From: a virus
Strand: one strand, 5' to 3'
Length of the DNA stretch: 35,315 bases
Virus record (IMG/VR): IMGVR_UViG_3300037246_001457
Location: 1-35,315 of that record
Shown here: positions 1 through 35,315 of the stretch, piece by piece
Layout of the letters: the number at the start of each line of letters is the position of its first letter
How positions within the stretch are numbered: the stretch's first letter is position 1
The notes under the pieces: generated by a model
The model's input: the letters and a program-made list of their open reading frames with translations, nothing else
The model's database searches: none
Told to the model about the DNA's origin: nothing
Position numbers and translations under genes: made by a program

Positions 1-315
1 TTCGGAGTTACTTCAATCGATCTGCTTAAAACTTATCCTTTCTATTCCTGCGACTCGACCAGCTGGCTCGAAGGAGAGAAAAGAGGAAAGCTCTACCGGT
101 TCAGTCCTCGAAAAATGTTAGCCTATTCGTCAAGGGATCGGGATGATATGCTGAGACTTCGAGATCCAGAACTTGTTGATATCGAAAACAAACAATATAC
201 CAATCGAAGCATTTACAATGCATGTGAATTCCTAAAGCTCGAAAAGTTCATTACTGAATTATGGAAAAAAAGAGGAGTAGTGTGGAATGGTAGATCACGA
301 CAAAATCATAAATAA
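1..315 (+). CDS. C-terminal part of a phage TGT/DpdA-like protein (5' cut by window edge)
   Basis: The reading frame is open from base 1 to the stop at 313-315, so the gene begins outside the window; the Met at 115 is internal. The visible part starts with a GVTSIDLLKTYPFYSCDSTSW stretch. A pattern of this kind (G-T-x4-L-x-YP-x-YS-x-DS-x-SW) is what I recall from phage TIM-barrel proteins of the queuine tRNA-ribosyltransferase superfamily, whose best known member DpdA puts deazaguanine bases into DNA. The Asp in DST would sit near the end of the barrel. The remaining residues are charged and unassigned. The last 29 bases overlap the next gene, which suggests translational coupling. The family call rests on one motif and memory, and the active-site part of the protein is not in the window. 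Confidence 0.5.
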   Translation, partial: FGVTSIDLLKTYPFYSCDSTSWLEGEKRGKLYRFSPRKMLAYSSRDRDDMLRLRDPELVDIENKQYTNRSIYNACEFLKLEKFITELWKKRGVVWNGRSRQNHK

Positions 316-949
316 TTATAAACCGGTTGATATTAATCTGCTCGTTAAAGCGAAATGGAATTATAAAATTGACGATCACGAGCGAACTGAGAAACTTAAA
401 AATAACATCAAACTCAACGGACAGATAGAAAATATCATTGTTCGGAATTTCGGCAAAGGAAAATTCGAGATCGTTAACGGGAATCACCGGCTTGATGCCA
501 TGAAGGAACTGAAAATCAAAAAGGTTATGGTATTTGATTGCGGAGATATATCACTGACTAAAGCCAAGAGAATTGCCATTGAAACAAACGAAACGATTTT
601 TGATTCCGATCCTTTTAAATTAGCTGAAACCATCGTTGCAGTGATGAAGGATATACCAATCGATGAGTTAATCTTAACGATGCCATATACGGAGGAAGAC
701 CTTATGGGCTTCGGCAAGCTGTTAGATTTCGATTGGGATCAATTCGCAGGCTCAGACGATGGTAATGGGCTCGGAGAGGAAGATGAGGAGGGCAAGATGA
801 TTGAAATTACCGTATCAGAGCGTGCCTTTAATATGTGGTTGCAGTGGAAAGCAAAATTAAAAGAACATAAGGGGATTGACTCAGAGGATCATTGTTTTGA
901 AGTTGCCGTATCGCACGCTCTCACGATCCCCGTTGATAAATTGATCTAA
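287..949 (+). CDS. ParB/sulfiredoxin-fold nuclease-domain protein next to terminase
   Basis: 220 aa. The N-terminal half matches the ParB N-terminal (sulfiredoxin-like) fold: a strand, then a helix with NNIKLNGQIENIIVR at about 42-56, then the signature GNHR at 65-68, followed by LDAM. The middle and C-terminal parts are acidic (GLGEEDEEG near 160-170). There is no helix-turn-helix or dimer domain as in chromosomal ParB, so this is the short phage form that commonly lies beside terminase genes and may act as a nuclease or packaging accessory. The start at 287 has an AGGAG at 273-277 with 9 bases of spacing. The gene overlaps the upstream reading frame and ends one base before the small terminase, so the genes are co-transcribed. 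The biochemical role is unproven. Confidence 0.72.
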   Translation: MVDHDKIINNYKPVDINLLVKAKWNYKIDDHERTEKLKNNIKLNGQIENIIVRNFGKGKFEIVNGNHRLDAMKELKIKKVMVFDCGDISLTKAKRIAIETNETIFDSDPFKLAETIVAVMKDIPIDELILTMPYTEEDLMGFGKLLDFDWDQFAGSDDGNGLGEEDEEGKMIEITVSERAFNMWLQWKAKLKEHKGIDSEDHCFEVAVSHALTIPVDKLI

Positions 950-950
950 A

Positions 951-1391
951 ATGGCAAAGTCAAGAAATCAAAAGAAATCGAAAGAAACCAAATTTGTAAT
1001 TTCTGACTATAAACTCAGTCAGCGGGACTCTGTTATTTTTAATTTGATGCAACAATATCCAGAGTTGAAACAGAAACAGATTGCACAAATGGTCGGGATT
1101 ACGGAGTCTCAATTTTCGGTAGTTGTTAATAAACCGGCATTCAAAAAAGCGTTACAAGATTTCTCGAAATCGGCACTCGAAATTCTGCAAGGAGCAAAAG
1201 TTCAGGCATCATTAAAACTTCGGGAACTTATTCATCATTCAAATCCTCGGGTTGCCCTGAGAGCCTGTGAAAATATATTGAGGCAGGAATTAACTCCGGT
1301 AACTATGCAGTACGATAAACAGGAAGCTCCTGAATTCGAAGACATGACAACTAAAGAACTGGAACAGTGGATCAAAACCCATGCAAGTTAA
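951..1391 (+). CDS. terS: Terminase small subunit
   Basis: 146 aa. A helix-turn-helix is visible at about residues 40-62 (ELKQKQIAQMVGITESQFSV), followed by a helical stretch (KALQDFSKSALEILQG, then ASLKLRELI) that fits the oligomerisation region of small terminases. The C-terminal tail, with EDMTTKELEQW, is acidic and could contact the large subunit. Small terminases bind the packaging site and regulate the motor. The start lies two bases after the previous stop and the end overlaps the large terminase start by 11 bases. Identity rests on the HTH, the size and the position directly before an unmistakable large terminase. Confidence 0.8.
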   Translation: MAKSRNQKKSKETKFVISDYKLSQRDSVIFNLMQQYPELKQKQIAQMVGITESQFSVVVNKPAFKKALQDFSKSALEILQGAKVQASLKLRELIHHSNPRVALRACENILRQELTPVTMQYDKQEAPEFEDMTTKELEQWIKTHAS

Positions 1392-2778
1392 AACAAACAT
1401 AAAACGATTGACTAAGAGGCAGACGAAAATCCTATTTGCTAAGGCAATCTATTCTATGGAAGTGCGTCGTAATAAAATTCCGATTGACTTTTTCAGTCCT
1501 CAAAAATACCAGAACGAGTTTTTTATAAGTAATAGATTAAACAAAACCATATTCGGTGGCAACCGGTCAGGTAAAACGATCTGCGGAGCGAGTTATGTTA
1601 TAGAAAAATGTAGAACGAATCCGAATTTCAAGGCACGCTGTTCGACGTGGGCGGATCTTCAGGTATCGGTTCAAATGACAAAAGTATTTGAACTGCTTCC
1701 TAAAAACAACGAGATTACTTATGCCGTCTTTTCAGACAGGCGAGGATTCTCGAACAAGATAATTTCCTTTGCCAATGGATCGTCGATCAGATTCAAAACC
1801 TACGATCAAGGATGGGAATCCTTTCAGGGTGGCGACTATGATCTGGAATGGAATGACGAGGAAGCTCCTGAGGATATCGTGAAGGAGCAGAGGGCAAGGT
1901 TAATTGATAGAGCGGGCGAGTTTATCAGAACAATGACTCCGCTCAATGGAATAACTTACACATACGAGGAGGTTGTCGAGAATGAGAAGAATGACGATGA
2001 GATTGTTTTCTGGTATTTCCCGACTGAGCAAAATGATTTTATTAACCAATCGGCTTTTAAAAGAATCATCAACTCATACGGATCGAAAGAGGCAGAAGTC
2101 AGGTCAACCGGTCATTTCATAAACCTTACTTCCGGACAGGTATATTATTCGTTCTCAGATAAGAACATAATTCCGAAAAACTCATATCAGTATCAGAAAA
2201 ATAGACCGCTCGAAATCTCTTGTGATTTCAACGTCGATATAATGTCGTGGAATATTTCGCAGGAGCATCAAATGAAGGATTACATATTTGATTACGTCGA
2301 ATTGGAAGGGCAGGCGAATACTCAAGTCTTGTGTGATATGATAAAAAATAAATTCGTAGGGCATCAAGGAGGTTATATTTTTTACGGTGATATCTCAGGG
2401 TCAGCCCGCAGACCTGAAACATCGAAAACGAATTGGACTATTATATCTGAGAATTTCCCGAGCGCAAAAATTTACTACCAAAATATTAAGAACATCAAGG
2501 ATAGAACTGACTCGCTTAACGCTCGATTGAAAAATAATTCCGAGATCGAAAACTTATTCGTTAGCAAAAACTGTATAAGATTAATACGAGACTTACGTCA
2601 AGTAACTTGGGAGCATTTAATTAATAAGGCAAAGGCAAAAAAACTGACTCATATATCGGATGGTTTATCCTATATGACTTTCTGGAAATATCCACTGTCA
2701 GGAAAAGGATCAACATTCATACATACTAATGAACCTGTCAGAGATCAAAAAGCTCATGCAATTGGATGGAGGAGATAA
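1381..2778 (+). CDS. terL: Terminase large subunit (ATPase and nuclease)
   Basis: 465 aa, normal length for the family. The N-terminal ATPase domain has Walker A GGNRSGKT at 59-66 and Walker B DLEWNDEE at 154-161, with E160 or E161 as the catalytic carboxylate. The C-terminal RNase H-like nuclease has three acidic positions in suitable context: D282 (ISCDFNVD), D337 (YGDISGS) and D427 (HISDGLSY). The enzyme pumps DNA into the prohead and cuts concatemers. The Asn before DEE replaces the more usual hydrophobic residue, which is a minor oddity. It overlaps the small subunit by 11 bases, and the stop is followed directly by the next gene, whose AGGAG lies inside the terL 3' end. Confidence 0.93.
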   Translation: MQVKTNIKRLTKRQTKILFAKAIYSMEVRRNKIPIDFFSPQKYQNEFFISNRLNKTIFGGNRSGKTICGASYVIEKCRTNPNFKARCSTWADLQVSVQMTKVFELLPKNNEITYAVFSDRRGFSNKIISFANGSSIRFKTYDQGWESFQGGDYDLEWNDEEAPEDIVKEQRARLIDRAGEFIRTMTPLNGITYTYEEVVENEKNDDEIVFWYFPTEQNDFINQSAFKRIINSYGSKEAEVRSTGHFINLTSGQVYYSFSDKNIIPKNSYQYQKNRPLEISCDFNVDIMSWNISQEHQMKDYIFDYVELEGQANTQVLCDMIKNKFVGHQGGYIFYGDISGSARRPETSKTNWTIISENFPSAKIYYQNIKNIKDRTDSLNARLKNNSEIENLFVSKNCIRLIRDLRQVTWEHLINKAKAKKLTHISDGLSYMTFWKYPLSGKGSTFIHTNEPVRDQKAHAIGWRR

Positions 2779-3057
2779 ATGTTCCAGACCAGTTTAATTA
2801 TCATTGAATTGCCGGTCATATATTATGAAAATATGCAGGAAGTTAAGGACTACTCAGCAGTGCCGGAGGAAGCAGTTCAAAAGAAACTATTCCTTATTCC
2901 TATTAACGATCTGATAACGATAGGCGAGGAATCAGATAAAACAAAAAGATGTTATTTAACGTACGCGGATGAAGTTTACGAGATAGGATTATCCTACGAT
3001 GAGCTGAAGGAAGAGATTTGCAATAAATTAACCAATCCGAAATTTAATACAGGGTGA
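2779..3057 (+). CDS. Small conserved-looking protein between terminase and minor head protein
   Basis: 92 aa, unrecognised. It begins on the base after the terL stop and is served by an AGGAG at 2770-2774 with 5-base spacing, which favours this start over the internal Met18. The fold looks mainly beta with an alpha end: a hydrophobic strand (SLIIIELPVIYY), a second strand ending in FLIPINDLITI, then RCYLTYADEVYEIGLSYDEL, and a terminal helix. No membrane segment, signal peptide or catalytic motif is seen. Position and coupling suggest a packaging or head role, but this is only inferred from its neighbours. Confidence 0.6.
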   Translation: MFQTSLIIIELPVIYYENMQEVKDYSAVPEEAVQKKLFLIPINDLITIGEESDKTKRCYLTYADEVYEIGLSYDELKEEICNKLTNPKFNTG

Positions 3058-3061
3058 TATA

Positions 3062-3775
3062 ATGGCAGTTGCAGGGGATGATGTAATATTAAAGTATTTA
3101 GAACTCGACCAGGCAATCTTGAAAGCAGTAAATAAGATATTGGGAGGCAAGGGAACTCAGTTAGAAATTATGCAATTTATCCTCTCTCCCGCTTTCGACG
3201 AAATGATCTATGACCTTGGTCTCACCGAGACATTGAAAGCGTATGATGTATCGCTCCTGAAGTCTTCCGCATCTCAGGTGAAGACCTTGAATAAAGTTAT
3301 TAAAGTAGCTGAGAAACAAATAACGATCTCAACAACTGAAGAAGTACTGAGACAGGCGAAACGATTCTCGGCAAAAGGTATGAATGATGCATCGATCAAA
3401 ATATTTCAAGATACTCTAACCAATCAAATTGCATCCGGTGTCGCTCGGAAAGACATCCTTTTACAAATGGAATCAATTCCTCTTACGACTACTCAACTTC
3501 AGACGAACGTTCATACTGCATACTCATCTATCAACCGGTCAATTACTGCGGTTGCTTTCGAAGATCAGCCAGAGCAGAAATTTTTTTACGAGGGAGGTAC
3601 GATCCCGACATCATCCCCTCAGTGTGAATGGTTGGTAAATAATCAAAACCCTGGAGGATATACGAAAGCAGAAATTGACGCAGGGATTTCGACTCCGGAC
3701 GGTGCGATATCTTGGCAGGGGAGAATACCTAATTTCAACTGCATACATGAATGGTTGCCGATAGAGTTAGAATAA
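3062..3775 (+). CDS. MuF/SPP1 gp7-like minor head (head morphogenesis) protein
   Basis: 237 aa. The N-terminal 150 residues are helical. The C-terminal segment has the pattern of the Mu gpF / SPP1 gp7 head morphogenesis domain: FFYEGGTIPTSSPQCEWLV, then YTKAEI, then GRIPNFNCIHEW near the C-terminus with Cys and His in the usual places. Proteins of this family sit at the portal vertex and act in DNA entry or ejection. The start is four bases after the upstream stop. In SPP1 the corresponding gene follows the portal, whereas here it precedes it and is separated from it by a terminator and one other gene. The overall length is short compared with fused versions. Confidence 0.72.
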   Translation: MAVAGDDVILKYLELDQAILKAVNKILGGKGTQLEIMQFILSPAFDEMIYDLGLTETLKAYDVSLLKSSASQVKTLNKVIKVAEKQITISTTEEVLRQAKRFSAKGMNDASIKIFQDTLTNQIASGVARKDILLQMESIPLTTTQLQTNVHTAYSSINRSITAVAFEDQPEQKFFYEGGTIPTSSPQCEWLVNNQNPGGYTKAEIDAGISTPDGAISWQGRIPNFNCIHEWLPIELE

Positions 3776-3835
3776 TTTCCTTCCAAATCCTCAGCCTTTG
3801 AGGTAAGTAGATAATGCTGAGTTGTTTCTCAACTG

Positions 3836-3865
3836 GGTCGGGTTTGATAAGCCCGACCTTTTTTT
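3836..3865 (+). terminator. Rho-independent terminator after the minor head gene
   Basis: GGTCGGG at 3836-3842 pairs with CCCGACC at 3852-3858. The stem can extend inward by three further pairs including a G-T pair, and the hairpin is followed by seven T residues (3859-3865). It lies 60 bases after the minor head stop and separates the terminase block from the portal block. Confidence 0.85.
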
Positions 3866-3871
3866 ATTTCC

Positions 3872-3900
3872 TTGACTTAATTATCGTATTTAGTTATTTA
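3872..3900 (+). promoter_or_regulatory. Possible promoter restarting transcription before the portal block
   Basis: Just after the terminator there is TTGACT at 3872-3877 (5 of 6 to the sigma-70 -35 box). With a 17-base spacer the -10 position is TATTTA at 3895-3900, a poor match. The surrounding 3876-3921 is very AT-rich, with interleaved AATTAAATAATTAAT. The position makes sense because genes downstream of a strong terminator need a new start, but the -10 is weak and the host sigma preferences are unknown. Confidence 0.25.
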
Positions 3901-3941
3901 GTGAATAATTAAATAATTAATCTAAGTTGCAGGATGGTGAC

Positions 3942-4475
3942 TTGGCTGATAAGATAAATTTCACAAAAGTACTCTTGTTAAAAAGAAGATTCTGGACACG
4001 TATGGGAGTGCTTGCCAGAGCCTTAATTAAGAAGGATATGAGAAAGGGCATACTACAAAATACTATCTCCGATATTCCTCCGCTTCCTTATTCAACTAAA
4101 TCTAAATACAAAGATTATAAAGACAATTATATGAACCGATTCGGCAGGGGAAAGAATAAAGTCGGTAAAGGCAAAAAGCTGAAAGCGTATGCAGGGCAAT
4201 CGGTCAAATCGAACGAAACAAATAATCCGAACATGTTGCTAACCGGTAGCTTGATTGATGGATTACGAGTTATCAAAACCACTGCAATCTCCGCAACTCT
4301 TTCCTATATGTCAAAGGATGCCAAGCGACTTGCAGGTAACGAAGCCCTGTCAAGATGGATAAGAGGATTAAGAGAAAAAAACCAAACCAAACTTCAGAGG
4401 ATGCTTGAAATTGAGTACGAAAAGAACTTAAAAATTTGGGCAAAGAAGCCCATAATAATTGAGGTAGCAAGATGA
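3942..4475 (+). CDS. Basic protein before the portal, unknown (possible head/neck component)
   Basis: About 177 aa from a TTG at 3942, chosen because AGGA at 3931-3934 sits 7 bases upstream. The frame has an earlier TTG at 3927 and the first ATG only at 4002. The protein is strongly basic (for example RFGRGKNKVGKGKKLKAY) and has NNPNMLLTGSLIDGLRVI in the middle, vaguely like the TG-x-L-x-x-S-L segment of HK97 gp10-type tail/neck proteins, followed by a helical end. It ends with a 4-base ATGA overlap into the portal gene, so it is translationally coupled to it. I do not recognise it with confidence. Confidence 0.6.
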   Translation: MADKINFTKVLLLKRRFWTRMGVLARALIKKDMRKGILQNTISDIPPLPYSTKSKYKDYKDNYMNRFGRGKNKVGKGKKLKAYAGQSVKSNETNNPNMLLTGSLIDGLRVIKTTAISATLSYMSKDAKRLAGNEALSRWIRGLREKNQTKLQRMLEIEYEKNLKIWAKKPIIIEVAR

Positions 4476-6043
4476 GTAATGGAGCGTTTTCAACATCGTC
4501 CGACGTATGGGATTTTCAATTCCAGAATCAATTGGATAAGGCTTACTATTCGGTACTGCTGAGAGAAAACCAGATACGAGTTGATGAACAGGAAAAACAA
4601 TTCAAGTACTATGCCGGTGACTTTGCGGACGTAAAAAAGATGTTATTGCAAGCTCTGAAATTAACATGGGATGAGTTTTCGATTAAACGAATGCCGAAAT
4701 CTTATGTTAACATAACAGACAAGATCATCGATTCATTATCCATCATCTACAAGAACAAACCGAAGCGACGAGTATTCAATGACGATGGAACCATTAACGA
4801 AGACCTTACTCAATATTACGAAAAAATTCTACCCGCAAACTCAAACAAGATCGACAAAGAAACTCAGCGAATAGCAAAACTACATAACTGCTCTGTGCCT
4901 TTTATGACATTCGATCCATTAACGAAACGATTCAAGCAACGGGTCTCACCTTCATATTTATATAACGTTTATCCAATACTCGAAACATCCGATTCTCAGA
5001 ACATAGGCAAGATCACATATAATAAGTATTTCTACGACGATCAAAACGATAACTACAAATTATATACCGTCGTATGGACGGATGATGAATATTTCCGAAT
5101 ATTTCAAAACGGTGATCCGGTTCCAATGCCGGGAATGGACGATATCGAGAATCCGTTTGGAATAATCCCTGTTCCGTTTATGAGATTCAAATCCGGTGAG
5201 GATTTTTGGGGCGAGGGTCAGAATATCTTGGTGAATGAAAACGAGCAGATAAATGTACTGTTAAGCAAACTTAATTACGATGATCTGATCCTCGGCACCG
5301 GTGGCATATTATTCGGCGTTGATCTTGGTGAATTGAAAACCAATATGACCGCTGACGGAGCGGGTGCGCTAATCGGTGGAAGGGATGTAATATTTAATAC
5401 CAAATCCTCTCCTGATGGAGTGAAAATTCCGTCCTTATCATTCGTATCGACTAACCCGCAGGTCGCAGAAGTGACGAGGGCTATTGATTGGAAAATTAAA
5501 ATGATCGCCCAATCAATGGGCTTGAATCCTAACAATTTTACAACCGAACTTAAAGCCGAGTCAGGCTTCGCAAAAATCGTCGCCTCATTCGAACAGGGAG
5601 AAGTCAGGACAGACGATCTTCCTTCATGCGACGAATACGAACAACGTCGATTCGATATCATCCGGAAGATGAATAATGCATTAAAAAATTCATCGTTCAA
5701 GGGAACTGAACAGCTGGTCGAGATTCCCGAGGACGTAACTCTCAGGGTTGACTTTGCCGAGATCGATATGCCGAAAACTGCTGACGAAATGTGGAGAGAT
5801 CGGGCAGAACGTGAGTCTCGTTTGATGGGTAATAACATTGATTGGACGATGCAGGATAATCCAGATATTCTTAACCGAGACGAAGCGATTGAAATCCTCA
5901 CAAGTCGATCTGAGGAACAGTCTGATAATCCCGCAGTGATTGGAACAAAAGAAAACAAACCTACGGGGATTACTCTCAATGATCTACTGGGGGAAGAGGA
6001 AGAAATTGAAACCGAGGAAGAAATAGGAACAGAAGAAACTTAA
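4472..6043 (+). CDS. Portal protein (SPP1 gp6-like)
   Basis: 523 aa. The length, position and general pattern fit the SPP1-type portal. A helical N-terminus (FQNQLDKAYYSVLLRENQ) leads to YVNITDKIIDSLSIIYKNKP, which is typical of the wing region. A central beta-rich part includes NPFGIIPVPFMRF, followed by helices with EVTRAIDWKIKMIAQSMGL resembling the stem and clip region, and the tail is very acidic (EEEEIETEEEIG). Twelve copies of such proteins form the DNA channel at the capsid vertex and dock the terminase. The start codon overlaps the upstream stop (ATGA), and the next gene begins one base after its stop. Confidence 0.85.
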   Translation: MSNGAFSTSSDVWDFQFQNQLDKAYYSVLLRENQIRVDEQEKQFKYYAGDFADVKKMLLQALKLTWDEFSIKRMPKSYVNITDKIIDSLSIIYKNKPKRRVFNDDGTINEDLTQYYEKILPANSNKIDKETQRIAKLHNCSVPFMTFDPLTKRFKQRVSPSYLYNVYPILETSDSQNIGKITYNKYFYDDQNDNYKLYTVVWTDDEYFRIFQNGDPVPMPGMDDIENPFGIIPVPFMRFKSGEDFWGEGQNILVNENEQINVLLSKLNYDDLILGTGGILFGVDLGELKTNMTADGAGALIGGRDVIFNTKSSPDGVKIPSLSFVSTNPQVAEVTRAIDWKIKMIAQSMGLNPNNFTTELKAESGFAKIVASFEQGEVRTDDLPSCDEYEQRRFDIIRKMNNALKNSSFKGTEQLVEIPEDVTLRVDFAEIDMPKTADEMWRDRAERESRLMGNNIDWTMQDNPDILNRDEAIEILTSRSEEQSDNPAVIGTKENKPTGITLNDLLGEEEEIETEEEIGTEET

Positions 6044-6268
6044 ATGCCTAACTGGAAAAAATATATACGCGTCGGTATCACTGAAATGAGACCGTACATA
6101 TCAATGGAGGACTTAGTCAATATATCCCTATCCGATGCCGATGATCCTGAATCAGATATGGGAATGGTAGCGCGTAATCCCCAAAACCATAAAGATCAAT
6201 GGTATGTAGCGAGAAAATATTTCGATAATAATTTTATAGAGTCAACAGGTGAATCAAACACCGTATAA
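6044..6268 (+). CDS. Small conserved phage head-module protein, function unknown
   Basis: 74 aa, starting immediately after the portal stop. It contains MRPYISMEDLVNISLSDAD, then GMVARNPQNHKDQWYVARKY and FDNNF. The combination RPY-x4-DL-x-x-ISVS, an M-x-ARNP-x-NH-x-DQW-x-VA-x-x-YF core and an acidic linker is a pattern I recognise from small uncharacterised proteins of many tailed phages, usually near the portal or capsid. There is no membrane segment or catalytic motif. Its role is probably structural or assembly related, inferred from position only. Confidence 0.65.
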   Translation: MPNWKKYIRVGITEMRPYISMEDLVNISLSDADDPESDMGMVARNPQNHKDQWYVARKYFDNNFIESTGESNTV

Positions 6269-6342
6269 AAAAATAGTGTCAGGGACATTCCCTCAAAAAT
6301 GAAAGAGTTGTCATTCAACTTAAAAAATGAAGGAGAATAGAA

Positions 6343-6972
6343 ATGGAAATCTTGGAATATTTGAAAAGCAAGTTAACTGAAGAACAACTCAAATCATTTG
6401 AAGGTGTGGAGCTGAAGGGCGATGTATTCCACGAACCAATGGTTCCGGTTCGTCGGGTTAATGAAGTCACCGCAGAAAAGAAAAGTCTGGAAGAACAACT
6501 CACATCACAGAAAACTTTACTCGAAGGATTCAAAGGAAGCGCAGAACTATCTGATACCCTCAAGGCAAAGTTGAGCGATATGGAGTCGGAGAATAAAAGA
6601 ATACAAACTCAATTCACAACCGATGTCGCAAAGATAAAAAGTGACCACTTAATTGATCTTCAGATCACAGGACTCAAACCAAAAAACTTCAAATCAGTAT
6701 CGGCGCTTTTTAATCGGAGCGAAATTAAAGTCGATGGTGAGGAGTTGCTTGGATTCAAGGGACAAGCTGAAAAGATAATCGAGGATAACCCGTTTTTATT
6801 TGAAGAAGGAAAGACTAAGGATTTATCAACCGACGAGGGCGATGGAACGAAAACCTCAAAAGTTAATCCTTGGAAAATCGGATCGATCTCACTGTCAGAA
6901 CAGGTCAGGATGAGGAGAGATAATCCCTCACTTGCATCGAAGTTGCAGGGCGAGGCGAATCCGATCACATAA
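6343..6972 (+). CDS. Gp20-type scaffolding protein
   Basis: 209 aa. AAGGAG at 6330-6335 supports the start. The middle (about residues 40-105) is a long coiled coil (EKKSLEEQLTSQKTLLEGF through ESENKRIQTQF), followed by LIDLQITGLKPKNFKSVSAL and a FLFEEG motif. This is the layout of the phage Gp20 minor structural/scaffold family, in which the coiled coil is followed by a K-N-x-K-x-V-x-ALF segment. Scaffolds guide procapsid assembly and are lost before packaging. It lies directly upstream of the major capsid gene, the usual position. The 74-base gap before it has only weak 5-bp hairpins at 6281-6293 and 6305-6319. Confidence 0.8.
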   Translation: MEILEYLKSKLTEEQLKSFEGVELKGDVFHEPMVPVRRVNEVTAEKKSLEEQLTSQKTLLEGFKGSAELSDTLKAKLSDMESENKRIQTQFTTDVAKIKSDHLIDLQITGLKPKNFKSVSALFNRSEIKVDGEELLGFKGQAEKIIEDNPFLFEEGKTKDLSTDEGDGTKTSKVNPWKIGSISLSEQVRMRRDNPSLASKLQGEANPIT

Positions 6973-6999
6973 TTTTTACAAAATAAAACGGAGGCGATA

Positions 7000-8019
7000 A
7001 TGCCTATTGTAGCTATAAGTGATATATACGAAGGTGTGCCATGGGCTGATTACTTGGCGCTCATGACAATCGAAAAGTCTGAATTTGTTAAAGCGGGAAT
7101 TATGGCAAGCACTCCCGAGCTTGCCGGTATCGTAAGTAGAGGAGGTCGTTTATTCGATATGCCTTATTGGGAAGACCTTCCTCACGATGCCGATGCCAAT
7201 TCAAGATCAAAACCAGTAACCGATGATACAACCGATATCACTCCTGATAAGGCGACTACGGAAAAGGATATTGCTCATGTTGATTACAGGGCGCAGTCAT
7301 GGGCGACGGCTTCTGTTGTGAAATATCCTGCCGGTTCTGATCCGGCAAATCATATAATGGATAAACGAGTTGATTGGTGGATAAAGGAAAATCAGCGAAT
7401 ATTACTCATGAAATTACAGGGAATATTTGCTACAACTTTAGCCTCAACTCATGAAAATGATATCTCCGTTGACACCGCCGCCGCCGTTGATGCCGACTCC
7501 CTCGTTTCGTCTTCGGCTATTCAGGACACACGTTTCTTGCTCGGTGATCGGTACTCAGAACTTGCCGGTATGATAATGCATTCCGTCGTTTATAAAAGGT
7601 TAGAAAACTTGAATCTCATAACTTTCATCCCGACTTCCGATCAGCTTAAAACTCAGATTCCGACGTATCATGGAATCAGGGTCTTCGTTGATGATGGCAT
7701 GACCGTCACTGCTGTTGCTGATACATTCCATTACGATACTTATCTCTTTGGAATGGGAGCGATTGGTTTTGCCATGGTTCCATTTGAAGCGGAAGATAGT
7801 GCAGTTGCATTATGGTATGATCCGAAGAAAGGCACCGGCTCAGGGCAGTTGGATATCATCACTCGTCAACAGTCGATTATGCATCCTCGTGGTGTTAAGT
7901 GGGTAGGCACAGTTGCCGCGGACTATCCATCCGACGCTGAATTAATACTCGGCGCATCCTGGACGAAAGTCTATCCTGATAAGTTGATAAAAATTTGTCG
8001 ATTAGTCACTAACGGTTAA
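7000..8019 (+). CDS. Major capsid protein (SPP1 gp13-like, HK97 fold expected)
   Basis: 339 aa, with a GGAGG site 5 bases before the ATG. Recognisable parts are an N-terminal SRGGRLFDMPYWEDL, then YRAQSWATASVVKYPAGSDP, WWIKENQRILLMKLQGIF, FLLGDRYSELAGMIMHSVV, and a late TYHGIRVFVDDGM followed by YDTYLFGMGAIGFA. This order and the YHG-x-x-V-x-VDDGM loop are characteristic of SPP1 gp13-like major capsid proteins, which have the HK97 fold. It forms the icosahedral shell. It follows the scaffold and is closed by a hairpin terminator, as highly expressed capsid genes often are. Confidence 0.87.
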   Translation: MPIVAISDIYEGVPWADYLALMTIEKSEFVKAGIMASTPELAGIVSRGGRLFDMPYWEDLPHDADANSRSKPVTDDTTDITPDKATTEKDIAHVDYRAQSWATASVVKYPAGSDPANHIMDKRVDWWIKENQRILLMKLQGIFATTLASTHENDISVDTAAAVDADSLVSSSAIQDTRFLLGDRYSELAGMIMHSVVYKRLENLNLITFIPTSDQLKTQIPTYHGIRVFVDDGMTVTAVADTFHYDTYLFGMGAIGFAMVPFEAEDSAVALWYDPKKGTGSGQLDIITRQQSIMHPRGVKWVGTVAADYPSDAELILGASWTKVYPDKLIKICRLVTNG

Positions 8020-8041
8020 TTGTCTCGATTGATTAAAACTA

Positions 8042-8068
8042 AAAGCAGGGATTAATAGTCTCTGCTTT
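8042..8068 (+). terminator. Hairpin after the major capsid gene
   Basis: AAAGCAGGGA at 8042-8051 pairs with TCTCTGCTTT at 8059-8068 over 10 bp with one G-T pair and a 7-base loop. It is followed by ATTCAATT rather than a T run, so termination may be partial, tuning capsid against tail expression. It ends 23 bases before the next start codon. Confidence 0.6.
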
Positions 8069-8091
8069 ATTCAATTAAAAAGGAGGCAAAG

Positions 8092-8361
8092 ATGCCAACA
8101 GTCAAGTTTAAATTCAACGGAATCACGAAAATCGGATTACCGAATTCCACAAAACAAATCATTATCGATGGAAGTTATATAACGAATAATGAACTCGAAA
8201 TTCTGCACCTCAGGGGATTAAAATTTGCGGAAGAAATTATTGAAGCTGATAAGAAAAAGGTTACCGAAAAACCTGAAGATGAAAAGCCTGTGGTTACAGA
8301 AAAGCCCGCGGTTGCTGAAAAAAAGAAATCTGCAAAAAAGAAATCAGTGAGGCGTAAATAA
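8092..8361 (+). CDS. Small protein with a Lys/Pro-rich tail after the capsid gene
   Basis: 89 aa with a strong AGGAGG site. Residues 1-52 form a small beta-type domain (VKFKFNGITKIGLPNST, then ITNNELEILHLRGLKFAEEI). The last 35 residues are low complexity and charged, with KPEDEKPVV and TEKPAVAEKKK repeats ending in a run of Lys and Arg (KKSVRRK). This resembles small capsid-proximal proteins with an N-terminal globular part and a flexible tail, but I cannot name the family. The position fits a capsid accessory or head-tail joining role; the basic tail could contact DNA. Confidence 0.6.
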   Translation: MPTVKFKFNGITKIGLPNSTKQIIIDGSYITNNELEILHLRGLKFAEEIIEADKKKVTEKPEDEKPVVTEKPAVAEKKKSAKKKSVRRK

Positions 8362-8376
8362 TATTAGAGGTTGATG

Positions 8377-9081
8377 ATGTTAAAAACTTATCTGACTCAT
8401 GAAGATATAATAAACGAAGATCGTACTCTCCAAAAATGGCTCTCTGACGATCAACTAGACTTCGATCTGGAAATCCGAAACGCATACCCTGATATGATAA
8501 AGGACTTGCGACATCGGAAGGATCTCAATTTGCGCTTACTCAATATTCGGCTTGTTCTTGAAACCGATCAGGAGCAGGCAGGAGCGTTCGATGGTACGGT
8601 ATCAAGCGAAGATAAGATAAACAGATCGAGGCTCCTCCTGACGATTAAAACGCTCGTAGGGGACGGATCTTTCAAGCTATTGGGTTCGGATAATGCGGAA
8701 GCAGATATTGCGGATTGGATTGAAGCAAAAAGTGACATTATCTTCGTTTCAGAGATCGGGGAATACAGCATCAATTTCTACGATTATTATAAGTTTTACA
8801 GACTTCAAAAAACTTCAACGACGAACGCAAAATACTCTGTCGATATGACCGAAACGATTTACGATTTCCTTCACTTATATAAAACCGTTGAAAGGATATA
8901 CCGTCAGCTGAACAAACTCAACGATGATGCTTTCAGTGTGAAACAGGAACTCTATAAAGATAAGTACGAGGAGCTGTTAATCAATGGTCGCTTTTATTAT
9001 GACAAAGACGAATCAGGGGATTACGATTCGGATGAGCTTAGAACTGATTCCAATATAATTAGAGTCGGGGTAAGGCAATGA
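8377..9081 (+). CDS. Probable head-tail connector (neck) protein
   Basis: 234 aa from the ATG at 8377. AGAGG at 8366-8370 lies 6 bases before this codon; TTG 8371 and ATG 8374 in the same frame are too close to it. The protein is acidic and mostly helical: YLTHEDIINEDRTLQKWL, then LRHRKDLNLRLLNIRLVLE, and a C-terminal helical half with ETIYDFLHLYKTVERIY. Length and place between the capsid and the tail terminator candidate suggest an adaptor or head-closure protein. No specific motif confirms this. It overlaps the next gene by four bases. Confidence 0.55.
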   Translation: MLKTYLTHEDIINEDRTLQKWLSDDQLDFDLEIRNAYPDMIKDLRHRKDLNLRLLNIRLVLETDQEQAGAFDGTVSSEDKINRSRLLLTIKTLVGDGSFKLLGSDNAEADIADWIEAKSDIIFVSEIGEYSINFYDYYKFYRLQKTSTTNAKYSVDMTETIYDFLHLYKTVERIYRQLNKLNDDAFSVKQELYKDKYEELLINGRFYYDKDESGDYDSDELRTDSNIIRVGVRQ

Positions 9082-9464
9082 GTTGGAGCGTACAAAAAAA
9101 TATCATAGCCGATGTTTTGGATGATCTGGGTTATAGACAGGTGAAATTTAATATCACAGTCGAACAGGCTCCGGAGAATTTCGCAAACAAAGTTTACGAA
9201 TTCAAGTTCGAGACTCCTGAGTTGAATGATGCCTCAAGCGGTACGGTTATCAAATCGTTAGCGGGAATTATTCGGGTCGGTTATATAGCTGAGTCAATCA
9301 ATGATTACGATGCCATGATCGATGATTTTCAAATTTTTATTAACACAGTTGCAGTTAATTCGAATTCCTTTATAAATGATCCGACATTAACACAGATCGA
9401 CGAAGCGGAAAACTATTACGTCGGTGAAATGTCGGTATTCATAGGAATCGAAAATGTCTGTTAA
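9078..9464 (+). CDS. Probable tail terminator / tail completion protein
   Basis: 128 aa. The start overlaps the upstream stop (ATGA). A first helix (SWSVQKNIIADVLDDLGY) is followed by alternating strands (FNITVEQAP, YEFKFETPEL, SLAGIIRVGYIAES), a helix (YDAMIDDFQIFINTV) and a final strand (GEMSVFIGIENVC). This size and alpha/beta pattern fit siphophage tail terminator proteins, and the gene sits right before the tail tube genes. Assignment is by position and general pattern rather than by a sequence signature. Confidence 0.5.
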   Translation: MSWSVQKNIIADVLDDLGYRQVKFNITVEQAPENFANKVYEFKFETPELNDASSGTVIKSLAGIIRVGYIAESINDYDAMIDDFQIFINTVAVNSNSFINDPTLTQIDEAENYYVGEMSVFIGIENVC

Positions 9465-9479
9465 GTAGAGGAGGTATTA

Positions 9480-9716
9480 ATGCCGATAGTTAAAATAACA
9501 CAATATTTAAGAGATAGAGTGCAGGTCGATAAGATGGGTGAATTACTTTCAACTTCTGTCAGCCTTGCATTTGTGCCGAAAGCGAAACTGAAAAATTTCC
9601 TTAACGGCTCAGATTCAATAAACGTAACCGAACAGTTTTACAATACCGAAGCACATAAACTTTACTTCGAACCGGTTACGAATTTACCTGCCGAAGATAA
9701 TGGAGGAGGTGAATAA
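9480..9716 (+). CDS. Small protein directly before the tail tube gene, unknown
   Basis: 78 aa with a GAGGAGG site 5 bases before the ATG. It contains VDKMGELLSTSVSLAFVPKAKL and ends in a Gly-rich EDNGGGE, whose codons carry the ribosome binding site of the next gene. The segment MGELLS-x-S recurs as the first residues of the tail tube protein (MGELLSKSEKFGF), so the two share a short N-terminal-like element. Otherwise unrecognised; presumably a tail component. Confidence 0.55.
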   Translation: MPIVKITQYLRDRVQVDKMGELLSTSVSLAFVPKAKLKNFLNGSDSINVTEQFYNTEAHKLYFEPVTNLPAEDNGGGE

Positions 9717-10801
9717 TGGGAGAGTTATTATCGAAGAGTGAAAAATTTGGATTTCTATTACAACCTAAAGCGAATCAAACTAATACTCCTCCGGTTGGCG
9801 GTGGATCAGATACCATTATGTGGGAGAACGTCGCAACGATTCAACCAACTTGGACGATTAACGGAATTACTGGCACGATCGTTTTTAATCCGAATACCAA
9901 TGTTGAGCAACTGGGATATAATTCTGGATCGTCGATATTTCAGGAGCAGAATCGTACTCTCATAAATAATGCCGGTTCCATGCCGACGATAGATTTCGAA
10001 TGTTATGCAACTCCCGTCGTTACAGCTGGGTTCTTAACCCTGGCATTACAGGCATTTGCTCAGAGCATAACTCCGGGATGGCAGAAAACAATTACGCCTG
10101 CCGATGCGGTTCTCGATATGAGAGGAAATTCGGAAGGGTATCTGGCTTCGATTCATCAATTTACAATCACAGGTGATGCAAACAATTTGCACAACGCCAT
10201 AATGAATAACATAACCTTAACGATTCTCAATAACGGAGTTGGTGAGGCGAGATTGGGCAGATTATCGGGTCAGTTTATGAGTGCGGTTGGTTTAACCGGT
10301 GGAGCAACTGCGTCAGGCTATACCGCTCCTGAAACATACACATTTAACGAAGGGAACGTAGCTAATGATGCCTTTACGCTCGACTTAAACATCGGTGCGC
10401 TTGCGTTGCCTGATTTTTGTTGGAGACAGATCACAATATCAATTACGAATAATATTTTCTCTGATTGCTTATCCGAAAACGCTCCTAATAATATCAAGCG
10501 GGCAACTCCTGAAATTACAGTACAGCTTGATATTCCTAAAACCTCTACGACTCCCGGAGTGGTTGAGAGTTTACAGGATGGTGATCTGATTACGCTCGAA
10601 TTGTATAATGGATATGCGGACACCGTTCCGAATCATTTCAAGTTCGAGATCGAGGCAGGGTTTATCACTGATACGCCTCAAGCGACTGAGGGCGATTATC
10701 AGTCGTGGTCGATTCCAATTATGGTTAAAAGACCGACTGCAGGATGGGTTAATCCAGTTTTCACAATAGCGGATGCAACTGAATGGCTCGGACTCCCATA
10801 A
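9716..10801 (+). CDS. Major tail (tube) protein
   Basis: 361 aa. The stop of the preceding gene and this ATG share one base. The sequence is beta-rich with many Thr, Asn and Gly and few charges: TIMWENVATIQPTWTINGI, repeated TPEITVQLDIP-type strands, and IEAGFITDTPQ near the end. It lies just upstream of the frameshifted tail chaperones and tape measure, which is the standard position of the siphophage tube protein. Stacked hexamers would make the tail tube. At 361 aa it is long for a tube protein and may carry an extra surface domain. The last 19 bases overlap the chaperone gene. Confidence 0.72.
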   Translation: MGELLSKSEKFGFLLQPKANQTNTPPVGGGSDTIMWENVATIQPTWTINGITGTIVFNPNTNVEQLGYNSGSSIFQEQNRTLINNAGSMPTIDFECYATPVVTAGFLTLALQAFAQSITPGWQKTITPADAVLDMRGNSEGYLASIHQFTITGDANNLHNAIMNNITLTILNNGVGEARLGRLSGQFMSAVGLTGGATASGYTAPETYTFNEGNVANDAFTLDLNIGALALPDFCWRQITISITNNIFSDCLSENAPNNIKRATPEITVQLDIPKTSTTPGVVESLQDGDLITLELYNGYADTVPNHFKFEIEAGFITDTPQATEGDYQSWSIPIMVKRPTAGWVNPVFTIADATEWLGLP

Positions 10802-11139
10802 CATTACATAAAATACCGGACGGTTTTTCGAAGTGGTTTGAATTCGATGGCGACGTAAAATTTCTCTGTTCTCCTCCGACAATAGATCAACATATTTATT
10901 TGCGTAATCTATATATCACGGAGAAGGATGAAGTACTCAGAGGAATCAGGGTCGGGGAATACTATTTGAAATTCGTCATTAAGGATTGGGAAGGGATGGA
11001 TGAGCCTTGCAAGATTATTAACGACGAGCTTGATGATCGGCAGTGGAAGGAATTGATCTTATTTCCTGAACAAACTTTTATGATGGTGAATGTTATTCAG
11101 GCTGAAATTGAATTCAAGTTGTTTCAAAAAAAAAACTAG
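10783..11139 (+). CDS. Tail assembly chaperone (gpG-like), frameshift donor
   Basis: 118 aa from the ATG at 10783, inside the end of the tube gene, with only a weak GCGGA site, which suggests coupling to tube translation. The protein is mixed helical with ITLHKIPDGFSKWFEF and DDRQWKELILFPEQT, and ends in VIQAEIEFKLFQKKN at an A10 tract. Genes in this position encode the G/GT-type chaperones that coat the tape measure before the tube polymerises. The diagnostic feature is the overlapping second frame and the homopolymer, described as separate entries. The identity is mainly from this architecture. Confidence 0.75.
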   Translation: MARTPITLHKIPDGFSKWFEFDGDVKFLCSPPTIDQHIYLRNLYITEKDEVLRGIRVGEYYLKFVIKDWEGMDEPCKIINDELDDRQWKELILFPEQTFMMVNVIQAEIEFKLFQKKN

Positions 11140-11507
11140 CTCTGCTCTATCGTTTGAAGACTGAAGGATTAATCAGGTCGCAGAAAGGACAGGATTATCC
11201 GCTACATATAAAGTCAGTATTTAAGAATAGTCATATACATAGAGTATTTAAGAACGAGGCTGAATTACTGGAAGCTATTTTTGAGGAATTAGGTCAGCCT
11301 TATAACAAAGGCAAGAAAATTAAACAAATAATATTCGAGGAGTTTGGATTCCATAACACAGCATTACTCGTTGATAAGTTTTCGGTTTTCTTGATTGAGG
11401 AATACGAATACTATAAGTCGCCTGCAACTCCTCACGCTCCGTATCAATATAATATTTGGAGAGACGCAGTTTTAATATTTGAAGAACTTCAACCGAGGTT
11501 ATTTTAA
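11112..11507 (+). CDS. Tail assembly chaperone T extension, expressed by -1 frameshift
   Basis: The frame is open from 11112 and has no ATG with a ribosome binding site; the first possible start, TTG at 11154, has none. After a -1 slip at the A10 tract, translation continues as LALLYRLKTEGLIRSQKG and on to the stop at 11505-11507. The fused G-T protein would be about 241 aa (118 plus 123). The T part is rich in aromatic and acidic residues (FLIEEYEYYKSP). It would bind the tape measure, whose start codon overlaps this stop by one base. The lambda G/GT system is the known parallel. Confidence 0.8.
   Translation: MQVVSKKKLALLYRLKTEGLIRSQKGQDYPLHIKSVFKNSHIHRVFKNEAELLEAIFEELGQPYNKGKKIKQIIFEEFGFHNTALLVDKFSVFLIEEYEYYKSPATPHAPYQYNIWRDAVLIFEELQPRLF
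11126..11136 (+). promoter_or_regulatory. -1 programmed ribosomal frameshift slippery site (A10 then C)
   Basis: Ten A residues at 11126-11135 are followed by C. In the upstream frame they are read CAA AAA AAA AAC then TAG (11137-11139), so A AAA AAC at 11130-11136 is a canonical X-XXY-YYZ heptamer. A -1 slip enters a frame open from 11112 to 11507. The two frames overlap only at 11112-11139, and the slippery run lies exactly there. Transcriptional slippage on A10 could give the same product. Confidence 0.85.
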
Positions 11508-13144
11508 TGGCAATCAAGGACGTAATATTTCGACTTAAAGCGAAAGATACTAACGTAAAATCTACGATGAAGGGTGTTAACAAACAGGCGAAATCCACCA
11601 CTTCATCGTTTCAGTCATTAGGCAAATCGTTAGCTGTTATTTATGGAGCTACGAAATTATTTTCATTTTTAGATAAGTCAGTTCAGGCGTTCAACGTTCA
11701 ACAAAAGGCAGTTGCTCAGTTAAATCAAGTACTCGAATCAACCGGTGGAAAGGCGAATTTAACTTCAAGCGAATTGCAGGGACTTGCAAGTTCATTACAG
11801 AAAGTTACGACGTTCGGGGACGAGGCGATTATCGGAATGGAATCACTTCTTTTAACATTTACCAATATCAGGGGCGATGTATTTGAGGAAGCAACGGGTT
11901 TGATTCTGGATATGTCGGTTGCCATGGGTCAGGATTTAAAATCGTCAGCTATTCAAGTTGGTAAAGCCTTGAATGATCCTATACTCGGAGTATCTGCTTT
12001 AGGTCGAGTCGGAATTCAATTCACGAAACAACAGAAGGAACTTATTAAGACATTAGCCGAATCTGGAGAGGTTGCAGAGGCTCAGGCGATCATAATGAAA
12101 GAGTTAAATGTTCAGTTCGGAGGTTCGGCTCAGGCGCAGGCTCAGACGTATGCAGGGAAGGTTACTCAGCTCAGTAATTCGTTCGGTGATTTGATGGAGC
12201 TGTTAGGTCAGGGTGTGGTGCCTGCATTGGAACTTCTCGTTGACGCGGGATTGGGATGGGTTGGCGTAATGAATGATATGATCGGCAAGCAGGAAGATTT
12301 TACGGTCGGTCTATCGGATCAGAAAAAATTCTACAAGGAGATTAAGGAAGCAAGTGATGAATTTTTAAAGAGCGAGTTAAATTCCTTACAAGCACTCATC
12401 GAAATCACTGACACTAAAATCATGTCAGGCGAATTATCGGAATCAGAGTTAAAGCAACAGAGGCAATTATTCGAAACTTACTTAGCTCAATTCAGAGTTA
12501 TCGACGATATATTATCAAAGAGTGAGGATTTGTCTCGACTCGAAGATCCTCCAAGAACATTAGTTTTGAGTGAAAAGGAAATAGAAGCGATAAAAAAAAG
12601 ATCAGAGGAAGAGGCAGAACTATACTGGAAAAATTATGTGTCGATTTTCAAATTTTTAAGGGACGAAGGAGCCAGAGGATTACAGGGGAAAACTCGGACG
12701 CAGGAAGTTGAAGCATTTAAGAAAACCCGTCAGGAGTTGCAAGAAACCGATACTGAATTCGCAAATCCTGAAGTCACTGCGGGCGAATGGACTGAGGAGA
12801 CTATAAAATTTCAACAGGCTTTCGAGTCAGGGTTTATGAAAACGATTAACAATATCGGTGATTCATTCGTTTCAATGTTTGCGGAAGTATTTGACTTCGG
12901 TGATTCGTTGCTCGGAAAGTTTGCTTCAGCTCTTGTATCGGGCGTACTTGCTTCAGTTACCGGAGGGATCGGAGGAGCGATTTTAAGTGTGTTTGATCTT
13001 GGCAAAACAACAAGCGCAGGGGCAGGGTCATTAACTAAACAGATGGTATTAAATATAGATGGCAGAACGATGGAGGGATATTTAACTGAAACGATGCCTC
13101 AAGTAAATAAAAGAATAGCTCGTTCGTCAGCTACGGGATTTTAA
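11507..13144 (+). CDS. Tape measure protein
   Basis: 545 aa. The start overlaps the upstream stop (TAATG). The N-terminus (AIKDVIFRLKAKDTN, then helical KGVNKQAKSTTSSFQSLGKSL) and the block DEAIIGMESLLLTFTN, LKSSAIQVGKALNDPILG, QKELIKTLAESGE are typical of phage tail length tape measure proteins. A small-residue-rich hydrophobic segment at about 465-500 (FASALVSGVLASVTGGIGG) could cross the inner membrane during ejection. At roughly 0.15 nm per residue the tail would be near 80 nm; that ratio is general knowledge and the length is an inference. This is short for the family. Confidence 0.85.
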   Translation: MAIKDVIFRLKAKDTNVKSTMKGVNKQAKSTTSSFQSLGKSLAVIYGATKLFSFLDKSVQAFNVQQKAVAQLNQVLESTGGKANLTSSELQGLASSLQKVTTFGDEAIIGMESLLLTFTNIRGDVFEEATGLILDMSVAMGQDLKSSAIQVGKALNDPILGVSALGRVGIQFTKQQKELIKTLAESGEVAEAQAIIMKELNVQFGGSAQAQAQTYAGKVTQLSNSFGDLMELLGQGVVPALELLVDAGLGWVGVMNDMIGKQEDFTVGLSDQKKFYKEIKEASDEFLKSELNSLQALIEITDTKIMSGELSESELKQQRQLFETYLAQFRVIDDILSKSEDLSRLEDPPRTLVLSEKEIEAIKKRSEEEAELYWKNYVSIFKFLRDEGARGLQGKTRTQEVEAFKKTRQELQETDTEFANPEVTAGEWTEETIKFQQAFESGFMKTINNIGDSFVSMFAEVFDFGDSLLGKFASALVSGVLASVTGGIGGAILSVFDLGKTTSAGAGSLTKQMVLNIDGRTMEGYLTETMPQVNKRIARSSATGF

Positions 13145-13148
13145 GATA

Positions 13149-14597
13149 ATGAGAACTATAAACATGACAATCGGTGAAGATATCGAAGCCAATTTCCTTA
13201 TAAGAATAGTTTATGAGGGTGGTGGAATAATACATGGGGCTCAACGCTCGATACTTTTATCTGGCAATACTTATGATGGACAAATATTTCAGACAGAAAG
13301 CTGGTCTGCGATATCGAAAACAATCAACGTAAGCGCCGGTGGTGGATTGGGTGACTTAGAAACTGTTGCAGTTTTTTTAATGCGTGATAATCAAGACACA
13401 GCAACTAAAGATTATTTCAATTCGTGGTTCCCAGTCATTGGAAAGCCGGGCATAACCTCCTATACAGCTGAGATCGGATTAGTATGGGATGGAGCTTCAC
13501 AGGAATCCGATATAACATGGCTCAAGTCATTTTATATCGAAAATTATGACGTTTCGTTTGATCTGATAACACTTACTTTAATTGAACTCGACGAACTGCA
13601 AAATAAATTAATACCGCAGTATAAAATACAGGATTCAACCGTTAACGGAATCTCATATTATCCTAAAGCTGAAGATAATATAGGAAAAACAATTCCTATT
13701 ATATATGGATGGTCTGCGGAGGTCTGGAGTTTTCCGAATATTGTTGACGGAATCACTAATGGATATGTGCCTGCATTCTCAGTCGATAAAATGGTTAACA
13801 AATATGTCTTCAGTTCTCATGGCGTTTCGTTTACTCCTGACTTTTTATTACGGTATTTATCAGGACCCGATTTGTTTATGGATATACAGACAAGCATCGG
13901 GGGAGGGCTTGCAATATCTGGGAATCTTAAAGGAAGCCACGTTCAAATGTCTTCCCCTCCTTATGGCAAGCTGATCGGTCAGATAATAATTCCAATGAGA
14001 GAACAGGCAGAGGGCGACGTTACAAATCCTTTGAACATACCGGTCACTGAGATTGAAAAAGTTACCGATTTTGACGTTTCAAATTTTGCTCTGTATAATG
14101 TTGATCTTACTACTTTCTCCGCATATAAAGTTGGTTCGCCTATAAACGATGAATTGATCGGGATATTAACTCAAGCCAATACCGATGCAACGATTAATAT
14201 GTTTTATAAAATCGTCGGCCCCGCAAACTCAACGCTCTCAATTTCATTATGGAACAATACTATTTCGCCTTCAACGTTTGCGGTAGCAGTTGGGTTTTTC
14301 TCCGGCCCCGCCCAGACCGCACAAATGGTCGGTAATATGGGATTGTTCGCTCCGGATTTATCGATTCCAGGAGGATTGCAGGGGAGAATAAAAGACATTT
14401 CAGATTTTTTAACATTGGAATATCAAGTGATTTACACAAAAATAGCGCCGGATGTAAATCAGTGGTGCGAAGTAACAGCGGTATGGATTGATGTTCAGAA
14501 TATAAATGTACTTGGAATGAAAACGAGAATAAAAAAAGTTTTTAAAGCGAGAAGGCATCTTAATAGGGATCAATTTGAACAGGTGAGGGAAGATTAA
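13149..14597 (+). CDS. Tail tip protein after the tape measure
   Basis: 482 aa. Both candidate starts (13149 and ATG 13164) have weak ribosome binding sites; the first is kept. The first 150 residues are beta-rich, with FLIRIVYEGGGIIHGA and YTAEIGLVWDGA. LITLTLIELDELQNKLIPQ leads into NIGKTIPIIYGW at about 187-198, a short pattern that recurs in siphophage tail tip proteins between the tape measure and the hub. The rest is beta-rich and Ser/Thr-rich and includes a galactose-binding-like stretch. The C-terminus is basic. It probably forms part of the distal tail. The family is recognised only loosely. Confidence 0.6.
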   Translation: MRTINMTIGEDIEANFLIRIVYEGGGIIHGAQRSILLSGNTYDGQIFQTESWSAISKTINVSAGGGLGDLETVAVFLMRDNQDTATKDYFNSWFPVIGKPGITSYTAEIGLVWDGASQESDITWLKSFYIENYDVSFDLITLTLIELDELQNKLIPQYKIQDSTVNGISYYPKAEDNIGKTIPIIYGWSAEVWSFPNIVDGITNGYVPAFSVDKMVNKYVFSSHGVSFTPDFLLRYLSGPDLFMDIQTSIGGGLAISGNLKGSHVQMSSPPYGKLIGQIIIPMREQAEGDVTNPLNIPVTEIEKVTDFDVSNFALYNVDLTTFSAYKVGSPINDELIGILTQANTDATINMFYKIVGPANSTLSISLWNNTISPSTFAVAVGFFSGPAQTAQMVGNMGLFAPDLSIPGGLQGRIKDISDFLTLEYQVIYTKIAPDVNQWCEVTAVWIDVQNINVLGMKTRIKKVFKARRHLNRDQFEQVRED

Positions 14598-14600
14598 AGT

Positions 14601-16433
14601 ATGGAGCAGTTAATTTACGAAGATGAACTCCAAAAGCAGACGACGACGGAAGAACTATCCGACGAGATATACGGAGCCTATATCGGAAGGACTTACAATA
14701 ACTGGATTTCAGAATTCGCAAGATCGAACGGGCATACCGTAGGAACTGCGATTCGCAATCTCATTTACATAATGGAATCAATTATCAGGGATGAGGTCGG
14801 AAGGGAAGTGGATTTGATTACCGATTCGTCGGGATCAGGATTAAGCACAATTAATATTACAAATCTCAAATATGCTGACATAGATAACGCATACGCAGGG
14901 GCTTACCTATATATCGATGTTTATGAAGTGCTGATAATAGGAAATGTCGGATCGTTGGTAACGGTCGCCTTACCGATTGTGAATTTTATCGATTCATCGA
15001 ACGTGTTATATATCGACAACATTCAAACTGAATGTGATATTGCGGACTTCGATTTCCTCGGAAATACGACGGACGGAATTCTCAAGGATTGGGATTCTCG
15101 AATAATTTATGACCATCAAAGATCGGGACGAGATTTGCTGTCAGAATTATGTCGGGAGGGAATGCTTGGATTATTTCGAGCCTATAATAAGTATAAACTA
15201 TTTTCACTTACTGACTTTAGCAGTATTGCAGGCACTTTATCGAATCCCCTGAAAGATGGAATCTTGCCTTTAATCAACTGGCGATTGAGTCCGTTGGGAA
15301 ATGTATATACATCATTTGAACTAAAATATAATTGGGATGTTGCAAAAGGAGAATTCCGCAATATAATGACGGTCGATCAAAATACTGCCTCCGATCCCTT
15401 ACTCGATCCTCTAAAGACTCTCTGTCAATCGGCTATAACAAAGCATAAGGTCAGCAAAATAAAGGTATATGAGTCTGCTACGATCTGGCAGAGTGCAACT
15501 GCGGTCTTATTTCTACTTCAGGCAGTACCATATTTCACTGATCGATTTTTGCTTGTAACTTATACGGGGGATCTCAAAAATCATATCCAGTTCGAAAAGG
15601 GCGACGTAGTAACTATCAATTATCCCGACATGATACCAGAGGGAATGAACGGTGAAACTGAATTTCTGATCTACGGGGATAAAATTGATATGAATGAAAA
15701 GAATCATCGAATCCATTTTAAGCTCAGGCAGATCGGAGCGGTCGTTGAGCCAACTGAAATATTGGCTCAATGGGTAGCGGATGATTTCAGCGGTACAGGC
15801 AGTCCAGATGCTACTTGGACAGATCGACAAAACGCTCATGTTCTTAATACTCCGGCCGGGAATGTCGTTGATACCGGGTGGAATGGACATCAAGCTCTTG
15901 CGCTTACTGGATCGGTCACTCCTCCGAATAACGATTTAACTATTAGCGCAATCAATAGTAATTATACAATTTTTATAGTTATGGAGCATGGTCGATTCAG
16001 TGGTCAAGATCAATTCCTATTTGATATCGGAAAGGGAGTGAGCGGAGATAGGACAATGTTACTCAGATTTTCCGAGGATTCATTAGCAAGCACATGTTTA
16101 TTCGATTGGACGGAAGCTTTTCCGGATTTTGATTCTAGTTCTCCGAAAGCTGTAATATCTGATACAGTAGGTGAGAAGCATGTTTGGTGTATTGATATGC
16201 AGGGAACGGACGTACGGATATTTATCGACAATGTATTAGTAACCGATGGACTCCGCTCGAATCGATGGACGGCACAGATATTTGACGGTGAGTTCGGTTT
16301 GATGGGAGGTAAAAATTCAAGTATCAAGACAATGGGACCGGCGCAGTTGGCTGAATGTCGCATATATAATGCGCTTGATGATACTCCTCGCGGAACTATA
16401 ACAGCAGAATTACAATCTACATATGGATTATAA
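14601..16433 (+). CDS. Tail hub protein with a C-terminal LamG/concanavalin-like domain
   Basis: 610 aa. Residues 1-385 look like a tail hub: SGRDLLSELCREGMLGLFRA followed by YKLFSL is the pattern seen in gp27/Tal-like hubs, and the segment ends with IHFKLRQIG. Residues about 388-610 are a separate beta-sandwich: QWVADDFSGTGSPDATWTD, VVDTGWNGHQALALTG, SNYTIFIVMEHG, VRIFIDNVLV and LAECRIYNALDD. These are the elements of LamG/ConA-like carbohydrate-binding domains. The same kind of domain makes up the next gene, so the module was probably duplicated. A role in host-surface binding is likely for the lectin part. Confidence 0.65.
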   Translation: MEQLIYEDELQKQTTTEELSDEIYGAYIGRTYNNWISEFARSNGHTVGTAIRNLIYIMESIIRDEVGREVDLITDSSGSGLSTINITNLKYADIDNAYAGAYLYIDVYEVLIIGNVGSLVTVALPIVNFIDSSNVLYIDNIQTECDIADFDFLGNTTDGILKDWDSRIIYDHQRSGRDLLSELCREGMLGLFRAYNKYKLFSLTDFSSIAGTLSNPLKDGILPLINWRLSPLGNVYTSFELKYNWDVAKGEFRNIMTVDQNTASDPLLDPLKTLCQSAITKHKVSKIKVYESATIWQSATAVLFLLQAVPYFTDRFLLVTYTGDLKNHIQFEKGDVVTINYPDMIPEGMNGETEFLIYGDKIDMNEKNHRIHFKLRQIGAVVEPTEILAQWVADDFSGTGSPDATWTDRQNAHVLNTPAGNVVDTGWNGHQALALTGSVTPPNNDLTISAINSNYTIFIVMEHGRFSGQDQFLFDIGKGVSGDRTMLLRFSEDSLASTCLFDWTEAFPDFDSSSPKAVISDTVGEKHVWCIDMQGTDVRIFIDNVLVTDGLRSNRWTAQIFDGEFGLMGGKNSSIKTMGPAQLAECRIYNALDDTPRGTITAELQSTYGL

Positions 16434-16505
16434 TTCGAATAGCTCAGGAGAATTATTTGGGTGTGGCGTATGGTATATTTTAGTAAAAATTTATAAGGAT
16501 GAACA

Positions 16506-17228
16506 ATGTTCAATTTTAATTTTGGCAACGCTGTAAGCTCAAAAGTCGCACCGGCAGGCGGGGACATTGAGCTAGTTTCTCATTGGATTGGAATTCCTTC
16601 GATACCTGATCCTATCGTAAATGAAGTTGGTGGAAAGCCGGGTCTAACGCCGAGAATAGCTGAGGGTGTTGATTGGTTGCCTGCTTTGGGATGGGCTAAT
16701 AATACAGGAGGTCAAGCTCCGACATTAGCAACTGGAACAATCCATGCAACTGAAAGCGATTATACTTTTGTAATGGCTCATCATACTGGAAGCGGGCATA
16801 ATGTCAATGTTAATCAAAGATTTATTTCGGCTGAAGATTCAGGTAATGTAGAGAGAATAGACCTTCAGGCGTTTCCTAAAGCTGATGATACTAAATGCTT
16901 TGAGAGTTCAGTAGTCGCAATAGGAGTTGACAATTTACCAATATCAGCAATCGAGCCTGACGTTACTAATAAAATATTCACGATAATATTTGAAGAACCG
17001 AATATTAAAATTTACAAAAACAGTGTATCAGTAGGTACTTTATCTGACGTTTATGCTAAATGTAAACTTGACGGTAAGTTAGCTTTCGGTCAATGGTACA
17101 ATGGGAGTACGAACGGATATCTGGCTTGTAGTTGGGCTGAGTGCAAAATATTTGCAGGCGTTCTTGATAATACAACTCGGTTAGCCGAGGAATCTGCCAT
17201 GGCTTCGACCTGGGGAATTACATTATAA
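16506..17228 (+). CDS. Free-standing LamG/concanavalin-like tail protein
   Basis: 240 aa, with AAGGA a few bases before the ATG. The core follows the order of the C-terminal domain of the preceding protein: SDYTFVMAHHTGSG, then FTIIFEEPNIKIYKNSVSV, then WAECKIFAGVLDNTTRLAEE and a terminal STWGI. The matched ends (AEC-x-I-[YF] ... ST-[YW]-G) indicate common descent. It lacks the hub part, so it is a separate adhesin-like or decoration protein of the tail tip. The 72-base gap before it contains no convincing gene. The ligand is unknown. Confidence 0.6.
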   Translation: MFNFNFGNAVSSKVAPAGGDIELVSHWIGIPSIPDPIVNEVGGKPGLTPRIAEGVDWLPALGWANNTGGQAPTLATGTIHATESDYTFVMAHHTGSGHNVNVNQRFISAEDSGNVERIDLQAFPKADDTKCFESSVVAIGVDNLPISAIEPDVTNKIFTIIFEEPNIKIYKNSVSVGTLSDVYAKCKLDGKLAFGQWYNGSTNGYLACSWAECKIFAGVLDNTTRLAEESAMASTWGITL

Positions 17229-17248
17229 ATATTGAGGAGGCAAAATAA

Positions 17249-17800
17249 ATGCTTTATTTAATAAGAGGCAGTGACTTGAATCAACCGTATTCAGCCTATA
17301 ACTCAAACGGTGGAATTTTAGACATATCATCCGCAACGATTGTATTTAATTTGAAGGAAAGCTCGATTGCAACGTCCGAGATATTTCAAAAGTTAAACAC
17401 GTTAGCGGGAGGGGATGATACTCAAATAAAAACTATTACTGAGAATTTATTTCGGGTTCATTTGCTGAATTCCGATACCGTCAACTTGATCGAGGAAGAT
17501 TATTATTACGAGATCGTAATCGACGATCAAGTGAATCAGTATGGTATTCTCAGACTTCAGCCTGCGACCGGAATTTCATCGACGACGTTCAGAACTTCTG
17601 GCACAACTGCTCAGAGACCGGTTCTCCCTGCGGGTCAATTCGTGGGTTATAATTATTTCGATACTGATCTACTCGACGAGATTCATTGGGATGGTTCAGC
17701 GTGGGCGATTCCTGCCTCTGGAACTCAGCAGGCAGTAAATACTGCGGATATAACTGAGCTACAAGACAAATCACTTTTATCAGAGGACTTAACACCATAA
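17249..17800 (+). CDS. BppU-like baseplate adaptor with fibre-type C-terminus
   Basis: 183 aa with a GAGGAGG site. The N-terminal about 110 residues (LIRGSDLNQPYSAYNSNGG, ISSATIVFNLKES, YYYEIVIDDQ) resemble the N-terminal domain of lactococcal-phage upper baseplate proteins, where I-RGD-x-n-DG-x-x-DL-S-x-A is usual. The C-terminus has TAQRPVLPAG, then YFDTDLLDEIHWDGSAW, a segment widespread in phage fibres. The protein ends in SEDLTP, echoing NEDLTP at the start of the fibre gene 18096-19523. It probably attaches fibres to the tail tip. Confidence 0.62.
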   Translation: MLYLIRGSDLNQPYSAYNSNGGILDISSATIVFNLKESSIATSEIFQKLNTLAGGDDTQIKTITENLFRVHLLNSDTVNLIEEDYYYEIVIDDQVNQYGILRLQPATGISSTTFRTSGTTAQRPVLPAGQFVGYNYFDTDLLDEIHWDGSAWAIPASGTQQAVNTADITELQDKSLLSEDLTP

Positions 17801-17819
17801 AAAATAAACGGAGGAAGAT

Positions 17820-18080
17820 ATGCCGAGTATAGGACAGGAAGAATTTCAGTGGTTCAGCACAGCACAATACGGAGTTGAAGTTCTGAAATCAGCCGAAAGT
17901 TTTGCAGGAAGTTTCTGGGCTTTTTTAGTAATCAACGATGCTGTTGTCTCAAGTATCGACGGAGCAACAACAGGGAATTATGACGGTCTGACTTTATCAG
18001 CGGGTACGCTTATACCGACTCCTCAAGCGCTTAATATTACTTGCGTCTCTGGAGTAATTACTGTGTTGAAGTCAAAATAA
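17820..18080 (+). CDS. Small beta-rich phage structural protein
   Basis: 86 aa with a CGGAGG site. The sequence FAGSFWAFLVINDAVVSSI, then TLSAGTLIPTPQALNITCVSGVITVLK follows a pattern I have seen in small phage proteins placed near capsid or fibre genes: an AG-x-F-[WY] strand, a V-x-x-SI turn, an L-x-AGT-x-I strand and a C-terminal SG-VI-x-x-K. It is likely a trimeric or decoration protein. It lies between the BppU-like protein and the fibre gene. No function is established. Confidence 0.55.
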   Translation: MPSIGQEEFQWFSTAQYGVEVLKSAESFAGSFWAFLVINDAVVSSIDGATTGNYDGLTLSAGTLIPTPQALNITCVSGVITVLKSK

Positions 18081-18095
18081 TAAGGAGCGAATATT

Positions 18096-19523
18096 ATGCC
18101 AAGGATCAAAGATTTAAACGAGGATCTGACTCCGCAACTTACTGACGATATGGCAATCGATAACGCTTTGGATTCCGAAGCGCAGAAAACGACTATCGAA
18201 AATTTGCAGACCACGATCCAGACCGACGTTAAACAGGTTCAATTTAAAACCGGTCTCTCAGAGCCTGCCGATTCCGAGGGCTTAATGTTCTGGGATGATG
18301 AAAATAAATGCGTCGCCTATCATACCGATATCGCAGGAGTAACGAATCAAATTTCTCAAGAGGATTGGGTTCACGTTTATAATGACACGGCGGGGATTAT
18401 TCTCAATGGTACGGCATGTTACTTTACAGGGAACTTTAATAATGAAATTCCTACGGTCGATCTTGCGAGTGCAAGCGCTTTGTTTCAATCAATCAGTTTT
18501 ATTGGAATCGCTACGGCGGATATCGCAATCGGAGAACGTGGATTTATAACTCAAAGAGGTATAGTCCGGAATATTAATACGATCGGACTTTCAACTGCGG
18601 GAGCTTTGTTTTTGGGAGAAACGCCGGGATCGATCACGAATACGAAACCCGATGCACCGTCCAAGGTCATTGTAGTAGGTGGAGTTCTTAACGTACATGC
18701 GACCGAGGGAATTATTATCGTTAATCCATCGCTTGGGTTGGAGCGATCAATCGTAACGAAAGATTACGGGTTTACTTCTCAGGGAATAAATGCGGGAATC
18801 TTTTATCGAGGAGGGTATTATAATTCGCCTCTATCCGATTTTAATGCGTCTGAAGGTGACCCCGACGTATCGCTCGGAGGAGCGAACGAACCTCACTCTG
18901 CGCACGCATTTGCAGTCTGTGGAGGGGCAGGGGCTCAGTCCGGAGGAGTGGTTGGGTTGAGAATCAATGGGAATTCAATAACGGACGGTGGAGTATTGAC
19001 CGTAGCAGATTCCGAAATTATATCAGCCGATATTACAACTTTATCACTCGATGATTATCTGGAAACCGACCTCAAATGGGTTGGTACGGTTGAATGGGAA
19101 TTGTTTACTGTCTCAGGCACTCCGACAACATTCAGCTTAGACTTTAATTACGGGCTTGCTAAGTATGAAGATGTTGGGAATACTGATTTCTTTGTGATCG
19201 GAATTGAATGTATCGGAATCTCAGGGGCGAACGATACTAATTTTAACATTGAATTACTTCATCACCATCCAATCGGATGGACTTATCACGCGACTGCATT
19301 TGTGCCAGGCGCTGATACGATCGTTTCATTTTCGGGCGACTTATCGCCTTACGATGATCTAGTGAACGGAAACGATTTCGCATGGAAGCGTACTGGTCTT
19401 TCTCATAAAATTTTGGGCGCAGCGGATGGAAATGAAGGAGTTATTTATCGAATAACTACCGGTGCAAATAACTCTGTTCAGTCTATGGATTTACATATTG
19501 CAGTATCAATCGAGCCGAATTAG
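18096..19523 (+). CDS. Tail fibre protein
   Basis: 475 aa with an AAGGAG site. The N-terminus (LNEDLTPQLTDDMAIDNAL) is a fibre attachment-like element, followed by GLMFWDDENKCVAYHTD. Then comes a recognisable domain: HVYNDTAGIILNGTACYFTG, FIGIATADIAIGERGFITQ, RGIVRNINTIG and FLGETPGSITN. This order is shared by many fibre and spike proteins. The C-terminal about 180 residues (from SITDGGVLTV on) are a beta-rich tip likely to contact the host. Low charge and many Gly, Ser, Thr and Asn residues support a fibre. The stop is followed at once by the lysis-like cassette. Confidence 0.7.
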   Translation: MPRIKDLNEDLTPQLTDDMAIDNALDSEAQKTTIENLQTTIQTDVKQVQFKTGLSEPADSEGLMFWDDENKCVAYHTDIAGVTNQISQEDWVHVYNDTAGIILNGTACYFTGNFNNEIPTVDLASASALFQSISFIGIATADIAIGERGFITQRGIVRNINTIGLSTAGALFLGETPGSITNTKPDAPSKVIVVGGVLNVHATEGIIIVNPSLGLERSIVTKDYGFTSQGINAGIFYRGGYYNSPLSDFNASEGDPDVSLGGANEPHSAHAFAVCGGAGAQSGGVVGLRINGNSITDGGVLTVADSEIISADITTLSLDDYLETDLKWVGTVEWELFTVSGTPTTFSLDFNYGLAKYEDVGNTDFFVIGIECIGISGANDTNFNIELLHHHPIGWTYHATAFVPGADTIVSFSGDLSPYDDLVNGNDFAWKRTGLSHKILGAADGNEGVIYRITTGANNSVQSMDLHIAVSIEPN

Positions 19524-19525
19524 TG

Positions 19526-19843
19526 ATGGATAATGTTTCTGAATATTTTAATAAAACAACCGTCACTTTAAAGAATGTTGTTTGGTATTTTATTATTTAT
19601 ACGGGCATTGTTATTTTTTGGGTTCAGACTCGTGATCATATTAACGATGCCAATTTACACACAGATGCGTTTACGCACGATTGGATGAATCGAGTAGAAA
19701 GAGTTGAGTACGATCTTCAAATAATCACTCGACGAATTGATAAGCGGTACGATAGGCAGGAAGAGGAATTGAAGTCAATAAAAAACTTACTTCAATCGTT
19801 CATAAAAGCATCTATATCCAGACAAGCTGAAAAAATTGAGTGA
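19526..19843 (+). CDS. Membrane-anchored coiled-coil protein at the head of the lysis cassette
   Basis: 105 aa from the ATG at 19526; a GTG at 19523 overlapping the fibre stop is the alternative. One membrane segment lies at about residues 16-33 (KNVVWYFIIYTGIVIFWV), followed by a charged helical region from about 50 to 100 (RVERVEYDLQIITRRIDKRY, then EELKSIKNLLQSFIK) with coiled-coil heptads. The topology is like a flipped XhlA hemolysin-type lysis helper or an i-spanin. No catalytic residues are seen. Placement before the putative endolysin and holin argues for a lysis or membrane role. Confidence 0.55.
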   Translation: MDNVSEYFNKTTVTLKNVVWYFIIYTGIVIFWVQTRDHINDANLHTDAFTHDWMNRVERVEYDLQIITRRIDKRYDRQEEELKSIKNLLQSFIKASISRQAEKIE

Positions 19844-19850
19844 GGAATAA

Positions 19851-20480
19851 ATGGAACTCGAAGTCGGTATTTATGGATTAAGGCAGATTTACTTAAACAA
19901 GAATTATGCTTTCTTTGATAGCAACAAACCATATAACTTAAATATTTTTGGTGTCAGATCGATGGAGATCGTCGCTAACCGGTTCGACGATATAATTGGT
20001 GTCTGTTATCGAGACGCTCAACTTGAATGGCGTATTGAGTACTGGCAGGGGACAACTGATACCGGAGCTTACTGGTTAAGAAATCCGATGAATGTTGACG
20101 GCACAGCAATCTTAGTGCCGGATCAATATCGGGGAGCATGGAAGTTGGGATTGCATCGAGGAAAATATCTTGCATTAATTCAAGCTCAGCCGGTTCGGGT
20201 ATATAGGGACGATAACCTTGATGAGATCCTCGATTACGATGCTCAGAGCGTACAGGAGGGCTTATATGGCATCAATATTCATCGTGGCTCAGAGAGAAAT
20301 GTCTCGTATTTAGTTAATAAATGGTCAGCCGGTTGTCAGGTTGTGGCGAATCCCGAAAACTTTCACGATCTGATAACTTTATGCGAACGTCAGAAATCCT
20401 TGTACGGTGATTCATTCACGTACACACTATTTGAGCAAGTTGATTTTATGGAAGTTGATCCAGAAAATGTTACAGGTTAA
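19851..20480 (+). CDS. Putative peptidoglycan-active protein with YkuD-like His and SxGC motif
   Basis: 209 aa. The N-terminal 120 residues are beta-rich. H144 in GINIHRGSE is followed 15 residues later by S159-A-G-C162 in KWSAGCQVV. This spacing and the H ... S-x-GC arrangement match the catalytic His and Cys of L,D-transpeptidase/YkuD folds. A C-terminal FTYTLFEQ strand follows. Phage proteins with HRG/SAGCQV patterns exist but are mostly uncharacterised as far as I know. The gene lies between a membrane coiled coil and a two-TM holin candidate, so an endolysin-like role is likely. No signal peptide is visible. The enzyme class is an inference. Confidence 0.55.
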   Translation: MELEVGIYGLRQIYLNKNYAFFDSNKPYNLNIFGVRSMEIVANRFDDIIGVCYRDAQLEWRIEYWQGTTDTGAYWLRNPMNVDGTAILVPDQYRGAWKLGLHRGKYLALIQAQPVRVYRDDNLDEILDYDAQSVQEGLYGINIHRGSERNVSYLVNKWSAGCQVVANPENFHDLITLCERQKSLYGDSFTYTLFEQVDFMEVDPENVTG

Positions 20481-20496
20481 TAGAGGAAAAAATAAA

Positions 20497-20727
20497 ATGG
20501 ATATCAATGCAATAGTACCAAAAGAAAAAACGAGCAGGAAGTTACTTGCTTACTATATAAACTTAGTTTTATTTCTATCGTTAATGTTATTGGTTGGAGT
20601 GCTTACCGACGAGGCGATTGCAGTAATTGCGGTTCCCGTTGCAACTGCGCTTTCAATGTTATTCGGAGTAATGGTTCTCGGGAATATCGGGGAGCATTTC
20701 GCAAAGAAGGGAAACAATGTCAAATAA
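20497..20727 (+). CDS. Holin candidate with two membrane segments
   Basis: 76 aa from the ATG at 20497, which has AGAGGA at 20482-20487; the frame is open further upstream inside the previous gene, but that part has no start signal. Two hydrophobic stretches, about 17-37 (LLAYYINLVLFLSLMLLVGV) and 41-62 (IAVIAVPVATALSMLFGVMV), are joined by a short acidic loop (LTDEA), and the C-terminus is basic. Size, topology and position between the endolysin candidate and the spanin-like gene fit a class II holin. The next gene begins directly after the stop. Confidence 0.6.
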   Translation: MDINAIVPKEKTSRKLLAYYINLVLFLSLMLLVGVLTDEAIAVIAVPVATALSMLFGVMVLGNIGEHFAKKGNNVK

Positions 20728-21180
20728 ATGAAACTCGATAAAATACTAACAATCGTATTGATTGCGGTAATCGGTTATGCTGTTTACCAAAGTCTTAATC
20801 CGCATACTGAAATCGTTACCCGAACAGAAATTGTTCAGGGAGTTAGCGATACTTTATTTGTTGCTGATACTATTTTTATCAACGATGTTGACACTCTTTT
20901 TTCTGCTGATACTGTTTTCGTAGATTCATCCGGTCGCCACAATGCCGAGGCTGAATTCGATATCGTTCAAGATTCTGTTCAAGTCTCAGGCAGGGTACAA
21001 TACATCGAGCCTGATTTCTCCTTTCACGATCTATTTATCAAGAGCTTTCACCAACAAATAACTCGCATCGATACCCTGAGAGAATTAACCCGCATCACAG
21101 AAACAAAACCTTTCTATAAAGACCACTGGTTCTGGACAACAATCGCTTTTTTCCTGGCTCTTATTTCAACTCTATTTTAA
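20728..21180 (+). CDS. Spanin-like protein with N- and C-terminal membrane segments
   Basis: 150 aa. The N-terminal segment at 6-22 (ILTIVLIAVIGYAVYQS) looks like a signal anchor without a lipobox Cys. A second hydrophobic segment ends the protein (HWFWTTIAFFLALISTLF). Between them lies a roughly 105-residue hydrophilic region with a duplicated motif DTLFVADTIF / DTLFSADTVF at about 42-67 and a charged helical part (RIDTLRELTRITETK). A protein bridging two membranes or looping back fits a spanin-type last step of lysis. The family is not recognised and the call is by topology and position. Confidence 0.5.
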   Translation: MKLDKILTIVLIAVIGYAVYQSLNPHTEIVTRTEIVQGVSDTLFVADTIFINDVDTLFSADTVFVDSSGRHNAEAEFDIVQDSVQVSGRVQYIEPDFSFHDLFIKSFHQQITRIDTLRELTRITETKPFYKDHWFWTTIAFFLALISTLF

Positions 21181-21203
21181 TTACATCAGTACTTGTTTTT
21201 ATG

Positions 21204-21227
21204 ATGATAATATGATAATATGATAAT
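21204..21227 (+). repeat. Three tandem ATGATAAT repeats upstream of the RHH gene
   Basis: The octamer ATGATAAT occurs three times in direct succession. Each copy within TATGATAAT resembles a -10 box (TATGAT, 5 of 6). The array sits 33 bases before the start of a ribbon-helix-helix gene and after the late operon, so it may be the promoter/operator of the early genes. Confidence 0.6.
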
Positions 21228-21259
21228 GATATATCCACTCATATTATAAGGAGTTGCAA

Positions 21260-21391
21260 ATGAAACGGATCACCTTTTTAATTACGCCTGCGCTGTTCAG
21301 GAATTTCAAACGAATCTGTTTCGACAAAGATATTTCTATGTCATGGGTATTAGTCGGGATGGTTAACAAGTGGGTAAAAAAGAATTCATAA
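21260..21391 (+). CDS. 43-aa ribbon-helix-helix (Arc/CopG-like) DNA-binding protein
   Basis: A small gene with AAGGAG at 21248-21253, 6 bases before the ATG. The sequence has the RHH layout: an N-terminal strand KRITFLITPALFRNF, helix A (ALFRNFKRICFDK), a turn at DISM, and helix B (SWVLVGMVNKWVKKN). The alternating strand side chains R3, T5 and L7 would insert in the major groove as a dimer. The length is typical for Arc-type repressors. The neighbouring 8-bp tandem repeats are natural operator candidates. It opens the early gene cluster leading to the exonuclease and RecT. RHH identity is by pattern only. Confidence 0.65.
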   Translation: MKRITFLITPALFRNFKRICFDKDISMSWVLVGMVNKWVKKNS

Positions 21392-21440
21392 CTAACAAAT
21401 TTAACAGGGGAAGAACGCACTCAAACATTCTCCCCCCAAA

Positions 21441-21463
21441 TTAAGCAAGGAGCTTGTAGCTCC
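21441..21463 (+). promoter_or_regulatory. AAGCAAGGAG site folded into a hairpin
   Basis: TTAAGCAAGGAG at 21441-21452 is the recurrent start-site motif of the non-structural genes. Here its GGAG is inside a perfect hairpin: GGAGCT (21449-21454), loop TGT, AGCTCC (21458-21463). The next ATG is at 21475, 22 bases beyond the AGGAG, too far for normal use. It may be a regulated or decayed start site. Confidence 0.55.
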
Positions 21464-21474
21464 GGGACAATATT

Positions 21475-21681
21475 ATGAAAAAAAATGCTTACATGCCATA
21501 TTTAATGACGATCAAAACTGTCGGTTCTGTGCCGATCGTTCGCTCGTCGGTTCTTGACTGGCTTAAAAGTAAAGGGTTCATTCAAATAGAATCCGGTCAA
21601 TATTATTTAACTTATAAAGGAACTCAATCACTAACAAATTATTGCAGGAGGGTTAACAATGCGGAACTGGAAATCAACTAA
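21475..21681 (+). CDS. Small winged-helix-like protein
   Basis: 68 aa. SSVLDWLKSKGFIQIESGQ followed by YYLTYKGTQSLTNY looks like the recognition helix and wing of a small winged-helix domain. A similar layout is present in the 60-aa protein encoded at 32969-33151 (IIDYAHKLELVY, then VHWTEKGIYLL). No good ribosome binding site lies at normal distance from the ATG; the nearest AGGAG is held in a hairpin. It overlaps the exonuclease gene by 23 bases. A regulatory role is plausible but untested. It could also start at Met7 (21493). Confidence 0.5.
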   Translation: MKKNAYMPYLMTIKTVGSVPIVRSSVLDWLKSKGFIQIESGQYYLTYKGTQSLTNYCRRVNNAELEIN

Positions 21682-22588
21682 AGACATGAGCCGTGACGAA
21701 TGGCTTGAGGAAAGAAAAAAAGGAATCGGAGGCACCGACGTTGCGCCGATTCTCGGTTTATCGAAATGGAAATCACCGCTCGAAGTTTATCTGGATAAGA
21801 AAGGTATCAGTCCACCGAAACCAGATAACGCAGTGATGAGAGCAGGCAGAGAAATGGAAGAAGTTATTGCTCGTTATTATGTAGCTGAGACCGGAAAGAT
21901 TGTTCAGAACGATTTCAAAATTCGATACTTCAAAGACAATTTTATCTTAATGGCTAATATGGATCGTATGATTTTGAGTGACGAAGATCAGCCGACCGGT
22001 ATTCTGGAATGCAAAACCACTTCCGCATTTTATTTCAAAACTTGGGATGGAGAAATCCCTACAAATTACTATCTTCAACTTCAGCATTATTTAGGAGTTA
22101 CCGGATTGACTTGGGGATCGTTTGCGGTCATGCTTGACGATCGTAATTTTCACCTCATGTATTTTGAGCGTGACGATGATATGATTTCGAAATTATTCAT
22201 TCGTTTGGATGAGTGGTGGGAACGACACATCGTTGGCGACCTTCAACCTGAACCGGTTCTTGAAACTGATCTCACTTATTTATACCCGAAGGATAAGGAT
22301 TATTTCAGGGATGGATCGAAAGACGATTACAAGATATACAAAAAGCTCAAACCGATAATGGAACAGCAGAAGGAACTTAAAAGCGAAGCCGATGCCCTGA
22401 AACTTGAGCTGAAGAAATCAATTAAAGACGCTCAGGCTTTAGTATTCGACGATATAACATTATGTACTTTCAAAGCTCCGGCATCCAAGCAAGTATTTGA
22501 CGAAGATCGATTCAAAACTGAGAATCTGGAAACATGGAATGAATTTCAAACAGACAAACAAAGCAATCGCAGATTGTTAATTAAATAA
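21659..22588 (+). CDS. YqaJ-family viral exonuclease
   Basis: 309 aa with GCAGGAGG a few bases before the ATG. The PD-(D/E)XK nuclease core is visible: GIGGTDVAPILGLSKWKSP at 22-40, RAGREMEEVIARYY with E66/E67, D102 in ANMDRMI, then ILECKT with E117 and K119, and QLQHYL at 140-145. This is the YqaJ/lambda-exonuclease-like arrangement. It degrades one strand of double-stranded ends to give tails for the annealing protein, and recT lies next. The C-terminal part has a helical stretch (LKSEADALKLELKKSIKDA). It belongs to a double-strand-end recombination module. Confidence 0.87.
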   Translation: MRNWKSTKDMSRDEWLEERKKGIGGTDVAPILGLSKWKSPLEVYLDKKGISPPKPDNAVMRAGREMEEVIARYYVAETGKIVQNDFKIRYFKDNFILMANMDRMILSDEDQPTGILECKTTSAFYFKTWDGEIPTNYYLQLQHYLGVTGLTWGSFAVMLDDRNFHLMYFERDDDMISKLFIRLDEWWERHIVGDLQPEPVLETDLTYLYPKDKDYFRDGSKDDYKIYKKLKPIMEQQKELKSEADALKLELKKSIKDAQALVFDDITLCTFKAPASKQVFDEDRFKTENLETWNEFQTDKQSNRRLLIK

Positions 22589-22607
22589 CTAAAGCAAGGA
22601 GTAGCAA

Positions 22608-23660
22608 ATGAAGACAGAAAAAAAAGACGCAAACGCTGAGGCGCGTGATGCCCTCGGTATGAATGGCACGCAAAAAAATGCAACAATAACCGATCTGATC
22701 CTCGCACAAAAGAAAGGTTTTGAAATGGCGCTCCCGAAGGATTGGGATCCTGATCGATTCGTTCGAATTGCCATTACCGCAATCAAAAATTCTGCCGGTC
22801 TGCAAAAGTGCGATCCGATGTCAGTTCTCGGAGCATTGATGTTATCAGCTCAGACAGGACTCGAACCGAATTCACCGCTACATGAAGCATCACTTATTCC
22901 ATATAAGGGACGAGCGCAGTTCCAGATCGAGTATCGAGGCTTACTCAAGCTCGTTTATAATTCCGGAATGGTTGAGTTCGTCGATTACGACAAAGTATGC
23001 GAAAATGAGACTTTCGAATTCACGAAAGGATTTAACCCAATATTCATCCATCATCCCGCACACAAAGGACTCAGATTAAACGCTTACGGTTACTATGCGG
23101 TTGCTGTGCTGAAGGGCGGATCAAAAGTTGTGCATTATATGACGAAGGATGAAGTATTTGCACACGGAAAAAAATTCTCGAAGTCGTTTGAGAATTCGCC
23201 CTGGCAAACTGATTTCGATGCGATGGCATATAAGACAGTCCTCAAGCAGTTAGCGGATAAGAAACTGCCGAAGAAAACAACTGCCGAGTCTTTATTATTC
23301 CATCAGGCAATCGATAAGGATGAGAAAGTTTCGACGCTTTCAGAAGATCAGTTAAATAAAAAAGTAACGCTCGACGATATTGAAACCGAACCCGCAAACT
23401 TTGAAGATATCGAAAAGACGGACGAGGAAACAGTTGAGAATTGGGAATACGCTCCATTCGTTATCGAGCGAATAGCGGAACTCGAAACGGTGCAAGCAGT
23501 TAACAAATTCCGCAAGGATCAGAAAAAACATATCGATGCTTTTGGAGGCAGTGACGGTGATCTGATTAAAATCGCTTTCGATGAAATCGAGGAAAAGATA
23601 ATCACATCTAAGGCGAAGGAAAAAGTAAAAGAGGCAAAAGAAGACAAAAAGCAACAATAA
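22608..23660 (+). CDS. recT: RecT single-strand annealing protein
   Basis: 350 aa with AAGCAAGGAG at 22592-22601. The RecT domain spans about residues 25-240. Landmarks are FVRIAITAIKNSAGLQKCDP, SVLGALMLSAQTGLEPN, then EASLIPYKGRAQFQIEYRGL and LKLVYNSGMVEFVD. A conserved GYYAVAVLKGGSK strand and MAYKTVLKQLADKKLPK follow. The remaining about 110 residues are acidic and then very basic at the end (KAKEKVKEAKEDKKQQ), perhaps a contact for partners. RecT anneals complementary single strands exposed by the exonuclease. The gene is followed by a palindrome cluster and a terminator. Confidence 0.92.
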   Translation: MKTEKKDANAEARDALGMNGTQKNATITDLILAQKKGFEMALPKDWDPDRFVRIAITAIKNSAGLQKCDPMSVLGALMLSAQTGLEPNSPLHEASLIPYKGRAQFQIEYRGLLKLVYNSGMVEFVDYDKVCENETFEFTKGFNPIFIHHPAHKGLRLNAYGYYAVAVLKGGSKVVHYMTKDEVFAHGKKFSKSFENSPWQTDFDAMAYKTVLKQLADKKLPKKTTAESLLFHQAIDKDEKVSTLSEDQLNKKVTLDDIETEPANFEDIEKTDEETVENWEYAPFVIERIAELETVQAVNKFRKDQKKHIDAFGGSDGDLIKIAFDEIEEKIITSKAKEKVKEAKEDKKQQ

Positions 23661-23662
23661 GT

Positions 23663-23703
23663 ATTGATAGTGATTGATCGATCAATACTATCAATGTATC
23701 AAT
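23663..23703. repeat. Phased ATTGAT/ATCAAT palindrome cluster after recT
   Basis: Within 41 bases there are two ATTGAT copies (23663, 23673) and three ATCAAT copies (23681, 23690, 23698), 8-10 bp apart. Positions 23663-23695 form a near-perfect inverted repeat: outer arms ATTGATAGT / ACTATCAAT and inner arms ATTGAT / ATCAAT around CG, with one bulged G. TATCAATG is then tandemly repeated (23689-23704). It could be a protein-binding site or a large RNA hairpin before the terminator. Confidence 0.75.
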
Positions 23704-23736
23704 GTCAAGGGACTATTAGACAGTCCCTTGACTTTA
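23704..23736 (+). terminator. Strong hairpin terminator after recT
   Basis: GTCAAGGGACT (23704-23714) pairs perfectly with AGTCCCTTGAC (23722-23732) over 11 bp with a 7-base loop, followed by TTTAATT. It ends the exonuclease-RecT transcript and lies 35 bases before the next start codon. Confidence 0.85.
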
Positions 23737-23770
23737 ATTAAAATTCTTTTAAGCAAGGAGAATCACTAAC

Positions 23771-24028
23771 ATGAAAACATTGAAGTTTATAATTGGAATG
23801 TCCATGCATTATATCGAAGACGATTTCACTTACATCGAATTTTTATCCGGTGCAAGTGATAAGACAATATTTTTCATCCCCGACATTGAGGAGGCATGGG
23901 TATTCGAAAGCAGAGAGGAAGCGAAACAGAATCAAACTGCATTCCTGACCAACAAAAAATATCAACATTCATTCATATTCCCAGTTCAGTTTTTTGATAA
24001 GATCGGAAACGAAAGGAGCGGGACATGA
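23771..24028 (+). CDS. Small protein, member of a three-copy paralogous family
   Basis: 85 aa with AAGCAAGGAG at 23751-23760. The layout is a strand (LKFIIGMSMHYIED), FTYIEFLSG, then TIFFIPDIEEAWVFESREEAK, then a final strand (SFIFPVQFF). The core F-x-x-DI-x-x-A-x-x-F-x-SREEA with a C-terminal V-x-Q strand recurs in the proteins encoded at 33148-33432 and 33585-34091. Small phage proteins with this DI-x-x-A-x-x-F-x-x-x-EEA core are widespread and uncharacterised. The stop overlaps the next start by four bases (ATGA). It is likely an early accessory protein. Confidence 0.6.
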   Translation: MKTLKFIIGMSMHYIEDDFTYIEFLSGASDKTIFFIPDIEEAWVFESREEAKQNQTAFLTNKKYQHSFIFPVQFFDKIGNERSGT

Positions 24029-24354
24029 GTGATAACAAAACATTCACTAAGGCAATATTTTTCCGAATGCCAAGTGCGAACGCTCCGGATTTCGTGATCG
24101 GCAGATTGTCACTCAAACGATCTGAGTTTGTTTCATGGCTCGAAACTCAGGACGAGAATATGTCCGAGGATTGGTTGAATATGGAAATCCTGCATCCTAA
24201 AAACCCTGAGAAAAAACCATACATCAAAGTCTCAACATGGAAACCGAACTCCGATAATTCAACGGTCAATTCGTCAGCTGACGATTTTAATCAGGAGCCC
24301 GCTCCTGAGCCGGTTCCAATCATACCGGATAATAATGATGATCTGCCATTCTAA
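24025..24354 (+). CDS. Phage protein with an SSB-like acidic DDLPF tail
   Basis: 109 aa with AAGGAG at the correct distance. Residues 1-75 make a compact domain (FTKAIFFRMPSANAPDFVIG, SLKRSEFVSWLETQDENM, LNMEILHP, PYIKVSTWKPN). Residues 76-109 are a disordered Pro/Asp/Glu/Asn-rich linker ending in NNDDLPF. Bacterial single-stranded DNA binding proteins end in D-D-[IL]-PF, the docking peptide for many repair proteins. The N-terminal part does not look like a canonical SSB OB fold, though a divergent one is possible. Its location after recT supports a DNA replication or recombination role. Confidence 0.6.
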   Translation: MSDNKTFTKAIFFRMPSANAPDFVIGRLSLKRSEFVSWLETQDENMSEDWLNMEILHPKNPEKKPYIKVSTWKPNSDNSTVNSSADDFNQEPAPEPVPIIPDNNDDLPF

Positions 24355-24372
24355 ACGCAGGAGGGACGAGAT

Positions 24373-24654
24373 ATGAGCGAGGAAGTAGAGATTATGAGAG
24401 CAATCCGAGAACGAGAAACCCGATTCCGAGAAATCCGCACCAATCGGGTCAGAGAATTTATTATAAAACTCTGCCACAGATATGACCTCAGATATCGAAT
24501 TGTTCAGATGTATCATGTAAGGGTCGCAGGAAGGTTCGATATCTATACAGCGAATGTTAAATTCCACGATATCAAAAATCAGAAACGTGGTCGAATTCGC
24601 AATCTTAAAACATTGATTCAAGAACTAGCAAAAGAGGTACACGGTGACAATTAA
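24373..24654 (+). CDS. Basic conserved phage protein, unknown
   Basis: 93 aa with AGGAGG before the ATG. The N-terminal helix is highly charged (MRAIRERETRFREIRTNRVR) and the core reads LRYRIVQMYHVRVAGRFDIY, then KFHDIKNQKRGRI. The pattern [YF]-x-V-RV-x-G-R-x-DIY-x-x-N-x-KFHD ... RG recurs in small phage proteins of unknown function. The high Arg content suggests nucleic-acid contact. It overlaps the next gene by 11 bases. Confidence 0.6.
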   Translation: MSEEVEIMRAIRERETRFREIRTNRVREFIIKLCHRYDLRYRIVQMYHVRVAGRFDIYTANVKFHDIKNQKRGRIRNLKTLIQELAKEVHGDN

Positions 24655-24850
24655 AATTGATTTAACCAACGAGCAGATCGAACAGCTTACTCCGTTATTC
24701 GATCTGGCAGGGGAAGAACATGAAAGCGGAAATACTGGAGTGGTTTACGGTCAGCCGATCAGGTATGATGGAGACCGGTACGCTTGCACTTTCGGATTTA
24801 TGAACCAGAAACAGCACAAATATCTGAATGAATTAAGTAAAGGTAAATAG
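24644..24850 (+). CDS. Small acidic protein, unknown (GTG start)
   Basis: 68 aa starting at GTG 24644, supported by AGAGG at 24632-24636. It begins TIKIDLTNEQIEQLTPLF, contains a Gly-rich middle and RYDGDRYACTFGFMNQKQH, and ends in a helix. Most likely a small alpha/beta domain. No motif is recognised. It sits in a tight run of small accessory genes. Confidence 0.5.
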   Translation: MTIKIDLTNEQIEQLTPLFDLAGEEHESGNTGVVYGQPIRYDGDRYACTFGFMNQKQHKYLNELSKGK

Positions 24851-24851
24851 T

Positions 24852-25058
24852 ATGAAAAGATATTCGGTTAAAGTAAAAGTTATTCGACATGACATCTTTG
24901 GATTCGATGCCGACGAGGATGAATTTGCCGACATCGTTCAAAAAATTATTGACTCATATCGTGCCGGTGGCGAGGAACTGCCCGAGGATCTGAAAAAGTA
25001 TAAAATCACCTGTGAATCGAAAGCGGAATATGTTGCAAAAAATATAGTGAGTAAATAA
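24852..25058 (+). CDS. Small acidic protein, unknown
   Basis: 68 aa starting two bases after the previous stop, with a weak AAAGG site. A strand with basic residues (KRYSVKVKVIRHDIFG) is followed by a very acidic helix (DADEDEFADIVQKIIDSY) and a C-terminal helix. Unrecognised. The next gene begins two bases after the stop. Confidence 0.5.
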   Translation: MKRYSVKVKVIRHDIFGFDADEDEFADIVQKIIDSYRAGGEELPEDLKKYKITCESKAEYVAKNIVSK

Positions 25059-25059
25059 T

Positions 25060-25416
25060 ATGTTCAAAGTACCTGAGCAGTTCAGAAAAAAAGAAGGAGT
25101 ATTTGCAACTACCGAATCTCATGGACGAACCGGAGTATTTAATTTCAGAGTTATTGGTTATGATGTTCAATGCATCGTCTCGGATGGATCGGGTTGGGAT
25201 CATGTCTCGGTTACGATCAATCGAAACCGCACTCCGACATGGGAAATAATGTGCATAGTAAAAGATTTGTTTTGGGATAAGACAGATACGATTCTCCAAT
25301 TTCATCCTGCCGAATCTGATTACGTTAATATGCATCCTCACTGTTTGCATTTATGGAGGTATCAGGCGCACGAATTACCGAAACCTCATCCGTTAATGAT
25401 CGGATATAAAAAATGA
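25060..25416 (+). CDS. DUF7694-like phage protein
   Basis: 118 aa. GWDHVSVTINRNRTPTWEIM, then IVKDLFWDKTDTILQFHP, SDYVNMHPHCLHLWRYQ and LPKPHPLMIGYK follow the pattern of a widespread phage family (I believe DUF7694) with W-x-HVSVS ... PTW-x-EM ... FW ... DYVN ... LHLWR ... LP-x-P. The function is unknown. The ribosome binding site is weak, so it is probably coupled to the gene upstream, and it overlaps the next start (ATGA). The family name is from memory. Confidence 0.68.
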   Translation: MFKVPEQFRKKEGVFATTESHGRTGVFNFRVIGYDVQCIVSDGSGWDHVSVTINRNRTPTWEIMCIVKDLFWDKTDTILQFHPAESDYVNMHPHCLHLWRYQAHELPKPHPLMIGYKK

Positions 25417-25754
25417 ACAACGAATTCAGATTAATACCGAAAGGGCATTTTGAGAACGGAGCCTATAATAATGTTGCTCCCGATAAGTTAATCGGATGGT
25501 CAGTTAAGATCGGATTTGAAATTATTGGAACAGAAAAAATTAAACTGCGGTGCGGAAAAACAATCAAGGCACCTGAAAAGGAATTCTGTTTCGTACTTAT
25601 AATTGCCTATGATTCGGGATCGAAACTCTTTACTGCATCCTTAGATCAGAGTCCGATTTTTGATATCGGAATCCCTGACAAAGCAATTATCCAATTTACC
25701 CAGGATGAAATCGTGGAAATTTACGGAGTCAATACAAACGAAACCAAAAACTAA
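25413..25754 (+). CDS. Small beta-rich accessory protein, unknown
   Basis: 113 aa, coupled to the upstream gene by ATGA. IGWSVKIGFEIIGTEKIKLR, then EFCFVLIIAYDSGSKLFTAS and a final segment (IIQFTQDEIVEIYGV) suggest a beta-barrel-like fold. No catalytic or metal motif is visible. It ends 14 bases before the next gene, with an AAGCAAGGAG site in between. Confidence 0.5.
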   Translation: MNNEFRLIPKGHFENGAYNNVAPDKLIGWSVKIGFEIIGTEKIKLRCGKTIKAPEKEFCFVLIIAYDSGSKLFTASLDQSPIFDIGIPDKAIIQFTQDEIVEIYGVNTNETKN

Positions 25755-25768
25755 GCAAGGAGATTAAT

Positions 25769-26020
25769 ATGATAAAAGGTCAACACAGTCGCAAAGCACG
25801 ATCGGTCTGCCAGTATTCAATGACCGGTCAGCTGATTAAAAAACATTTTTCAATGTCGTTAGCCAGTCATTCACTCGGTAAGGACAACTCGCAGATCAAT
25901 AACATTTCTCAGAATCTTATTGGCTATACTTTATCGGCTGATGGATTCATTTGGTTCGATCAACTGCAGGATGATCCGGTGTATGCGAATACTGAACGAT
26001 TTGTTAACCATAAAATTTAA
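25769..26020 (+). CDS. Single NUMOD-like DNA-binding module, no nuclease
   Basis: 83 aa with AAGCAAGGAG at 25753-25762. The sequence VCQYSMTGQLIKKHFSMSLA, SHSLGKDNSQINNISQNL and SADGFIWFDQL follows the NUMOD1 plan: V-x-QY-x-x-x-G-x-x-I ... S-x-x-x-A-x-x-x-LG ... I ... GF-x-W. Such modules normally accompany HNH or GIY-YIG homing endonucleases and bind DNA through a helix-turn-helix-like part. No nuclease motif is present here. The next gene has three similar modules. It may be a free-standing DNA-binding protein or the remnant of a homing enzyme. Confidence 0.58.
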   Translation: MIKGQHSRKARSVCQYSMTGQLIKKHFSMSLASHSLGKDNSQINNISQNLIGYTLSADGFIWFDQLQDDPVYANTERFVNHKI

Positions 26021-26032
26021 TCAGGGGATAAA

Positions 26033-26665
26033 ATGGGATATGAAAAAGTAAGGACAGCAGTATATGATAAGGACGGTGATTTTATGTTTTGTTTTGAAAG
26101 CATGACCGAAGCATCAAAGAAAATGGATGTTGAAATATCAAATATAAGTATGTGCTTTAAGTTGGGAATTCGATTGGAAGGGAATTACTATATCAAGATT
26201 AATAACTGGTCTGAAATTCCAACAAATATTCCAATTAAGAAGTATCGGCAGGGTGGCAAGGCAGTAATCATATATAAAAGACCTCGGACGATCTGGAAGG
26301 TTTCCTGCTCATTAAAGGAAGCCTCAGATATGGTCGGGGCATCAATAACATCGATCCGAACTCATATTCATAAAAAACAATGGCACGAACGAACAAATTC
26401 ATTTTTCGAATTCGCTGACCCTGACGATCTGATAAACCGGATGCATAAATTCGCACCGAACTATATTCCTTCAACTACTCGAAATAATAAAAGTCGAGTA
26501 CGAGCAACGAATGGTAATTTTAGTAAAGAGTATGATTCGATTTCGGACTGCGCTCGTGATCTGAAAATAAATCGTATTGGAATTATTCATGTGCTGAAAG
26601 GCAGACAACCGAAAGCGGGAGGATATGAGATTGTTAATGTTTTAAAAGGGGAAGGGGCAATATAG
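26033..26665 (+). CDS. Three tandem NUMOD-like modules, no nuclease domain
   Basis: 210 aa with an AGGGGA site. Three repeats of about 50-70 residues are visible. Repeat 1 (about 5-58) has VYDKDGDFMFCFESMTEAS and ends in YYIKI. Repeat 2 (about 76-128) has IYKRPRTIWKVSCSLKEAS and ends in FFEFA. Repeat 3 (about 152-203) has ATNGNFSKEYDSISDCARDL and ends in GYEIV. Each has the strand, S-x-x-[ED]-[AC]-[SA] helix and I-x-x-[HC] helix order of NUMOD1-type DNA-binding repeats. No HNH or GIY-YIG residues are seen. It ends the rightward early cluster and faces the leftward partition operon. Confidence 0.58.
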   Translation: MGYEKVRTAVYDKDGDFMFCFESMTEASKKMDVEISNISMCFKLGIRLEGNYYIKINNWSEIPTNIPIKKYRQGGKAVIIYKRPRTIWKVSCSLKEASDMVGASITSIRTHIHKKQWHERTNSFFEFADPDDLINRMHKFAPNYIPSTTRNNKSRVRATNGNFSKEYDSISDCARDLKINRIGIIHVLKGRQPKAGGYEIVNVLKGEGAI

Positions 26666-26727
26666 TAAAATCGGCTGAAATGACAATAAATAAAATAACA
26701 TGGATCGCTTAGTTTACATAATCTTTA

Positions 26728-26979
26728 TTATGCGCTGTTACCAATCTTCTTAAAACGTTCATATCCGAGCAGGCTTTTTGGGTCCTGCTCGGATGATATT
26801 TTTCCTCTTCTTACCAGACCTCGTAAAATGTTCAATGAATTATGACCGCAGATTCGAGCCGGTATATCTTCAGCTGTAAACCATGCACCGGCATTGATAA
26901 AATTCTCAACATAATTCGAAACTATTTCACTCGATTTAGATATTTTTTTTCTTTGCACGAGTTTTTCTTGTGTCCTCAA
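26728..26979 (-). CDS. Small winged-helix-like protein at the end of the partition operon
   Basis: 83 aa if started at TTG 26979; a GTG at about 26958 is another possibility, and neither has a strong ribosome binding site. The last 60 residues (FINAGAWFTAEDIPARICGH, SLNILRGLVRRGKISSEQD) resemble a helix-turn-helix with a wing (GA-x-[FW]-T-x-x-DI ... N-x-LR-x-LV-x-RG-x-I). It overlaps the preceding gene by 44 bases and is the last gene of the leftward operon. Probably DNA-binding. Only a small CATAAT/ATTATG hairpin lies in the 62-base convergent gap downstream. Confidence 0.5.
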   Translation of the reverse strand: MRTQEKLVQRKKISKSSEIVSNYVENFINAGAWFTAEDIPARICGHNSLNILRGLVRRGKISSEQDPKSLLGYERFKKIGNSA

Positions 26980-27319
26980 TTTCTTTTATAACCTGATTGA
27001 GTTTTATGGCAATTGCGCTGACTTCTTCACGCACATTATTTTGACGCTTTAACATACCATCAATTCGTTTTCGTTGAAGTCCCAAGTCCTCGATCATTTC
27101 GAACACCAATTCTTTGCCTGCTTCAATATCGTTCGGGTCGAGTTCATCAAACTTCCTTCCCATCTGGGTCAACTTCAACGAAATAAAATCAGGAGCAAGC
27201 GCCTCGAATACGACGCGTTTTAATATTTCTGCCGGTGTTCTTTTTTCATGTATTGCAATATCCACAAGTAATTCGTTTACGATTTCGGGAAGGTGCAATT
27301 TCAGAACATGTTTTTCCAT
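26936..27319 (-). CDS. Ribbon-helix-helix protein with coiled-coil tail
   Basis: 127 aa from the ATG at 27319, which has AGGAG about 8 bases upstream; a TTG at 27325 is less suited. The N-terminus HVLKLHLPEIVNELLVDIAI then HEKRTPAEILKRVVFEAL has the strand-helix-helix order of RHH proteins. The rest is a long helical region (KELVFEMIEDLGLQRKRID, VSAIAIKLNQVIKEIEDT) predicted to be coiled coil, ending in KKKN. RHH proteins often serve as centromere-binding or autoregulatory partners of ParA, and this gene is four genes downstream of parA in the same operon. Confidence 0.55.
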   Translation of the reverse strand: MEKHVLKLHLPEIVNELLVDIAIHEKRTPAEILKRVVFEALAPDFISLKLTQMGRKFDELDPNDIEAGKELVFEMIEDLGLQRKRIDGMLKRQNNVREEVSAIAIKLNQVIKEIEDTRKTRAKKKNI

Positions 27320-27330
27320 TATCAACTCTC

Positions 27331-27537
27331 CTATTCTCTGATATCTTCCTGCGCTTTCAACTGCCTCAGAGCCTTTGAAACCGTTCGCTTATCTATTGAA
27401 TCAATGTAATATTTTAAGGCTATATAGTACTGATCCTGTAACTTATTACGCTGATAATTTGCCAACGCTTTTATGACTCTCTCCTGCTGACTGTCAATCC
27501 GCAGAGTCTTGTTTTTAAGGTTCGCTGACTTACTCAT
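27331..27537 (-). CDS. Small basic helical protein, unknown
   Basis: 68 aa with an AAGGA site upstream of the ATG. Mostly helical and basic: KNKTLRIDSQQERVIKALAN, QYYIALKYYIDSID and TVSKALRQLKAQEDI. The first part could be a short RHH (strand TLRID, helix QERVIKALANYQ, second helix) but the pattern is not clear. It sits between the unknown 103-aa gene and the RHH gene of the partition operon. Probably DNA-associated, with low certainty. Confidence 0.5.
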   Translation of the reverse strand: MSKSANLKNKTLRIDSQQERVIKALANYQRNKLQDQYYIALKYYIDSIDKRTVSKALRQLKAQEDIRE

Positions 27538-27559
27538 TTGTAATTCCTTTTTTTGTTAA

Positions 27560-27871
27560 TTAATTACTTGGAAATAATTTGCTTCCAGATTTTCTTCCTC
27601 GCTTTTCAGTTTTCGGAGGTATATACATTTTCCTCGCTTCCTTAATATGCGTAGAGGTCTGAGCTTTAATGTTCTCGTCTAATAACTCGTTAATGTAATC
27701 TTTGAAATGTACCCTGTAATAATACGCAAGTGCTTTTGTATCGTTAAGGGTTGATTTTTCAACGAAGGCAGTAAATGCCACAAGTTCAGCGTCCGGAGAC
27801 ATTCTATCAGCCAATGTTACAGCAGTTTTACGATCTCTGATTGCATCGATATCTTTTTTAGTTCTTTCCAT
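27560..27871 (-). CDS. Small protein directly downstream of parA
   Basis: 103 aa. The GGAGG ribosome binding site lies within the last codons of parA, so the two are coupled. The sequence is charged and helical (KKDIDAIRDRKTAVTLADRM, NDTKALAYYYRVHFKDYINE) with a basic tail (KTEKRGRKSGSKLF). In partition loci the gene after parA usually encodes the DNA-binding adaptor. This protein has no ParB motif, and whether it plays that role is unknown. Unrecognised by family. Confidence 0.5.
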   Translation of the reverse strand: MERTKKDIDAIRDRKTAVTLADRMSPDAELVAFTAFVEKSTLNDTKALAYYYRVHFKDYINELLDENIKAQTSTHIKEARKMYIPPKTEKRGRKSGSKLFPSN

Positions 27872-27873
27872 TT

Positions 27874-28635
27874 TTATACCTCCAACTTTTTTAATATTTC
27901 GACTGTTAATTTTTCGTAATCCTCTGCGCCTGTCGACTTCGGTTTGTAATCAAAGATCGATTGTCGTTTGGCAGGTGCTTCGGCAACTGAAACGTTGTCC
28001 CGAATAAATGCCTCCAGCAAGGCATCCTTATAGTCCTCCTGTAATATCGTGCGGATATTTCGAGCAAGGTTCAGCCTGAGATCGACACGATTCAAAAATA
28101 TCCCGAGGATGTTAAGATCGGGGTTCAATTCTTTTTTAACGAGTTTAAGCATCCTTAACAATGAATCCAATCCATCGAGCGGAAGAATCTCAGGGCTTAA
28201 AGGAACTAATATATGTTCAGCATAACACAAGGCATTGATTGTCAATAGTCCTAAATTCGGAGGGCAATCTAAAATGATATACTCGAATTTAGGATCAAGT
28301 CCCATAAACAGCCGGCTTAAAATCGTTTCTCGTTTGAATTGCGTTCCTGCTTCAAACTCAAAATTACTCAGCTCTAAGTTAGAAGTGATTATATATAAAT
28401 TTCCGTGATCTGGAACTGCTTCCCAAAACATTTTACTCGTTTTGAAAATGTCGTAAATTGATTTGTGTTTTATACCTCCTTCCCATTTGAATGATTTAGT
28501 TAAGTGAGCTTGCGGATCGGTATCAATTAACAGAACTTCTTTCCCCTGCCCTGCCAGATATGAGCCGATATTAACAACCGAGGTTGTTTTTCCCACACCT
28601 CCTTTGTGATTCGCAACTGCGATTATTTCAGCCAT
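27874..28635 (-). CDS. parA: ParA/Soj-type partition ATPase
   Basis: 253 aa with AAGCAAGGAG at 28645-28654. The deviant Walker A is NHKGGVGKTTS with KGGVGKTT at 11-18, LLIDTDPQAH at 35-44 is the next switch motif, and Walker B YIILDCPPNLG is at 119-129 with D123. The length and lack of an N-terminal HTH match the short ParA (Soj/type Ib) class. It would form ATP-dependent gradients on nucleoid DNA to position the replicon. The two genes upstream encode ParB-like paralogs and those downstream are small DNA-binding candidates. A phage-borne parA suggests plasmid-like maintenance. Confidence 0.92.
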   Translation of the reverse strand: MAEIIAVANHKGGVGKTTSVVNIGSYLAGQGKEVLLIDTDPQAHLTKSFKWEGGIKHKSIYDIFKTSKMFWEAVPDHGNLYIITSNLELSNFEFEAGTQFKRETILSRLFMGLDPKFEYIILDCPPNLGLLTINALCYAEHILVPLSPEILPLDGLDSLLRMLKLVKKELNPDLNILGIFLNRVDLRLNLARNIRTILQEDYKDALLEAFIRDNVSVAEAPAKRQSIFDYKPKSTGAEDYEKLTVEILKKLEV

Positions 28636-28665
28636 TATTTATAACTCCTTGCTTTTTGAGTGAAA

Positions 28666-29460
28666 TCAAACACCATATGGATGTTCAAGTTGATTCGGTA
28701 TATCGACTGCCCGAAGATCGGTGTCAGAATAGTATAAGTTCCATGCATGAAAGACCAATTTAATTAATGGATAGTATTCGAGTTTATATACCTGATTGTG
28801 AGAGGTATATGTTAATTTCTTTTTAACTGCTTTCAATGTATTCAGGCATTTCGTTTCTTCACCGAGTAATATTCCCCTGAAAAATAGAGTAGCCTGCTCC
28901 TCGTGTTTCTGACCGAGTATGTAAAACATAAATGCAAGCTGAGTGAATCCTATTGCTTTCGAGTGCTTTCGTAATAATTCAGCAAACTTGACAGCTTTAT
29001 TTAATTTGCGTTTCGGAATCTTCTGATAATATGCGTAATAGATTTCGTTTTTTATTCTGTTCTGAGAAACGAGGGATTGAAATTTGTACTTATATAGTTG
29101 TTTGATAAGTGGCGCGTAGATATGTGCGTCCTTCACTCCTTCAATATAAAGGGCATCGAATAACGATCTGGCTTTCCCTGAGTTCGGAGTCGAAAAGGCA
29201 AGATCATCTACTCCGTATGAGACGAGCGTCGGGAATTCGTTCTCTGATTTGATGCAAGCCTGAATCCTTTTATACCCATCGACTAGAAATCCTTTAGATG
29301 TGAATTTTATTGTCTCTCCGTTCAGCAACCAGTTTGACGCTCTCATATCTTTGGCGAGAACATCGATAACAACTTCCGAATTACGATGAACATAATATTT
29401 TTCTTCCTTTATTATTTCCCTGGCTAACCTCGGCGTTATGATTACGATTTCACATTTCAT
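28666..29460 (-). CDS. ParB-like protein 2 (DGYKR variant)
   Basis: 264 aa. IKFTSKGFLVDGYKRIQACI contains DGYKR at 61-65 in the place of the DGQHR of its paralog. Hydrophobic and helical segments follow (LIKQLYKYKFQSLVSQNRI), and the end LIKLVFHAWNLYYSDT ... IPNQLEHPYG matches the paralog's end (VKAFFHTWN ... PNGLESPLV). The fold is thus a ParB/sulfiredoxin-like N-domain with a shared alpha-helical C-domain. The H-to-K change in the nucleotide-binding motif may change or abolish CTP or nuclease chemistry. It overlaps the upstream gene by 4 bases and uses a GAGG site inside it. Confidence 0.62.
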   Translation of the reverse strand: MKCEIVIITPRLAREIIKEEKYYVHRNSEVVIDVLAKDMRASNWLLNGETIKFTSKGFLVDGYKRIQACIKSENEFPTLVSYGVDDLAFSTPNSGKARSLFDALYIEGVKDAHIYAPLIKQLYKYKFQSLVSQNRIKNEIYYAYYQKIPKRKLNKAVKFAELLRKHSKAIGFTQLAFMFYILGQKHEEQATLFFRGILLGEETKCLNTLKAVKKKLTYTSHNQVYKLEYYPLIKLVFHAWNLYYSDTDLRAVDIPNQLEHPYGV

Positions 29461-30332
29461 TTTTGACCTCGTCGTTTTTTAGGAACCAATGGCGATTCAA
29501 GACCGTTCGGCACAGCAAAAGTATGCGGTCTGACTTTCTCGATATTCATATTCCAAGTATGGAAAAATGCCTTAACAACTAATCCCCTGCCGATTTTATA
29601 GTTCTCGTTTTTCAGTTTGATAAAAAACTGACGAGCTTTCAAAATCGGGTCTCCTTTTTCGAGACCATATCCTTCGTAGAATTTCGTAAAGAAATCCTGC
29701 GCACTCTGAAGATCGAGTTTTTTCAATTCGGAATAAACGAATGTTCCGATCCCTGCTCCGACGATTCCATTTTCACGCTGAAGATTCGTAACGAATTTCA
29801 GATCGACGAGCAGATCGTCAAGGTCGAGAGTCTTCATATACTTAATTAAATTGATCGGGTTAACATAATATATCTTGCCGGTCTTCCGGAAATCTTTCGA
29901 GAACTGGTAAAGATATTTGTGTTTAATGATCGTAGCCATATTTGTATATTCTTTGACATTGAGTATTCTGAGAACCTCGTCAAAATTCCTTGACTTATAA
30001 TCATCGATTGTAACGAATACCTCAGGTTCTAAACCTCGGACGGTTAATAGTTTTCTGCTTAGACCTGATAAACTGATCCCGAGTAACCGGTGCTGTCCAT
30101 CGATCAGGGTATCGTTCTTATCGAACTTAATCGGATTGCCATCTTCAATAAAATTGTCGGACTTCAATAACTCAGCGAAATACTCTCCCCTCCTCTGAGA
30201 AAGTTTCCTATTGTTAAGATTATGTTCGATCAGGACTTCGTCAGCTTTCGGGCGGGTGAATGTTTCGAAGTTGATCCTGATACCTTTCCAGAGTATCGAC
30301 TTCTTGTACTTGTTTAAATCTTGTAACTGCAT
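29457..30332 (-). CDS. ParB-like protein 1 (DGQHR motif), first gene of the partition operon
   Basis: 291 aa with TAGCAAGGAG at 30341-30350. Residues about 25-95 carry GNPIKFDKNDTLIDGQHRLL with DGQHR at 78-82, the hallmark of the ParB/sulfiredoxin-like N-terminal domain in the form common in phages and mobile elements. Residues 100-270 are helical, ending FFHTWNMNIEKV, PNGLESPLVPKK and a basic tail. It has no typical ParB HTH that I can see. It is paralogous to the next gene. It leads the operon with parA, so a partition-adaptor role is plausible, although a nuclease or defence-type role is possible. Confidence 0.68.
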   Translation of the reverse strand: MQLQDLNKYKKSILWKGIRINFETFTRPKADEVLIEHNLNNRKLSQRRGEYFAELLKSDNFIEDGNPIKFDKNDTLIDGQHRLLGISLSGLSRKLLTVRGLEPEVFVTIDDYKSRNFDEVLRILNVKEYTNMATIIKHKYLYQFSKDFRKTGKIYYVNPINLIKYMKTLDLDDLLVDLKFVTNLQRENGIVGAGIGTFVYSELKKLDLQSAQDFFTKFYEGYGLEKGDPILKARQFFIKLKNENYKIGRGLVVKAFFHTWNMNIEKVRPHTFAVPNGLESPLVPKKRRGQK

Positions 30333-30406
30333 AAGACGGACTCCTTGCTAGTGAATAAATAAGTAATTAAGATAAATATGTTCTTTTTGATAATGCTTTT
30401 GTGCCA

Positions 30407-30441
30407 CGATAATTCTAATTAATATACTTTATGAATTATCG
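30407..30441. repeat. Perfect 9-bp inverted repeat upstream of the partition operon
   Basis: CGATAATTC at 30407-30415 and GAATTATCG at 30433-30441 are exact reverse complements separated by 17 bp, so the half-site centres are 26 bp apart. The pair lies 75 bp before the ParB-like start and is a candidate operator or centromere half-site pair. AATTATCG recurs once more at about 30583. Confidence 0.6.
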
Positions 30442-30451
30442 AATAAAATAA

Positions 30452-30475
30452 TAATATAAATAATATAAATAATAT
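30452..30475. repeat. TAATATAAA tandem repeat (2.7 copies)
   Basis: TAATATAAA at 30452-30460 and 30461-30469, then TAATAT at 30470-30475. The stretch is pure A/T and adjoins the inverted repeat, so it could be an easily melted segment or a binding array. Confidence 0.6.
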
Positions 30476-30598
30476 TTCGATTCCAGTCAATATTTTAATT
30501 GCAATTATTGTGCTGATAACTTATTTTGCTCTGACTTAAATCGGATATGAAAATGCAGGTAAGGAATAATAAACTAAATAGTAATTATCGGAATGAAA

Positions 30599-30622
30599 AA
30601 AGCCCGACGTAAATCGGGCTTT
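30599..30622 (-). terminator. Bidirectional hairpin terminator, best in leftward direction
   Basis: AAAGCCCGA (30599-30607) pairs with TCGGGCTTT (30614-30622) around a 6-base loop. Read leftward the stem is followed by six T residues; read rightward only by TTTCTT. It separates transcription of the initiator side from that of the partition side. Confidence 0.8.
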
Positions 30623-30716
30623 CTTGACTTGACTCAAAAGTTATTGAGACTGTCACTAACATGGCTCTCAATATAGCTTCCCTTTTATCTCTTGTCAAGG
30701 AAATTCTACAAAAAAA

Positions 30717-30740
30717 TATTATTCAATAATACGAATAATA
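30717..30740. promoter_or_regulatory. 8-bp inverted repeat just before the initiator gene
   Basis: TATTATTC (30717-30724) and GAATAATA (30733-30740) are exact reverse complements with an 8-bp spacer. The left arm coincides with a possible -10 box (TATTAT). It lies 18 bp before the start codon, so it is a candidate autoregulatory operator. Confidence 0.5.
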
Positions 30741-30758
30741 CTAAGACAGGGGCTCAAA

Positions 30759-31667
30759 ATGAACGATCGTAAGTCTGGTTTGTATTCAGCAAATGAGAAA
30801 GACATCGAACAATATGGAATCGAATGTGCGATGTTAATCAACTACATTCAGTTTTATGTTCAGGTACTCGCTAATAAAGAAATCAATTTACACGAGGGCA
30901 GAATATATATGTATCATTCTGCGGAGCAGTTCCAGAAACGTTTTCATTTTTGGAGCTTAGACAAGATCGGCAGGCACCTGAGAGAGTTGGAGAAAAAGTA
31001 TAAAGTTCTTACCTCGTATCAACCTGAAAATCACTTCGGTAAAATGACCAAGCACTATGCGTTTATAGATCAGGATATTTATATAGATGTTGGGAATACG
31101 GAGAGTTTTGCGAATCTGCAAAATTACAAGTTGCAATCTGCAAATGTGCAGAATCCAGAATCTGTAAATTTACAGATTGTATATAAAGAAGATTTAAAAG
31201 AAGATTTAAAAAATATATATACTTCTCCCCGGATGATTGAAAAGCAACTAACATTTTTCGATCTACATGTTACACAACTAAAAAAACTCAATCCTGAATT
31301 CACCAGACAGAATAAAACGATCGTTTTCAAAAAAGAATATTATTTGAAGTTTGTAAAATTGCAATATACGAACGAGACTTTTATCGATCTCCTGAAATTC
31401 ATTTACTCCGACAAATATTGGAGCGGTGCGATAACTTCTCCCCTGAAATTGAAACAGTTTGCCGATGATATCATTCATAAGTTCAACGTGAAAAAATTCC
31501 AAGATTCGAGCAACGGAAAAACCGCGCCCCCGGAGTGTCATTTCTGCGGAAAAGCAGGAGCGTATCAGAAAATAAGCAATCAAGATTACTGCAACATGAA
31601 ATGTTACGATCTTGAATCAGAGGCGAAAATTAAAATAGAAAGGGAAAAACATGATTCCCCGAAATGA
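30759..31667 (+). CDS. Replication initiator-like protein with embedded repeats and C-terminal zinc motif
   Basis: 302 aa; AGGGG lies a few bases before the ATG. The N-terminal about 110 residues look like a winged-helix domain of phage or plasmid replication proteins: IECAMLINYIQFYVQVL, IYMYHSAEQFQKRFHFW, LDKIGRHLRELEKKYKV and KHYAFIDQDIY. A linker at about 115-150 (NLQNYKLQSANVQN) is encoded by iteron-like DNA. A DnaD-like helical part follows at about 170-245. C260-x2-C263 and C278-x3-C282 form a likely zinc site near the C-terminus. It probably recognises the origin and recruits the host helicase, as lambda O does. The exact family is uncertain. Confidence 0.65.
   Translation: MNDRKSGLYSANEKDIEQYGIECAMLINYIQFYVQVLANKEINLHEGRIYMYHSAEQFQKRFHFWSLDKIGRHLRELEKKYKVLTSYQPENHFGKMTKHYAFIDQDIYIDVGNTESFANLQNYKLQSANVQNPESVNLQIVYKEDLKEDLKNIYTSPRMIEKQLTFFDLHVTQLKKLNPEFTRQNKTIVFKKEYYLKFVKLQYTNETFIDLLKFIYSDKYWSGAITSPLKLKQFADDIIHKFNVKKFQDSSNGKTAPPECHFCGKAGAYQKISNQDYCNMKCYDLESEAKIKIEREKHDSPK
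31113..31220. other. Candidate replication origin inside the initiator gene
   Basis: AATCTGCAAA occurs at 31113-31122 and 31135-31144, and AATCTGTAAA at 31159-31168. The last is the left half of a perfect 20-bp palindrome, AATCTGTAAATTTACAGATT (31159-31178). The first repeat is in a different codon phase from the other two, so the DNA rather than the protein is repeated. Next comes a 12-bp tandem duplication, AAAGAAGATTTA at 31185-31196 and 31197-31208, and then AATATATATA up to 31221. Binding sites followed by an AT-rich unwinding region inside an initiator gene resemble the lambda origin within gene O. Confidence 0.65.
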
Positions 31668-31861
31668 GCAGACAGAACAATTTATTTATCCCCTGAATAC
31701 GCATTACATGAGCCTCCTGAAGCGATCCCATATAACTTAATGCTATCTATCGACGGAATGCGAGTTCGATCCTTAGAGGCGATCTCTGGGCTTTCTTGAA
31801 TTCTGAAATCCGTATATTTCCGATGTTTTTAATAATTCCTCCAAATTAGGACAAAAGAAAA

Positions 31862-31886
31862 CCCGCAGACCGGAACGATCTGCGGG
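31862..31886 (-). terminator. Leftward terminator between convergent transcripts
   Basis: CCCGCAGA (31862-31869) pairs with TCTGCGGG (31879-31886) around a 9-base loop. Leftward, the stem is followed by TTTTCTTTT. It closes the leftward operon that ends at 31914 and may weakly stop the rightward initiator transcript. The rest of 31668-31861 holds no gene; only reading frames of about 11 codons or fewer are present. Confidence 0.8.
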
Positions 31887-31913
31887 CTATCTTTGTGTTA
31901 GTTATCTGCCTAC

Positions 31914-32144
31914 TCAATTATCAGCAAGTGAATACCATTTAATTAACCAATCCGCTTTCTCGTTCAATGTCTTATCTGTGATCCACGTATCCCCAAGTTT
32001 ATCTTCCAGCTTTGCAAGCGTGAATTCCATAATTAAATGCACTTCAAGACTATGACGAGCTTCAGTATGTTGGTATATCAATGCCAGCTTATCAATTATT
32101 GAAAATTGAGGTTGATCAGGAGCAGTTATTGCGTTATTCTCCAT
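31914..32144 (-). CDS. Small acidic helical protein, unknown
   Basis: 76 aa with a GGAGG site about 6 bases before the ATG. An N-terminal tail (NNAITAPDQPQFS) is followed by helices (IIDKLALIYQHTEARHSLEV, LIMEFTLAKLEDKLGD, TLNEKADWLIKWY). No family is recognised. It is the last gene of the leftward accessory operon, followed by the terminator at 31862-31886. Confidence 0.55.
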   Translation of the reverse strand: MENNAITAPDQPQFSIIDKLALIYQHTEARHSLEVHLIMEFTLAKLEDKLGDTWITDKTLNEKADWLIKWYSLADN

Positions 32145-32164
32145 CTTCTACCTCCGTAATTAAA

Positions 32165-32686
32165 TTATTTATTATCATCGTCGAAGCCGATCTTTTCAAC
32201 TTCGATTGGATTGTAACCGTCCGGATATTTTAACGATCCGTCAATGTGACTTATACTCGTATCAGGATGAACTTTATAAACGACGAACTGTTTTATATCT
32301 CGTTTACCGAGACCTGATTCCCGACGCATATTATCTTTGGCTTCCTTCAGGGTTTCACCGAATCCGAAAAAGTTTTGCATGACAGATATAAACGTGTCAA
32401 ACTTCTTCAGATCAACCGGTTCCGATTTCGCCTGCTTGTCTCTCAGTTTGATCGTTAAATCTAAGTTGGGATGATAAGCCCACGAATTCAATAGATCAAT
32501 TATTTCCTCTTTCGTTTTCGGCGTATCAGCATGTACGATGTTAACTGCCAGTGATTCATCTTTGTTGAAGTCCGAATTGTCTTCCAGATACTTATCCTTC
32601 AAGGTCTCGGCTTCGATCAGATCCCCGACGTACTGATAACCTCGTTGTCTCGAATTGCCGTCAATGTGTTCAATCCTGAAAATCAT
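32165..32686 (-). CDS. Accessory phage protein with a DGSLKYPDGY element
   Basis: 173 aa from the ATG at 32686, which overlaps the upstream stop (ATGA) and has AAGGAGGTGG just before it. The frame is open further upstream but that part lies over the preceding gene and has no start signal. Residues 1-45 (IFRIEHIDGNSRQRGYQYVG) and the C-terminal part (FFGFGETLKEAKDNMRRESG, FVVYKVHPDT, then DGSLKYPDGYNPIEVEKIG) look like two small domains. The second follows a pattern known from small phage proteins, [FY]-G-x-G-x-T-x-x-EA ... Y-x-V ... DG-x-x-x-YP-x-G. Function unknown. Confidence 0.58.
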   Translation of the reverse strand: MIFRIEHIDGNSRQRGYQYVGDLIEAETLKDKYLEDNSDFNKDESLAVNIVHADTPKTKEEIIDLLNSWAYHPNLDLTIKLRDKQAKSEPVDLKKFDTFISVMQNFFGFGETLKEAKDNMRRESGLGKRDIKQFVVYKVHPDTSISHIDGSLKYPDGYNPIEVEKIGFDDDNK

Positions 32687-32940
32687 TTGACCACCTTCCT
32701 TTCTACAAGCTCGAATTCTCCGCAGTTTCCATCTGTATAAATTTTGTACTGCTCGAATCCAAGATAAGGAATAACACCGGCTGTGCATGTAAAATCCGAA
32801 GTGATTGCGTAAGGTCTGAAAAGCGTAACTTCATTTCCTTTGATCTGAATTACAACCGACGCATGGAACGCTGATGCTTTCGCATACTCGGGAATAACAA
32901 CATCCCCGAACTGCAAATCCTTTCCTTTAATAAGTGACAT
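32683..32940 (-). CDS. Small SH3-like beta protein, unknown
   Basis: 85 aa. The site TTAAGCAGGAG (32945-32955), a one-base variant of the recurrent start motif, precedes the ATG. The opening LIKGKDLQFGDVVIPEY and later VVIQIKGNEVTLFRPYAI and CGEFELVERKVV suggest a small beta-barrel (I-x-x-x-DL-x-x-GD). No function is known. It is coupled by ATGA to the next gene. Confidence 0.55.
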   Translation of the reverse strand: MSLIKGKDLQFGDVVIPEYAKASAFHASVVIQIKGNEVTLFRPYAITSDFTCTAGVIPYLGFEQYKIYTDGNCGEFELVERKVVK

Positions 32941-32968
32941 ATATTGCTCCTGCTTAATTAGAAAAAAG

Positions 32969-33151
32969 TTATTTGTATTTACTTAAAAGATATATTCCTT
33001 TTTCAGTCCAATGAACCTGAGTCGTTGAAAATCGATATACCAATTCCAATTTATGTGCATAATCGATTATGGAATTATAGTAAGAATTATTCCACCAACA
33101 ATTCACCGGATACGAGCAAGTGACCGACATTATGTGAGCGAGTATTTTCAT
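32969..33151 (-). CDS. Small winged-helix-like protein
   Basis: 60 aa, coupled to the upstream gene by a 4-base ATGA overlap. SIIDYAHKLELVYRFST then QVHWTEKGIYLLSKYK resembles the last helix and wing of a small winged-helix domain, comparable to the protein encoded at 21475-21681. It is unusually rich in Trp and Tyr (NCWWNNSYYNS). Function unknown. Confidence 0.45.
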   Translation of the reverse strand: MKILAHIMSVTCSYPVNCWWNNSYYNSIIDYAHKLELVYRFSTTQVHWTEKGIYLLSKYK

Positions 33152-33432
33152 TCCTTTATACTCCGCTCTGAACTGATCGAACTGAGTTCCTCTTTCCTGC
33201 GCTTATACTGATTAACCTGAACGATATTAACTGCGTTATCCGGTGCGAATTTTCCTTCGATCAGATTCTCCGCTTCCTCTCTCGAATTGCAGACCCAGGC
33301 AAGATTTATGTTATCACTAAATGTTACTCGGGTGTCAACATCGGCGCTGACCAAATAATGTATTTCTGTTTGCCCTGCGATAAACTTAATATCAACGATG
33401 ATAAAATGTTCGCCTGATTTGTCGTAGATCAT
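33148..33432 (-). CDS. Second member of the three-copy paralogous small protein family
   Basis: 94 aa. HFIIVDIKFIAG, IHYLVSADVDTRVTF, then SDNINLAWVCNSREEAENLI and VNIVQVNQYKRR parallel the protein encoded at 23771 (FIIGMS ... DIEEAWVFESREEAK ... FPVQFF) and the N-terminal half of that at 33585 (DIRSAHMFDVKKEA ... IMTVNQYK). The C-terminus is charged (KEELSSISSERSIKE). The start overlaps the stop of a 28-aa membrane peptide gene. Probably a small globular alpha/beta domain of unknown function. Confidence 0.6.
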   Translation of the reverse strand: MIYDKSGEHFIIVDIKFIAGQTEIHYLVSADVDTRVTFSDNINLAWVCNSREEAENLIEGKFAPDNAVNIVQVNQYKRRKEELSSISSERSIKE

Positions 33433-33515
33433 ATATTTTTCCTCCGCTTTTTTAATATGGCGATTTGTAAAACAACTGAACTGACGATTATAATTGCCAT
33501 TATTGTGAGTCCCAT
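33429..33515 (-). CDS. 28-aa single-pass membrane peptide
   Basis: A very short gene with an ideal TTAAGCAAGGAG site at 33522-33533, 6 bases before the ATG, and an ATGA overlap with the next gene. The peptide is GLTIMAIIIVSSVVLQIAIL followed by KKRRKNI: one membrane helix with a strongly basic C-terminal end that should stay in the cytoplasm. It could be a small membrane modulator or simply a leader for coupling. The strong start signal and clean hydrophobic pattern support translation. Confidence 0.55.
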   Translation of the reverse strand: MGLTIMAIIIVSSVVLQIAILKKRRKNI

Positions 33516-33540
33516 TTTTTGCTCCTTGCTTAAAAAATTG

Positions 33541-33565
33541 AGGGGACGTTTTAAAAACGTCCCCT
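33541..33565 (-). terminator. Leftward terminator after the Lys-rich protein gene
   Basis: AGGGGACGTT (33541-33550) pairs with AACGTCCCCT (33556-33565) and the AT centre can extend the stem further. Leftward it is followed by CAATTTTTT. It stands 20 bases after the Lys-rich gene and its T run abuts the ribosome binding site of the 28-aa gene. Confidence 0.8.
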
Positions 33566-33584
33566 GAGAATTGAGTGAGTTATG

Positions 33585-34091
33585 TTATTTCTTTGCTGAT
33601 TTATCAGCCGATTTTGTTGCCGGTGATTTGCCGTTCGACGATTTCTCTTTCGAATTCGACTTGGCGAGTTTGTCAAGTGACTTTTTTTGATCCGCTACTT
33701 TTTTCGGATCAGCTTTTATACTTGCCGGCTTTTTTACTTCAGCTTTCTTTTTTGGATCAGCTTTCGTTTTCGGAGCATCCTTTTTTACTTCTTCCTTCTT
33801 CGGAGCTTCCTCTTTTTTCGTTTCAGCTGTGACCGGTGCGATGAATTTTGGTTCAAGACCGGCTTCCTTATACTGGTTAACTGTCATGATGTTCAGTTCA
33901 TCAAACGATCCAAGAAATTTCCTTTTCTGTCGATGAGCCTCTTTTTTTACATCGAACATATGAGCAGATCGAATGTCCTCAACGAAGGTGATTTTTTCAC
34001 GACTCCACTGTTGCAGATATTCGAAATTAACATCGGTTGTATTTCCAATAACGGTTGCTTTTACGATTATAAAGATTTGTTTGTTTTTCAT
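33585..34091 (-). CDS. Paralogous small domain fused to a histone H1-like Lys/Ala tail
   Basis: 168 aa. A variant of the recurrent start motif, AAGCAAGGATA (34098-34108), precedes the ATG. Residues 1-85 (FIIVKATVIGNTTDVNFEYL, ITFVEDIRSAHMFDVKKEA, LNIMTVNQYKEAG) belong to the same family as the proteins at 23771 and 33148. Residues about 90-168 are low complexity, with repeats such as KADPKK and many Lys, Ala, Pro and Ser (PKKEEVKKDAPKTKADPKKK), like bacterial H1-type nucleoid proteins. The tail should bind DNA non-specifically. It may have arisen by fusion or tail expansion of the small domain. Confidence 0.62.
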   Translation of the reverse strand: MKNKQIFIIVKATVIGNTTDVNFEYLQQWSREKITFVEDIRSAHMFDVKKEAHRQKRKFLGSFDELNIMTVNQYKEAGLEPKFIAPVTAETKKEEAPKKEEVKKDAPKTKADPKKKAEVKKPASIKADPKKVADQKKSLDKLAKSNSKEKSSNGKSPATKSADKSAKK

Positions 34092-34105
34092 TTTACTATC
34101 CTTGC

Positions 34106-34139
34106 TTAATTAGTTGATAATTTTAATTAGTTGATAATT
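34106..34139. repeat. Exact 17-bp tandem repeat between the Cro-like gene and its neighbour
   Basis: TTAATTAGTTGATAATT occurs at 34106-34122 and again at 34123-34139 without a mismatch. It lies upstream of the gene starting at 34091 and just after the Cro-like gene. Together with the nearby regulator it is a good operator candidate. Confidence 0.7.
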
Positions 34140-34154
34140 AGTAATGTTGAGTAA

Positions 34155-34340
34155 TTACTTTTTCATGTACTGCGAAATGTCGCCAAGAACTGCTTCCATT
34201 TTGCGTATGCTTTCGATCTTTGCCGATCCCCTCGATACCATATGTACGATTGTCGGGTATGGAATTGCTGTCATATCAGAAAGTTCCTGCTTCGACATTC
34301 TTTTATCGAGGATCATAGTTTTTAGATCAATTTCAACCAA
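34155..34340 (-). CDS. Cro/C1-type helix-turn-helix regulator
   Basis: 61 aa. It starts at TTG 34340, supported by GGAGG at 34346-34350 with 5-base spacing; the first ATG in frame is internal. The HTH is clear: MSKQELSDMTAIPYPTIVHM at about 15-34, then SRGSAKIESIRKMEAVLG, the usual XRE layout of QELS-x-x-T-x-[IV]-x-x-x-T[IV]-x-x-x-x-x-G and helix 4. Cro-size without a dimer extension. It probably represses nearby promoters, and the 17-bp tandem repeat downstream is an obvious target. A hairpin of about 5 bp lies between it and the upstream DUF932 gene. Confidence 0.75.
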   Translation of the reverse strand: MVEIDLKTMILDKRMSKQELSDMTAIPYPTIVHMVSRGSAKIESIRKMEAVLGDISQYMKK

Positions 34341-34399
34341 GCCAGCCTCCTGAGAATGTGGCTCCCGCAGACAATCACGAGAGCCGGTTCATGTATTGA

Positions 34400-35315
34400 T
34401 TAATTATCTTTGTATTTCTTTTCGTTGTATGCTTTGTCAAAACTCGGTAGAGCAGGAACCAGATCGTAAACCTTTGATTCGATTTCGTGCTGAAGTTCTG
34501 CGGATTCAGTTTCGTGAGCGAAATATGTGAAAGACTGAACAACTCCGAGACCAGTTTTGTCGTCTGATTTCAAGAAATACTCAAGCGTTCGATCCATATT
34601 TTCCTGAGAAAATCCGAAATGCTGACGAGCTACGTTCTTAACAACATTATTCGGTTGCTCGAATTCCATTCCTTTCGCTTTGTATAATTTCTGTGTTGCT
34701 TTCTGAAGATATTCCTCAGATATAAAATACTTCACATAATCTGCGATCTGTGAGATAATAAGTTCAGCGTTTTTGTTCTGCGTTGCCTGAGACCAATCAA
34801 TTTCTCCTTCTTCATGTTTCGATCCGACGTGTCTTTTCTTGAAAGCGTCCTCGTTTGATGTCATGCCATTTCCGCAGATCACAAATTTTCCTCTCGGAGT
34901 TATTGAAGCTCCCCCCCGACCGACTTCTGAGTTTCTCAGAACGAATCCAGAAATAAATCCAGAATCACGATTGTTTGGATCTGAAGGGTTGCGGTAATTT
35001 TCAATCAGTTCGGGAACATCGATTTTGACATTTGGATTTTCGAATACTGCATACATCGATGTATCTGTGATATCTGCCTGAACACATTCCAGACCATCGA
35101 TCCCGCGAGTTGCTTCCAGTGTTGCTGTCAAGATGTCGAGATTATCGATTATTTTATACTGAGCCGACAGGAACGCTCGACCCTGAGCCTCTAATTTCTC
35201 TGGATCAACAAATAATCGAAGCATATAGTTATTAGGATCATTGTCTTTATTACGAGCCCTCTGTAACCAGTAATTAACATTATCATTCAATAATTTGAAA
35301 TGATCTTCGTTCGAT
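34400..35315 (-). CDS. DUF932-family phage/plasmid protein (5' cut by window edge)
   Basis: The frame is open to the right edge of the window, so the TTG at 35290 is internal and the true start is outside. About 304 aa are visible. The visible N-terminal part SNEDHFKLLNDNVNYWLQRA, then VICGNGMTSNEDAFKKRHVG with the GNGMT-x-x-x-A motif and a conserved RH-x-GS, and ISPRG-like ITPRGKF, fit DUF932, whose members have C-N-G-[ML]-[VT] ... RH-[TV]-x-[GN]. These proteins are common on plasmids and phages and have no known activity. A run of seven Cs at about 34913-34920 deserves a base check. It precedes the Cro-like gene. Confidence 0.68.
   Translation of the reverse strand, partial: SNEDHFKLLNDNVNYWLQRARNKDNDPNNYMLRLFVDPEKLEAQGRAFLSAQYKIIDNLDILTATLEATRGIDGLECVQADITDTSMYAVFENPNVKIDVPELIENYRNPSDPNNRDSGFISGFVLRNSEVGRGGASITPRGKFVICGNGMTSNEDAFKKRHVGSKHEEGEIDWSQATQNKNAELIISQIADYVKYFISEEYLQKATQKLYKAKGMEFEQPNNVVKNVARQHFGFSQENMDRTLEYFLKSDDKTGLGVVQSFTYFAHETESAELQHEIESKVYDLVPALPSFDKAYNEKKYKDN

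Follow-up and report, generated by a model that had tools for sequence, protein, structure and literature searches.

The window, that is the whole stretch of 35,315 bp that was analysed, is a complete IMG/VR virus record encoding terminase, scaffold, major head, tape-measure, RecE/RecT, ParA and ParB-like proteins. The gene under study (Table 1) encodes P0001, for which profile matches were obtained to phrog_11233 ("replication initiation protein", E 1.6e-9) and phrog_6493 ("DnaD-like helicase loader", E 2.3e-6), spanning the N-terminal domain and the linker. Both profiles were matched by 26/26 proteins of alignment A2, P0001 included. The AlphaFold2 model, built with 26 sequences, placed a winged helix at the N-terminus in the order helix-helix-helix-helix-strand-strand. 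The best Foldseek matches for this domain were the plasmid RepA initiator N-domains 4pql, 5kbj and 4pt7 (E 0.006-0.02); VIA against these three gave Z 9.0-9.9 and rmsd 4.6-4.9 over ~99 residues, a small margin over other winged helices (Z 8-9.3). P0001 had no match to Pfam RepA_N (PF06970) at E 0.1, PF06970 was not among the families matched by the 26 A2 proteins at 0.01, and a sequence search of the PDB with the initiator returned no match. The motif of the C-terminal domain is identical to lambda O at 9 of 22 positions (pairwise BLASTP E 4e-4), a similarity of this short motif only, and the C-terminal domain alone found no match when searched against phages. The profile matches, the predicted winged helix nearest to plasmid RepA domains and the lambda-O-like motif agree with the earlier note, in which the gene was read as encoding a replication initiator. 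The Cys4 tail is absent from the aligned relatives L003-L010.

Table 1. Features of the initiator gene and of the repeat array within it, in window coordinates.
Feature	Position	Strand	Remarks
Replication initiator gene, 302 aa, protein P0001	30759..31667	+	phrog_11233 and phrog_6493 matches
Winged-helix DNA-binding domain, aa 13-102	30795..31064	+	AlphaFold2, pLDDT mostly 80-96
Disordered linker, aa 110-164	31086..31250	+	pLDDT <50
Iteron 1, AATCTGCAAAATTACAAGTT	31113..31132	+	left arm exact, right arm weak; 6/10 palindromic
Iteron 2, AATCTGCAAATGTGCAGAAT	31135..31154	+	8/10 palindromic
Iteron 3, AATCTGTAAATTTACAGATT	31159..31178	+	10/10, perfect 20-bp palindrome
Candidate DNA unwinding element	31180..31223	+	dG -41.3, directly 3' of the dyads
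12-bp tandem repeat, AAAGAAGATTTA x2	31185..31208	+	exact; TRF: 31185-31211, 2.2 copies
A/T-only tract, 18 nt	31204..31221	+	62/1000 synonymous resamplings
Helical C-terminal domain, aa 157-243	31227..31487	+	moderate-confidence AlphaFold2 helices; lambda-O-like motif DKYWSGAITSPLKLK
Cys4 possible zinc-binding tail (C260, C263, C278, C282)	31536..31604	+	read from translation

The repeat array sits wholly within the DNA coding for the disordered linker, with its dyads ~350-420 bp into the gene. The trio of 10-mers AATCTG[C/T]AAA that the earlier note had described as repeat units about 22-24 bp apart was found as AATCTGCAAA at 31113 and 31135 and as AATCTGTAAA at 31159, at start-to-start distances of 22 and 24 bp. 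While the 10-mers are present as described, each is the left arm of a 20-bp dyad, and the three dyads, whose arms meet at an A-rich centre, are the true units. The third 10-mer does lie in a perfect 20-bp palindrome, which is the sole perfect even palindrome of at least 16 bp in the whole record. The exact 12-bp tandem and the A/T-only tract reported to follow it were also recovered. The 44-bp segment that includes the tandem (31180-31223) is the lowest-stability segment of that length within any gene and ranks second across the record. Relative to the ATG, the 10-mers have offsets of 0, 1 and 1 modulo 3, and thus the first differs in codon phase from the other two, as had been claimed.

Chance expectation was assessed by redrawing synonymous codons for the initiator gene using the record's own codon usage. 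A palindrome of at least 20 bp appeared in 3 of 1000 such resamplings, the exact 12-bp tandem in 21/1000, the A/T-only tract in 62/1000 and the 10-mer trio, weak by itself, in 68/1000; a palindrome of at least 16 bp together with the trio was obtained in 2/1000. In a permutation test, synonymous codons were shuffled inside the gene and a combined score of direct and inverted repeats was taken; the score of the array was matched by 3/1000 shuffles (0/300 at a coarser step). These frequencies show the elements to be modest one by one, but not in combination. The same shuffle test gave 0/1000 for lambda gene O and 42/1000 for TP901-1 rep as positive controls, and since the latter, a proven case, was only marginal, the test is not a sharp one. 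The array also had the highest 120-nt repeat density in the record, by a narrow margin (20 versus 18, 18 and 17).

The initiator was then compared with its relatives, in a set of 30 sequences below 75% identity, including the window, from phage records, plasmids and IMG/VR. The relatives are distant, at 15-27% identity to the window initiator; no close relatives of the initiator (IMG/VR, genome_contigs) or of the major head protein (IMG/VR) were confirmed. Eighteen of the 29 relatives beat their synonymous shuffles (at most 5/300), and in these the start of the densest repeats lies at -21 to +105 nt relative to where the winged helix ends. In L004, L009, L100, L105, L107 and L108 dyads were visible but above the 5/300 level. 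Relatives that have the same initiator and no repeats, named in the earlier note as evidence against an origin, were a minority (L003, L008 and L077, without repeat excess by score) and not the family; the array is therefore not obligatory. A-centred dyads follow the winged helix in most relatives (e.g. CGGATCAAAATGATCCG, GGACAAAATGTCC and TTTTGCAAAATTGCAA), with arm sequences that vary between initiator subfamilies and an A-rich centre that is kept. In one of the relatives without repeat excess, from a Vibrio phage (L003), the N-domain of this family is coupled with a C-domain sharing 49% identity (83 aa, E 3e-27) with the one in lambda O. Alignment A1 was dropped from the pattern scan because its sequences were too diverged.

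Repeat lags were analysed across the family with the window left out. The lags in the linker-coding DNA peaked at 22, 23, 24, 45 and 12, which was reached by 0/200 synonymous shuffle sets, and at lag 22 the mean best 24-nt match was 17.5, compared with 13.2 in shuffles. The lag-22 and lag-12 peaks were confined to the linker, with none in the N- or C-terminal coding parts; lag 11 in the linker was also slightly raised. Because 22 is not divisible by three and this lag exceeded all synonymous shuffles, the DNA itself is under selection. The linker spacing of 22-24 and 12 bp is a family trait found here, not a curated criterion, and the window array fits it with its own spacings of 22, 24 and 12 in linker-coding DNA. 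The unwinding-element repeats in the linkers of many relatives (L010, L061, L017 and similar loci) read ACTACTACAGAG, the complement of which resembles DnaA-trio GAT repeats.

It is highly improbable that the repeats at the window are due to chance or are a by-product of a low-complexity linker. The linker is predicted to be disordered, and the trio and the A/T tract each arose in more than 60 of 1000 resamplings, but the combined array was matched in only 3/1000, its copies differ in codon phase, and the family-wide lag of 22 goes beyond what codons explain.

Phage lambda and some plasmids are well-known examples of an origin located inside the initiator gene. At ori-lambda, dimers of O bind near-perfect inverted repeats, and the neighbouring A+T-rich region of 40 bp opens (PMC5043065). 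Four iterons are annotated in lambda gene O (ATCCCTCAAAACGAGGGA etc.), with A-centred arms at spacings of 20, 24 and 23, followed by an A/T-rich tract. The window shares with ori-lambda a central position in the initiator gene, imperfect A-rich-centred dyads ~20-24 bp apart and an A/T-rich segment on the 3' side, and its protein shares with lambda O the C-terminal motif (D/N)(F/Y)WSG-(V/I)-SP-KL. It differs in having three units versus four and in the arm sequence; BLASTP detected no similarity between the N-domains of P0001 and lambda O, and no lambda-P-like loader gene was recognised adjoining the window initiator.

The iterons of RepA_N plasmids are described as inverted repeats with a poly-A tract at their point of convergence (PMC7145576). 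The Rep boxes of pSK41, located centrally in rep, are bound by the N-domain, and the linker that they encode tolerates in-frame deletion (PMC5703833). Like these plasmids (pSK41, pTZ2162), the window has, where its initiator gene codes for the linker, semi-palindromic iterons whose arms meet at a poly-A tract; it also has a linker encoded by the putative ori and a helical C-domain, and the nearest solved winged helices to its N-domain are theirs, by a small margin. The missing PF06970 match, the phage setting and the extra Cys4 tail set the window apart from them, as does a C-domain that, by its short motif, resembles lambda O and not that of pSK41. TP901-1 and Tuc2009 provide further intragenic phage origins (PMC8965321); by description, lactococcal ORF13 and Rep2009 are, like P0001, replisome organizers of a DnaD-like class, and they bind direct repeats in their own genes that serve as ori. 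SPP1 oriL is located in gene 38 (PMC6316719), and it too is similar by description: the initiator gene holds direct repeats together with an A/T-rich unwinding element and is bound there by gp38, whereas a second origin (oriR) lies ~13 kb away in SPP1 and none was recognised in the window. The PHROG 11233/6493 initiators of Listeria, Lactobacillus, Bacteroides, Flavobacterium and Vibrio phages share the N-domain at 15-27% identity, most have such an intragenic array, and their arms differ between subfamilies.

Since relatives share the array type, its position in the gene and its spacings, and since four characterised systems have their origin at that place, the most likely replication origin of the phage is the segment 31113-31223, which lies inside the gene of its own initiator; this upholds the central proposal of the earlier note. 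The three 20-bp dyads would be the binding sites for dimers of the N-terminal winged-helix domain; once occupied, the array would strain and open the A/T-rich DNA that lies 3' of it and contains the 12-bp repeats, and the helical C-domain would then recruit a helicase or loader. Binding, opening and helicase recruitment, as well as theta replication, are proposed from homology and precedent. The phage carrying the array is probably a phage-plasmid. The reading is weakened by there being three iterons only, the first with a weak right arm. GC skew, which had been suggested as a check, was uninformative for the origin because it tracks the direction of the genes, with a coding-strand value of +0.10 on + genes and +0.09 on - genes.

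The working origin might instead lie upstream of the initiator, in the A/T-rich intergenic region 30333-30758, with the intragenic dyads having a secondary role in copy control or incompatibility. Some theta plasmids do have their ori upstream of rep (PMC5703833), and the lowest-stability 44 bp of the whole record (30434-30477) lies in this region and contains a 9-bp tandem, AATAATATA x3.9. However, zero copies of AATCTG[CT]AAA were found in 30333-30758, and in relatives the array stays within the gene. Promoters or a centromere would explain the region, because it adjoins the ParA/ParB-like operon and also contains a terminator-like inverted repeat as well as sites resembling promoters, and we consider an upstream origin unlikely. 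Even less probable is a purely regulatory function with no origin role, in which a transcription factor, or the initiator controlling its own expression, would use the dyads as operators. A lone perfect palindrome could be an operator, and promoter-like matches are frequent nearby, but these sites are well within the coding sequence and adjoin low-stability DNA, relatives repeat the pairing of 22-bp and 12-bp spacings, and the characterised homologous layouts are origins.

With the intragenic array taken as the origin, the result for the window locus alone is confirmatory, as this kind of layout was already known, and it places the probable origin of an uncharacterised phage by sequence alone. 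Phage initiators of a broad class have the layout of lambda, TP901-1 and pSK41 with fixed spacings, and origins should therefore be predictable in many unannotated phages and the pairing of initiator and iteron arm should be testable. A more tentative proposal, which we think somewhat doubtful, is that the winged-helix initiators of this class, in phages from very different hosts, share one portable module in which the gene is also the origin, with a fixed DNA grammar of N3-CA-A-tract-TG-N3 dyads at 22-23 bp and, after them, an unwinding element containing 12-bp repeats. Variation would be limited to the arm triplet, which would change together with the recognition helix, and the window, with its even-centred dyads, would belong to the module as a diverged member. 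If this were true, origin specificity would drift while the scaffold stayed constant, and could be deduced from sequence.

The correlation of arms with the recognition helix is suggestive only. A partial Mantel test gave p = 0.003, with half-sites chosen by eye and phylogeny uncontrolled, and Glu at residue 67 was found with GG arms in 8/11 versus 1/15 cases (Fisher p = 8e-4, post hoc). Coevolution of the arms with the recognition helix is retained as no more than a hint, as another block of the domain (residues 17-24) scored higher and distant pairs were uncorrelated (rho 0.09, p = 0.22).

Several other loci were recorded in the window. On the minus strand, 27874-30332 carries a ParA gene and then two related phrog_5931 genes, one of which shows, on reading the sequence, a ParB-N-like motif of the IDGQHR type; a separate ParB_N protein is encoded at 287-949 (+), near the terminase genes. 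These genes are probable phage-plasmid partition functions, and the ParA/ParB-like operon adjoining the initiator suggests a plasmid-like prophage stage. Between this operon and the initiator, 30434-30477 is a candidate centromere, promoter region or alternative origin. An exact 17-bp tandem, TTAATTAGTTGATAATT x2, lies within an A/T-rich stretch at 34106-34139. The RecT gene is followed at 23651-23740 by operator-like inverted repeats (AGTATTGATAGTGATTGATCGATCAATACTATCAATG) and then a stem-loop, CAAGGGACTATTAGACAGTCCCTTG, and a HNH homing-endonuclease-like gene with a NUMOD domain is found at 26033-26665 (+).
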